Below, in pieces: positions 1-49,780 of a DNA stretch of 49,780 nucleotides. Source of the DNA: Candidatus Gastranaerophilales bacterium (lineage in GTDB: Bacteria > Cyanobacteriota > Vampirovibrionia > Gastranaerophilales > Gastranaerophilaceae); assembly GCA_947625345.1 (NCBI GenBank), contig CANQNX010000005.1, forward strand, positions 1-49,780, given 5' to 3'. The notes beneath the pieces were generated by a model. That model was not told where the DNA came from. It searched no databases and saw nothing but the letters and a program-made list of their open reading frames with translations. Each line of letters opens with the position of its first letter. Positions within the stretch are counted from its first letter, which is position 1. Both the position numbers and the translations under genes were made by a program.

Positions 1-2
1 AA

Positions 3-539
3 TATCCGACAGCCGCTGTAATATATAATTTAATCGAACCCTTCGGTGATGAAGAAAGAGTTAAAAATTGCATTAAACATTTAACTAACACAAAAGAATT
101 AATTACAAAAAAAGAATTTGATTACTATAATCTATTTTCAAATAATATCATTCCGACTTTTTCTTGCGTAATGGCAAAAAAAGATGTTCTCTTAACCATT
201 CCTTTTGAATTTGAAGTGCCAAAATGCTTCGACTGGTATTTATGGAATACAATTATTCAAAAATATCCAATTGTATACATAGATAAACCTTTAACCAAAT
301 TCAGATTACATAAAACAAGTTTATCCTGTTTAAAAAAACAAAAAACATCAATATATAATGCATTATTAAACATATCTGAAAGAAAATATAAAATTAATCT
401 TCCTTATAATATTTTTAAATTTTATAAAAAATTTACATCTTTTGAAAAAATATTCAGAACATTAGTTCGCCCAATAGATAAGTTTATTTATAACAAACTT
501 TATAAATCAAAAAAAGTAAGCGTTATTATAGAATCCTAA
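3..539 (+). CDS. Glycosyltransferase family 2, C-terminal part (5' end outside window)
   Basis: The reading frame is open from the left edge (first full codon at base 3) to a TAA at 537-539, so this is the C-terminal 178 residues of a longer protein. The first ATG, at 171, is probably internal because the same frame continues upstream without a stop. The stretch CFDWYLWNTIIQKYPIVYID followed by KPLTKFRLHKTSLS matches the end of the GT-A catalytic domain in family 2 glycosyltransferases, where a D-W-x-L-W motif is followed by a 'Y-x-x-x-P-L-x-x-Y/F-R-x-H' segment. The donor and acceptor sugars cannot be told. The tail is Lys/Tyr/Phe-rich and may contact the membrane. Its 3' end overlaps the convergent ABC ATPase gene by 14 bases. 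Confidence 0.7.
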   Translation, partial: YPTAAVIYNLIEPFGDEERVKNCIKHLTNTKELITKKEFDYYNLFSNNIIPTFSCVMAKKDVLLTIPFEFEVPKCFDWYLWNTIIQKYPIVYIDKPLTKFRLHKTSLSCLKKQKTSIYNALLNISERKYKINLPYNIFKFYKKFTSFEKIFRTLVRPIDKFIYNKLYKSKKVSVIIES

Positions 540-1587
540 GATTAGTTTTTGAATCAAAAAACATAAGATTTAGAGTGTTAAATCCGAGTTTAATCTTTTT
601 ATCAACATTAAAATCAGAACTTAGTACACAGGAACATTCACAATCATTAGCCTTAAAATAAATAATACGATTTGCACCAAGCATTTCCGAAATTTCAACA
701 TCTGCAGAAAATTCAAAATTTGATGACTGACTGTTAAATTTCTCAGCTCTCAGCCCTAATATAACTGATTTATAATCTTTTAATTTCAATTTCTGATTAT
801 CATTAAGCATAAACTCACTACCGTTTATACTTACAAATGAATTATCAGTTATCTCTACGGGAATAAAATTCATGGAAGGAGAGCCTAAAAAACCGCCTAC
901 AAACTTATTAACGGGATTATTATAAACCTCATCGGGGCTTCCGGTCTGCTGAATTATTCCGCCGTCAATAACCGCTATTCTATCCCCCATTGTCATTGCT
1001 TCTGTTTGATCATGAGTGACATAAATAAATGTTGTTTGAAGTTTTTCGTGCAATTTCTTTATGGATGAGCGCATCTGGACTCTTAACTTAGCATCAAGAT
1101 TAGACAACGGTTCATCCATAAGAAAGACTTTAGGATTTCTGACAATAGCTCTTCCTAATGCCACTCTCTGTCGTTGACCGCCTGAAAGCTGTTTGGGTTT
1201 TCTGTTTAATAAATCAGTTAAATTTAACATCTCCGCAGCTGATTTTACTTTTTCATCAATTTCCTTTTGACTTAATTTTCTCATCTTTAAAGGAAATGCC
1301 ATATTATCATATACACTCATATGCGGATAAAGCGCATAATTTTGGAATACAAATGCAATATCCCTGTCTTTAGGATGCACATTATTTACACATTTTCCGT
1401 CTATATATATTTCACCCGATGTAATATCTTCAAGTCCGGCAATCATTCTTAAAATAGTTGATTTTCCGCATCCTGACGACCCGACTAAAACCAAAAATTC
1501 CTTATCTTCTATCGTTAATGACACATCGTCTATTATTTTTTTTGTATCATATATTTTTATAATATTTTTTAGTTCTACTTTCGCCAT
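526..1587 (-). CDS. ugpC: ABC transporter ATP-binding protein, MalK/UgpC/MsmX family
   Basis: Cytoplasmic ATPase that powers a carbohydrate or glycerol-phosphate importer. Visible motifs in order: Walker A GSSGCGKST, Q-loop FVFQNYALYPH, signature LSGGQRQRVALGRA, Walker B VFLMDEPLSNLDA and H-loop YVTHDQTEAMTM. After residue 240 comes a TOBE-type regulatory region, as in MalK, MsmX and UgpC. The length (353 aa) is normal for the family. No permease or binding-protein gene is adjacent, so it may be a shared ATPase serving several sugar importers, as MsmX does in Bacillus; this is inference. It lies 9 bases downstream of the kinase-like gene on the same strand, with an AAGG ribosome site overlapping that gene's stop, so the two are probably co-transcribed. 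The exact substrate, and hence the symbol, is uncertain. Confidence 0.85.
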   Translation of the reverse strand: MAKVELKNIIKIYDTKKIIDDVSLTIEDKEFLVLVGSSGCGKSTILRMIAGLEDITSGEIYIDGKCVNNVHPKDRDIAFVFQNYALYPHMSVYDNMAFPLKMRKLSQKEIDEKVKSAAEMLNLTDLLNRKPKQLSGGQRQRVALGRAIVRNPKVFLMDEPLSNLDAKLRVQMRSSIKKLHEKLQTTFIYVTHDQTEAMTMGDRIAVIDGGIIQQTGSPDEVYNNPVNKFVGGFLGSPSMNFIPVEITDNSFVSINGSEFMLNDNQKLKLKDYKSVILGLRAEKFNSQSSNFEFSADVEISEMLGANRIIYFKANDCECSCVLSSDFNVDKKIKLGFNTLNLMFFDSKTNLRIL

Positions 1588-1596
1588 TGAAACACC

Positions 1597-2736
1597 TTAT
1601 TCTACCAATGTTTTTTCAACAGGAATTATAAAACTGAATGTTACCTGATTTGCATATTCATTATTTATCCAAATTTCACCTTTTAATTTATTTATAAATT
1701 TCTTTGAACTGCCTAAAAGTATGCTTTGAAGCATATATTTTTTTGAATTTTTATCCGCCTGCACATAAGGGTCAAAAATATCAGCATTACTGTATTGTGA
1801 AGCATCTATGCCCTTTATGTTTATTTCAAACATAAAATAAGATTTTTCATTTGTATTATTATCTATTTCAAATCCTTTTGAAATTATAAGCTCCGGCAAA
1901 GGATTAGAAACAGAAATATTAATAGCTCCGGTATCAATCACATTAATTGCATTTTCTATTAAATTAGTCATAACGGTTTTTACAACTTCTTTATCCGTAT
2001 AACAATTCTGTTTAAGTAAATCGGAGGTATTTGTCGTCATTGTAACATCTCTGTTTATTAATTTAGATGCCTCTTCATTAATAACTACGGTTAAAAGCCC
2101 CAAAATATCAAAGTTTGTATATTCAAACTTATAAATATCTGATTCAACCTCTGACATTTCTGTCAATTTTTCAAGGAAAAGTAAAAGTTCATTTGAATTG
2201 GAATTTATAATTTTAATATATTTTTGCTGTTTATCGTTTAAATCACCGCTCAAGCCCTCTAACATAGCCTGCGAAAAACCTGCAACGGAATGCAAAGGAG
2301 ATATTAAAAAATTTGACATCTTTGAAAGAAGAACATTCTTTGTATGATTTAATATTTTATGCTCTTGTCTTTCCGTTATTAACTCATCTAAAAGTGAATG
2401 GTCTTGAGTATTATCTATAATCGTTAATATATATTTCTTATTTTTGCCGTTGGATATGTCAACAACTTTTACATCCGTAATTTTATTATTTTGTTCTTCA
2501 GATACTATCTTTAAAATCTGCTTAATTTCTTCATCTTTATTTTTAATTATATTATCGGTATCAATGAGAAAATATTCATTTATATTTTTACCTCTGAGTT
2601 TTTGAGTCTCAAACAGAGAAAAAGCTCTTTTATTTGCGTAAAGTATTTTTCCTTTATCATCAATAACTAAAACAGCTTCAGGCAAGTGTGTTAATATATT
2701 GTACTGTTTCCCGAATATCAGGCTAAATATGCTCAT
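1597..2736 (-). CDS. PAS-domain histidine-kinase-like protein lacking the phospho-acceptor His (pseudokinase)
   Basis: Residues about 12-115 resemble a PAS sensor domain (LPEAVLVIDDKGKILYANKRA), followed by a short coiled linker, a HisKA-like helical pair and an HATPase-like region. In the HisKA block the usual SHELRTPL reads SNFLISPL, so Asn replaces the histidine (residue 142). In the ATPase part an N-box-like NLIENAINVI is present, but the DxGxGI loop reads IKGIDASQ and no GLGL loop is visible. It is therefore unlikely to autophosphorylate and may act as a scaffold or sensor. The ATG at 2736 has AAGGA eight bases upstream and is preferred over a TTG eight codons earlier, which also has an AGGA upstream. 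It is the first gene of a two-gene unit with the ABC ATPase. No transmembrane segment is evident apart from a hydrophobic N-terminus. Confidence 0.7.
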   Translation of the reverse strand: MSIFSLIFGKQYNILTHLPEAVLVIDDKGKILYANKRAFSLFETQKLRGKNINEYFLIDTDNIIKNKDEEIKQILKIVSEEQNNKITDVKVVDISNGKNKKYILTIIDNTQDHSLLDELITERQEHKILNHTKNVLLSKMSNFLISPLHSVAGFSQAMLEGLSGDLNDKQQKYIKIINSNSNELLLFLEKLTEMSEVESDIYKFEYTNFDILGLLTVVINEEASKLINRDVTMTTNTSDLLKQNCYTDKEVVKTVMTNLIENAINVIDTGAINISVSNPLPELIISKGFEIDNNTNEKSYFMFEINIKGIDASQYSNADIFDPYVQADKNSKKYMLQSILLGSSKKFINKLKGEIWINNEYANQVTFSFIIPVEKTLVE

Positions 2737-2810
2737 TATAAAATTCCTTATAATATTCAAATAATAATTCCTGTTGAATATTTTAGCATATTATAAACAA
2801 ATTTAAAAAT

Positions 2811-2854
2811 TAAAAAAAATCTAACCGGAGAGTGGAACATAAATTCCGGTTAGA
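2811..2854 (-). terminator. Intrinsic terminator after the sigma factor gene
   Basis: Perfect 10-bp inverted repeat TCTAACCGGA (2820-2829) and TCCGGTTAGA (2845-2854) with a 15-base loop. Read on the minus strand it is followed at once by eight T (2819-2812). It lies 7 bases after the stop of the sigma gene and before the kinase-like gene, so it separates the two transcription units. Confidence 0.85.
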
Positions 2855-2861
2855 ATATTTA

Positions 2862-3809
2862 TCAGCTTATATAGTCTTTCAGATATTTAACAGCGCTAAT
2901 ACTTCTCAATTTTTTTAATGCAATACTTTCTATCTGTCTGATTCTTTCCTTTGAAAACCCCATGTCATGCCCTAATTCCTCTAATGTTTTAGGTTTTTCT
3001 CCGTCAATACCGAAACGTTTAATTATTATTCTCCTTTCCTTATTATTTAATTCTTTTAAAATTTTATTAATATGCATTTTTAACATTGTACTTTGAGTAT
3101 TATTCTCGGGAGAATGATAATTGTCATCGGAAATATAATCTTCTAAAGACAGATTTTCAGCAACAGGTGTATCAAGGCTTATCGGCTCTAATTTCATTGT
3201 ATTAAGAGCAATCTCAACTTGTTTTTCCGGTATTTTAAGTTTTGCCGCCAACTCTTCAACCGTAGGTTCACGCCCCATAGAATAAGACAAATCAAATAAT
3301 GCCTTCTTAACAATTCTGATTTTATCAGACATATGTACGGGGATTCTTATAACTTTTGAATTATTTGCTATTGCTCTCACTATGGTCTGCCTTATCCACC
3401 AAGTAGCATAAGTGGAAAATTTAAACCCTTTTGAATAGTCATATCTGTTTGCGGCTTTGATTAATCCTAAAGACCCCTCCTGAACTAAATCCATGAACAA
3501 AACACCTTGTCCCGTATATTTTTTTGCAATACTGACAACTAATCTTAAATTTGCCTGTATAAGCTTTTTCTTTGCGATTAGTGATTGTTTCTCATCCCCT
3601 TCTATTATTTCCTTTCCCAACTCTTGCTCTTCATTTAGCTTTAACAACTTTGTTTTACCTATATCTTTCAAATACATCTGCAAAATATCATCTTTATAAA
3701 CAACATTATTAAAAGAAGTTATTTCCTCCTCATTTTCATCCTGCGAATTTGAAACTGTCTCAACATAATTTTCATCAAGACAATATTCATCAATATATTG
3801 AATCCCCAT
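2862..3809 (-). CDS. RNA polymerase sigma factor, sigma-70 family (RpoD/SigA-like, short N-terminus)
   Basis: Contains region 1.2 ([17 protein letters not shown]), region 2 ([30 protein letters not shown], then [14 protein letters not shown]), region 3 ([19 protein letters not shown]) and region 4 with a helix-turn-helix ([20 protein letters not shown]). It would direct RNA polymerase to -10/-35 promoters. It lacks a long region 1.1, and at 315 aa is shorter than many housekeeping sigma factors, so it could be a primary or a group 2 factor. The ATG at 3809 has GAGGGA eight bases upstream. An in-frame ATG at 3905 would add 32 basic residues but has no ribosome site, so I reject it. It is divergent from the gene at 4039 and ends in a clear terminator. 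Confidence 0.9.
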
Positions 3810-4038
3810 AAAAATATCCCTCACTCTTATTAAAGTTTCGGACGAAAAATTTTTAGATGAGTTCCTTATCTTTTTTAAAAAAATTGACTTTATAAAAAAA
3901 AACATTAATAAAGATTCAGTGTAAGATACAAGTTTTAAAATTTTGTTAACATAACTTAATAAAATTTTAAAAAAAATTAAAGTTAGTATTAAACTCTGTC
4001 GATATAGAAATTACAGTAACAATTGATGGAGAAGGACA

Positions 4039-5001
4039 ATGGGCTTAGCAGCATCTCAGGCAAGATTTTTAGGTATTACGGCAAGAAAATCCAACATAGA
4101 ATATGAAGGACAACAGGTAAACCAACAACGTACGGCTTTAGCTGAAGAAGTAAATTCGCTATATAACAAGCTTTTATCATTGGATGTACCTATAGCTCCC
4201 GATGCTACTGATTATTATGAAACAAATTATTCATTTAATATTTCCTCATCTCAAAGCGGATATAAGGGTGAATATTTGATAAAAGAATATTATGAGAATG
4301 CAGACGGAACATATTATATTAAAGTTGATCGTACAGTTGATAAAGTAATTGCAGAAGAAAATAACCTTCCGGAAAATAAATGGGAAATTATACAAGATGC
4401 CGACGGAAAATATTACTTAAAACAAATCGGCAGTGAAGAAAATAAATTTGAATTATCAGAAATAACTGATACTGCAAAAAATGAAGAAATACGTAATTTA
4501 ATTAACGAAACAGCAGGAATTGATCATGTAGCAGATGATACATCATTTTATTCATACAAAACAAGTGACGGTCTGACATATTACATTGATAAAGGTCAAG
4601 TTGAAACAAAAGAACCAAAACACTCATATTTAAAAACTAATAAAACAACAACGACATCAGATTCATTTGATAATGTAAAAATAACATTTGATGCAAATAA
4701 CAGAATGTCATCAATCACAATACCTGATGTAGTAACAGGTTTAGATGTTGATACAACAAGAGTGCATAATGATGAAGCTTATGAAGCTGCATTAAGAGAT
4801 TATACAATGAGCAAAGATGAATACAATAAAATGGTTGCGGATTTAAATGCTCAAACAGAATCTTTACAACAAGAAGATAAAGTACTCGAACTCAGATTAA
4901 ATCAAATTGATACAGAACAAAACGAACTTCAAACAGAATTAGAAGCCGTTAAGAAAGTACTTGAAGAAAACATAGAAAATACATTTAAGACATTTGCATA
5001 A
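4039..5001 (+). CDS. Lineage-type protein with MGLAASQARFLGITARKS N-terminus, function unknown
   Basis: 320 aa, not assignable to a characterised family. The first ~50 residues form a basic amphipathic helix region (MGLAASQARFLGITARKS, then a Gln/Asn-rich stretch and ALAEEVNSLYNKLLSLDVP) that I associate with Melainabacteria hypothetical proteins and that loosely recalls the N-terminal helices of flagellar-type secreted subunits. The middle (60-235) is Tyr/Thr-rich and probably beta-rich, with repeated 'DGxYYxK'-like segments (residues about 93-99 and 122-127). The C-terminus (about 260-320) is a Glu/Leu/Gln heptad coiled coil ending in NTFKTFA. There is no Sec signal peptide and no membrane segment. 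Helical ends flanking a variable centre would suit a secreted, polymerising or translocated subunit; that is inference. GGAGAAGGA precedes the ATG. The next gene follows after 60 bases on the same strand. Confidence 0.6.
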   Translation: MGLAASQARFLGITARKSNIEYEGQQVNQQRTALAEEVNSLYNKLLSLDVPIAPDATDYYETNYSFNISSSQSGYKGEYLIKEYYENADGTYYIKVDRTVDKVIAEENNLPENKWEIIQDADGKYYLKQIGSEENKFELSEITDTAKNEEIRNLINETAGIDHVADDTSFYSYKTSDGLTYYIDKGQVETKEPKHSYLKTNKTTTTSDSFDNVKITFDANNRMSSITIPDVVTGLDVDTTRVHNDEAYEAALRDYTMSKDEYNKMVADLNAQTESLQQEDKVLELRLNQIDTEQNELQTELEAVKKVLEENIENTFKTFA

Positions 5002-5061
5002 TAAACAAATTCTTAAATAAAACTGTGCAAACACAAATAAACACTAAAGGAATGTAAGAAG

Positions 5062-5868
5062 ATGAGTTACAAAAATGACAGTTACTTAGTTATTTCAAAC
5101 AAGTATGGAACTTTAAGCAGTGATGCGAAAGCAATGCTATTTGAGACATACGACCTTTTAAGAGATATAACGGTATCAGGATCTGCATCAGACGGTGCAG
5201 GCTTTGGTACGGCAGGAAGTTTTTTGTGGAAATTGGCGAGTATGATATCCCCAAGTTCATTTATGTCAACAATGGGAGGGGGAACGGCACTTAACATTCC
5301 GGGGACTTCATACTGGTCACCATCGAACACAACAAACGGTTCAACCTCAGCTTTCGGAATAGGCTCTTTATCTCAATATTCGGGATTTACAGGCGGTGCA
5401 AGCCCGATTATACAAGGTTTTGGAACATCAACCCAAGAAGGATTTATGACCGGCGGTGCATCTTCTTTAACAACAATAGGAGATATAGCAGGCTCAACAG
5501 GTCTTAATGCCTTAGGATATACTGCAGGTCTTGCTTCAGGATTCGGTTTCGGTGACAGTTTCTTACTTCCTGCAGCAGGTGTTGTGTCAGGCTTTGGCGG
5601 AATTTTACAGGCTATGTCCCCTTATTTAGGGTCGTTTGGACTGGGTACAACTTTAATAGGTAACTTATTACAAGGTGTTTCAAGTGCGCCTTTAGCTGCT
5701 TATCAAAAGGTTACCAGCAGTATTTTAAATAATGCCGATGTTATACTTGAAAATAAAGTTAAAAACATTGAAACAGTTTGCAAAATGTTGGATGCTCAAA
5801 ATGATGTCGTTAAGAAGATGTTAAAAGATGATATCGACGGCATGAAAGATAAACTTCAAAATATGTAA
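5062..5868 (+). CDS. Gly/Ser-rich protein of unknown function
   Basis: 268 aa without a recognisable domain. Residues 1-35 are a soluble mixed helix (SNKYGTLSSDAKAMLFETYDLLRD). Residues 40-215 are very rich in Gly, Ser, Thr, Ala and Phe, with recurring 'GFG', 'TGGAS' and 'FGIGSLS'-like units and moderately hydrophobic stretches (SFLLPAAGVVSGFGGILQA). Residues 220-268 are a Lys/Asp-rich amphipathic helix (NNADVILENKVKNIETVCKM onward). There is no signal peptide. It is co-oriented with, and 60 bases downstream of, the preceding unknown protein and is followed by a terminator, so the two probably form one transcript and may be partners. Base composition is slightly richer in G than its neighbours because of the Gly codons. 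An opposite-strand frame across 5082-5330 is a by-product of this composition. Confidence 0.55.
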   Translation: MSYKNDSYLVISNKYGTLSSDAKAMLFETYDLLRDITVSGSASDGAGFGTAGSFLWKLASMISPSSFMSTMGGGTALNIPGTSYWSPSNTTNGSTSAFGIGSLSQYSGFTGGASPIIQGFGTSTQEGFMTGGASSLTTIGDIAGSTGLNALGYTAGLASGFGFGDSFLLPAAGVVSGFGGILQAMSPYLGSFGLGTTLIGNLLQGVSSAPLAAYQKVTSSILNNADVILENKVKNIETVCKMLDAQNDVVKKMLKDDIDGMKDKLQNM

Positions 5869-5892
5869 CTTCTTTCTTCTTTTATTTTATAA

Positions 5893-5927
5893 AAATTTCC
5901 CAATTCATAAGGATTGGGAAATTTTTT
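5893..5927 (+). terminator. Intrinsic terminator after the two-gene unknown operon
   Basis: Perfect 12-bp inverted repeat AAATTTCCCAAT (5893-5904) and ATTGGGAAATTT (5913-5924), loop of 8 bases, followed by further T residues. It lies 24 bases downstream of the stop at 5868. Confidence 0.85.
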
Positions 5928-5998
5928 AGCCAAATGGCTATTATTTGTTATCCGGTTGGTTTATTTATACATTAAATTTTGTAACTTATAATATCGCT

Positions 5999-6505
5999 AT
6001 GACTAAAAAGGTTACTAGTATAATTTGTTCGGGAAACTTTTGCGATAAGGCACGCAGACGTAATTTTGTTTCAGCAATTTTTAAAATAGAATCACTCAAA
6101 TTTCCTCTGATATCTTGGATTTACGGTAAATTTTTTCTGAGACAATTTTTTATTTTTATATTAATCAATAACTTATTATTACCTTTATCGGCAAAGGCAA
6201 AAATGTATGAAAAAGATTACGTAAACCAATATTGCGGTGGTTATATTGAGTATGTACTACCCGATAAAACAAGAGTTGACTGTTTAACCGAGGAATATGC
6301 CATAGAATTTGATTATGCTAAGAAGTGGGCTGAGAGTATCGGGCAATCTCTATATTATGCCAAAAAGACAGGTAAAAAACCTGCTGTTGCAATAATATTA
6401 AAAAAACCTTCGGATGAAAAATACGTAAAAAGAATTATTGAAACTGATAAAGATATAACTATTTTTAAAATTCCCGCAAATGAAAATAAAAATTTGTGCA
6501 ATTGA
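5999..6505 (+). CDS. Small exported protein with PD-(D/E)XK-like core, function unknown
   Basis: The C-terminal ~100 residues read YCGGYIEYVLPDKTRVDCLT, then EEYAIEFDYAKKWAESIGQS and LYYAKKTGKKPAVAIIL. This matches a small family I recall in proteobacteria. Its D...E-x-D-x-x-K pattern, followed by an amphipathic helix, resembles the PD-(D/E)XK nuclease fold; nuclease activity is not demonstrated by this. A hydrophobic segment FFIFILINNLLLPLSAKA looks like a signal peptide, after a long basic N-region if translation starts at the ATG at 5999. No good Shine-Dalgarno precedes that ATG. A TATAAT at 5987-5992, seven bases before it, could give a near-leaderless message. A TTG at 5945 is a less likely start. 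It contains the only CTAG tetramer I found in the window (6015-6018). Confidence 0.5.
   Translation: MTKKVTSIICSGNFCDKARRRNFVSAIFKIESLKFPLISWIYGKFFLRQFFIFILINNLLLPLSAKAKMYEKDYVNQYCGGYIEYVLPDKTRVDCLTEEYAIEFDYAKKWAESIGQSLYYAKKTGKKPAVAIILKKPSDEKYVKRIIETDKDITIFKIPANENKNLCN
6015..6018. other. Lone CTAG site in the window
   Basis: The tetramer CTAG, target of MjaI-type restriction enzymes, was seen only here in a by-eye scan of all 49,780 bases. It lies near the 5' end of the gene starting at 5999. Confidence 0.6.
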
Positions 6506-6519
6506 TTTATAATTATTTT

Positions 6520-7068
6520 ATGAACAAAGTTATAGAAAGAAATTTTTACACAAAAGAAACACCTATAGTGGCAAGAAACCTTTTAGGAATGGTACTATCA
6601 AGGCGAACAGATAAAAATAAAATTCTAAGAGGAATAATAGTAGAAACAGAAGCCTACAGACAAGATGAAGAAGCCTGCCACGGTTATAGAGGGAAAACGA
6701 AAAGAAATGAAGCAATGTTTAAACATCCCGGAATTGCCTATGTCTATTTCACATACGGGATGTATTACTGTTTAAACATAATAACAGAAAAGGAAGGATA
6801 TGCTTCAGGAGTATTAATTCGTGCAATAGAGCCAATAAACGGGTTTTCTAACTCAAACGGGCCCGCAAAGTTGTGCCGTGAACTTAATATAACAAAAGAA
6901 CTCAATGAAATTGACGTTTGTACAAATAAATCACCTCTATGGATTGAATACGGGGAAAAAACAGATGATAAAAATGTCGTAACAACAAACAGGATAGGCA
7001 TTAATAAAGCTAAGGATTTACCTTGGAGATTTTATATTAAGGATAATAAATATGTTTCAAAACCTTAA
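6520..7068 (+). CDS. mpg: DNA-3-methyladenine glycosylase (AAG/MPG family)
   Basis: Base-excision repair enzyme that removes alkylated purines such as 3-methyladenine. Family landmarks: VARNLLGMVL near the start, the catalytic-Glu motif IVETEAYR, ACHGYRGKTKRNEAMF, the intercalating-residue region AYVYFTYGMYYCLNI, VLIRAIEP and NGPAKLCRELNI. At 182 aa it is close to the usual ~190-200. The ATG at 6520 gives the N-terminus typical of the family (NFYTKETPIVARNLLG). A GTG at 6496 would overlap the upstream gene and is less likely. No strong ribosome site is visible, so translation may be coupled to the gene ending at 6505. Its last four bases overlap the 3' end of the convergent rsmI. Confidence 0.9.
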   Translation: MNKVIERNFYTKETPIVARNLLGMVLSRRTDKNKILRGIIVETEAYRQDEEACHGYRGKTKRNEAMFKHPGIAYVYFTYGMYYCLNIITEKEGYASGVLIRAIEPINGFSNSNGPAKLCRELNITKELNEIDVCTNKSPLWIEYGEKTDDKNVVTTNRIGINKAKDLPWRFYIKDNKYVSKP

Positions 7069-7877
7069 TTGAGAGATAATTTATAAATTTTATTTTTATT
7101 TTCTCCGTATAATTTAGAAATTATTTTTGAAATATCTTTTGGACTATACCCTTCATTTTTAAGTATTTGAATTTTTTCTTTTAATACATCATCTTCCGTT
7201 GAATTTCCATTTGCGGCAAAAATCATAACAACCAATTCACCTTTAATGGGGTTATGATTATAATAATCAATAATTTCAGAGATTTTTCCGATTTTTATCT
7301 CTTCAAAAACTTTTGTTAATTCTCTGCCTACTGCAATTTTTGTATTTTCGCCTGATATTTCCAAAATATTATTTAATGTATCTTTTAATCGATTAGGAGA
7401 TTCATAAAAAACTAAATTTGAATACTTGTATTTATTTATAATCTCCGCTTGAGATTTAAAAGTTCGTCCTATAAATCCTATAAAAGAAAATTCTTCCGAA
7501 TCTCTGGGAATCAAGCTTAAAAAATCAATTAAAGCGCAAGCTCCGGGGATAGCAGTTATTTTTACATTATTTTTATACAATTCATTAATTAATACACTAC
7601 CCGGATCTGATATAAGAGGAGTACCCGCATCCGAAATTAAAGCAATATTTTTTCCTTCATTAAGAAGTGAAATAATTTTTTCACTTCTTTCTTTTTCGTT
7701 AAATTTATGGCAATCAAAGAGTTTGGAAGATATTGAATATTTATCCAATAAAATCCTGCTTACCCTTGTATCTTCACACGCAATATAATCCACATTTTTT
7801 AAAATTTCTAACGCTCTTAAGGTAATGTCTGATAAATTACCTATAGGAGTAGAAACAATATAAAAATTACCATCCAT
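7065..7877 (-). CDS. rsmI: 16S rRNA (cytidine-1402 2'-O)-methyltransferase RsmI
   Basis: 270-aa SAM-dependent methyltransferase of the tetrapyrrole-methylase fold that 2'-O-methylates C1402 in the decoding centre of 16S rRNA. Visible: FYIVSTPIGNLSDITLRALE at the start, YIACEDTRVSR, ALISDAGTPLISDPGSVL, AITAIPGACA-like IPGACALIDFLSLI, NLVFYESPNRL and VGRELTKVFEEI, all typical of RsmI. It lies 5 bases downstream of the STAS-domain gene on the same strand and is probably co-transcribed with it. The 3' end overlaps mpg by 4 bases. Confidence 0.95.
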   Translation of the reverse strand: MDGNFYIVSTPIGNLSDITLRALEILKNVDYIACEDTRVSRILLDKYSISSKLFDCHKFNEKERSEKIISLLNEGKNIALISDAGTPLISDPGSVLINELYKNNVKITAIPGACALIDFLSLIPRDSEEFSFIGFIGRTFKSQAEIINKYKYSNLVFYESPNRLKDTLNNILEISGENTKIAVGRELTKVFEEIKIGKISEIIDYYNHNPIKGELVVMIFAANGNSTEDDVLKEKIQILKNEGYSPKDISKIISKLYGENKNKIYKLSLN

Positions 7878-7882
7878 TATAT

Positions 7883-8161
7883 TTAATGCCCTTTAATAGG
7901 GTTAGAGGATACATTTTCAAATGTTTTATTTATCCCCGTAACATCTAAGATTTTACTAACATCCGGTTCCACATTGCTTATGGATAAAGCTTTATTGTTT
8001 AAAAGCGCAACTTTTTGTATCTTTAACAGCATTTTTATGGCAGTTAAATCTATTGATTTTATATTTGAAAAATCCAAATTTATTTTTTTAGCTTTTTCAA
8101 ATTCGGTATTATCTATATTTATAATATTTTTAAATAATTCAGAAGCTTTTAATATTTGCAT
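7883..8161 (-). CDS. STAS-domain protein (anti-sigma factor antagonist-like)
   Basis: 92 aa covering a single STAS domain: INLDFSNIKSIDLTAIKMLL is the central strand and phosphorylation loop, followed by a helix (KIQKVALLNNKALSISNV) and a final PDVSKILDVTGINKTF. In SpoIIAA-type antagonists the loop is usually D-S-S/T-G; here it is D-L-T-A, so the Gly is lost and only a Thr remains as a possible phospho-acceptor. It could be a small regulatory protein in a partner-switching circuit or a MlaB-like lipid-transport accessory; neither partner is adjacent. It sits immediately upstream of rsmI (5 bases). Confidence 0.7.
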   Translation of the reverse strand: MQILKASELFKNIINIDNTEFEKAKKINLDFSNIKSIDLTAIKMLLKIQKVALLNNKALSISNVEPDVSKILDVTGINKTFENVSSNPIKGH

Positions 8162-8255
8162 TTTAAAACCGACTATTCATTTATTTGTTGAATATTATTA
8201 TAATATAATTTTTATAAAAATAATGCAATAAAAAAATGTTGTTATTCACAAAATA

Positions 8256-8978
8256 CTAACCGGCTTTTCTGATATTTTCCATTTCTTCTGCTTGATATTT
8301 ATTAATAACAAATTCCTTAGGAACAGAAGCATAAATATTTGAGGAATTAAATCCGTTTTTAATATTATAATTTATAGAAGGAATTCTTTTTTCCTGAATT
8401 AAGTTTTTCTTTCTTAAAGTATCAGCTTTGGATTTAATTGTATTATAAGAATTATTTGAGTAATATCTTTTTTCTTTTGGTCTTAAATTAAGTAAAACAA
8501 TGAACATAAGTATAAAAGATAGTATTGAATAAGATAACAATTTTTTATGCGGAATAAATAAAAAAGAAGGATTATTTAAATCAATATTTTTAATTAAACC
8601 GGTAGATAACTCTTTTATGGTTATATCGGAATTTTTAATATTATTGCCTTGAAATAAAATTAGTGTATTATTATCATTTTTCTTTTGAACAATAACATTA
8701 TTTATATCCGAAGTATTATCGTAAATAATTTCCATTGAATCTGAAGGTATTGCGGAAGAAAGCATAATTGTCAAATTATCATTGCCGTTAAAAATTTTTT
8801 TCACGTCAACAGCTTTATCCAATTTTAGCTGAATATTATAACTTCCGTTATTATTTTGTTTAACATCGATAGCAGAAAGAGAGCTTTCAAATGCAATTGC
8901 TTTTAAATTTGTAAAAAGCAGCATGGAAAGTAAAAAAATCATACTTACAATTGCTTTAAAAAATATCCTTGATCTCAT
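8256..8978 (-). CDS. Exported/membrane-anchored protein, possibly AMIN-like, function unknown
   Basis: 240 aa. Residues 1-30 are a signal peptide or anchor (FFKAIVSMIFLLSMLLFTNL, then KAIAFE). Residues 31-130 form a beta-rich, Asn/Asp-rich domain (SAIDVKQNNNGSYNIQLKLD and onward) whose pattern of short strands recalls AMIN domains, which bind cell-wall or pilus machinery; the match is weak. A transmembrane helix follows (LSYSILSFILMFIVLLNL, about 148-166), then a basic, Asn/Lys-rich tail of ~75 residues, presumably cytoplasmic. The ATG at 8978 is preceded by GGAG. It is divergent from the gene at 9201 and separated by 94 bases from the STAS gene downstream, where I see no terminator. Confidence 0.5.
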   Translation of the reverse strand: MRSRIFFKAIVSMIFLLSMLLFTNLKAIAFESSLSAIDVKQNNNGSYNIQLKLDKAVDVKKIFNGNDNLTIMLSSAIPSDSMEIIYDNTSDINNVIVQKKNDNNTLILFQGNNIKNSDITIKELSTGLIKNIDLNNPSFLFIPHKKLLSYSILSFILMFIVLLNLRPKEKRYYSNNSYNTIKSKADTLRKKNLIQEKRIPSINYNIKNGFNSSNIYASVPKEFVINKYQAEEMENIRKAG

Positions 8979-9087
8979 ATATCTCCAACGAAGTTATATC
9001 CTTATTGTTTATTTTAAATATTTTAAAGAAACAACACATCAATCAAACGGTTTATTAAATCATCTAAACCTTTAGATTAATTTTTTC

Positions 9088-9116
9088 TTGCGTAAAACAT
9101 TAAAATCTAATATCAT
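9088..9116 (+). promoter_or_regulatory. Possible sigma-70 promoter for the amylase-like gene
   Basis: TTGCGT (9088-9093), a 17-base spacer and TATCAT (9111-9116) lie in the 222-base divergent gap, about 75 bases before the ribosome site AGAGG. Each box has mismatches and the region is AT-rich, so a chance match is possible. Confidence 0.35.
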
Positions 9117-9200
9117 GAAATAGTTAAATTTCACATTATACATATGTAAAAAAAGAATAGTTAGGCAGTGTATTTTAATGGTTTTTAAGAGGTAAGATTG

Positions 9201-11489
9201 ATGCTTGATTTTTTATTAAAAAAACAAAAAATTAACAGGTATGAAACAGTAATTTCACAATATAAGAAACTAAAAGACATCTATTGTAAAAAAACTATTG
9301 CGTTTGAAAGGAAACAAGAATTAGGCAATTTAATTGAAAAATACGGATACCTCCCATATTCTCAGGCAAGAGCATTGGAAGAATTAACACAGGAAGAAGT
9401 AATATTTTGTCTTGAGAAAAAATTAGAAATCAACGGAACAATGAAGGAGGGAATACTTCATTTTGATGAAAATAATATCAGCGCAGTAAAAAGAAGCGGT
9501 TTTACTGATGCCGATTGGATAAAGCAGGAACAACATGACATAAAGATTATAAATTTATCGGCTTTAGGTAATTCATTAGAAGATAATATTACTGCTGAAT
9601 TTATAGACTGGTTAAGGCAAATCGTAATATTACCTCAAGGAAATATTTCAAAAAATATTTTATCAACAACAATATATCTAATACCGTTCCACCCCCGTGA
9701 TTTCGGAAACGCATATTTAACGGCAAGCACGGAAGAAGTCAGCAAAAAGCTATCCGATAAATTACTTGAAAAAGAAGGAATAACAGCGAAAGAACAAGTA
9801 CAATTATTTATAACATTAGCGCAATTATCCGGACATCCGGTTATTTATGACGTATTTCCCCAAACGGGAAGATATTCAAAAACCGTATTAGCTCATCCTG
9901 AAATAGTAAGATGGATAGACACTAAATTTTTAACCGAAGAAATATCAAAATCTTTAAATTATGTTGCAATTAAGCTTTCTGCCGAATATGATGAAGATGA
10001 CGTAACAATTGTAAGAAATATATATAAAACCACTCTGACAAACGGCTCATCAGACTTAACGGAAGAATTTAAACCCATATTTGAAAGATTTAACTATGAA
10101 CTTGAAGCAAAGAAAAAAGAACTTTCAAATTATATGACAACAAGAAAAGAACAGATAAAGCTTCAAAAAAGAGTTAAAAATATTGTTTCAAAAATTTTAA
10201 ATATAAGCCCGAATAAAATAAAAAACGACAGTGACATAACAAAGAGAGGGGAAATAATAAATGCCCTGATTGAAGAAGGATTATGGACGCTTCCTGACGG
10301 AGCTTGGTGTTCAAGCGGAATTCCGATATTTGAGAGAATGGCTGAATGCGAAGCATACCCGATGTTTTCCCATTATGATGCGAAAGGAATGGATGTATCT
10401 AAGTACGCAGAATCCGACTGTCAAACTCCGTTTTACTTTGTTTATTTGGAAAACGGTGAATATAATTATAAGGTCATTAATTTTTATTTGGATTATCTTC
10501 AAAAGCTTCAAGAAGATTATAATTTTGACGGATTCAGAATTTCTCATACCGATTTTGTCGTTGATGAAATGAGTGAAAATAATTTAAGACCAATAAGCTA
10601 CAGAGCACCAAGATTACTCTTAAAAAAAGCAAATGAAATTCTGAAAAGAAAAGTACCTTATTTTGCAACTATTGCCGAATATAGACTCAGAGGCTCCTTC
10701 TTTAAAGAATATCATCAGGATATGGGATTTGACCTGTTATGGGGAAATGATACAAAAACCGATTATGAAAAAATTCCGTCTGAAGTTATTACAAATAACA
10801 GAGAATTAGGTGATTATAACAGTGAGATAATAAAGAATTCTCTTCTTTCAATAATTAAGACATATAATAATCAGGACGGAGATTTCAGAACCGTTAACAG
10901 ATTTTTAGGTCTTATGGATAAAGAAGAAGCATTATTTAAATGGTTTAAATTTAAATTTTTACCCGGCGGAAAATTATCGCAAAGACCTTGCATGTATGTT
11001 GACGGAGATGAATCTTTTTCTAAAGATGGAATTGAAGGAACTATCTTAGAAGAAGTATCGTTAATAAGAGATAATGACGAAGACTTTTTTAACAAATTTG
11101 ATGCAATAAGAAGACTTGCCGTTAATAATGAATTAACAACACAAGGTGAAGCGCAAATTATTAACCAGCATAAAAACGGCTTTGTCAGCTGGATGATTTC
11201 AAAAGAGACGTCAAAAGAAAGCTTAATAATAGCCGCAAACTACCTGAGTGAAAACGAAAAGCTGTTAAAAGCAAATGAAGAAGGTTTAATGGAATACACA
11301 ATCAAAGTAAATAATGCCGTAGAAAACAAAAAAATCGAACTCCCTTCTGATTACACACTTCAAAGTGAGTTTGTATATGAAGAAGATAAAAAGGATTATA
11401 CTGAACATTATTGTCAACCTAATATAACAACTATTGAAATAGACAAACTTGAACCTTGTGAGTTCAGAATATTTAAAATAAAGAGATAA
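9201..11489 (+). CDS. Alpha-amylase-superfamily (GH13-like) protein
   Basis: 762 aa, cytoplasmic (no signal peptide). The central third carries TIM-barrel features of GH13: TIYLIPFHPRDFGNAYLT, IYDVFPQTGRYS, DGFRISHTDFVVDE (from residue 443), ATIAEYRLRG (Glu493, in the place of the acid/base) and GFDLLWGND. In canonical GH13 enzymes the second of these conserved regions reads GFRxD, with Asp as nucleophile; here residue 448 is Ser, so either the enzyme uses another residue or it is not a standard hydrolase. The C-terminal ~80 residues look like an all-beta domain. AGAGG eight bases before the ATG at 9201 supports that start over a TTG one codon earlier. nagZ follows after 6 bases, suggesting a shared role in glycan turnover. 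The substrate is unknown. Confidence 0.55.
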   Translation: MLDFLLKKQKINRYETVISQYKKLKDIYCKKTIAFERKQELGNLIEKYGYLPYSQARALEELTQEEVIFCLEKKLEINGTMKEGILHFDENNISAVKRSGFTDADWIKQEQHDIKIINLSALGNSLEDNITAEFIDWLRQIVILPQGNISKNILSTTIYLIPFHPRDFGNAYLTASTEEVSKKLSDKLLEKEGITAKEQVQLFITLAQLSGHPVIYDVFPQTGRYSKTVLAHPEIVRWIDTKFLTEEISKSLNYVAIKLSAEYDEDDVTIVRNIYKTTLTNGSSDLTEEFKPIFERFNYELEAKKKELSNYMTTRKEQIKLQKRVKNIVSKILNISPNKIKNDSDITKRGEIINALIEEGLWTLPDGAWCSSGIPIFERMAECEAYPMFSHYDAKGMDVSKYAESDCQTPFYFVYLENGEYNYKVINFYLDYLQKLQEDYNFDGFRISHTDFVVDEMSENNLRPISYRAPRLLLKKANEILKRKVPYFATIAEYRLRGSFFKEYHQDMGFDLLWGNDTKTDYEKIPSEVITNNRELGDYNSEIIKNSLLSIIKTYNNQDGDFRTVNRFLGLMDKEEALFKWFKFKFLPGGKLSQRPCMYVDGDESFSKDGIEGTILEEVSLIRDNDEDFFNKFDAIRRLAVNNELTTQGEAQIINQHKNGFVSWMISKETSKESLIIAANYLSENEKLLKANEEGLMEYTIKVNNAVENKKIELPSDYTLQSEFVYEEDKKDYTEHYCQPNITTIEIDKLEPCEFRIFKIKR

Positions 11490-11495
11490 AATAAA

Positions 11496-12503
11496 ATGCA
11501 AATTCTAAATTTAAAACAAAAGATAGCAAGAATGTTTATCTTGGGTTTTGAGGGTGAAGATTATAATGTAAATCCTTATTTTAAAGAACTTCTTGAAAAT
11601 AATTTGGGCGGTGTAATATTTTTTACACAAAATATTATCTCTGAAAACCAATTTATAACACTTATAAATTCATTAAAATCCGAGGCAAAAAGTCCAATAT
11701 TTTTATCTATTGACCAAGAAGGCGGAAGAGTCGAAAGAACGGAAAATATACATAACGGAAAAAAATACCTTAGTGCAAAATATGCATATGAAAAGGGTGA
11801 GAAATTTTTAAAAAATCAAACAAAAGAAATAATTTGTGAACTTAAAAATTTCGGAATTAATATGAATTTTGCCCCCGTTTTAGATGTTAATACGAACGAA
11901 AATAACCCTATAATCGGCGAAAGAGCCTTCTCAAATAATCCTTTTGATGTGATAAAAGGGTTTAAAACAGTATTCGAAGAATATGAAAAAAATTCAATAA
12001 TAACCGTCGGAAAACATTTTCCGGGGCATGGCGCAGCAGATAAAGACTCCCATAAAACACTTCCCAAAATAGATTTACCATATAAAGAATTGAAAGAGAT
12101 ACACATAAAACCCTTCACAGAAGCAATTAATGAAGGTATACCCGCAATAATGGCGGCACATGTTCTCTATCCTGCTCTTGAAAATGATATTAACACTCCT
12201 GCTTCTTTATCAAAAATGATAATCACGGATTTATTAAGAAACAAACTCAATTTTAAAGGAATTATAATGACTGATGATATGGAAATGAACGGAGTAAAAG
12301 GATTTTCAAGACTTGATGCATGCATAAAAGCCATCAATGCAGGAATAAATATGTTTATATTCAGAAATACGACAAAAGAAATATTTGAATTAATTAACCA
12401 ATTATCAGAAAGTGTTCAAAAGGGGATTATAGAAGAGAGCGCAATTAATCAATCGGTTAATATTATAGAAAATACAATGCTCCGATACGGTATAGAAAAA
12501 TGA
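11496..12503 (+). CDS. nagZ: Beta-N-acetylhexosaminidase, GH3 (NagZ)
   Basis: 335-aa single-domain GH3 enzyme. In peptidoglycan recycling NagZ removes GlcNAc from GlcNAc-anhydroMurNAc fragments in the cytoplasm. Hallmarks: SIDQEGGRVERT, NMNFAPVLDVNTNENNPIIG, VGKHFPGHGAADKDSHKTLP (the KHFPGHG loop plus the D-S-H catalytic dyad that distinguishes NagZ) and IIMTDDMEMNG, whose Asp is the nucleophile. There is no signal peptide, which fits a cytoplasmic recycling enzyme. It lies 6 bases after the amylase-like gene and is probably translated from the same message. The ribosome site is weak. Confidence 0.92.
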   Translation: MQILNLKQKIARMFILGFEGEDYNVNPYFKELLENNLGGVIFFTQNIISENQFITLINSLKSEAKSPIFLSIDQEGGRVERTENIHNGKKYLSAKYAYEKGEKFLKNQTKEIICELKNFGINMNFAPVLDVNTNENNPIIGERAFSNNPFDVIKGFKTVFEEYEKNSIITVGKHFPGHGAADKDSHKTLPKIDLPYKELKEIHIKPFTEAINEGIPAIMAAHVLYPALENDINTPASLSKMIITDLLRNKLNFKGIIMTDDMEMNGVKGFSRLDACIKAINAGINMFIFRNTTKEIFELINQLSESVQKGIIEESAINQSVNIIENTMLRYGIEK

Positions 12504-12554
12504 ATATGGAAAAAAATTTCTCTTTTTATAAAAATTTTTATTAAGGAGGGAATT

Positions 12555-12806
12555 ATGGGGAAATTTTTTATTTCATTATTAACTTTTATATTTACGGCAA
12601 ATACTTCTTTTGCAGCAGGATTTGAGTTATCGGATGTTATAAAAGAAGCAAGAGAAGCAACAGTAACTCAAATAAATTCACATTCGGAAAAAGAAAACAT
12701 TCAACCTGTAAAAAACGAAATTACTAAAGCTATAACAGGAGAAAATAAATCCGAATCAATTACGAAAGAAGAAATTATAAAACAAGCTCAAAGTCAATCA
12801 AATTAA
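12555..12806 (+). CDS. Small secreted protein, function unknown
   Basis: 83 aa. Residues 1-20 form a clean Sec signal peptide (KFFISLLTFIFTANTSFAAG, cleavage after SFA). The mature ~63 residues are Glu/Lys/Ser/Gln-rich, predicted helical and without Cys (FELSDVIKEAREATVTQI). An excellent ribosome site AAGGAGGG (12543-12550) five bases before the ATG shows that this small frame is real and well translated. It is 51 bases downstream of nagZ on the same strand, so it may be in the same operon. Its 3' end overlaps convergent folC by 9 bases. I do not recognise a family. Confidence 0.7.
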   Translation: MGKFFISLLTFIFTANTSFAAGFELSDVIKEAREATVTQINSHSEKENIQPVKNEITKAITGENKSESITKEEIIKQAQSQSN

Positions 12807-14033
12807 GCTTTTATATATTTCTCCAATCATATATAAACTGCCTGTCACAACTTTTAAATCTGCCGTGTTAATTATTTTATCAATATCTGAGTAATTAATT
12901 TTTTTCAGATTATTTAAAAAATTAACATTAGAAGAATATTGATTGAAAGTTACCGCATTTTTATGATTGAATTCCAAAAAATATATTTCGTCATCTCTAT
13001 TAAAAAGCACTCTTGCCACAGAAACGTAATCTTTTGTATTTAATGTCGAATAAATAAATTTACGTTTTTGACCTTTAAAATAGTAATCAAGACTTTTCTT
13101 AAGCTCAAATGCCGCATCGGGATTATGAGCACCATCTATTACCATATTTTTATCTCTTATATATTCAATTCTCGCAGGCCATTTTACCGTCTTTAAAGCT
13201 TCTTCCAAATATGATTCAAGTATATTATACCCTTTGGTGTTTAAAAAATTTATCGCATTAAAAACAAGTTCAATATTCTTTTTTTGATATAAACCTAAAA
13301 GTGAAAACTCAAATTTGTGCCCGCTTTTTATGACATAATTCACTCCGTTTTCAAAACAAAGCTCAATATTGTTATCTGTATTTATCAATTGAGAATTTCT
13401 TTCTTTTGCAGCTTTTGATATGACTTCAAACCCCAAATTATCGGAATTAACAATAACAGGAACTTTATTCTTAATTATACCTGCCTTTTCAAATGCAATT
13501 TCATTAATTGTCGAACCCAATCTGTCAGTATGGTCAAGAGATACGGAAGTAATAACGGATAAAATACAATTGTCACCAACATTAGTTGCATCTAACCTTC
13601 CGCCCAATCCTGTTTCAATTACGGCAATATCAACTTTTTTATCCGCAAAATATTTAAAAGCTGCTGCAGTAAGAATCTCAAACTCCGTCAAATCAATATT
13701 ATTTTTTTCGGATATTTCCAAAATTTTACTAACATAAAGCGCAAACTCATCTTCCGATATATCAACATTATTGATTTTTATACGTTCGGTATATTCTGAC
13801 AAATGAGGGCTCGTATATAATCCCGTTCTATATCCCGAGCACTTTAAAATGTTTGAAAGTATTGCACAAACAGAACCTTTACCGTTAGTACCTGCAATAT
13901 GTATTGTTTTAAAAGCGTTTTGAGGATTTCCCGTAAGATTTAAAAGCCTGATAATTCTCTCTAATCCGGGATTAATATAAAATTTCCCCGAAGATTGCAA
14001 TAATTCTACAGATTCTCTATAAGATAACATCAT
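12798..14033 (-). CDS. folC: Folylpolyglutamate synthase / dihydrofolate synthase FolC
   Basis: 411-aa Mur-ligase-family ATPase that adds glutamate to dihydropteroate and folates. Landmarks: HIAGTNGKGSVCAILSNIL (P-loop with the folate-type GTNGKGS), GLYTSPHLSEYTERIKIN, VIETGLGGRLDATNV, SLDHTDRLGSTINEIAFEKA and YIRDKNMVIDGAHNPDAA. The start ATG overlaps the stop of murG as ATGA, showing translational coupling. A second ATG directly follows. It ends the wall-synthesis run at the place where other bacteria often have murC, but the SPHL and DGAHN motifs are those of FolC and not of a MurC replacement. Confidence 0.94.
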   Translation of the reverse strand: MMLSYRESVELLQSSGKFYINPGLERIIRLLNLTGNPQNAFKTIHIAGTNGKGSVCAILSNILKCSGYRTGLYTSPHLSEYTERIKINNVDISEDEFALYVSKILEISEKNNIDLTEFEILTAAAFKYFADKKVDIAVIETGLGGRLDATNVGDNCILSVITSVSLDHTDRLGSTINEIAFEKAGIIKNKVPVIVNSDNLGFEVISKAAKERNSQLINTDNNIELCFENGVNYVIKSGHKFEFSLLGLYQKKNIELVFNAINFLNTKGYNILESYLEEALKTVKWPARIEYIRDKNMVIDGAHNPDAAFELKKSLDYYFKGQKRKFIYSTLNTKDYVSVARVLFNRDDEIYFLEFNHKNAVTFNQYSSNVNFLNNLKKINYSDIDKIINTADLKVVTGSLYMIGEIYKSLI

Positions 14034-15145
14034 TTTATTGTACTTTTTAATTGTTTGACTATTTCATTAACGGGATTCATTTTAACAAACTCTTTTGTTT
14101 TTTCGGACATGGAATTGAGCTTATTAATATCACAAGTCAGTTCATTAATCTTTTTCATCAAAGAATCATAATTGCATTCGCCATCTTCAAGATAGAGAGA
14201 AACACCTCTTTCAAGCATTTCTTTTGCATTTTTTCTTTGATGATCCTGAGCGGCATAAGGATAAGGAATAAGAATTGAAACAGCATTGCAAGCAAGAATT
14301 TCCGATAAACTTAAAGACCCTGCTCTTGAAATAACAATATCGGAAGCTTTTAACGGATATACCATTTCATCAAAATACGGCCTGACAAGTATATTCGGAT
14401 TATTTTTATAATCAGGGTAAATATTTTCAAGTTCTTTTTCAATTTCTTCAAAGTTTTTCTTCCCCGTTTGAAGAATAACATAATAATCCCCGCTTAAAGG
14501 TTGCAATAACTTAATCATTGCATTATTAACGGTTTTAGCACCCTGAGAACCGCCCATTGCAAAAATTACTTTTTTATCTTGAGGAATATTTAACTTATTT
14601 TTTGCTTCCTCTTTAGTCACTGTATAAAATACTTCTCTGACGGGATTCCCGTTAACGACTATATTATTTGACTTTAAAATATTTTTAGAATTTTCAAATG
14701 CTACAGAAACAACATCAGCTTTATGTGCCGCTAATTTAGAAACCATGCCCGGAACCGAATCACAATCATGAATCATATAAGGATGTTTCATAAATATTGA
14801 AGCAAAAACTATTGGCGCAGAAACATATCCGCCCGTAGTGAAAACAGCATCGGGAGAATATTTTTTAATGTAAGAAACAGCCTTAGTAAAAGCAAAAAAC
14901 AACTGAATTGTCCATTTAAAAAATGACAAACTAAGCTTTCTCGGCATTCCTGAAACATCCACGGGTAAAAATTCAACTTGAGGATATTGTTTTGAAATCT
15001 CAAACTCAAGATTTTTAGGGTTGCCGATGAAGTAAATTTTCTTTGTATCATCAAGTTTTAAAAGTTTATCAACTATTGTAAAAGCAGGGTATATATGACC
15101 ACCCGTACCGCCACCTGAAATAAAATAAGTTTTTTTATCGGACAT
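14030..15145 (-). CDS. murG: UDP-GlcNAc:lipid I N-acetylglucosaminyltransferase MurG
   Basis: 371-aa peripheral membrane GT28 enzyme that converts lipid I to lipid II at the inner face of the membrane. Visible: the N-terminal glycine loop ISGGGTGGHIYPAF, the acceptor-side FTTGGYVSAPIVFAS, HDCDSVPG in place of the usual HEQN loop, NGNPVREVF, the second Gly-rich loop FAMGGSQGAKTVNNAM and the donor-site run SDIVISRAGSLSLSEILACN followed by IPYPYAAQDHQRKNA. It overlaps ftsW upstream by 11 bases and folC downstream by 4, so the genes are translationally coupled. Length is normal. Confidence 0.96.
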   Translation of the reverse strand: MSDKKTYFISGGGTGGHIYPAFTIVDKLLKLDDTKKIYFIGNPKNLEFEISKQYPQVEFLPVDVSGMPRKLSLSFFKWTIQLFFAFTKAVSYIKKYSPDAVFTTGGYVSAPIVFASIFMKHPYMIHDCDSVPGMVSKLAAHKADVVSVAFENSKNILKSNNIVVNGNPVREVFYTVTKEEAKNKLNIPQDKKVIFAMGGSQGAKTVNNAMIKLLQPLSGDYYVILQTGKKNFEEIEKELENIYPDYKNNPNILVRPYFDEMVYPLKASDIVISRAGSLSLSEILACNAVSILIPYPYAAQDHQRKNAKEMLERGVSLYLEDGECNYDSLMKKINELTCDINKLNSMSEKTKEFVKMNPVNEIVKQLKSTIK

Positions 15146-16274
15146 TTGGAATCCTTCTAATTCTTTTTTTTGAAATATTAAGTAAAATACCGACCATACA
15201 CATTGTTATAAATAATGAAGTGCCGCCATAGCTGATAAACGGAAGCGGAACACCCGTTGCAGGAAGCATTGAACTTGCAACCGCTATATTAATAAATGCC
15301 TGAACGGAAATTGAAATTGTAATACCTGCTCCTAACAATTTCCCGAAAATATCTTCAGCTTTAACGGAAATTAACAACCCTCTTTGAAGGAAAGCTAAAA
15401 ACAGACCGATAATTAACAGGCAGCCGAGGAAACCGAACTCTTCGGCAAAAACCGCATAAATAAAATCAGTATGCCCTTCAGGCAACCAGCCTAACTTTTG
15501 AACGGAATTACCGTATCCCTCACCAAAGAATCCGCCTGCCACAAAAGCAAGCATAGACTGTATAATATTATATCCGGCACCGAACGGGTCAGCTTCAGGA
15601 TTTAACCATGTTCTGATTCTTTGCATTTGAAATGATTTAATTAAAAAACTTAAACCGAAAAGTCCTAAACAAGATACGGTTATGATTAACTTTACGGAAC
15701 CTCCTCCTGCAAAATACATTGCCAGCGAAGACAAAAGTAAAATCATAACCATACTTAAATTCGGTTGTTTAAAAATAAGCCCGATCATAATAATAATAGG
15801 AATAAAATATTTTAATGAATTCAAATTAAAAATATTTATATCTCTCGAAAATGCACTTGATAAAAGCATTATAACTGCAAGTTTAGAAGCCTCGGAGGGC
15901 TGAAACTGTATAGGCCCTAATGTTAACCACCTTGTTGCTCCGTTAACAGTTGTTCCGCAGAAATGAACGGCAATCAAAAGTAAAATTATAACCCACGCAA
16001 ACGGAATTGATAACTTATCTAATGATTTATAGTTAATATGGCTTAAAAAGAACATTGCAAAACAACCCAATAAGAACCATATAAACTGCCTTGTAACAAA
16101 AAATGCCGAGGAGGTTCCCTGTATAATACACTTTGGTGCACCGGCTGAAAATATAGCCAATAAACCTATCATAATAAGGAACATAACTATAAATGTAAGA
16201 GTTGTATCATACTTTGAAAGTATTACACCTCTGTTTATATCTTCACTATAATTAATGTAATTTGGATTTGACAT
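15135..16274 (-). CDS. ftsW: Lipid II glycosyltransferase/division protein FtsW (SEDS family)
   Basis: About ten hydrophobic segments and the SEDS signatures RWLTLGPIQFQPSEASKLAV, FGAGYNIIQSMLAFVAGGFF, GWLPEGHTDFIYAVFAEEFG and ATGVPLPFISYGGTSL identify a FtsW/RodA polymerase that builds glycan strands. Its place between murD and murG favours FtsW over RodA. The start is uncertain: I prefer the ATG at 16274 (MSNPNYINYSED), inside the last codons of murD. In-frame ATGs at 16304 and 16331 would extend it, but none has a well-spaced ribosome site. Overlap with murD (23 bases) and with murG (11 bases) implies coupled translation. Confidence 0.93.
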   Translation of the reverse strand: MSNPNYINYSEDINRGVILSKYDTTLTFIVMFLIMIGLLAIFSAGAPKCIIQGTSSAFFVTRQFIWFLLGCFAMFFLSHINYKSLDKLSIPFAWVIILLLIAVHFCGTTVNGATRWLTLGPIQFQPSEASKLAVIMLLSSAFSRDINIFNLNSLKYFIPIIIMIGLIFKQPNLSMVMILLLSSLAMYFAGGGSVKLIITVSCLGLFGLSFLIKSFQMQRIRTWLNPEADPFGAGYNIIQSMLAFVAGGFFGEGYGNSVQKLGWLPEGHTDFIYAVFAEEFGFLGCLLIIGLFLAFLQRGLLISVKAEDIFGKLLGAGITISISVQAFINIAVASSMLPATGVPLPFISYGGTSLFITMCMVGILLNISKKRIRRIPNVR

Positions 16275-17604
16275 ATTCTTTAAACACTTCTCCTCTGTGT
16301 TCATAACTGTTAAACATATCATAACTTGCACATGCAGGTGAAAGCAATACTACTTCATTATCGAGGGTAAGTGAAATATCAACGGCATGTTCAAGTGAAT
16401 CAGCTGAAATAATATTGGAAAATCCGTTTTTTTCCATATTTTCTCTGAATCTTTGAGCAGCCTCACCGATTAAAATAACCGTTGATACGTATTTATTAAC
16501 ATAGTCCCTGCAAAATTCGGTTAAATCAGTATTTTTATCTCTGCCTCCCGCTATAAGAGTAAGCTTTTTCCCTTTAAATGCCTTTAGTGCAACAAAAGAA
16601 GCTTCGGGATTCGTCGCTTTGGAATCATTATAAAATGACTTTCCGTCTATATCGGTAACGTATTCTATCCTATGTTCGACAGGTTTAAATGACATAATTC
16701 TGTCTTTAATATTTTCATTTGATATTCCGATTAATTTTGCAACCGTAATTGCACACATTGTATTTTGATAATTGTGTTCACCCACTAAAGGAATATCTTT
16801 TAATTCAATAATTTCTTCTTCTTTTGTACGTTTAAAATAAATCGACTCATTTTTTATGTAACAACAATTTTTATCTGTTTCAATGGAATAAATAAACTTT
16901 TCACCCGTATAAGTTTTTGAAAAATCATAAATTTTCTCATCAGCCCCGTTGAAAACAGCATACATAGGCTGTTTATAATCTTTAAAAAGACTAACCTTTG
17001 CTTCAAAGTATTTATCAAGACCTCCGTGCCAATCAATATGATCAGGTGTAAAAGTTAGGAAACAAGCAATCTGCGGTCTGAATGCAGGCGCCATGGCCAG
17101 CTGAAAAGAACTGACTTCGCAAACAAAATAATCAGGATTATCCGCTAATAACGAAGTTGGCGGAACACCTATATTTCCGCAAACCGGAGCATTATATTCA
17201 CTTGAAAGAATATGGGAAGTTAAAAATGTAGTAGTAGTTTTTCCGTTAGTTCCCGTTATAGCAACAAAAGGTGAATTTGCTTCGAGATACGCAAGTTCAA
17301 CTTCACCGATAACAGGAATATTTTTCTCCTTTAAACGTTGAAATATCTCACTTTTAGGCGGTATTCCGGGACTTGTTATTGCTATATACGAATCATTAAT
17401 AAATTCCTCTGAATGAGCACCCGTTTCAACATTAATTCCCTCTTTTACGAGTTCTTCATATAAATTTTTATCTTTTTCTTCAAGAGGTTTAGATTCTGTA
17501 ATATAACAATCAGCCCCCATATCAGAAAGGTATCTTGCAGCGGAAATTCCGCTTTTAGACAATCCCAATATTAAAACTTTTTTATCAATCCATTTTCTTT
17601 TCAT
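16252..17604 (-). CDS. murD: UDP-N-acetylmuramoyl-L-alanine:D-glutamate ligase MurD
   Basis: 450-aa cytoplasmic ligase adding D-Glu to UDP-MurNAc-L-Ala. Motifs: a Rossmann-like N-terminus KVLILGLSKSGISAARYLS, AITSPGIPPKSEI, the P-loop FVAITGTNGKTTTTFLT, VCGNIGVPPTSLL, EVSSFQLA, FTPDHIDWHGG, PVEHRIEYV, FYNDSKATNPEASFVALKAF and LIAGGRDKNTDL, all typical of MurD. It is 9 bases downstream of mraY and overlaps ftsW at its 3' end. Length is standard. Confidence 0.96.
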   Translation of the reverse strand: MKRKWIDKKVLILGLSKSGISAARYLSDMGADCYITESKPLEEKDKNLYEELVKEGINVETGAHSEEFINDSYIAITSPGIPPKSEIFQRLKEKNIPVIGEVELAYLEANSPFVAITGTNGKTTTTFLTSHILSSEYNAPVCGNIGVPPTSLLADNPDYFVCEVSSFQLAMAPAFRPQIACFLTFTPDHIDWHGGLDKYFEAKVSLFKDYKQPMYAVFNGADEKIYDFSKTYTGEKFIYSIETDKNCCYIKNESIYFKRTKEEEIIELKDIPLVGEHNYQNTMCAITVAKLIGISNENIKDRIMSFKPVEHRIEYVTDIDGKSFYNDSKATNPEASFVALKAFKGKKLTLIAGGRDKNTDLTEFCRDYVNKYVSTVILIGEAAQRFRENMEKNGFSNIISADSLEHAVDISLTLDNEVVLLSPACASYDMFNSYEHRGEVFKEYVKSKLH

Positions 17605-17613
17605 ATTTTTATC

Positions 17614-18588
17614 CTACCAAAATAAATAAAATAAACCAACTGCAATTGAACAAAAAATAAGCGTAGTTAAAGAGAAAACAATTACTATTTTATTTTCACT
17701 CCATCCTGATAATTCAAAATGATGATGAATGGGACTCATTTTAAAAATTCTTTTACCTGTTAACTTATAGCTTGCAACCTGAAGAATTACAGAAAGTGTT
17801 TCAAGACAAAAAACAATACCTATTAACAGAATCCAAAGTTCAAACTTACCCATAACCGCAACGCAACCTAAAAAACCGCCCAAAGCTAAAGAACCTGTAT
17901 CCCCCATAAATACCTTTGCCGGAAATTTATTGTAATATAAAAAAGCAATACAGCTTCCCATAACCGCTGCCGTAATAATGGCAAGATTCTCCTGTCCCGT
18001 AATTATTTCAATAACAGTACAAGCCAACATTGCCACTGCAAAATTTGATGAAGCAAGTCCGTCAAGTCCATCCGTCAAATTAACGGCATTAGATACTCCC
18101 GTTATAAAAAATATGGCAAAAAACGGATAAAGATAATGCAAATCAACACTATACTGTCCTATACTTAAATAAGTCTGCCCCGAAATTGTCATATATATAG
18201 CAGGCAATAGGGAAATAGCAATCTGTAAAAACAGTTTGTTTCTCGGTGTAAGCCCCCCTTTATTTTCTTTATGTTTTATTTTCCCCCAGTCATCCGTAAA
18301 TCCTGCAATCATAAAGAAAATAAAAGTTATTAAAACAAGTATTGATTCTGTTGTTAAACCTTGATTCATTGTTAACAGTGCAACAGAGGCAAGTATTGAA
18401 GATACGATTATAAAAACTCCGCCTGTTGTTGGAGTTCCCGCTTTCTTTGCATGATTTTCAGGTACATCCTCCAAAATATATTGGGTATACATTTTTTTCT
18501 TAAGAAAATCAATATATACAACCCCAAGCAGTAAGGTTAATACAAAAGCTACGAGCATTGAAACTATTATTAAAACATTAAACCCCAT
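17614..18588 (-). CDS. mraY: Phospho-N-acetylmuramoyl-pentapeptide transferase MraY
   Basis: 324-aa polytopic enzyme (about ten membrane helices) that attaches phospho-MurNAc-pentapeptide to undecaprenyl phosphate to form lipid I. Signatures: HAKKAGTPTTGGVFII, FTDDWGKIKHKENKGGLTPR with the catalytic Asp pair, NAVNLTDGLDGLAS, FPAKVFMGDTGSLALGGFLG and MSPIHHHFELSGWSENKIVI. Its start overlaps the last base of murF and it lies 9 bases before murD, so the three are translated from one message. Confidence 0.97.
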   Translation of the reverse strand: MGFNVLIIVSMLVAFVLTLLLGVVYIDFLKKKMYTQYILEDVPENHAKKAGTPTTGGVFIIVSSILASVALLTMNQGLTTESILVLITFIFFMIAGFTDDWGKIKHKENKGGLTPRNKLFLQIAISLLPAIYMTISGQTYLSIGQYSVDLHYLYPFFAIFFITGVSNAVNLTDGLDGLASSNFAVAMLACTVIEIITGQENLAIITAAVMGSCIAFLYYNKFPAKVFMGDTGSLALGGFLGCVAVMGKFELWILLIGIVFCLETLSVILQVASYKLTGKRIFKMSPIHHHFELSGWSENKIVIVFSLTTLIFCSIAVGLFYLFW

Positions 18589-19907
18589 TATCTCTTTAAC
18601 TCCTCAATTATTTCTTCAAATTTCATAAACCTTGATGCTTTTAAAAGAATATTTGAACCTTTGGGAAGATGTTCTTTCATAAAACAGGTTAATTCGGATA
18701 CTGTATTAAAATGCTCGGTATTTTTATTTTTAGGGTTGATTAATTGCGCAAGTTTTCCTAATGTCAAAACATAATCACAGTCATAATTTTCTATAAAATC
18801 ACCTGTTTGAATGTGATATTCTTCTTCATTTAATCCCAATTCACCCATGTCTCCCAAAACAAGAACTTTAGGAGACGGAGTATACGATAAAAATGTATTT
18901 ATTGCTGCTTTTACGGATTCGGGATTTGAATTATAGCTGTCATTTATAATATTAAAGCCGCATACATTCTGAACATCCCATCTTTTTTCTATGGGAGAAA
19001 ATTCTTTAAGCCCTTTTGCAATAATTTCCGGAGTTAATCCCTCAAATAATCCGGCTTCAATAACACTTAAAGAATTTTGAATATTGTGCTCTCCGGCAAC
19101 ATTTAAAAAATATTGGTGACCTTTATAATTAAATTTACACGATTCCGAAGTCATTTCAATAATTTCCAAATTTGAATCTTCCAAACTAAAATATATTGTT
19201 TTATGTTTATTATCGTTAATTTGTTTAATCAGTTTGTTATCATGAGCTATTAAAACACCCTCCGTGTTTAAATACTTTGCTATTTCAAATTTAGCTTTTG
19301 CAATATTGAGTAAAGAACCCAAACGACCTATATGAGCGCTACCCGAATTAACTATAACCGCAATATCAGGTTGAGCATACTTCGATAAAAGTTCAATTTC
19401 TCCGAAACCTCTCATACCCATTTCAACAATAAGATATTTTGTATCTTTTTCAAGAGCGGAAAGTGTTTGACATAAACCTATTTCATTATTGTGGTTTAAA
19501 ACAGATTTTACGGTTTTTCCGTTATTTTTAAAAACACAATACATCATTTCTTTTACGGTTGTTTTACCGCTGCTTCCCGTTATAGCGATTGTGTATGGTT
19601 TAATTTTATTTTTATAATAATTTGTTATTTTTAAATAAGCTTCTTTAGTATCTTTTACATATAAAATAAAGTCAGCATTATCGTATATTTTCTTTTTATC
19701 GGTGGTAAAATAGCCTTTAACACCTTTATCCAAAGCGTTTTTAATAAAATTTTCGCCGTCAAAAGACTCCCCTTTTAAAGGAAGGTATATATCATTTTGA
19801 GTTATTGTTCTTGTATCAGTAGAAATTGAATAATCACTATCAGAATCATAATTTTTAATTATTTCCGCATCCGATGCATTTATAATTTCACTTAAAGTTA
19901 ACATCAT
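18588..19907 (-). CDS. murF: UDP-MurNAc-tripeptide:D-Ala-D-Ala ligase MurF
   Basis: 439-aa Mur ligase adding D-Ala-D-Ala to the UDP-MurNAc-tripeptide. Visible: STDTRTITQNDIYLPLKGES (the MurF/MurE N-terminal uridine-binding domain), the P-loop IAITGSSGKTTVKEMMYCVF, NHNNEIGLCQTL, IVEMGMRGFGEIELLS, VNSGSAHIGRLGS, FNIINDSYNSNPESVKAAI and VLGDMGELG. Two tandem ATGs (19907 and 19904) follow a GGGGA site. It is the first gene of the minus-strand wall cluster, with a good sigma-70 promoter upstream at 19980-20008. murE, murC, murB, ftsQ, ftsA and ftsZ are not adjacent. Confidence 0.96.
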   Translation of the reverse strand: MMLTLSEIINASDAEIIKNYDSDSDYSISTDTRTITQNDIYLPLKGESFDGENFIKNALDKGVKGYFTTDKKKIYDNADFILYVKDTKEAYLKITNYYKNKIKPYTIAITGSSGKTTVKEMMYCVFKNNGKTVKSVLNHNNEIGLCQTLSALEKDTKYLIVEMGMRGFGEIELLSKYAQPDIAVIVNSGSAHIGRLGSLLNIAKAKFEIAKYLNTEGVLIAHDNKLIKQINDNKHKTIYFSLEDSNLEIIEMTSESCKFNYKGHQYFLNVAGEHNIQNSLSVIEAGLFEGLTPEIIAKGLKEFSPIEKRWDVQNVCGFNIINDSYNSNPESVKAAINTFLSYTPSPKVLVLGDMGELGLNEEEYHIQTGDFIENYDCDYVLTLGKLAQLINPKNKNTEHFNTVSELTCFMKEHLPKGSNILLKASRFMKFEEIIEELKR

Positions 19908-19979
19908 TATTATTTATATCCCCAAAGACAGCTCAAAAAATAAACTGTAATACAGAAAAATTTTACCATAAACCGAATA

Positions 19980-20008
19980 ATATAACTACAATGTGAATAT
20001 TTGTTCAA
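19980..20008 (-). promoter_or_regulatory. Sigma-70 promoter for the murF-folC cluster
   Basis: On the minus strand TTGAAC (20008-20003), a 17-base spacer and TTATAT (19985-19980). It lies about 70 bases before the murF start in the 201-base gap divergent from the Tat-related operon, and is the best match in that orientation. Confidence 0.55.
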
Positions 20009-20057
20009 AAAATTAATATAATATCGTAAAATTTTTATATACAATTTATAATATTAC

Positions 20058-20088
20058 TTGACTTAGAGTAACTGTCAAAAAATAAAAT
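20058..20088 (+). promoter_or_regulatory. Candidate sigma-70 promoter for the aldo/keto reductase-tat-lar operon
   Basis: TTGACT at 20058-20063 is a near-consensus -35. A -10 follows as AATAAA (17-base spacer, 20081-20086) or TAAAAT (19-base spacer, 20083-20088). The gene's ribosome site AAGGAG (20098-20103) is close behind, which would give a very short leader. The -10 choice is uncertain because the run is A-rich. Confidence 0.45.
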
Positions 20089-20108
20089 AAATAAAAAAAG
20101 GAGAAAAT

Positions 20109-20786
20109 ATGAAACGGCGTGATTTTATAAAAAGTTCTATACTCGCTTTAGGCGGAACTGCATTAATGGCTACGGGATGCGGCAAAACCAAACTCGTAAA
20201 AGCTGAAGGACAAGTTATAAAAAGGAAATATAAAGATATAGAAATTCCATTGCTCGGTTTCGGATGTATGAGATTACCTATGGACAAAAACAAAATTGAT
20301 ATGGTCGAATTGGATAAAATGGTTGAATATGCCATGGCACATGGTGCAAATTATTTTGATACCGCTTATATGTATGTTGACGGCAAGTCTGAAAATGCAA
20401 TAGGTAAAGTATTAAAAAAATACGACAGAAGTTCTTTTATTCTTGCGGATAAAAGCCCTATATATAAAATGAATTCAAGAGAAGATGTTAGGAAAATATT
20501 CGACGAACAGAGAAAAAAATGTCAGGTAGACTATTTTGACTTTTATATGTGCCACAATATTAATGTTAATACCGTTGACCAATATAAAAATGTAAAAATG
20601 GTTGAAGAACTATCAAAACTTAAAGAAGAGGGTTTAATCAAGTATTTTGGCTTTTCTTTCCATGGAACACCCGAAATTTTAAAAGATGTTGTAAAAGATT
20701 ATAAATGGGATTTTGCACAGTTACAAGTAAATTATCTTGATTGGGATGTTGTAAAAGCACATGAACAATATAATATTGTACATTAG
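20109..20786 (+). CDS. Tat-exported aldo/keto reductase, N-terminal fragment (frameshifted gene)
   Basis: 225 aa ending at a TAG that is out of register with the family. The N-terminus MKRRDFIKSS...LMATGC is a twin-arginine signal (R3, R4) ending in a lipobox-like ATGC (Cys24), so the intact product would be a Tat-exported lipoprotein. The barrel follows with aldo/keto reductase landmarks: LGFGCMRLP, NYFDTAYMYVDGKSE (Asp and Tyr), FILADKSP (Lys), FYMCHNIN (His) and FGFSFHGTPEIL. The frame stops after EQYNIVH. Continuing in the +2 register gives LDIPVTVMEPLRGG, exactly what the family has next, so one base (most simply a T at 20783-20784) is missing. It is strongly translated (AAGGAG) and heads the Tat-related operon. 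Alternatives are a sequencing error or a true recent pseudogene. Confidence 0.85.
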   Translation: MKRRDFIKSSILALGGTALMATGCGKTKLVKAEGQVIKRKYKDIEIPLLGFGCMRLPMDKNKIDMVELDKMVEYAMAHGANYFDTAYMYVDGKSENAIGKVLKKYDRSSFILADKSPIYKMNSREDVRKIFDEQRKKCQVDYFDFYMCHNINVNTVDQYKNVKMVEELSKLKEEGLIKYFGFSFHGTPEILKDVVKDYKWDFAQLQVNYLDWDVVKAHEQYNIVH

Positions 20787-20803
20787 ATATACCCGTTACG
20801 GTA

Positions 20804-21337
20804 ATGGAACCTTTAAGAGGCGGCGGACTTGTTAATTTAAGCGAAAAATCACTCGCAAAATTAAATGAAAACTATCCCGATACTACACCTGCCGAGTTCG
20901 GTTTAAGATGGTCAGCCAGCTTAAAAAATGTTGTTACTGTATTATCGGGTATGAGCAACTTAAAACAAATGAAAGAAAATATAGCTACTTTTGAAAACTT
21001 TACGCCCATGAATGAACAAGAAATAAAAGTTGCCGATGAAATGGCAAAAATTATTCAATCACAAGGTGAAATAAATTGTACTGCTTGTAAATACTGCACA
21101 GAGGTATGTCCTAAAGGTATTAATATTCCGGCTATTTTTTCGCTTTATAACCAATATAAAGTTACAAACAGCCCCTTCCATTTGAAAATATACTACGAAA
21201 CACTCAGTGATAGCGAAAAAGCTAACAACTGTATAAAATGTAATTTATGTAATAAAAACTGCCCGCAAAACTTACCTATACCCGAGTTATTAGCTCAAGT
21301 TCAAAGTGAGTACGAAAAATCTAAGGTTAGTTCATAA
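20804..21337 (+). CDS. Aldo/keto reductase, C-terminal fragment with 2x[4Fe-4S] ferredoxin domain
   Basis: This frame, opened at an internal ATG with no ribosome site, encodes the rest of the reductase interrupted at 20786: MEPLRGGGLVN, the C-terminal barrel helices (TPAEFGLRWSASLKNVVTVL, SGMSN) and then a ferredoxin-type tail with CTACKYCTEVCP and CIKCNLCNKNCPQ, each able to bind a [4Fe-4S] cluster. Such ferredoxin-tailed aldo/keto reductases are common in anaerobes. With one base restored near 20783 the whole gene would run 20109-21337 and encode about 409 aa. The stop TAA overlaps the ATG of the next gene by one base, so the intact gene was translationally coupled to the polyferredoxin, presumably its electron partner. 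As it stands this fragment is unlikely to be made alone. Confidence 0.85.
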   Translation: MEPLRGGGLVNLSEKSLAKLNENYPDTTPAEFGLRWSASLKNVVTVLSGMSNLKQMKENIATFENFTPMNEQEIKVADEMAKIIQSQGEINCTACKYCTEVCPKGINIPAIFSLYNQYKVTNSPFHLKIYYETLSDSEKANNCIKCNLCNKNCPQNLPIPELLAQVQSEYEKSKVSS

Positions 21338-22611
21338 TGCTGTATAAATCAAGAATTATCATTTCTATAATTGTACTAATACTTACAATCTTAGGAATTA
21401 GCGCTATATTTTATCCGGTATCATTTTTAGACATTCAATTTATACCGCTTCTTCAAAGAGTTTTGGTTGATTTTTCTGCTATGGCAGTTATTTTATTATG
21501 TATCTTAATATTATTTACTTTATTATTCGGAAGATTATATTGTTCAATAATCTGTCCTTGGGGAATAATTCAGGAAATAATTTCACTGATAAGAGGCAAA
21601 AACAAAGAGAAACAAAGACTTAATTTGCCGTTCAAATATTTTATATCATTTCTGACAATAGGGATGATGATAGGCGGAAGCTCGGTTTTAATAAGATATA
21701 TTGATCCATACACCTTATCGGGTTCTTTTATAACTCTAAGCTTGACGGGAATATTTGCCGCTGTTTTTATAATTTTACTTACAATATTTAAAAATCGCTA
21801 TTTTTGTACAAATATATGCCCTGTCGGGTGTATTTTAGGTTTAATATCAAAGTTATCATTATTCAAAATTTACATAAATCAATCAGAGTGTGTATCCTGC
21901 GGTAAATGTGAAAGAAATTGTCCGTCAGGATGTATTAATTCAAAAGAGAAATTTACCGATAACGAAATCTGCATAAAATGTTTAAAATGTACGGATATAT
22001 GTCCTAAAAACGCAATAAAATACGGTATAAAACCAAAAGAAGAAGTCAAATTCAGTCCTAAAAGAAGAGAATTAATAATTGCAACGGCAGCTTTAACCGT
22101 TTTAATCGGTGCAATTAAAGCAGGTATAGAAACAGGGAAAATTTTTGGAGAAAAACTAAGAAATGTTATTTTACCTGCAGGAAGCGATAATGCGCAAAGA
22201 ATGCTCAATAAATGTTTAAATTGTAATTTATGTGTTAATGCATGCCCGAATAAAATAATAGTTAAAGCAAATAATGACTTTAATACAGTACATATTGATT
22301 ATAGAGAAGGCGAAAAACATTGTAAATATGACTGCCGAGAATGTTCAAGAGTATGTCCGTCAGGTGCAATAGAGAAGATAACACTTGAAGAAAAACAAAA
22401 GACAAGAATAGCAATGGCGGTTATTAATTCAGACAAATGCATAAAATGTGCAATGTGCATAAAAGAATGTCCTAAAAATGCAATAACCATTGAAAAAAAT
22501 AAAACCGCAATAATAGATGCACAAAAATGTATCGGCTGCGGAAAATGTAAATTGGCTTGTAAGACAGATGCAATAGAAATATTTGCAATAAATGCACAAC
22601 AAAAGGTATAA
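21337..22611 (+). CDS. Membrane polyferredoxin, NapH-NapG-like fusion with internal twin-arginine motif
   Basis: 424 aa in two halves. Residues 1-235 resemble NapH: membrane helices with C-x3-C-P motifs (C69-C73, C157-C161), then two cytoplasmic [4Fe-4S] motifs (C185/188/191/195 and C212/215/218/222). At 240-263, SPKRRELIIATAALTVLIGA is a twin-arginine signal-anchor (R243, R244). It is followed by a second ferredoxin region with cysteines at 293/296/299/303, 329/333/336/340, 368/371/374/378 and 398/401/404/408, as in the separate Tat-exported NapG. The layout suggests electron transfer from the cytoplasmic side through the membrane to four clusters outside. It is coupled to the aldo/keto reductase upstream and followed by tatA and tatC. 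The electron donor and final acceptor are unknown. Confidence 0.8.
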   Translation: MLYKSRIIISIIVLILTILGISAIFYPVSFLDIQFIPLLQRVLVDFSAMAVILLCILILFTLLFGRLYCSIICPWGIIQEIISLIRGKNKEKQRLNLPFKYFISFLTIGMMIGGSSVLIRYIDPYTLSGSFITLSLTGIFAAVFIILLTIFKNRYFCTNICPVGCILGLISKLSLFKIYINQSECVSCGKCERNCPSGCINSKEKFTDNEICIKCLKCTDICPKNAIKYGIKPKEEVKFSPKRRELIIATAALTVLIGAIKAGIETGKIFGEKLRNVILPAGSDNAQRMLNKCLNCNLCVNACPNKIIVKANNDFNTVHIDYREGEKHCKYDCRECSRVCPSGAIEKITLEEKQKTRIAMAVINSDKCIKCAMCIKECPKNAITIEKNKTAIIDAQKCIGCGKCKLACKTDAIEIFAINAQQKV

Positions 22612-22633
22612 TTTTTTGTAAAAGGAGAATAAA

Positions 22634-22849
22634 ATGTCACTTGGAATAACGGAAATTACATTAATTTTAGTTGTAATCTTACTTCTTTTCGGCGGCAAAA
22701 GAATTCCCGAGTTAGCAAGAGCATTAGGTAAAGCTTCATATGAATTCAAGAAAGCAAAAGAAGTAATAAAAAAAGAAACAGATGAAATAAAAGATGCAAT
22801 TGAAGATGCACAAGAAAAACCGGAAGAATATAAACCCGATAACGTATAA
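22634..22849 (+). CDS. tatA: Twin-arginine translocase subunit TatA/E
   Basis: 71 aa: one short N-terminal membrane helix ([20 protein letters not shown], then PELARALGK), the hinge F-G-G-K-R-x-P typical of TatA, then an amphipathic helix and a charged Glu/Lys tail. TatA oligomers form the passage for folded Tat substrates. The ATG follows AAAGGAG and lies 22 bases after the polyferredoxin gene. No tatB-like gene is visible, so TatA may serve both roles as in many Gram-positive and minimal systems. It sits directly behind two predicted Tat substrates. Confidence 0.95.
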
Positions 22850-22851
22850 TT

Positions 22852-23586
22852 ATGAACAATGAAGATAAGAACGAAAATCTTATAGCACATCTTGAAGCAT
22901 TAAGAACAACACTTATCAAATGTTTATATTCTTTTGCGATTGTATTGCCTTTTGCTCTGTTCTTTGCACCAAGAGTATTAAATTATCTTATAAAAATAAT
23001 AATCGGAAATAATAATGTTGTACTAAATTTCTTTTCCCCTCAAGAGGTTTTTCTGATACAAATAAAAACAGCCGTAATAATGTCATTAATTGTTAGTTTC
23101 CCTTATATAACAAAACAATTATGGAATTTTTTACTCCCTGCACTGTATGACAATGAAAAAAAGTTTATAAAATCAATAGTTTTAATTTCTACAACGCTAT
23201 TTATTTTAGGTGTAATATTTTGTTTATTTTTAATCATACCCTTTATAATAAAATTCGGAATGAGTTTTATTTCAAGCAATGTTCAAGCCGTATTCGGTAT
23301 ATCTAATGTGGTAAATTTAGCCCTATGGTTAAGTATTGTGTTCGGTATAATGTTCCAATTGCCGTTAATAACATTTTATTTAATTAAAACAGAAATAATA
23401 TCATACGAAGCAATGGCAAATAAACGTCCTTATGTGATAGTGATATTACTTATTATGGCAGGTATTTTAACTCCTCCCGACATTGTAAGTCAAATAATGC
23501 TTGCGATTCCTTCATATTTCTTATTTGAAGGCGGATTGTTATTTGCAAGATTAGAAAGCGGAAATAAAAAAGATAATATTGACTGA
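22852..23586 (+). CDS. tatC: Sec-independent protein translocase TatC
   Basis: 244 aa with six predicted membrane helices. The N-terminus NLIAHLEALRTTLIKCLYSF matches the conserved L-x-E-L-R cytoplasmic segment that binds twin-arginine signals. Further family motifs are FFSPQEVFLIQIKTA, SFPYITKQLWNFLLPALYDN, FGIMFQLPLITFYL, KRPYVIVILLIMAGILTPPD and the final SQIMLAIPSYFLFEGG. It is 2 bases downstream of tatA, so the two are co-translated. Confidence 0.96.
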   Translation: MNNEDKNENLIAHLEALRTTLIKCLYSFAIVLPFALFFAPRVLNYLIKIIIGNNNVVLNFFSPQEVFLIQIKTAVIMSLIVSFPYITKQLWNFLLPALYDNEKKFIKSIVLISTTLFILGVIFCLFLIIPFIIKFGMSFISSNVQAVFGISNVVNLALWLSIVFGIMFQLPLITFYLIKTEIISYEAMANKRPYVIVILLIMAGILTPPDIVSQIMLAIPSYFLFEGGLLFARLESGNKKDNID

Positions 23587-23614
23587 TAGCCGCTATCAAA
23601 AGTAAAATAATCTT

Positions 23615-24301
23615 ATGGAAAATAATAAAAGATACACTGATTTAGGATTCGCAAAATTGGATATGGAGCGCACAAAACGCAGAGGATACTCTGAGGCAAT
23701 ATACTGCGAATGCAAAACTAAAGAACAGCTGCTTGAAATATTTCAAGCATTTAAAAATGAATCTTTAAACGTAATAGGAACCCGTGTCAGTAAAGAGCAG
23801 TATGAATATTTAAAATCCGAGTTTCCGGATATTAAATACAGTGCACAAGGCAGAATTATAACATTAATTAATCAGGAAATAAAAAAAATTGGAGAAGTTG
23901 CGGTGTGCACCGGCGGTACAGGTGATATACCCGTTGCTGAAGAAGCTGCTTTAACTGCGGAATTTTACGGAAGCAATGTTAAAAGATATTATGACATAGG
24001 TGTATCAGGAATCCACAGACTTTTTGATAAAATAGACGAGATAAGAAAAGCCAACGTAATAATTGCCGTTGCTGGAATGGAAGGGGCTTTATGCTCTATT
24101 ATAACAGGTTTAGTAAGTGTTCCCGTTATTGCCGTTCCCACATCGGTAGGTTACGGAACATCTTTTAAAGGCTTATCGGCATTACTCACTATGTTAAACT
24201 CTTGCGCCGAGGGAATGAGCGTTGTTAATATAGATAACGGGTTTAATGCAGGATACAGTGCAAATCAAATTAACAGGTTAATTTCGGGTAAAAAAGAATG
24301 A
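23615..24301 (+). CDS. larB: Pyridinium-3,5-biscarboxylic acid mononucleotide synthase LarB
   Basis: 228 aa, a PurE-like carboxylase that starts synthesis of the nickel-pincer nucleotide (NPN) cofactor by carboxylating and hydrolysing nicotinic acid adenine dinucleotide. Visible: LDMERTKRRGYSEAIYCECK at the N-terminus, CTGGTGDIPVAEEAALTAEF, YYDIGVSGIHRLF, VIIAVAGMEGALCSIITGLV, PVIAVPTSVGYGTSFKGLSA and NSCAEGMSVVNIDNGFNAGY. Cys197 in NSCAEGM probably corresponds to the active-site Cys described for Lactobacillus LarB. The gap from tatC is 28 bases, and the gene overlaps larC by 4 (ATGA). larE and larA are not in the window. Confidence 0.93.
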   Translation: MENNKRYTDLGFAKLDMERTKRRGYSEAIYCECKTKEQLLEIFQAFKNESLNVIGTRVSKEQYEYLKSEFPDIKYSAQGRIITLINQEIKKIGEVAVCTGGTGDIPVAEEAALTAEFYGSNVKRYYDIGVSGIHRLFDKIDEIRKANVIIAVAGMEGALCSIITGLVSVPVIAVPTSVGYGTSFKGLSALLTMLNSCAEGMSVVNIDNGFNAGYSANQINRLISGKKE

Positions 24302-25056
24302 AAATATATTTTGAATGTAATTCGGGTATTTCAGGTGATATGTCTGTTGCGGCGCTCTTGGATTTGGGAGCGGACAGAACAAAGCTTGAAAAAGCTTTAA
24401 ATTCAATGAATTTAAATAACGAATTTAGCTACAAAATAACAAAAGTATCCATAAATGCCATTCAGGCAACTGATTTTGACGTAATTATAAGTGAACACAA
24501 AGATGACCATCATCACCATCATGATGATAAAACACACCATCATCACGAACACAGAAACTTAAAAGATATATATGAAATTATAAATAAAGCCGATATGACA
24601 CAAAGTGCAAAAACTTTAAGCAAAAAGATTTTTGAAATAGTAGCAACGGCGGAAGCAGAAGTACACGGAAAAGACATATCAGAAGTACATTTTCATGAAG
24701 TGGGCGCAATTGATTCCATAGCGGATATAGTAAGTTTCGCAGTATTATATGATGATTTGGCTCCTGACAAAGCTTATTTTTCAACTTTAACTGAGGGGCA
24801 AGGAACAATCGAATGTCAACACGGCACTTTAAATATACCTGTACCTGCAGTTTGTGCCATAGCAAAAAAATATAAATTACCGATTAAAATAACGGATAAT
24901 AAAGGAGAAATGATAACTCCGACAGGCGCAGCAATTGTCGCAGCATTATATACCGGAGAAAAACTGCCTTCGGAAATAATAATAAAAAATATAGGCTCGG
25001 GAGCAGGAAAGAGAAAATATAAAAACCCGATATTAAGAGTAATGTTAATAGAATAA
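24298..25056 (+). CDS. larC: LarC nickel insertase, LarC1 part only
   Basis: 252 aa matching the first part of LarC, which inserts nickel into the dithio-pincer nucleotide: FECNSGISGDMSVAALLDLG at the start, EAEVHGKDISEVHFHEVGAI, DSIADIVSFAVLYDDL, TEGQGTIECQHGTLNIPVPA and ITPTGAAIVAAL. A His-rich loop (HHHHH at 71-75, HHHH at 80-83) probably binds Ni. In Lactobacillus a programmed frameshift joins LarC1 to LarC2 to give a protein of more than 400 aa. Here the frame ends at ILRVMLIE and the permease gene begins 12 bases later, so there is no room for LarC2. Its start overlaps larB by 4 bases. Confidence 0.88.
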   Translation: MKIYFECNSGISGDMSVAALLDLGADRTKLEKALNSMNLNNEFSYKITKVSINAIQATDFDVIISEHKDDHHHHHDDKTHHHHEHRNLKDIYEIINKADMTQSAKTLSKKIFEIVATAEAEVHGKDISEVHFHEVGAIDSIADIVSFAVLYDDLAPDKAYFSTLTEGQGTIECQHGTLNIPVPAVCAIAKKYKLPIKITDNKGEMITPTGAAIVAALYTGEKLPSEIIIKNIGSGAGKRKYKNPILRVMLIE

Positions 25057-25067
25057 AGGAGATAATT

Positions 25068-25973
25068 ATGCATTTAGGTAATTCCGTAATCTGTCCCGTA
25101 ACAGGGATTCCGATGTTAATAGCTGCCGGAGCAGCGGCTATATGGGCTTTTAAAAAGAGCAGAAATGATTTTAAAGAAGAAGATGTATTTAAAATGGTTT
25201 CACTTACAATGTTTGTATTTGCTCTTCAAATGATAAATTTTGCTATTCCTCAAACAGGTTCAAGCGGACATATCATAGGAGCAGTACTTTTATCGGCGCT
25301 TTTGGGCAAGTATAAAGCCTTTCTTTCAATGTGTACAATATTAACCGTTCAAGCATTATTTTTTAATGACGGAGGTCTTTTATCCTTAGGCTGCAATATA
25401 TTTAATATGGGAGTTATTGCTTGTTTTGTGGTTTATCCTCTGTTTTATAAACCGATTGCGGATAAAAATAAACCTTTTATTGCCGCATTATTATCCTCAA
25501 TCCTATCACTTCAAATAGGTTCCGTTATGGTGGTTTTGGAAGGGATGTTATCAGGCAGTATCAGCATAAATAATTTCCATTTCTTAGGTTTAATGCTTGC
25601 TATACATCTTCCTATCGGTATTGTTGAAGGATTATTCAGCGCAGTTACCATATTAATAGCTTCAAAAGAAGGATTCACAAAAAAACTGTCATATACTTTC
25701 TCTTTTATATCCTTAATTTTAGGTGGTTTAATTGCTCAATTTGCATCAACAAAACCTGACGGACTTGAATGGTCATTATTAAATATCTCTGAATCATTCA
25801 CAGCTCAAACTCAAGGTGTCGTTTATGCAGCTCTTCAATCACTGCAAGATAAAATTTCAATATTATCCGGCATAAATCCTATAATAGGAAATATTTTAGG
25901 TATCATAATTACAGCCATATTAATGATTATGATGATAAAATTAATAAGTTTTAAGTTGAATAAACAAAATTAG
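25068..25973 (+). CDS. larMN: Nickel ECF transporter substrate-binding component NikMN/LarMN (CbiM-like)
   Basis: 301-aa membrane protein. The N-terminus MHLGNSVICPVTGIPM has the invariant His2 that binds the metal ion with the terminal amine in CbiM/NikM proteins. The next ~200 residues are the M component (QMINFAIPQTGSSGHIIGAV, ALFFNDGGLLSLGCNIFNMG, IHLPIGIVEGLFSAV). The last ~80 residues carry the N component, with the diagnostic KPDGLEWSL and a final helix. It follows larC by 11 bases behind AAGGAG, so it most likely feeds nickel to the NPN cofactor, as Lar(MN)QO does in Lactobacillus. The Q and O components (membrane coupling protein and ATPase) are not here. A terminator follows. Confidence 0.88.
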   Translation: MHLGNSVICPVTGIPMLIAAGAAAIWAFKKSRNDFKEEDVFKMVSLTMFVFALQMINFAIPQTGSSGHIIGAVLLSALLGKYKAFLSMCTILTVQALFFNDGGLLSLGCNIFNMGVIACFVVYPLFYKPIADKNKPFIAALLSSILSLQIGSVMVVLEGMLSGSISINNFHFLGLMLAIHLPIGIVEGLFSAVTILIASKEGFTKKLSYTFSFISLILGGLIAQFASTKPDGLEWSLLNISESFTAQTQGVVYAALQSLQDKISILSGINPIIGNILGIIITAILMIMMIKLISFKLNKQN

Positions 25974-25994
25974 ATATGAAAAAACTATAATATG

Positions 25995-26025
25995 AAAAAA
26001 GCAAGGCTCTTACCTTGCTTTTTTT
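25995..26025 (+). terminator. Intrinsic terminator of the aldo/keto reductase-tat-lar operon
   Basis: Perfect 12-bp inverted repeat AAAAAAGCAAGG (25995-26006) and CCTTGCTTTTTT (26013-26024) with a 6-base loop and a run of T. It lies 22 bases after the nickel permease stop. Confidence 0.93.
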
Positions 26026-26049
26026 ATAACAAAAAAGGATAATAAACAT

Positions 26050-26616
26050 ATGGAAAATTTAGAGAATTACGAAAAATTTTTAGAAATTATAGATTCTGAT
26101 TTACAAAAAATCTTTTATAATCAACGGGAATATATATACTGTAAAGAAGGCTGCTCTTTATGCTGTGAAAGAGGAGATTATCCTTTGTCAAAAATTGAAT
26201 ATGATTATATGACTATACAATATAATCAATTAAACGAAGATATAAAAAACATAATAAAAAGTAACATAGAAAGAATAGAAGATAAAGATTCATATGTATG
26301 CCCGTTTTTAATAGAGCATAAATGTTCGATATACTCACACAGACCAATAGTATGCAGAACCTTTGGTGTTTTAACCGAAGATGCTAAAGGATTACCGAGT
26401 TTTCCGTTTTGTGCATCAATGGGATTAAACTATTCAAAAGTTTATGATGAAGAAAAAAAACACTTATCAAATGAATTGGCAAAAGAAAAAATGGTATATG
26501 CAATGCCGCATATATTCCGATTAAGTAATAAAGTTGTTACAAATCTGCCATTGGCAAAGAAATTAAATATTAATTTCGGCGAACAAAAAAGGTTGATAGA
26601 TTTTCTGACAGAATGA
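26050..26616 (+). CDS. YkgJ-family cysteine-cluster protein
   Basis: 188 aa. The core is CKEGCSLCC early, then CPFLIEHKCSIYSHRPIVCRTFG and FPFCAS, the eight-cysteine pattern of the YkgJ family (putative zinc- or iron-chelating domain). The biochemical role of the family is not settled. There is no signal peptide and no membrane helix. AAGGA about ten bases before the ATG supports the start. It stands alone between a terminator upstream and a 172-base gap downstream, so it is probably monocistronic, although some readthrough from the tat-lar operon is possible. Confidence 0.8.
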   Translation: MENLENYEKFLEIIDSDLQKIFYNQREYIYCKEGCSLCCERGDYPLSKIEYDYMTIQYNQLNEDIKNIIKSNIERIEDKDSYVCPFLIEHKCSIYSHRPIVCRTFGVLTEDAKGLPSFPFCASMGLNYSKVYDEEKKHLSNELAKEKMVYAMPHIFRLSNKVVTNLPLAKKLNINFGEQKRLIDFLTE

Positions 26617-26788
26617 GTGTATAAAATTGTTTTGTAAATCTTTATTTAAATTGCTTATTATTTTAAGATTTTAATTGAAATTTGTGTTAAATTTTATATG
26701 TAGAAAATAGATTAAATAAACATTTAACGATAAAAAGTTAAATATAATCTTAAACAGTTAACGATTCAGAGTCAAGGAGATTAAAGGT

Positions 26789-27394
26789 ATGAGCGAATAC
26801 TTGAGCAAGGAAGAAATTCGTAAGTGGAGAAGCTCATTAGAACGCATTACATTAGAAGAATATGCAGCAAGGTTAGGGAAAGTTATTCAGGAACAAAAAC
26901 ATGATGACAGTTTAGTAGACAGTGTCATGCTAAGGTCATTAAATTCAATGTCAATGGATAAATACACACCAAAAACTGAAAAAATTCAAACTTTAGCTAT
27001 AAAATCATTTAACAAAGAAAAAGAAATAATTGCAGAAAAAAAAGCATCAAAAGTATCATCCGAAAAACAAGTAAAAGAAGAAAAGAAATCTGTGGTTAAT
27101 TCTGAAAAGAAACCGGAAAAGAAACCCGAGTCAGTTAATCGTCAGGAAGTAAAACGAGTACTTGAAGAATCCTCAGTTAATTATTCATTTAACAAGAATC
27201 TTACAGCTCGGGAACAAATGGTTTTTGATCACTTCTTAGCAAATAAAAACACAATAGTTTATGCGAAGGATTTGGCAAAAATTCTTGAATTACCAAGAGA
27301 TTATGTATACAAATATATAAAAAATCTGAGAAGCAAACTTAATGAAGATATACTTCAAAATGCAGATAACGGCGGTTATTTGTTGAAGGTATAA
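26789..27394 (+). CDS. Winged-helix DNA-binding protein with long charged linker
   Basis: 201 aa. Residues 1-60 are a soluble helical N-terminus (YLSKEEIRKWRSSLERITLE). Residues 65-125 are a low-complexity Lys/Glu/Ser linker (SEKKPEKKPESVNRQEVKRV). Residues 138-201 are a compact winged helix: LTAREQMVFDHFLANKNTIV, then AKDLAKILELPRDYVYKYIK (recognition-helix position), then a wing ending DNGGYLLKV, similar in layout to OmpR-type effector domains. There is no receiver domain. A strong ribosome site (AAGGAG) precedes the ATG after a 172-base AT-rich gap. The stop is one base before the next gene, so it and the activase-related protein are made from one transcript. I do not know its target. Confidence 0.65.
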   Translation: MSEYLSKEEIRKWRSSLERITLEEYAARLGKVIQEQKHDDSLVDSVMLRSLNSMSMDKYTPKTEKIQTLAIKSFNKEKEIIAEKKASKVSSEKQVKEEKKSVVNSEKKPEKKPESVNRQEVKRVLEESSVNYSFNKNLTAREQMVFDHFLANKNTIVYAKDLAKILELPRDYVYKYIKNLRSKLNEDILQNADNGGYLLKV

Positions 27395-27395
27395 A

Positions 27396-28535
27396 ATGAA
27401 AGAAAAGAAAACAATAAAAGTTGCTTTTCCGCATATGGGGAATGTGTATGTGGCATGGGCTTCAGCACTCAAAAAATTAGGTGTTGAGCCTTATATTCCG
27501 CCACTCACAAGTAAAAAAACATTAGAGTTGGGTACTAAATATAGCCCTGACTCTATTTGTCTGCCTTATAAACTTATTTTGGGAAATTTTTTACAGGCAT
27601 TAGAAAAAGATGTCGATTATGTTGCAATGATTTCATCACCCGGAATTTGCCGTTTGGGTGAATATGGGCAAAGTATTCGAAACGTTTTAAAAGATTTAGG
27701 ATATGAATCAAAATATACAGAACTCCAATTGTATGACGGTTTTAAAGGAATGTATAAATTTTTAACCGAATTGTCAGGGATTAAAAATCCTTTTATATTA
27801 ATAAAAGCAATAAATATAGCTGTCAGAAAAATGTTTGTTTTAGACAGAATTGAAAACCTCTTTTCATACTACAGAGCAAGAGAAATAACTCCGCTGACGG
27901 CAGAAAAACATTATCATAAAGCCATTTCAATAATACTAAATGCTGATAATATCAAACAATTAAAACAAGCTGAAAAAGAGGCAACAGAGGAAATCAAAAA
28001 GACAGAAATTGATAAAGACAAAGAAGTTGTAAGAGTTGATATAACAGGTGAAATTTTCTTGGTTCAAGATACATTTGCCAACCAAAATATAGAAAAAGAA
28101 TTAGGCAGAATGGGCGTAGAAACAAGAAGAAGTCTGACTGTTTCCGGATTTATTAAAGATGCAATTATACCAAAATGTTTTAAAAAAGGCGAAACACACT
28201 TAGAAAGAGCCTTTAGAATGGCAAAACCATACCTTATGCGTGATATAGGAGGCGATGCATTAGAATCTGTCAGTGATGTTGCATACGCAAATGAAAAAGG
28301 TGTTGACGGAATTATTCACATAAGCCCGTTTACCTGCATGCCCGAAATTATGTCGCAAAATATCTTTCCTTCAATGCGAGAGGATTGTAAAATTCCGATA
28401 TTAACCTTAATTATGGATGAACAAACAGGCAGAGCCGGTTATATTACAAGACTTGAAGCATTTGTTGATTTAATGAAACGTCGCAAATTAATGAATAAAA
28501 GGAAGGAAAATAACTCTACAACACTTTGCAGTTAG
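27396..28535 (+). CDS. Acyl-CoA dehydratase activase-related protein (2-hydroxyglutaryl-CoA dehydratase component-like)
   Basis: 379 aa. It resembles the accessory half of large activase proteins linked to radical 2-hydroxyacyl-CoA dehydratases: KVAFPHMGNVYVAWASALKK, PYIPPLTSKKTLELGTKYSP, DSICLPYKLILGNFLQAL, MISSPGICRLGEYGQS, VRVDITGEIFLVQDTFANQN and GIIHISPFTCMPEIMSQNIF. The conserved Cys residues in DSICLPYK, PGICRLG and PFTCMPE are well placed to bind an FeS cluster. The ATPase activase domain itself (ASKHA type) is absent, and no dehydratase subunits are adjacent. Its ATG lies one base after the winged-helix gene, so the two are co-translated. The 3' end overlaps the small minus-strand ORF by 4 bases. 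The function in this organism is unknown. Confidence 0.75.
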   Translation: MKEKKTIKVAFPHMGNVYVAWASALKKLGVEPYIPPLTSKKTLELGTKYSPDSICLPYKLILGNFLQALEKDVDYVAMISSPGICRLGEYGQSIRNVLKDLGYESKYTELQLYDGFKGMYKFLTELSGIKNPFILIKAINIAVRKMFVLDRIENLFSYYRAREITPLTAEKHYHKAISIILNADNIKQLKQAEKEATEEIKKTEIDKDKEVVRVDITGEIFLVQDTFANQNIEKELGRMGVETRRSLTVSGFIKDAIIPKCFKKGETHLERAFRMAKPYLMRDIGGDALESVSDVAYANEKGVDGIIHISPFTCMPEIMSQNIFPSMREDCKIPILTLIMDEQTGRAGYITRLEAFVDLMKRRKLMNKRKENNSTTLCS

Positions 28536-28675
28536 TCATTATAAAGTTTTTCGGGGTGATTGGAGTTTGATAATACTATTTCTCTGTATTCATTTTTATC
28601 AATATCTATTCCCATATTCTTTATGTTAATTTTAAATTTAGACTTCTTTTTTGTTTTTTTATCTTTATTTTCCAT
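28532..28675 (-). CDS. 47-residue basic protein at the end of the pyr operon
   Basis: A short frame begins 3 bases after the carB stop, with AAGG eight bases before its ATG, inside the end of carB. It encodes 47 aa: a Lys-rich start (MENKDKKTKKKSKFKINIKN) then MGIDIDKNEYREIVLSNSNH and PEKLYND. There is no signal, Cys or membrane segment. The spacing and ribosome site argue that it is translated as the last gene of the pyrimidine operon. It is too short to be sure, and I recognise no family. It ends against the convergent activase-related gene, with a 3-base overlap of the two stops. Confidence 0.45.
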   Translation of the reverse strand: MENKDKKTKKKSKFKINIKNMGIDIDKNEYREIVLSNSNHPEKLYND

Positions 28676-28678
28676 TAT

Positions 28679-31600
28679 TTATACCTTGAGTAAAGAGTTA
28701 TCTCTGTATTTTTCAATACTGTCATAAGTAAAGTTTTTTTCTTCCATATAGCATTTCAAAGCTTCTATATATGCTTTAGCCGTATCTAAGACAGTAAAAC
28801 AAGGAGTTGAATACATTTCAGCGATTGTCCTTATTAAGAAACCTCTGTCCTCCGAACCGTATCTGTATGGATTTGAATTTGTTGAAGGCGTATTTATAAT
28901 AAAACACAATTCCTTATTTTTCATATTTCTTTGAATCTTTTTAATATCAAATTTCTCAATTTCTTTTGACTCAATACCGTATTGTTTCAAATATTTATGA
29001 GTTCCTGTTGTTGCAACAAGATTATAACCTAAGTCAACCAAGTCTTTAGCAACACTTACAGAATCTTTCTTATAATGGTCATTAATTGAAATTAAAACAT
29101 TTCCTCTTTCATTTGACAGCTTATAACCTGCAGCTAAAAATCCTTTAGCTATAGCTCTTTCAAATGATGTATCAATACCTAAAACTTCGCCCGTAGATTT
29201 CATTTCGGGAGCAAGCGCAGGATCTATTCTGTTTAACTTTTGGAATGAAAAGATAGGAACTTTTGCACAAACAAGATTTGATGTTTTAACAAGTCCCGGT
29301 GTATATCCTTGTTCCGTTATTGATTTTCCTAATATTGCATCTATTGCTATTTTTACCATTGGAGTATTTGTTACTTTACTTAAAATGGGTACTGTTCTTG
29401 AGGCTCTCGGATTAACTTCTATAATATATGCCACATTATCTTTAAGAACAAATTGTATATTCATTAAACCTTTAACTTTAAGAGCTTTAGCTATTTTTTC
29501 CGTATATGAAATTAAATTATTTATAATTTCATTTGGAATTGTTCTTGTAGGATAGAGTGCAATCGAATCACCCGAGTGAATACCTGCTCTTTCAATGTGT
29601 TCGGTTATTGCAGGGATTAAAACATTCTCACCGTCAGATACGGCATCAAGTTCAAGCTCGGTACCTTCTATATATTGATCTATTAATATAGGATGTTCAT
29701 CAGAAAACTTCATTGCTCCGTCAATGTATGAAATAAGTTCTTCTTTATTATAAACAACCTGCATACCTCTTCCGCCGATAACATATGAAGGTCTTACCAA
29801 CAACGGATAACCTAATTTTTTAGCAACATCAAGTGCTTCAGAATGTTTCTTGATTGCAAACCCTTTAGGTTGCGGAATTTTTAAATCTCTTAAAAGCTGT
29901 TCAAATAATTTTCTGTCTTCCGCTATATTTATTGATTCCAATGAAGTACCCAATATCTTAACACCCTTTTGAGCTAATTTCGGAGCAAGATTAATGGCTG
30001 TTTGTCCGCCGAATTGTACCATTACTCCTTCAGGATTTTCTTTTTCTATTATGTTCATTATATTTTCTATGTTCATTGGTTCAAAAAACAGTTTATCAGC
30101 CACATCAAAGTCGGTTGAAAGTGTTTCGGGATTTGAATTAACAATTAATGATTGATAATTATTATTTCTAACCTCCCAAGCAGCATGAACTGAACAATAA
30201 TCAAACTCAATACCCTGCCCGATTCTAATCGGTCCCGAACCTAAAATTAATATCTTTTTAACATCTTTATCAGGTTCCAACTCATCTTTTTCGTTGTATG
30301 TCGAATAATAATATGGTGTGTATGCTTTAAATTCTGCGGCGCAGGTATCTACAATCTTAAATGAAGCACTTACTGCATTTTCTTTTCTGAATTTTTCCAC
30401 TTCATCAATTGTAATTTGTGCATACTTAGCAATTTCTTCATCTAAAAATCCTTTTTCCTTTGCTTCCATATATAATTCAGGTGTCAGATGTTCAAATTTT
30501 AATTTATTTTCAGTATCAATAATGGATTTAATTTTATAAATAAACCATTTATCTATTTTTGTTATTTTATTAATTTCATCCACACTTACAGAACGGTTAA
30601 GGGCTTCTGCAACTCTGAAAATCCTTCTGTCATCCTGAACATGAAGAAGTGCTTTTAATTCATCTTCACTGCATTCCGTATGCAATCCTCTTAACAAACC
30701 TGTATACTTTGACTCAATTGAAGCAATAGCTTTTTTAAATGAACTTTCAAAAGTTCTGCCTATCGCCATAACTTCACCCGTAGCTTTCATTTTAGTTCCT
30801 AAAATTCTGTCTCCGTGTTTAAATTTATCAAAAGGCCATTTAGGTATTTTTGTTACAACATAATCAAGTGCAGGTTCAAAAGCCGCTACTGTCTTTTTTG
30901 TTATTGAGTTCGGTATTTCATGTAAATTGTATCCGATGGCAATTTTGGTTGTAATTTTTGCGATAGGATATCCCGTTGCTTTTGATGCTAATGCTGATGA
31001 CCTGCTGACTCTGGGATTGACTTCAATTACGTAATATTGATTACTTACCGTATCAAGTGCAAATTGAACATTACATCCGCCTTCAATTTTTAAGGCTTTA
31101 ATAATTTTAATTGCAGCACTTCTTAACATTTGACATTCTTTATTTGTAAGCGTTTGCGTAGGTGCTACAACAAAGCTGTCACCGGTATGTATACCTATAG
31201 GGTCTATATTTTCCATATTACATATGGCAATACAGGTATTATTTGCATCTCTTATAACTTCATACTCTATTTCTTTATATCCGGCTATACTTTTTTCAAC
31301 CAAGACTTGAGATATAGGGCTTAATGAGAGTCCCGTATAAACTATTTCTTCATATTCTGACCAATTTGTCGCAATACCACCTCCGGTACCTCCTAATGTA
31401 TATGCTGGTCTGACTATTATAGGAAATCCTATTTTTTGTGCAAACTTTGAAGCATCTTCAAAACTTGATACTATATCACTTTCAGGGATAGGTTCATTTA
31501 TTTCAAGCATAAGGTTTTTAAACATTTCCCTGTCTTCCGCTTTTTTTATGGATTCTATTTTAGTACCTAAAAGTTCAACGTTATATTTGTCCAAAATGCC

Positions 31601-31915
31601 GTTTTCATATAGGCTTACAGCTAAATTTAATCCCGTTTGTCCGCCTAATGTTGCTATTATACCGTTGGGTCTTTCCTTATCAATTATGTATATTAATGAT
31701 TCAAGAGTCAAAGGTTCTATATATACTTTATCGGCTATATTTTCATCAGTCATAATCGTTGCAGGATTTGAATTTACTAATATTACTTCAATATTTTCTT
31801 CTCTCAAAGCTCTGCAAGCTTGTACTCCGGCATAATCAAATTCCGCCGCCTGACCTATAACTATTGGTCCCGAACCTATTACTAAAACTTTTTTTATATC
31901 TTTATTTATCGGCAT
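28679..31915 (-). CDS. carB: Carbamoyl-phosphate synthase large subunit CarB
   Basis: 1078 aa, normal length. It contains the duplicated ATP-grasp halves: KKVLVIGSGPIVIGQAAEFD at the start and KKILILGSGPIRIGQGIEFD in the second half, each followed by NSNPATIMTDENIADKVYIE or its counterpart. Further motifs are RPAYTLGGTGGGIA, RPSYVIGGRGMQVVY, EVNPRVSRSSALASKATGYP and EVNPRASRTVPILSKVTNTP, and a C-terminal MGS-like allosteric domain (ISINDHYKKDSVSVAKDLVD onward). It makes carbamoyl phosphate with the glutaminase supplied by the fused CarA upstream. AAGGAAAG precedes the ATG, 15 bases after the pyrF-carA gene. Confidence 0.97.
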   Translation of the reverse strand: MPINKDIKKVLVIGSGPIVIGQAAEFDYAGVQACRALREENIEVILVNSNPATIMTDENIADKVYIEPLTLESLIYIIDKERPNGIIATLGGQTGLNLAVSLYENGILDKYNVELLGTKIESIKKAEDREMFKNLMLEINEPIPESDIVSSFEDASKFAQKIGFPIIVRPAYTLGGTGGGIATNWSEYEEIVYTGLSLSPISQVLVEKSIAGYKEIEYEVIRDANNTCIAICNMENIDPIGIHTGDSFVVAPTQTLTNKECQMLRSAAIKIIKALKIEGGCNVQFALDTVSNQYYVIEVNPRVSRSSALASKATGYPIAKITTKIAIGYNLHEIPNSITKKTVAAFEPALDYVVTKIPKWPFDKFKHGDRILGTKMKATGEVMAIGRTFESSFKKAIASIESKYTGLLRGLHTECSEDELKALLHVQDDRRIFRVAEALNRSVSVDEINKITKIDKWFIYKIKSIIDTENKLKFEHLTPELYMEAKEKGFLDEEIAKYAQITIDEVEKFRKENAVSASFKIVDTCAAEFKAYTPYYYSTYNEKDELEPDKDVKKILILGSGPIRIGQGIEFDYCSVHAAWEVRNNNYQSLIVNSNPETLSTDFDVADKLFFEPMNIENIMNIIEKENPEGVMVQFGGQTAINLAPKLAQKGVKILGTSLESINIAEDRKLFEQLLRDLKIPQPKGFAIKKHSEALDVAKKLGYPLLVRPSYVIGGRGMQVVYNKEELISYIDGAMKFSDEHPILIDQYIEGTELELDAVSDGENVLIPAITEHIERAGIHSGDSIALYPTRTIPNEIINNLISYTEKIAKALKVKGLMNIQFVLKDNVAYIIEVNPRASRTVPILSKVTNTPMVKIAIDAILGKSITEQGYTPGLVKTSNLVCAKVPIFSFQKLNRIDPALAPEMKSTGEVLGIDTSFERAIAKGFLAAGYKLSNERGNVLISINDHYKKDSVSVAKDLVDLGYNLVATTGTHKYLKQYGIESKEIEKFDIKKIQRNMKNKELCFIINTPSTNSNPYRYGSEDRGFLIRTIAEMYSTPCFTVLDTAKAYIEALKCYMEEKNFTYDSIEKYRDNSLLKV

Positions 31916-31930
31916 TGTTCTTTCCTTTTT

Positions 31931-33772
31931 TTATACGTTTACTAAATTTGAGGATTCTTCAATTTCTTTAACCCAATCCGTAATTATTTTATAAGAGTCA
32001 TAAGGTCCTACAGTCAATTCGGGATGGAATTGTACTGTTTTAATTTTATATTTATCACACTCTATTCCCTCTATAGTTTTGTCATTAAGATTAATATATG
32101 TCGCTTCAACACCCTCAGGTAAAGATTCCGCCTTTACCGCATAACTGTGATTTTGAGAGGTAACAAATATTTCACCTGTTTTTGTACACATTACGGGATG
32201 ATTTCCGCCTCTGTGCCCGTACTTTAATTTATACGTTTGAGCACCTAATGCGAGTGATATAATTTGATGTCCCAAACAAATACCATATAATCTTATTTTC
32301 CCTTTAAGATCTTTTACTGTTTGTATTGCGCACAGAGCATCTTCAGGATTCCCCGGCCCGTTTGATATTAATAAAGCATCAAAATTACCTTCTAATATTT
32401 CCTCTGCCTTTGTATCTGCAGGGAATAGCGTTATTGCACAATTTAAAGCTTTAAAATTTTCAAAAATACTCTTTTTTATTCCCATATCAAGGATTGCAAG
32501 TTTTATACCGTTTCCTTGAAATTTTTCAATTTTATATGTTGTTATATCCAAAGTAACATTTTTACCTATTTTGTACTCTTTAATTTGCTGTTTTATTTGG
32601 GGAGTTATTTCATTTGTAGTTATTGCACAATTCATAGCTCCGTAATTTCTTATAATTTGTGTTAAATACCTTGTATCAACACCTTTTATTCCGACAATAT
32701 TATTTTGTTTCAGATATTCACCTAAAGATAACGAACTTTTATAGTGAGATTCGTGTTCGCATAAATTTTTTATTACAAAACCTTTAGCATGAATTTTACC
32801 TGATTCATAATCATCTTTATTTATCCCGTAATTTCCGATTTCAGGATAGGTCATAACAATTGTTTGTCCCATATAAGAAGGATCTGTCAAAACTTCCTGA
32901 TAACCTACCATTGAGGTATTAAACACGATTTCTCCTATTGAAGTTCCTTCAGCTCCTATGGATTCACCTTCAAATATCATACCGTTTTCAAGTATTAACT
33001 TAGCTTTATTTGAAGATACGTAAGATTTATTTTGAGTCAAAAGCGCATTTTCAATTTCTTCATATATCATTTTAATTGCTTTAACTCTGTCATCAGCACT
33101 TGTAACAGCTCTGCCGATGACAAGAAAATCAGCACCTTCTTTTATTGCAACACTCGGTGTTGCCAATCTTTTTTGGTCATTTTTATTTGACCAATCAGGT
33201 CTTATTCCGGGACACAATACTTTAAAATCTTTACCGCATACTTGTTTTATCTTTTTTGCTTCCCAAACACTTGCTACAACACCGTCTAATCCCGCTCTTT
33301 TTGCCATTAATGCCAAATTCAGAGCATAATCTTGAGGCTTAAACGGAATTTTTAATTCATTTTGCAGACAATCTTCACTTATACTTGTTAAAACGGTAAC
33401 ACCCAATATGGTAGGATTTTCTCTGTTCAATTCTTTTGCTGTCTTTCTCGCTGCTTCCTGCGCCATTTTCATCATTTCTTCTCCGCCCGTTGTGTGAAGA
33501 TTAAAAAATGATGCTCCGTTTCTTATTATATTTTCGGATGCTTTTGCAACAGTATTCGGTATATCATGAAGCTTTACGTCAAAAAAGAACTTAATATTCT
33601 GTTCTTTCATAAAATTAAATATTTCATATCCGTTTGACGTATACATTTGAAGTCCGACTTTAAATACGCCTACATAATCTTTTAACTCGGTTATTAAAGA
33701 CTTTGCCTGTTCTATCGTATCTACGTCTAAGGCTAATACTATTTTTTCTTTTATTTCAGGTCTTATTTGCAT
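31931..33772 (-). CDS. pyrF-carA: Fusion of orotidine-5'-phosphate decarboxylase (PyrF) and carbamoyl-phosphate synthase small subunit (CarA)
   Basis: 613 aa in one uninterrupted frame. Residues 1-242 are PyrF: ALDVDTIEQAK, KVGLQMYTSNG, the catalytic FDVKLHDIPNT (D65, K67, D70), ILGVTVLTS, LCPGIRPDW and ADFLVIGRAVTSADD. A short linker (about 243-255) follows. Residues 256-613 are CarA: AKLILENGMIFEGESIGAEG, FNTSMVGYQEVLTDPSY, GVDTRYLTQIIRNYGAM, SNGPGNPED, the glutaminase LYGICLGHQIISLALG (Cys499), HRGGNHPV, TSQNHSYAV and VQFHPELTVGP (His583, Glu585). Every catalytic residue I can check is present, so both activities should work. The fusion joins the first and last steps of UMP synthesis in one chain. 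It lies 5 bases after pyrC and 15 before carB. Confidence 0.95.
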   Translation of the reverse strand: MQIRPEIKEKIVLALDVDTIEQAKSLITELKDYVGVFKVGLQMYTSNGYEIFNFMKEQNIKFFFDVKLHDIPNTVAKASENIIRNGASFFNLHTTGGEEMMKMAQEAARKTAKELNRENPTILGVTVLTSISEDCLQNELKIPFKPQDYALNLALMAKRAGLDGVVASVWEAKKIKQVCGKDFKVLCPGIRPDWSNKNDQKRLATPSVAIKEGADFLVIGRAVTSADDRVKAIKMIYEEIENALLTQNKSYVSSNKAKLILENGMIFEGESIGAEGTSIGEIVFNTSMVGYQEVLTDPSYMGQTIVMTYPEIGNYGINKDDYESGKIHAKGFVIKNLCEHESHYKSSLSLGEYLKQNNIVGIKGVDTRYLTQIIRNYGAMNCAITTNEITPQIKQQIKEYKIGKNVTLDITTYKIEKFQGNGIKLAILDMGIKKSIFENFKALNCAITLFPADTKAEEILEGNFDALLISNGPGNPEDALCAIQTVKDLKGKIRLYGICLGHQIISLALGAQTYKLKYGHRGGNHPVMCTKTGEIFVTSQNHSYAVKAESLPEGVEATYINLNDKTIEGIECDKYKIKTVQFHPELTVGPYDSYKIITDWVKEIEESSNLVNV

Positions 33773-33777
33773 ATTAT

Positions 33778-35052
33778 TTATCCTATTTTATATATTTTCC
33801 CTTTTATTATTGTCATTTTTACTCTGCCTTTTAACTTATATCCGTCAAAAGGAGAGATTTTACACTTAGATTTAAACTTAGAAGCATCCGCAATCCATTC
33901 TTCGTTTAAATCGATTACGGTTAAATTGGCTTCATTGCCAATAGAAATACATCCTTGATTCTTAAGATTTAATATTTTCATAGGAGCACTCGTATATTTT
34001 TTTATTGCCTCCATTAAACTCAATTTTCCGCTATGTACCAAATAAGTGAGCGTTACCCCCAAAGAAGTTTCAAACCCTGCCATTCCCATCGGGGCAATTT
34101 GTATGGGAGATTGTTTCTCGCTTATGGTATGAGGCGCATGATCAGTTGCTATTACATCTATAGTTCCGTCTTTTAAGCCGTTTATAACTGCTTCAACATC
34201 TTCTTTTGTTCTTAATGGCGGATTTACTTTGTATTTTGCATCATAATCTTTTATATCATCTTCCGACAAACTGAAATAATGAGGAGCAGTTTCAGCCGTA
34301 ACATTCAAACCTTCTTTTTTAGCCTGTCTTATAAGTTCAACCGAACGTTTTGTTGAGATATGCGCAAAATGATATTTACCTTTTACGCTTCTTACTACCT
34401 CTAATTCACGAGCTACCGCCAAGGATTCCGTTATATCCGCAATTCCTTTTAATCCCATTTGTGCGGAAACTTTTCCTTCATTGATTACTCCGCCTTCGGA
34501 TAAAGTAGAATCTTCACTGTGAGAAATAATAAGAGAATTTTGCGAATTTATATACTTTAATGCCTCTCGCAATATTTTCATATTCTCAATGGGTTTACCG
34601 TCATTTGAAAAAGCAACAGCTCCACTATCAAGCAATTCCGATACATTAACTGTTTTTTCACTTCCAAGTCCCTTAGTAACGGCACATATAGGATAAAAAC
34701 CTATGTCAGAAACCTCTTTTGCTCGATATAAAAGATATTGCAGCGTAACAACATTATCCGTAACGGGATTAGTATTCGGCATAGGACATATTGCGGTATA
34801 ACCGCCGTTAATAGCCGATTCAATACCTGTTTTTACGGTTTCTTTTGAACTAAATCCCGGTTCTCTTAAATGACAATGCATATCTATCAAACCGGGAGTT
34901 ACCGTAAGACCTGTTAAATCTATTACTTCTTCATTGTTCTCAGGTTTAATATCAGGTTCAAATTTAACTATTATACCATTTTCTATTCTTATATCAGATA
35001 TTTTTTCATAATTTGTTTGAGGATTAACGACTTTTGCATTTTTAAGAAGCAT
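33778..35052 (-). CDS. pyrC: Dihydroorotase PyrC
   Basis: 424-aa zinc amidohydrolase that closes carbamoyl-aspartate to dihydroorotate. Motifs: VTPGLIDMHCHLREPGFSSK with the HxH metal ligands, CPMPNTNPVTDN, ISHSEDSTLSEGGVINEGKV, YHFAHISTKRSVELIRQAKK, VTAETAPHYFSLSEDD, KVNPPLRTKEDVEA and VIATDHAPHTISEK with the catalytic Asp. The length and motifs are those of the class I enzyme found in operons with pyrB. Its start overlaps the last base of pyrB, giving translational coupling. Confidence 0.96.
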   Translation of the reverse strand: MLLKNAKVVNPQTNYEKISDIRIENGIIVKFEPDIKPENNEEVIDLTGLTVTPGLIDMHCHLREPGFSSKETVKTGIESAINGGYTAICPMPNTNPVTDNVVTLQYLLYRAKEVSDIGFYPICAVTKGLGSEKTVNVSELLDSGAVAFSNDGKPIENMKILREALKYINSQNSLIISHSEDSTLSEGGVINEGKVSAQMGLKGIADITESLAVARELEVVRSVKGKYHFAHISTKRSVELIRQAKKEGLNVTAETAPHYFSLSEDDIKDYDAKYKVNPPLRTKEDVEAVINGLKDGTIDVIATDHAPHTISEKQSPIQIAPMGMAGFETSLGVTLTYLVHSGKLSLMEAIKKYTSAPMKILNLKNQGCISIGNEANLTVIDLNEEWIADASKFKSKCKISPFDGYKLKGRVKMTIIKGKIYKIG

Positions 35053-35966
35053 TATCTATTGCCTCCTTTACTTAACAACATATCTAAAATAGCCATTCTG
35101 ACATATACCCCGTTTTGAGCTTGTTCCAATATCGTTTTACCCATATCATTATCTAAAAGCTCCGAGGATATTTCCATATTTCTGTTTACGGGCCCGGGAT
35201 GCATTAATATAACATTTTTTGAGGCATACTCTTTTATAATGTTTGTATCAAGTTCATATAATCTTTTATACTCAATAGAATCAGGATATCCTTCTTTTTC
35301 AAGACGTTCATTTTGAACTCTCAATACCATAATTACATCAGCATCTTTTATTCCTTCTTTTAAATCCTTATGATATTTAACTTTAAACGAATCATAATTT
35401 TCAAATTCCATATAAGAAGGTGATACAACATGTAAATCTGCTCCAAATTCGGATAAAAGCATTATATTTGATTTTGCAACTCTGCTATGCCTTATATCAC
35501 CTACGATTACTATTTTTTTATTTTCAACGGTATTAATTTTTTCAAGCATAGTATAGAAATCCAACAACGCCTGAGAAGGATGTGCATGGGTTCCGTCCCC
35601 TCCGTTTATGAATTTTATCGGATATTTTACCAGTTTCAAAACATTGTTTATGATACCGGACAATGAATGTCTGATTACAACTGCATCCACACCTAAAAAA
35701 TACAAATTTTCAACAGTATCCTTAAAACTCTCACCTTTTGAAATTGAAGAGTGTTCGGCATCAAAATTTATAACATTCATGCCCGATTTTTTAGCAGCCA
35801 TTTCAAAACTGCAACGGGTACGGGTAGAATTTTCATAAAACATCAAAGATAGAGTTTTGCCTTGGACTTGAGATTTTCTCGTTCCTGTTTTAAACTCTTT
35901 TGCTATTTTTATGATATTTAAAATATCTTCTTTTGAAATACTTTTAATATCAATCAGATGTTCCAT
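35052..35966 (-). CDS. pyrB: Aspartate carbamoyltransferase catalytic subunit PyrB
   Basis: 304-aa transferase that joins carbamoyl phosphate and aspartate. Motifs: LMFYENSTRTRCSFEMAAKK (the STRTR carbamoyl-phosphate loop), VIRHSLSGI, INGGDGTHAHPSQALLDFYT, KIVIVGDIRHSRVAKSNIML, DVIMVLRVQNER and LMHPGPVNRNMEI. No pyrI regulatory subunit is present here, as in most bacteria with this operon layout. It overlaps pyrC and pyrE by one base each. Confidence 0.97.
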   Translation of the reverse strand: MEHLIDIKSISKEDILNIIKIAKEFKTGTRKSQVQGKTLSLMFYENSTRTRCSFEMAAKKSGMNVINFDAEHSSISKGESFKDTVENLYFLGVDAVVIRHSLSGIINNVLKLVKYPIKFINGGDGTHAHPSQALLDFYTMLEKINTVENKKIVIVGDIRHSRVAKSNIMLLSEFGADLHVVSPSYMEFENYDSFKVKYHKDLKEGIKDADVIMVLRVQNERLEKEGYPDSIEYKRLYELDTNIIKEYASKNVILMHPGPVNRNMEISSELLDNDMGKTILEQAQNGVYVRMAILDMLLSKGGNR

Positions 35967-36541
35967 TATGCTTTTACCTTATCTTCTCTGCTTCCGGGTT
36001 TAACCAAAGGAATACCTTCCCTGCACAAAGGGCAGTTATCAGGCTCATAAACAACAGGGTCAATCTGCATAAGTGATTTTATATTATATTCAGTTTTACC
36101 CTTTGTTCTGTCTACAATACAACCAACCGCAACAACTTCAGGCTCATATTCCTTAATTGCTTCCATTGTTTCCTTTATTGTTCTCGCTGTTGTTATAACA
36201 TCTTCAATGATAACGACTCTTTCCCCCTTTTTAAGAGTATAACCTCTTCTTAATTGCATTACACCGTCTTTTCTTTCAACAAAGAGGTTACGTTTTTTAG
36301 CATTTTTTGCCGTTTCATATCCTATAATTACCGCACCGATTGCAGGAGCTACTATAGTATCAAATTCAACATCAGATAATTTTTCAGCCAACTTTTTCCC
36401 TAATTTTTCAGTTATATCGGGATATTGGTACAGTTTAGCACATTGAAAATATATATCCGAATGCAAGCCTGAAGTCAGACAAAAATGTCCGTGCAAAACA
36501 CCTTCAGCTTTTTCCAATAAATTTAAAACATCTTCGCTCAT
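35966..36541 (-). CDS. pyrE: Orotate phosphoribosyltransferase PyrE
   Basis: 191-aa enzyme that forms OMP from orotate and PRPP. Visible: GHFCLTSGLHSDIYFQCAKL, VAPAIGAVIIGYETA, LFVERKDGVMQLRRGYTLKK and the PRPP loop GERVVIIEDVITTARTIKET. The C-terminal extension carries CPLCREGIPLVKPGSR, a feature of the longer PyrE subtype. Coupled to pyrB by a one-base overlap and 2 bases downstream of pyrD. Confidence 0.96.
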   Translation of the reverse strand: MSEDVLNLLEKAEGVLHGHFCLTSGLHSDIYFQCAKLYQYPDITEKLGKKLAEKLSDVEFDTIVAPAIGAVIIGYETAKNAKKRNLFVERKDGVMQLRRGYTLKKGERVVIIEDVITTARTIKETMEAIKEYEPEVVAVGCIVDRTKGKTEYNIKSLMQIDPVVYEPDNCPLCREGIPLVKPGSREDKVKA

Positions 36542-36543
36542 TA

Positions 36544-37470
36544 TTATTTCCTCAATTCTTTCTTTAATTCTTCCAAATTTTCAAATCCGTTATTTTTTAT
36601 GTAATTTTCAAGTTCAATTACCAAATTTTGAGTTATATCGGGATGAGTAAAATTAGCGGTACCGATTTGTACAGCCTCAGCCCCTGCCGCTAAAAACTCC
36701 AAAACATCACTTAAACTTTCAATACCGCCTATACCTATTATCGGAATATCAACCGTTTTATACAGACGCATAACAGCTCCTATTGCAACGGGTTTTATAC
36801 CTACTCCCGAATATCCGCCCTGTATAATACTTTTTTGAATCTTGCCGTTTAAACAATTAATTTTTATTGCAGTCCCTTTTAACGTATTTATGGCACTTAT
36901 TGCATTCGCACCCGCATTTTGGGCGGCCATTCCCAATTTTTCTACGGATGTCACATTGGGAGTTAATTTTACAATCAAAAACCCTTTATATTCTTTTCTT
37001 ACTTCAGAAACAAGTTCATATAAAGAATTCTCATCCGTACCGAATTCAAGACACCCTGATTTAACATTAGGACAAGAAACATTTAGTTCTATTGCTTTTA
37101 TTTCGTTTGTATTGCATATTTTCCCCAATATTTTGTATTCATCTATGGTTGAACCTGCAATGTTTACAACAAAATCTATATTATTTTCTTTTAAAACGGG
37201 AATTTTTGTTTCGAGAAACTTTTCAATCCCGACATTTTCAAGACCTATAGAATTAATCATGCCTGCTTTTGTTTCAGTTATACGAATATTTTTATTACCG
37301 GCTCTCGGATTCAGAGAAATGGCTTTCGTAACAATTGCCCCCAACTTAGCAACATCAATAAATTCATTATATTCATCCGAATATCCGAATGTTCCGGATG
37401 CAGTCATAATCGGGTTTTTAAGAATCAACCCGTTTAAATCAGTCGTTAAAATATTTGTCATTACTGCCAT
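36544..37470 (-). CDS. pyrD: Dihydroorotate dehydrogenase, class 1B catalytic subunit PyrD
   Basis: 308-aa FMN enzyme that oxidises dihydroorotate; the class 1B form works with PyrK and passes electrons to NAD. Visible: LKNPIMTASGTFGYSDEYNE, AIVTKAISLNPRAGNKNIRI, ITETKAGMINSIGLENVGIE, KAIELNVSCPNVKSGCLEFG with the active-site Cys, VKLTPNVTS, QGGYSGVGIKPVAIGAVMRL, PIIGIGGIESLSDVLEFLAA and AVQIGTAN. The ATG at 37470 has GAGG four bases before it and overlaps pyrK by 10 bases. A second ATG at 37461 is less well placed. Confidence 0.96.
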   Translation of the reverse strand: MAVMTNILTTDLNGLILKNPIMTASGTFGYSDEYNEFIDVAKLGAIVTKAISLNPRAGNKNIRITETKAGMINSIGLENVGIEKFLETKIPVLKENNIDFVVNIAGSTIDEYKILGKICNTNEIKAIELNVSCPNVKSGCLEFGTDENSLYELVSEVRKEYKGFLIVKLTPNVTSVEKLGMAAQNAGANAISAINTLKGTAIKINCLNGKIQKSIIQGGYSGVGIKPVAIGAVMRLYKTVDIPIIGIGGIESLSDVLEFLAAGAEAVQIGTANFTHPDITQNLVIELENYIKNNGFENLEELKKELRK

Positions 37471-38222
37471 ACGACCTCACTTCCCAAAAATACGGGGCCG
37501 TCTTTACATACGGATGCATTAATAACTTTATTATCTTTTTTAATATCTATAACACAGCCACGACATACACCTATTGAGCATGCCATAACTTTTTCCATTG
37601 CAACCTGACATTCAACGGAATACTTTAATGCAGTATTTGCAACAGTTTTTAATACTATATAAGGTCCGCAAACATATATTATTTCGGGATTATAAGTATT
37701 AATCAGAACACCTAAATAGTTTAAAATACTGCCTGATTCTCCATATGAGCCGTCGTCCGTATAAATTTTATCAGGAGTTATTACGCTCGGGATTTCATCT
37801 TTATTTAAAAATCCTGCGGCAAAAAGACTTTCTATATTTAATTCGTCCGTCTTTGATTTTAAAAATGCCATCGGTGCAGCTCCTATCCCTGCACCTATAA
37901 TGAGAGATTTCTTGTTTTTTATATCAAACCCGTTGCCTAAAGGGCCGATAATATCAATTAAATCTCCGCTTTTTAATGATTTAATATAATTTGTTCCTTC
38001 TCCCCGTTCTTTAAACAAAACTCCTATTTCATTATCTTTGGAACTGAACACACTAAAAGGACGTCTTAAAGTTAAACCTTTACAATATATTGAAATAAAT
38101 TGACCTGCTTTTACTTCAACAGCTTGAGGCAATTCAATTTTAATTAAATATGCAGATATTGATACTTTTTCTACATTTTTAACTTTTGCCTTATATATTT
38201 TTTTAACTTTATCTTTTATCAT
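37461..38222 (-). CDS. pyrK: Dihydroorotate dehydrogenase electron-transfer subunit PyrK
   Basis: 253 aa. The FAD-binding ferredoxin-reductase-like domain (LPQAVEVKAGQFISIYCKGL, TLRRPFSVFS, VLFKERGEGTNYIKSL, DIIGPLGNGFDIKNKKSLII, GAGIGAAPMAFL) is followed by a [2Fe-2S] site with Cys in CSIGVCRGCVIDI and ASVCKDGPVF. It links the PyrD subunit to NAD. It is the first protein-coding gene of the pyrimidine operon apart from the leader peptide. AAGGAAA precedes the ATG, and the attenuator-like terminator ends about 20 bases upstream. Confidence 0.95.
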   Translation of the reverse strand: MIKDKVKKIYKAKVKNVEKVSISAYLIKIELPQAVEVKAGQFISIYCKGLTLRRPFSVFSSKDNEIGVLFKERGEGTNYIKSLKSGDLIDIIGPLGNGFDIKNKKSLIIGAGIGAAPMAFLKSKTDELNIESLFAAGFLNKDEIPSVITPDKIYTDDGSYGESGSILNYLGVLINTYNPEIIYVCGPYIVLKTVANTALKYSVECQVAMEKVMACSIGVCRGCVIDIKKDNKVINASVCKDGPVFLGSEVVWQ

Positions 38223-38241
38223 TAAAATTTCCTTGTTTTAT

Positions 38242-38276
38242 AAAAAATGAGAAAAGCAGAAATGCTTTTCTCATTT
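38242..38276 (-). terminator. Attenuator terminator in the pyr operon leader
   Basis: Perfect 14-bp inverted repeat AAATGAGAAAAGCA (38245-38258) and TGCTTTTCTCATTT (38263-38276) with a 4-base loop. On the minus strand it ends in six T (38247-38242), 19 bases before the pyrK ATG. It lies between promoter and first gene, so it must be regulated or it would silence the operon. Confidence 0.85.
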
Positions 38277-38313
38277 ACAAAATATATTCATCTTTTATCA
38301 AATTGTACTTCAT
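38275..38313 (-). CDS. Putative 12-residue pyr leader peptide
   Basis: In the leader RNA an ATG (38313-38311) follows AAGGGA (38324-38319) at a 5-base spacing and opens a 12-codon frame, MKYNLIKDEYIL, ending in a TAA at 38277-38275. The stop overlaps the base of the terminator stem by two bases. A ribosome at the stop would cover the stem, as in the E. coli pyrBI leader. The predicted transcript start lies just upstream of the ribosome site. Confidence 0.6.
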   Translation of the reverse strand: MKYNLIKDEYIL

Positions 38314-38334
38314 GACTTTCCCTTACTTTCATGT

Positions 38335-38363
38335 ATTATGGAACCAAGGCAAATTAAAGTCAA
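38335..38363 (-). promoter_or_regulatory. Sigma-70 promoter of the pyr operon
   Basis: On the minus strand TTGACT (38363-38358), a 17-base spacer (38357-38341) and CATAAT (38340-38335). The start site would fall near 38328, giving a leader of about 105 bases with the leader peptide and terminator. It is one of the best promoter matches in the window. Confidence 0.75.
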
Positions 38364-38483
38364 TTAAATGAAATACATGTTTACAATTTATTTCCCCCGA
38401 ACAGGTTATATCTTACAGGGTAATTTATTGCATCTTAAATTATATTAAATTATTACCATATATTAAAATGAAAGGAATATAAT

Positions 38484-38903
38484 ATGTTTTCACACGGGGA
38501 AATAACAAAAGATTTATCACGGGGTAAAAAATTTTTTGAAGATATTTTATCATTTACCGTAGGTCCTTTTACTCTTGATGAAATAATTGAAAACAGAATT
38601 AATACAATAAATATTGTTGATGTCAGAGAATATAATGACTATATAGAAGGTCATATACCTTATGCGGTTCATATTCCGTATAAAGAAGCAAAAGAACATA
38701 TTGAAATGCTTGATAAAAGTAAAGTAACAGTCATTTATACATATTCTGATTCATGCCCGAGAGCATATAAAACAGCACTTGAATTAATAGAAAAACATTA
38801 TCCGAGTGTAATATTAAGAGGCGGATTTAAAGAATGGAAAAAATTCGAATTTGACATAACAAAATCAGATTCCGAAGATTATAAAGAGTCTGACGAAAAT
38901 TAA
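38484..38903 (+). CDS. Rhodanese-domain protein with atypical active-site loop
   Basis: 139 aa with a single rhodanese fold: INIVDVREYNDYIEGHIPYA, VHIPYKEAKEH, VIYTYSDSCPRAYKTALELI and VILRGGFKEWKKF. In active sulfurtransferases the strand after 'VIY' normally leads straight to the catalytic Cys; here that place is Thr, and a Cys appears five residues later (SDSCPRA). It may use that second Cys or act only in binding. No signal peptide; acidic C-terminal tail. AAGGA seven bases before the ATG supports the start. It stands alone, divergent from the pyr operon and followed by a terminator-like hairpin. Confidence 0.75.
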   Translation: MFSHGEITKDLSRGKKFFEDILSFTVGPFTLDEIIENRINTINIVDVREYNDYIEGHIPYAVHIPYKEAKEHIEMLDKSKVTVIYTYSDSCPRAYKTALELIEKHYPSVILRGGFKEWKKFEFDITKSDSEDYKESDEN

Positions 38904-38943
38904 TATAGTGTCGCAAAATTAAAGTAAAAATTTACTTCACAAT

Positions 38944-38980
38944 TAAAACAGGTCATAGATATATTATGTGACCTGTTTTA
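38944..38980 (+). terminator. Terminator-like hairpin after the rhodanese gene
   Basis: Perfect 12-bp inverted repeat TAAAACAGGTCA (38944-38955) and TGACCTGTTTTA (38969-38980) with a 13-base loop. The T run is short (TTTTATAAT), so it is weaker than the other terminators here. It lies 40 bases after the rhodanese stop and before the methyltransferase. Confidence 0.65.
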
Positions 38981-39013
38981 TAATATGAATAAAGAATAAA
39001 TTGAGAGAAAATA

Positions 39014-40288
39014 ATGTCAAATCATAAGATATATTTTGGCGACAGTCGTGCTTTAAATAAAATAGAAGACAAATCCGTGCAATTAATTATAACATCACCG
39101 CCATATTGGCAGTTAAAAGATTACGGAACGGATGAACAAATCGGATTTAACAGCAGTTATGAAGAATATATCAATAATTTAAACCTTGTATGGCAAGAGT
39201 GTGAAAGAGTTTTGGATGATGGTTGCAGATTATGCATTAATATCGGCGATCAATTTGCACGCTCGATTTATTACGGAAGATACAAAATTATTCCCATACG
39301 AACTGAAATAATCAGATTTTGCGAAACATTAAAATTAGATTATATGGGAGCAATAATTTGGCAAAAAACAACGACAATGAATACTTCGGGCGGCGGTGCA
39401 ATTATGGGAAGTTTCCCATATCCGAGAAACGGTATCCTCAAAATGGATTATGAGTTTATTCTGTTATTTAAAAAGCAGGGAAATTCTCCTAAACCCACAG
39501 TTGAACAAAAACAAAAATCGATAATTTCAAAAGAAGAATGGAAAGAATATTTTGCCTCGCATTGGCATTTCCCCGGAGTTAAACAAAACAGCCATATTGC
39601 AATGTTTCCAGAAGAACTTCCCAAACGATTAATTAAAATGTTCTCTTTTGAAGGTGAAACTGTTTTTGACCCGTTTATGGGCAGCGCTACCACAAGTTTA
39701 GCAGCATTAAATACAAACAGAAACTCTATCGGATATGAAATAAACAAAGATTTTGAACCTGTTATGAGAGATAAACTAAATATATGTAATTTATTTTCAC
39801 AAAATAATACAGTTGAATTTTTAGAAGATAATTCAAAAAAAGTTATATCTTTCGACAAACTGCCTTATATTTTCATTGACCCTCATAAATTAGATAAGAA
39901 AGTTGATATAAAAAAATTACAATTCGGCTCTAAAATAGATAAAAATTCCAAGAAAAAAGAAAAACTTTTTTCGGTAAAAGAAGTAATTTCTTCAAATAAA
40001 CTGCTCTTATCTGACGGAAATATAATTAAACTTAAAGGGATATTAGAAAAAAAAGAAAAAACCAAACAAGCAATAAAATTTTTGAAAGATAAATTTAACG
40101 GCAGAAAAATATTTTTAAAGCAAGATACTTTATCAAATAATAAAAATGAAGATATATCTTCTTATTATGTATATTTAGACAATAAAACCTTTATTAATAA
40201 TCACTTGGTTAGAACAGGGTTTGTAAATGTAGACACGGAATCAGAATACACCAACAAAGAGAAATTTATCCGTTCTATACCTGTATAA
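39014..40288 (+). CDS. DNA methyltransferase (TSPPY type) with C-terminal SNase-like domain, cognate to MjaI-like nuclease
   Basis: 424 aa. Residues 1-260 are a class-beta DNA methyltransferase: catalytic motif IITSPPYWQLKDYG (TSPPY at 27-31, typical of N4-cytosine enzymes), a long middle region with the target-recognition residues, then the SAM-binding DPFMGSATTSLAAL (219-232) and SIGYEINKDF. Residues about 319-424 have a staphylococcal-nuclease-like pattern: FSVKEVISSNKLLLSDGNII, KLKGILEKK, a helix, FLKQD, YYVYLDNKTFINNHLVRTGF and VNVD. The Arg/Glu residues needed for SNase catalysis are not evident, so this domain more likely binds DNA than cuts it. A Lys-rich linker separates the two. Its partner nuclease lies convergently 33 bases away, so this is a Type II restriction-modification pair, probably for CTAG. 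Confidence 0.85.
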   Translation: MSNHKIYFGDSRALNKIEDKSVQLIITSPPYWQLKDYGTDEQIGFNSSYEEYINNLNLVWQECERVLDDGCRLCINIGDQFARSIYYGRYKIIPIRTEIIRFCETLKLDYMGAIIWQKTTTMNTSGGGAIMGSFPYPRNGILKMDYEFILLFKKQGNSPKPTVEQKQKSIISKEEWKEYFASHWHFPGVKQNSHIAMFPEELPKRLIKMFSFEGETVFDPFMGSATTSLAALNTNRNSIGYEINKDFEPVMRDKLNICNLFSQNNTVEFLEDNSKKVISFDKLPYIFIDPHKLDKKVDIKKLQFGSKIDKNSKKKEKLFSVKEVISSNKLLLSDGNIIKLKGILEKKEKTKQAIKFLKDKFNGRKIFLKQDTLSNNKNEDISSYYVYLDNKTFINNHLVRTGFVNVDTESEYTNKEKFIRSIPV

Positions 40289-40317
40289 AAAACCGCCTTA
40301 TTCAAGCGGTTTTTTTT
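40287..40317. terminator. Bidirectional terminator between methyltransferase and restriction gene
   Basis: AAAAAACCGC (40287-40296) pairs with GCGGTTTTTT (from 40306), loop CTTATTCAA, with A and T runs on both sides. It begins inside the methyltransferase stop and ends 4 bases before the stop of the convergent nuclease gene, so it can serve both strands. Confidence 0.88.
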
Positions 40318-40320
40318 AAA

Positions 40321-40911
40321 TTAATCTTCAATTTCAAATTTTATATTAGTTTTTGTTTTATTATAATATATCATTTTAACATCAATTGATTCGGAAAGTC
40401 TTCCCATTTGTTTATATGTTGTAGGCTTAACGGAATAAGGAACATCACCGACAAAACCGTCTATCCCCTTTGATTCTTCACTCGGACAGGCTAATCTGTA
40501 TGTTGTTTTGTTATTTTCCGCCAATTTTTTTAATATGGCTTTTTGAACATAAAGTCCGTTATATGTTTTATTTATAACTAAATCTCTAACCCAACTTTCG
40601 ACTAAATTCCTATCAATTAATTTAATAGCTGAATTTAAATTTTCAAGCTGAAGCATAATTTTATCTGTTGCATTTTTAATTGAATCGGGATGACCTTCTT
40701 CATACCATTTTTCCCAGCTTTTTATTGAAATTTCATCGCATAAGTCCAAATATTGCGGAAATAAATCGGACAATTGACCGACCATTTTTGCTCTTGTTGC
40801 CTGTGCATTTTGGTTTGCACAGTTTATTATCTGCGAAGTGTATTTAGGAAATTTTACATCGGGAGTTTCATTTATTTCACTAATTTCTTTTGTTGAAATT
40901 TTAAATTTCAT
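40321..40911 (-). CDS. MjaI-like Type II restriction endonuclease (CTAG-type)
   Basis: 196 aa resembling the MjaI restriction enzyme family: FPKYTSQIINCANQNAQATR followed by AKMVGQLSDLF, WEKWYEEGHPDSIKNATDKI and a C-terminal nuclease core PSEESKGIDGFVGDVPYSVK (D151 and S-V-K at 160-162, a PD-(D/E)XK variant). MjaI itself recognises CTAG. The ribosome site AAGGAGG is perfect, and the gene is 8 bases downstream of pepA, so it is expressed from the pepA-side transcript and not with its methyltransferase. The assignment rests on recalled family motifs; the recognition site is supported by the near absence of CTAG in the window. Confidence 0.82.
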   Translation of the reverse strand: MKFKISTKEISEINETPDVKFPKYTSQIINCANQNAQATRAKMVGQLSDLFPQYLDLCDEISIKSWEKWYEEGHPDSIKNATDKIMLQLENLNSAIKLIDRNLVESWVRDLVINKTYNGLYVQKAILKKLAENNKTTYRLACPSEESKGIDGFVGDVPYSVKPTTYKQMGRLSESIDVKMIYYNKTKTNIKFEIED

Positions 40912-40919
40912 ATTCCTCC

Positions 40920-42416
40920 TTAATTATGGCAATCACAATTTTGAATTGTTATATATTTAATAAGGCTTCTGATACTAACACCTGCAGCACCTTTAATACC
41001 TTCTGAATTCGGTTTATCCAAAAATGCCGTACCTGCAATATCTAAGTGAATCCATGGGGTTTTAGATATAAATTTAGATAAAAATATACCGGCAGCTGAT
41101 GCTCCGCCGTTTCTTCCGCCCGTATTTTTTGTATCAGCTATATCACTTTTTAAAGAATCACCATACTCTTCATACATAGGCAATTGCCAAAATCTTTCAC
41201 CCATTTTATTTGCTATTTTAATAAATTCAGCTATTTTTTCATCATTATTACCCATAATACCGCTTGCAACAGAACCTAATGCGACCATACAAGCACCTGT
41301 CAGAGTTGCGATATCTATTATTTCATCAACCCCTAATTCTTCTGCATAAGCCAATGCATCTGCCAAAGTTACCCTTCCTTCCGCATCCGTATTGTCAATT
41401 TCAATACTTCTGCCTGTTTTTGCGATTATAACATCACCGGGTTTATAAGCACTTCCTGACGGCATATTTTCACAAGCCGCAACTATTGCATGTACTTCAA
41501 CATCGGGTTTTAAAAATGAAATTGCTCTAATAACAGCTATAACAGCTGCTGCACCTGACATATCATCTCTCATTGTAAGCATTGATGACGGAGGTTTTAA
41601 ATCCAAACCGCCCGCATCAAATGTTATACCTTTTCCTACAATTGCTATTTTTTTCTTAGGATTTTCAGGTTTATAATGCATGTGTATTAATTTTGGTTCA
41701 TGAACACTTCCCTGACCAACCGCTAAAAATGCATTCATTCCCATTTTTTTAACTTCTTCTTTATTAAATACCTTTGTTTCAACGTTAGAATTTTCAACTG
41801 CGAATTTTGACAGTGTTTCGGGATATAAATACTGCGATGATTCATTAATTAAATCTCTTGCCATATTTACGGACTCTGCTACTATTTTACCTATTTCAAC
41901 ACCTGCTTTTGCGCTTTCATATTTCTTATCATCAACTTCGGCAATAATAAATTCTTTTATATTATTTTCTTTCTTAGTCGTTTTATACTTATCAAATGAA
42001 TATTCACCCGATAAAGCACCCTCGGTTATCATTTGCGCACAACCTTTAGGGCACAAACCGCCAATGCCTGCCCCATGTAATACGGTTACAACTCTTTGAA
42101 CGTGTTCTTTTGTCATTAATGTTCTTACGATTTTTGCCGTTAAATCTCTTATTTTAGCAATAGTAAGTTCCTCTTGTTTACCAAGACCTGCTATGATTAT
42201 CTTTTTATTTTTATCTATAATCGGAAGTTCATATAATTCCATATATTTACCTGAAAATTTTTCTTTATTTATTACATAATCGGTAATTACGTTATTATAT
42301 GCGCTATCTACAATTCCCGTAACACCTCCTACAACTTTGACACCTTCAAATAAATTTACGACTATAACATCAGCGTCAATATCCAATATAGATTTTTTTT
42401 CTGCTTTAATTTCCAT
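40920..42416 (-). CDS. pepA: Leucyl aminopeptidase PepA (M17)
   Basis: 498 aa. Di-metal cytosolic exopeptidase that trims N-terminal residues from peptides. Motifs: ESVNMARDLINESSQYLYPE, VGQGSVHEPKLIHMHYKPEN, VGKGITFDAGGLDLKPPSSM, MRDDMSGAAAVIAVIRA, CENMPSGSAYKPGDVI and the metal-binding NTDAEGRVTLADALAYAEE, then TLTGACMVALGSVASGI. The ATG at 42416 has AAGGAG at a 6-base spacing. An ATG at 42434 lies inside the upstream gene and lacks a site, so I reject it. In E. coli PepA is also a DNA-binding protein that represses carAB; whether this one acts on the nearby pyr genes is unknown. It lies 10 bases after the response regulator gene and 8 before the nuclease gene. Confidence 0.96.
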   Translation of the reverse strand: MEIKAEKKSILDIDADVIVVNLFEGVKVVGGVTGIVDSAYNNVITDYVINKEKFSGKYMELYELPIIDKNKKIIIAGLGKQEELTIAKIRDLTAKIVRTLMTKEHVQRVVTVLHGAGIGGLCPKGCAQMITEGALSGEYSFDKYKTTKKENNIKEFIIAEVDDKKYESAKAGVEIGKIVAESVNMARDLINESSQYLYPETLSKFAVENSNVETKVFNKEEVKKMGMNAFLAVGQGSVHEPKLIHMHYKPENPKKKIAIVGKGITFDAGGLDLKPPSSMLTMRDDMSGAAAVIAVIRAISFLKPDVEVHAIVAACENMPSGSAYKPGDVIIAKTGRSIEIDNTDAEGRVTLADALAYAEELGVDEIIDIATLTGACMVALGSVASGIMGNNDEKIAEFIKIANKMGERFWQLPMYEEYGDSLKSDIADTKNTGGRNGGASAAGIFLSKFISKTPWIHLDIAGTAFLDKPNSEGIKGAAGVSIRSLIKYITIQNCDCHN

Positions 42417-42426
42417 ATATCTCTCC

Positions 42427-43740
42427 TTATTCATTATAATTATCCTGAAATTTTTTAATCCATCCGAATATAGAAGTCAATTCGTAAGGTTTTGGCAAGT
42501 ATAAATCAGCACCGGCATTCAAAACCATTTCTTTATCGTGCACGGTTGTTGTAAATATAATATTTGATTTTAAATTATTAAGTTCAAATTTTAATCTTCT
42601 GCATATTTCAAGTCCTTTTAAGGTCTCGGAATTACCCGCATCCAATATTATTACCGAAGGATTAAATTCTTTAACATCCTCTAAAACATTATCGAATTCA
42701 TTTACAATTTTCACATTATATCCTTGAAGTCTTGCCGTAGCTTCAAGAAGAATGGAAAGTGCATCATCAGGTTCGGCAATAAGTATTTTGTTGTTTATTT
42801 CTTTTTTTTCTACGGCATTTTCCGCACTTATTTCGGGACGTTGTATTATAAATGTTGAGCCTGACTTATATTTTGAAAGTTTATGAGTTGAAATTAAAGA
42901 ACTGATTAAATGTTTTAAGTCCGTATATTTTTTATATTTATTTGAAATAACACCTATGCTTGTTGAAACCAGTTTTATTTTATCCTCAGCGGAATCATCA
43001 CCATGCATGAACATAAAACCTCTCTTATTATCCGCTTGAGAATAAAATTTTGAAACAACGGTATCAAAAGCGTATACTAAATAATTTGCTATTTTTTCAG
43101 CTTTTTCTAAGGTTGTAATTATGATAAAATCTTCAGAATTTAATTGTCCTAAATAATCACTGTTTTCTAATGAAGATTTAATTATTGCTGAGTAAGTTTG
43201 CAATAATTTATCAGTTGCAAGTTCACCGTATATTTCTTTATAAAACTCAATGTTATCAATATCTATAAGCATTACAGCCCACTGAGCATCAGAATTTAAC
43301 GTCCTTTTTAACATTTTATATGAAATTTTCGAATCAAACAACATTGTTTTTTCAGAAAAACTATTTTCTAAATTTCTTCTTAAATGAGCCATAATTCTTG
43401 CTTTAAATTCTTCATTGTTAATCGGTTCACTAAGAAAATCATCAGCACCGGCATCAAGAATATCAATCTTATCCTGAATATGATTTGATTTTGACAAAGC
43501 AACCAATTCAGGTCTTATGTTAAAGGTCAATACTCTTATTTGTTCTATTGCTTTTTTTATATCAAAATCTATACTATCTGAAATCAGTATTAAATCAGGT
43601 TCAAAAGCGTTTATTATTCCTAAAGCTGAAGCAAAGTCAGGCGAAGTAAAAACAGTTATATCACTATTTTCCAATATTTTCTTATATTTTGTTGATTGTT
43701 CTTTTCTTTTATCTATTAATAAAACTACTTTTACTAACAT
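42427..43740 (-). CDS. Dual-receiver response regulator with degenerate GGDEF domain
   Basis: 437 aa: receiver (1-120), GGDEF-like domain (135-300), linker and second receiver (318-437). The first receiver has D10 and D55 as phosphorylation-site candidates, but the conserved Lys is replaced (FLSEPI, Glu105). In the central domain the signature reads QLNSEDF (199-205) in place of GGDEF, so it should not make cyclic-di-GMP. The second receiver looks intact: E323/D325, phospho-acceptor D367 in VIILDAG and Lys417 in YLPKPYE. It is therefore more likely a signalling or scaffolding regulator that acts by protein contact. The kinase gene is 3 bases upstream, and the pair forms a two-component system with no DNA-binding domain visible. 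Confidence 0.85.
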   Translation of the reverse strand: MLVKVVLLIDKRKEQSTKYKKILENSDITVFTSPDFASALGIINAFEPDLILISDSIDFDIKKAIEQIRVLTFNIRPELVALSKSNHIQDKIDILDAGADDFLSEPINNEEFKARIMAHLRRNLENSFSEKTMLFDSKISYKMLKRTLNSDAQWAVMLIDIDNIEFYKEIYGELATDKLLQTYSAIIKSSLENSDYLGQLNSEDFIIITTLEKAEKIANYLVYAFDTVVSKFYSQADNKRGFMFMHGDDSAEDKIKLVSTSIGVISNKYKKYTDLKHLISSLISTHKLSKYKSGSTFIIQRPEISAENAVEKKEINNKILIAEPDDALSILLEATARLQGYNVKIVNEFDNVLEDVKEFNPSVIILDAGNSETLKGLEICRRLKFELNNLKSNIIFTTTVHDKEMVLNAGADLYLPKPYELTSIFGWIKKFQDNYNE

Positions 43741-43743
43741 ACT

Positions 43744-44496
43744 CTACTCTTTAATCTTAACTAAACCGTTATCTTCAGGGGTAGCTGCTTTAAAAATAAT
43801 TTTAAATTCGCTGCCCTTAGAAGAACTTTGCACTTCAATTTTCCCATTCATCTTTTCTATAAGGGTCTTTGTAATATATAATCCCAGTCCGTTACCTTGT
43901 ATTTTCCTTGTTAAAGGTGAATCTATTCTTGAAAATTTGTTGAATATTTTATCAATATTCTCTTTATCAATACCTATACCTTCATCTTTAATACTTATTA
44001 TAACGGTACCGTCATTATAATTTTGTCCCAAATTAATCGTAACGGTAGTACCTTCATTTGAATACTTAGAAGCATTATCTGTAATATTTAACAAAATTTG
44101 CTGAAGTTTATCCGTATCTATCAATATTTTTGGCAAATTTGTATCATAATTGCACACATATTTATGAGTTTTATATTGATTTTTAATAATTTGTATAACG
44201 GAATCGACTATGGGCTTAATATCAACTGTTTTATATATCATAAGCTCCTTATCGGATTGCATTTTAGATACGGTTAAAAGATTTTCAACAAGATTTATCA
44301 GCCTGTTAGACTGTTCTTTGATTATCAACAAAAATTTTTCCCTTTGTTCGGGAGTTAACCTGTCATAAGAAGTTAAAAGAGTATCAGCAAATCCTCTTAT
44401 ACTTGTCAAAGGTGTTCTTAGTTCGTGGCTAACCGTAGAAATAAAATCAATATGTGCCTGTTCTAATGTATTGTTTTCTTCTTGAGTATTTACCAT
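43744..44496 (-). CDS. Sensor histidine kinase, soluble HisKA-HATPase
   Basis: 250 aa with no membrane helix and no sensor domain. HisKA motif FISTVSHELRTPLTSIRGFA with phospho-acceptor His24, then an intact ATPase domain: N-box LLNITDNASKYSN, DEGIGIDKENIDKIFNKFSR and GNGLGLYITKTLIEKMNGKI. The kinase should be active, in contrast to the degenerate one at 1597-2736. It probably phosphorylates the response regulator 3 bases downstream. Input must come from a partner protein or from the N-terminal ~13 residues (MVNTQEENNTLEQ). It follows the TolC gene by 45 bases, suggesting a link between efflux and signalling. The ribosome site is weak. Confidence 0.92.
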   Translation of the reverse strand: MVNTQEENNTLEQAHIDFISTVSHELRTPLTSIRGFADTLLTSYDRLTPEQREKFLLIIKEQSNRLINLVENLLTVSKMQSDKELMIYKTVDIKPIVDSVIQIIKNQYKTHKYVCNYDTNLPKILIDTDKLQQILLNITDNASKYSNEGTTVTINLGQNYNDGTVIISIKDEGIGIDKENIDKIFNKFSRIDSPLTRKIQGNGLGLYITKTLIEKMNGKIEVQSSSKGSEFKIIFKAATPEDNGLVKIKE

Positions 44497-44541
44497 AATA
44501 CTTAATTATATAACTGTTTTTTAATTTTTACTATATCTTAA

Positions 44542-46212
44542 TTACAACAAATCATTATCCGAAGCCTTTAAGGGAACACCCATTAATTTTTCGAGATTTG
44601 CAGCATAAACATGATAATTTAACAGATTATTATAATAATCAAGCTGAGAATTTCTGTAGGTAGTTTCGGCATCTTTTAACTCAATGGCATCACCCAAGCC
44701 CACTTTATATCTGCCTGAAGCCTGATCATACTGTTCTTTTGCCTGATCCATGGATAATTTGGCGACTCCTATACTTTCTTTTGCAGTAGTTAAGTTTAAA
44801 TATGCCTGTTTTACCTCAAAATATATATTTTGTTTTGTATTTTCATAATCGGCTAAATCTTTTTTATACGTTGCCTTTGCTTCATCAACCTGTTTCTTTA
44901 AAGACATCAAATTAACTGTTTGATAATTTAATTGAGCACCTATTTGATAACCATGATCCGTATCAACCTTTTTACCGCCTCTTGTATATGAAGCAAAACC
45001 CGATATATTAGGAGTAAATGCCCTTCTTGATGCACGAACCAAAAGTTCAGACGCATCCGCTTTCTTTTTTGCCGCCAATAATTCGGGGCTTGTATCGTAT
45101 GCAGTATTGACAGCATCATCAGCATTTATGTCATAAGCTTTTGTTGTTAAATTATCCGTTACATCATAATCGGTGTAATCAGGCATGCCCATTGCATTGC
45201 TTAATTGTACATATGCGATTTTCAATGTATTTTTTGCCTGAAGCAGATTTAATTTAGCCCTTCCCAAATTATGTTCGGCTGTTAATACATCTATTTTTGC
45301 CTTTGTACCGATATCATAATATGCTTTTGCCTGTTCTAAGTGAAGTGTATAATCCTTTACGGTATCTTCATAAACTTTTACCTGCTGTTGAGCAAAAAGT
45401 AAATTGTAATATGCCTGTTTTACGGTAAATACGACAGTATTTATCGCTGTTTCAAGATTATATTTTGCCGATTCATAGGTTCTTTTTGCTAAATCCGCCT
45501 GAGCTTTTGTTTTCCCAAAATCGAACAACAGCATATTGCCTGATACTGTCGGAGTATAAAACATATCATAAATTTGAGTAGGAAATGCAAAGTTTGACAT
45601 CTGCATATCATTTCTTGAATAACTTACTCCTGCCGAAAAAGTCGGGAAATAATTTGCCCAAGCCTGTGCTATTTTACTTTTATATATCTCCGCATTACTC
45701 ATTGCAGACTTAATTGCGGGATGATGTTCAAGCGCAATTTTAACGCATTCATCAACTTCTATAATTTTGTTTGTTTCAATACTGCCTTGATAAGCCGTAT
45801 CTGTTAATACTTTTTCCGAATTTCCTTCAGAAACGGCAGGAATTTCTTTTTGTTCAGTTTGTTTTTTCTTTCCTTGTGTTTTTTGTTTTTTTGTGAGTTT
45901 TGCTTTTTTCTTTTGTTCTTTTTGAACTTTTTCTATTGTTTTTATTTCTTCAATATTAGGTTCTTCAGGCTTTATCTCTTCTGCTTGTTCATTCTTTATT
46001 TTCTTGTTTCTTACAAAGATATTTTTTAAGGACTTTTTACTTTTAGTTTTCTTTATTTCAACTGCATTTTGAGTTTGCTCTGTTGTTATTCTTGAAGGAA
46101 GTTCGTTTATTATCTGAGGAATAATAATTTCATCCCTTATTGCATTTTCGTCCTCCGCAAAAACAGGGCTTGCCATAACTAATAATATAAATAACAATAA
46201 TTTTTTATTCAT
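44542..46212 (-). CDS. tolC: TolC-family outer-membrane efflux protein with Lys-rich N-terminal insert
   Basis: 556 aa. Signal peptide MNKKLLLFILLVMASPVFAE, then two TolC repeats: CVKIALEHHPAIKSAMSNAE (about 155 on), FSAGVSYSRNDM, ANYFPTFSAG, LLFDFGKTKAQADLAKRTYE, VFTVKQAYYNLLFAQQQVKV, and in the second half ANISGF-like PNISGFASYTRGG, YFEVKQAYLNLTTAKESIGV and GRYKVGLGDAIELKDAETTY. It would form the trimeric outer-membrane channel of the RND pump encoded just upstream. Between signal peptide and channel lies an unusual ~110-residue stretch very rich in Lys, Glu and Gln (KKAKLTKKQKTQGKKKQTEQ). The ATG at 46212 gives a proper signal peptide; an ATG at 46281 inside the RND gene would place a basic extension before it. 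It follows the pump by 22 bases. Confidence 0.92.
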   Translation of the reverse strand: MNKKLLLFILLVMASPVFAEDENAIRDEIIIPQIINELPSRITTEQTQNAVEIKKTKSKKSLKNIFVRNKKIKNEQAEEIKPEEPNIEEIKTIEKVQKEQKKKAKLTKKQKTQGKKKQTEQKEIPAVSEGNSEKVLTDTAYQGSIETNKIIEVDECVKIALEHHPAIKSAMSNAEIYKSKIAQAWANYFPTFSAGVSYSRNDMQMSNFAFPTQIYDMFYTPTVSGNMLLFDFGKTKAQADLAKRTYESAKYNLETAINTVVFTVKQAYYNLLFAQQQVKVYEDTVKDYTLHLEQAKAYYDIGTKAKIDVLTAEHNLGRAKLNLLQAKNTLKIAYVQLSNAMGMPDYTDYDVTDNLTTKAYDINADDAVNTAYDTSPELLAAKKKADASELLVRASRRAFTPNISGFASYTRGGKKVDTDHGYQIGAQLNYQTVNLMSLKKQVDEAKATYKKDLADYENTKQNIYFEVKQAYLNLTTAKESIGVAKLSMDQAKEQYDQASGRYKVGLGDAIELKDAETTYRNSQLDYYNNLLNYHVYAANLEKLMGVPLKASDNDLL

Positions 46213-46234
46213 TTTTCCCACTCTACTCTTAAAA

Positions 46235-49200
46235 CTAATTATTTTCAGCTTTTTCTTTTTTCCTCTTTTCAAGATTTTCAACTAATGATTGAACAAGAAC
46301 ATAGAAAACAGGTGTTAAGATAGTACCTATGGTAGCAGCGGCCGTCATACCTCCGAATACCGTAGAACCGACTGAAATTCTGCTCTGAGCGCCCGCACCG
46401 GTTGCAAATACCATCGGTAATACACCAAAGACAAATGCTAATGCCGTCATCATAATAGCTCTAAATCTTATTCTTGCTGCTTCTATTGCTGCATCTTCTA
46501 TACTTAACCCTTTATTTTCATGTAAATCACGTGCAAATTCGACAATCAATATTGACTGCTTAGCTGCAATACCGATAAGTGCAATCATACCAACCTGAGA
46601 ATATAAATCAAAAGACTGACCTATCATTAATTGGAATACTAAAGCACCTAATGCCGCAACGGGAGCGATTAATAATACCGCAACAGGGATTGACCAGCTT
46701 TCGTACAATGCAACAAGGAACAAATATACAAATGTCAGAGCAAGAGCAATTACTATACCTGTTTGCCCCGAGGATTCTCTTTCCTGAAGTGATGTACCTG
46801 ACCAGTCATAACCGACATCATGAGGCAATGTTTTAACTGCAACATTTTCCATTGCCTTCATTGCTTCACCTGAACTTTTCCCTGAAGCAGGCTGACCTGA
46901 GAATTGTACACTTCTATACTGGTTAAACCTTGTAATAGATGCGGCACCTACTGTTTGCTCAATATTAATCATCGTCATTAATGGCAGCATTTGTCCGTTC
47001 ATATTTTTTACATATATTTTTTCAAGATCGGTAACTTTGTTTCTGAATTCGTCTTCAGCTTGCATCTGCACCTTAAATACACGACCTAATTTATTAAAGT
47101 CGTTTATATAATACGAACCTAAAGTTGAAGCTAAAGTTGAATACAACTCTTGTATATTAACATTTTGAGCTAAAACTTTTTCATAATCAATATTTAATCT
47201 GTATTGAGGCACATTTGCCTGATAAGTAGTATAAACACTGCTTAAACCTTTATCCTGATTTGCTGCAACGGTTAATTGGTTGGCAAATCTTTCAATATCC
47301 TGCAAAGAGTGCTCGCCTTTTGAAAGCATTTGGAACTCAAAACCGCCTAACATACTCATACCTGATATTGCAGGAGGCGAGAATGCAGCTATTGATGCTT
47401 CATTTATCTTTGCCGCACGAGCTCTTAACTCTTTCAATATACCGTTATGAGATAAATCCGTGGGTTTGCCTTGAATTTTTCTTATTACCCAATCCCAAGG
47501 ATATATTTTTCTTTCATTCCATTCTTTTAACGGAACAATACAAAATGCCTGGTTTGTAGGTCCTATACCTGCGAAGGTAATAATTCTTTCAGGGACTACA
47601 CCGTCTATTTGTTTAACTTCTTCAGTTAATTTTAACAATACGTCCTGTGTTTTATTTAACGCAGACCCCGGAGGCAGAACTATTTGAGCCATAACTACCG
47701 CTTGGTCTTCATCAGGAATAAATCCTGTCGGGATTACTTTAAACAAAAATCCCATTAACAGTATAAATCCTGCATACAAGCACAGGGTTAATTTTTTATT
47801 ATAAACAAACTTTTTAACTATATCCAAATACCAATGAGTTGCCTTGTCAAACCTTTCATCAAAAGCGGTAAACACTTTTTTGATAAAAGCAGTAAATGCA
47901 TTAGAAGGCTTTCTGTTAGGATCTTCAGGTCTTAGGATTATCGAACACATTGCAGGGGATAATGTTAAAGCACATATTGCAGATAATGCAATTGATACTG
48001 CAATACAAACCGCAAACTGTCTGTACATTAATCCCGACAATCCTGATATAAATGATACGGGAACAAATACAGCCATCAAAACCATAGCCATAGCGACCAA
48101 AGCACCGCCTACTTCCTGCATTGTAAGCTGAGTAGCTTCAACAGGAGTTTTACCGTCCTCAAGGTGCCTTTTTACGTTTTCTATAACAACAATAGCATCA
48201 TCGACTACTACCGCAACCGCCAGTACCATCGCAAACAAAGTCAACAGGTTTATTGACATTCCGAAAACAGGCAAGGCTGCAAAAGTTCCTATCAACGATA
48301 CGGGAATTGTTACACAAGGAACTAACGTTGCTCTCCAATCGCCTAAGAATACAAATATTACTAAAATTACGATTAAAGATGTCATTAAAATCGTAAATAC
48401 AACTTCTTTCATGGATTCACGAATAAACTTGGAGTCATCGTGCATCATTTTTATTTCTAAAGATTCAGGCAGGGTTTTATTAATTTCCGCCACCTTTTTA
48501 TTAACAAGATTTACTATATTAATTGTATTAGCACCCGGCAAAGGTACAACCTGAATAACCGCAACAGGTTTACCGCCTATTAAACCTAACTTATCATAAC
48601 TGTAAGCACCTAACTCAACCCTTGCTACATCCTTAATTCTAATGTTTGAACCGTCTGTATTTGAGCGGACTATAATATTTTCAAATTCTTCAGGTTCAAT
48701 TAAACGGCCTTTTGTCATAAGAGTCATTCTTAAAGTCTGATTTGCTTTACTCGGCAGTGAACCTAAGGCACCCGATGAAACCTGTACGTTTTGAGTTTGA
48801 ATGGCAGCCTGCACTTCACTGACAGAAACATTTAAGTTAGCCATTTTTTGAGGGTCTAACCAAATTCTCATACTGTAATCGCCTGCGCCGAATACATTTA
48901 CATCTCCGACACCATCCAAACGTTTAATTTCATCTTTAATATAAATCGTTCCGTAGTTAGTTAAATCTAACTGGCTCCAAGACCCGTCATTGGATACTAA
49001 GTCCAAAATACAAGCTCCAGCACCTGCTACTTCATTCGTAGCCGTTACCCCTAAACGCTTTACATCCTCGGGGAGCAGGGCTTCTACCTGTGATATTCTG
49101 TTTTGTACGTTTACTAAGTTTATATCTTTGTTGGTTCCTACCTTAAAATATATATCTAACTGATAAGATTCATCATAACAGGTGGAGGACATATAAATCA

Positions 49201-49447
49201 TATTTTCAACACCGTTAATTTGTGATTCCAATATGGAAGCAACGGAGGATTCAATAACGGATGCACTTGCGCCGGGGTATGAAGCGGATACTACTACCTG
49301 CGGAGGTGTAATATTCGGATATTTTTCCAATTGCAATCCGAACATTGAAACTAAACCTACCAGTGTTATAAAAATCGATATAACCATCGCAAATCTTGGT
49401 TTGGTTATAAAGAAATATAATTGATTTTTCTTTTTATTATCTTCCAT
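46235..49447 (-). CDS. RND multidrug efflux transporter (HAE1/AcrB family)
   Basis: 1070 aa, normal length. N-terminal [20 protein letters not shown], periplasmic porter domains ([20 protein letters not shown]), and proton-relay residues in [20 protein letters not shown] (the Asp pair) and [20 protein letters not shown] (Lys). [31 protein letters not shown] and [20 protein letters not shown] (then GSTVFGGM) are typical of hydrophobe/amphiphile efflux pumps. It exports drugs or bile-like compounds with the adaptor and TolC by proton motive force. The adaptor gene is 12 bases upstream and TolC 22 bases downstream, a complete tripartite operon. The substrate range is not predictable. Confidence 0.96.
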
Positions 49448-49459
49448 TTTCTTTTCCTG

Positions 49460-49780
49460 CTATTTCGTTTGTGTTTGAGCTTGTGTTTCTTCTTCTAAAG
49501 GTGTTGTTTTAACTTTTTGCCCAGGCATTCTGATACTTTGAATACCTTTAGCAACAATTATATCCTCCGGAGTAAGACCTTCTTCAACTACCCAATTTTT
49601 ATTTATTTCTTCAGAAACTTTAATATCTTTTCTTACTGTTTTACTGTCACCGTCTATACCCCAAACATAATAGCCTTGTGCATCATTTAAAGCTGAAGCT
49701 TGCGGAACAAGTAATACTTTTTTCGGAACAGTTGATTTAACTATTACTTTTACGAAATCCCCCGGAACCAAAAGCTCGTC
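49460..49780 (-). CDS. RND efflux periplasmic adaptor (membrane fusion protein), C-terminal part
   Basis: The frame is open to the right edge and ends at 49460, giving the last ~106 residues of an AcrA/MexA-type adaptor. DELLVPGDFVKVIVKSTVPK is the beta-barrel segment 'L-x-P-G-M/D-F-V-x-V', followed by LLVPQASALNDAQGYYVWGI, which is the membrane-proximal domain of these proteins, and a Thr/Gln-rich tail. A TTG codon at 49771 is internal, not a start, because coding continues upstream out of the window. It is the first visible gene of the efflux operon, 12 bases before the pump. Confidence 0.9.
   Translation of the reverse strand, partial: DELLVPGDFVKVIVKSTVPKKVLLVPQASALNDAQGYYVWGIDGDSKTVRKDIKVSEEINKNWVVEEGLTPEDIIVAKGIQSIRMPGQKVKTTPLEEETQAQTQTK

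What the first reader, a model, noticed from the sequence alone, without database searches (positions are those of the whole stretch)
38223..38363. Leader of the pyr operon looks like a pyrBI-type translation-coupled attenuator
In order on the minus strand: a near-consensus promoter, a ribosome site AAGGGA, a 12-codon frame (MKYNLIKDEYIL), its stop codon touching the base of a perfect 14-bp intrinsic terminator, a T run, and then the pyrK ribosome site. In E. coli pyrBI a ribosome close behind a UTP-starved polymerase prevents the terminator. The same logic would fit here: low UTP slows polymerase at the U-rich part of the leader. I see no PyrR-binding motif and no obvious antiterminator.
Basis: partly seen in the sequence, partly recalled or inferred. 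Interest (0 to 1): 0.75.

Follow-up and report, generated by a model that had tools for sequence, protein, structure and literature searches.

The report
Ribosome-coupled attenuator before pyrimidine operon
A tiny 12-codon reading frame whose stop codon sits on the base of a transcription terminator guards the pyrimidine-synthesis operon of a gut relative of cyanobacteria, and the same layout is kept across many related species although the encoded peptide is not, so it most likely works as a switch run by the race between ribosome and RNA polymerase, as in E. coli pyrBI.

Summary
Confirmed. The minus-strand leader of pyrK-D-E-B-C-F/carA-carB holds a promoter, a ribosome site, a 12-codon frame (38313-38275), and a perfect 14-bp terminator whose first two paired bases are the last two of the TAA stop. 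The organism is a Candidatus Gastranaerophilales bacterium (gut Melainabacteria). The layout is kept in 18 genera of three families (PyrK identity down to about 47%). In 45 leaders under 80% identical, 42 have an ATG/GTG frame of 7-16 codons ending at the hairpin base, against 8 expected by shuffling. In the other three the frame runs through the hairpin, as in E. coli pyrL. The peptide is not conserved, so translation itself is what is kept. PyrR and PyrR-RNA are absent and no antiterminator is seen. In 69% of the own genome no other gene has such a leader. On a PyrK tree the trait maps to one branch. Best explanation: a pyrBI-type translation-coupled attenuator of separate origin, in which a ribosome at the leader stop covers most of the 5' arm and prevents termination. 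The UTP signal is inferred, not shown; the nearly all-pyrimidine 3' arm (75% U) is a plausible sensor. New variant of a known kind.

The parts
38335..38363 (-). promoter TTGACT-17-CATAAT; kept in the genus as TTGACTTT...(G/C)ATAAT
38319..38324 (-). ribosome site AAGGGA of the leader frame, 5 nt before the ATG
   Evidence: AAGG/AGGG kept in most of the genus
38275..38313 (-). 12-codon leader frame MKYNLIKDEYIL with TAA stop
   Evidence: frame kept, peptide little constrained
38245..38276 (-). terminator hairpin, 14 bp: 5' arm 38276-38263 (purine-rich), loop TTTC, 3' arm 38258-38245 (pyrimidine-rich); T run continues to 38242
   Evidence: A-U/G-C exchanges among relatives
38230..38234 (-). ribosome site AAGGA of pyrK
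37461..38222 (-). pyrK, electron-transfer subunit of dihydroorotate dehydrogenase B
   Evidence: PF10418, PF00970
36544..37470 (-). pyrD (dihydroorotate dehydrogenase)
   Evidence: PF01180
35966..36541 (-). pyrE (orotate phosphoribosyltransferase)
   Evidence: (PF00156) and position in the operon
35052..35966 (-). pyrB (aspartate carbamoyltransferase)
   Evidence: PF02729, PF00185
33778..35052 (-). pyrC (dihydroorotase)
   Evidence: PF01979, PF12890
31931..33772 (-). pyrF-carA fusion (OMP decarboxylase + carbamoyl-phosphate synthase small chain)
   Evidence: PF00215, PF00988, PF00117
28679..31915 (-). carB (carbamoyl-phosphate synthase large chain)
   Evidence: PF02786 and others

Best explanation
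It is a translation-coupled transcription attenuator of the pyrBI type, in a minimal form. RNA polymerase leaves the promoter and makes a short leader; a ribosome starts on the 12-codon frame. If polymerase runs fast (UTP plentiful) it completes the terminator before the ribosome arrives, the hairpin forms, and transcription stops before pyrK. If polymerase is slow (UTP scarce), the ribosome reaches the stop codon first and lies over most of the 5' arm, the hairpin cannot form, and the operon is transcribed. Shown by sequence: the parts, their order, and their upkeep over 18 genera. Inferred: that the hairpin terminates, that the frame is translated, that UTP is the signal, and that polymerase slows in the nearly all-pyrimidine 3' arm and U tract.
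For: Frame and stop position kept in 42 of 45 leaders under 80% identity, 8.3 expected from dinucleotide shuffles; with a ribosome site also required, 29 against 2.5. The commonest stop position (21 of 45) puts the last two bases of the stop codon in the stem. The three exceptions read through the hairpin, as E. coli pyrL does. Peptides drift: differences by codon position 220/262/226, pN/pS 0.76 within the genus, and they differ almost entirely between genera. The hairpin is kept through A-U/G-C exchanges. A ribosome on the stop codon would cover a median of 12 of 14 bases of the 5' arm, taking 10 nt downstream of the A site from PMC4824070; that paper finds terminators a few bases after a stop codon almost fully repressed unless translation is removed. 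Only 22 nt lie between hairpin and pyrK, so transcripts of this promoter must pass the hairpin. PyrR protein and RNA are absent. No other gene in 1.11 Mb of the own genome has such a leader. The 3' arm is 75% U / 91% pyrimidine against 48% / 66% in 105 other terminators of the same contigs. PMC10135430 describes pyrL as UTP-sensing through pauses on U-requiring template.
Against: No expression data. The frame itself is A-rich (52% A, 32% U), so there is no U-rich pause tract upstream of the hairpin as in pyrL. The leaders share descent (one change on the tree), so the 45 cases and the U-rich arm are not independent. Termination at this A/U-rich stem with 4 G-C pairs was not measured.
Confidence: 0.74

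Rival explanations
1. Translation-coupled terminator without UTP sensing: it reports general translation capacity (ribosome supply, growth), so that the pyr operon is read only when translation is brisk.
For: The anatomy is the same and nothing in it names UTP; the frame is not U-rich.
Against: In 69% of the own genome it stands only before the pyrimidine operon, which suits a pyrimidine signal; 3' arm richer in U than other terminators.
Confidence: 0.14
2. Amino-acid attenuator (trp/his type), in which stalling at regulatory codons lets an antiterminator form.
For: Short leader peptide before a terminator; Tyr, Lys and Ile codons in the genus.
Against: No competing fold; no shared codon run across genera; stop codon in the stem, whereas amino-acid attenuators keep more than 20 bp between leader frame and terminator (PMC4824070).
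Confidence: 0.02
3. Attenuation by an unknown RNA-binding protein or ligand-binding RNA, with the frame a by-product of A+T-rich sequence.
For: A terminator in a 5' leader is what PyrR and riboswitches use.
Against: Frame far above chance; sequence upstream of the hairpin not conserved across genera; no Rfam match; no PyrR.
Confidence: 0.05
4. The leader peptide acts as a nascent-chain sensor or as a product in its own right.
For: Weak K-[ILF]-[EKN]-Y likeness in many leaders.
Against: pN/pS 0.76 and equal change at the three codon positions within the genus; quite different peptides elsewhere.
Confidence: 0.03
5. The frame raises pyrK translation by ribosome re-initiation.
For: Leader frames close to a start codon may do this (PMC4833913).
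Against: The hairpin lies between, and the hairpin-to-pyrK distance runs from 2 to 367 nt.
Confidence: 0.02

Closest known systems
E. coli pyrBI attenuator (pyrL)
   Same: A leader frame brings a ribosome onto the terminator hairpin; no antiterminator; pyrimidine operon; no regulatory protein needed
   Different: pyrL has 44 codons and runs through the hairpin to 3 nt before pyrB; here 12 codons with the stop in the stem base, before pyrK; no likeness in sequence; the U-rich part is the 3' arm rather than a tract before the hairpin
E. coli rph-pyrE attenuator (from general knowledge)
   Same: UTP-sensitive coupling of ribosome and polymerase before a terminator
   Different: There the translated frame is a full upstream gene; here a dedicated short frame
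PyrR attenuators of Gram-positive bacteria
   Same: Terminator in the leader of a pyr operon
   Different: No PyrR protein over cut-off and no PyrR-binding RNA
Pseudomonas aeruginosa carA leader peptide (cited in PMC4997734)
   Same: Leader peptide and possible pyrimidine attenuation
   Different: carA operon of a proteobacterium; sequence not compared here

Membership tests
pyrBI-type translation-coupled attenuator | Intrinsic terminator between promoter and first pyr gene | tested here: met
   (by sequence; termination not measured)
pyrBI-type translation-coupled attenuator | Leader frame that takes the ribosome onto the hairpin | tested here: met
   Frame and stop position kept, 42/45 against 8.3 expected; translation itself not measured
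pyrBI-type translation-coupled attenuator | No antiterminator and no RNA-binding regulator | tested here: met
pyrBI-type translation-coupled attenuator | U-rich tract that makes polymerase slow at low UTP | tested here: inconclusive
   3' arm 75% U against 48% in other terminators, but the frame is only 32% U
pyrBI-type translation-coupled attenuator | Read-through rises when UTP falls | not testable with these tools
   needs an experiment
Homologue by descent of enterobacterial pyrL | 44-codon frame through the hairpin, before pyrB | tested here: not met
   12 codons, before pyrK; one origin inside Gastranaerophilales, absent from sister families and from the other families of the class that were read
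PyrR attenuator | PyrR protein in the genome | tested here: not met
   0 of 28 genomes over cut-off, 6 of 14 controls over it
PyrR attenuator | PyrR-binding RNA in the leader | tested here: not met
Amino-acid (trp/his) attenuator | Run of regulatory codons and an alternative antiterminator hairpin | tested here: not met
Amino-acid (trp/his) attenuator | Terminator more than 20 bp after the leader frame | tested here: not met
   stop codon overlaps the stem; criterion from PMC4824070

The most novel reading that the evidence does not exclude
A separately evolved, minimal UTP sensor in which the terminator is its own sensor: the nearly all-pyrimidine 3' arm and U tract slow polymerase when UTP (perhaps also CTP) is low, just while the 5' arm is exposed to the ribosome that is about to reach the stop codon in its base. 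No upstream pause tract and no specific peptide is needed; the 8-15 codon frame is a timer.
Probability: 0.4. Interest if true: 0.65.

Novelty: new variant of a known kind. Interest (0 to 1): 0.56.

Why it matters
pyrBI-type attenuation is known mainly from enterobacteria. This would be a second, separate origin in a different phylum, kept across three families of uncultured gut and environmental bacteria in which little is known of gene control. It implies close transcription-translation coupling in Melainabacteria. Its natural series of some 45 divergent leaders, with stop codons from 9 nt before the stem to beyond it, would let the ribosome-masking model be tested directly in a reporter.

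Tried and rejected
(1) PyrR control: no protein over cut-off, no Rfam match. (2) A conserved pyr operator: a TTGTAA-type sequence lies some 20 nt before the -35 box in the genus, and a TTGTWACATWTNTTTACA palindrome in two other genera; in those genera it also stands 81-108 nt before several unrelated genes, and at the pyr locus before a divergent gene, so it is not specific to pyr. (3) Peptide conservation: rejected. (4) Re-initiation: rejected on distance. (5) A second possible leader frame from ATG 38332 (14 codons, no ribosome site): not kept in relatives. (7) Literature: no held paper was found that treats gene control of this operon in this order; the 2010 survey of premature terminators (PMC2965389) does not mention pyrimidine or cyanobacterial cases in its main text.

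Full report
Observation. The leader is as described. On the minus strand: TTGACT-17-CATAAT (38363-38335), AAGGGA (38324-38319), ATG at 38313, twelve codons, TAA at 38277-38275, and a perfect 14-bp stem 38276-38245 whose first two paired bases are the AA of the stop codon. Then come more T, a ribosome site, and pyrK at 38222. The operon is pyrK-pyrD-pyrE-pyrB-pyrC-pyrF/carA-carB. The neighbouring gene upstream is divergent (38484-38903, rhodanese domain), so the hairpin is not the end of an upstream gene on this strand. The RNA fold gives the hairpin and no competitor. In A+T-rich DNA a 12-codon frame is common, so the single leader proves little: about 21% of shuffles give an equally good fit.

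Relatives. Titles of near contigs name Candidatus Gastranaerophilales, gut Melainabacteria. Leaders were read from 46 or so loci of near and more distant genomes, 76 loci of genome contigs, and 40 loci from 14 other genera of the same family (these overlap in part with the contigs). Wherever the stretch before pyrK could be read in families f1, f6 and f7 (18 genera), a short frame and a terminator stand before pyrK. Members of f2, f3 and f4 have none, nor do 20 PyrK loci from four families elsewhere in the class (in some of these pyrK is not the first gene, so a leader elsewhere is not excluded). On a PyrK tree of 46 rows presence and absence need one change, on a branch with full SH-aLRT support.

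Chance. Of 75 automatically found leaders 45 are under 80% identical. With a ribosome site required, 29 of 45 have a frame of 7-20 codons whose stop lies within 8-9 nt of the hairpin base, 2.5 expected from dinucleotide shuffles. Without that demand, ATG or GTG frames of 7-16 codons: 42 of 45, 8.3 expected. The commonest stop position, in 21, is that of the window. The three others (L075, L093, L101) keep start codon and frame but read through the hairpin, as E. coli pyrL does; L077, L177 and genus g42 read into or through it as well. Shared descent makes these counts non-independent, but the sequences have turned over almost wholly: MKYNLIKDEYIL, MNLKTSKIKYIA, MNKKRIRIFEY, MIWKKFKKFNLYIK, MNFTDVFNKKFVYF.

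What is selected. Within the genus, differences fall evenly on the three codon positions (220/262/226) and pN/pS is 0.76: the peptide is little constrained while the frame is kept. The stem exchanges A-U for G-C pairs at many positions and stays paired (choosing hairpins by pairing inflates the paired share, not the variety of pairs). So what is kept is the act of translating up to the hairpin, and the hairpin.

Specificity. In 1.11 Mb of the own genome (69%), 168 intergenic terminator-like hairpins were found; 12 could be leader terminators, and only the pyr one has a touching short frame.

Mechanism. PMC4824070 shows in E. coli that a terminator a few bases after a stop codon is almost fully repressed by the ribosome and works again when translation is removed, and notes that amino-acid attenuators keep over 20 bp between leader frame and terminator. 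A ribosome with the stop codon in its A site would cover a median of 12 of 14 bases of the 5' arm here. For pyrL, PMC10135430 describes fast transcription and termination at high UTP, and pausing on U-requiring template, coupling and read-through at low UTP. The same logic fits here. The difference is where the U lies: the frame is 52% A and 32% U, the 3' arm 75% U and 91% pyrimidine, against 48% and 66% in 105 other terminators from the same contigs. I therefore propose that the 3' arm and U tract are the sensor. This step is inference.

Known alternatives. PyrR: absent. Amino-acid attenuation, peptide sensing, re-initiation and an operator were considered and set aside (see rivals and rejected). 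General sensing of translation rather than UTP cannot be excluded from sequence.

Verdict. It is not a homologue of pyrL. New variant of a known kind, of separate origin in another phylum.

Noticed in passing
window 31931-33772 (-): pyrF and carA are fused into one 613-aa protein (OMP decarboxylase + CPSase small chain + glutamine amidotransferase).
   Followed up: partly
order-wide: 188 of 286 genomes of the order have no PyrK match at E 1e-30, and 12 of 12 such near-complete genomes tested also have no PyrB match: de novo pyrimidine synthesis seems lost in many genera.
   Followed up: partly
L064, L068, L070 and others, between terminator and pyrK; own genome G000:C21:39-187: A dispersed repeat of about 112 nt (AAATTTTGCGTAGGG...GGAGCAAAATTTAAGACG, inverted ends), often in tandem with locus-specific variants, sits between terminator and pyrK in several species of the genus but not in the window.
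   Followed up: partly
L244, L248, L250, L256, L257 upstream of pyrK; L243, L251, L254, L255 elsewhere: Palindrome TTGTWACATWTNTTTACA, 31 hits against 7 in the reversed control over five genomes, stands 81-108 nt before several unrelated genes, reading away from pyrK: a likely regulator site of unknown nature.
   Followed up: partly
L218 (own genome, C38), minus strand near 9067: Terminator-like hairpin 23 nt before a gene that looks like a ribonucleotide reductase; possible leader terminator without a touching frame.
   Followed up: no
window 45860-45909: Short tandem repeat of 17 nt (TGTTTTTTGTTTTTTTG), about 2.9 copies.
   Followed up: no
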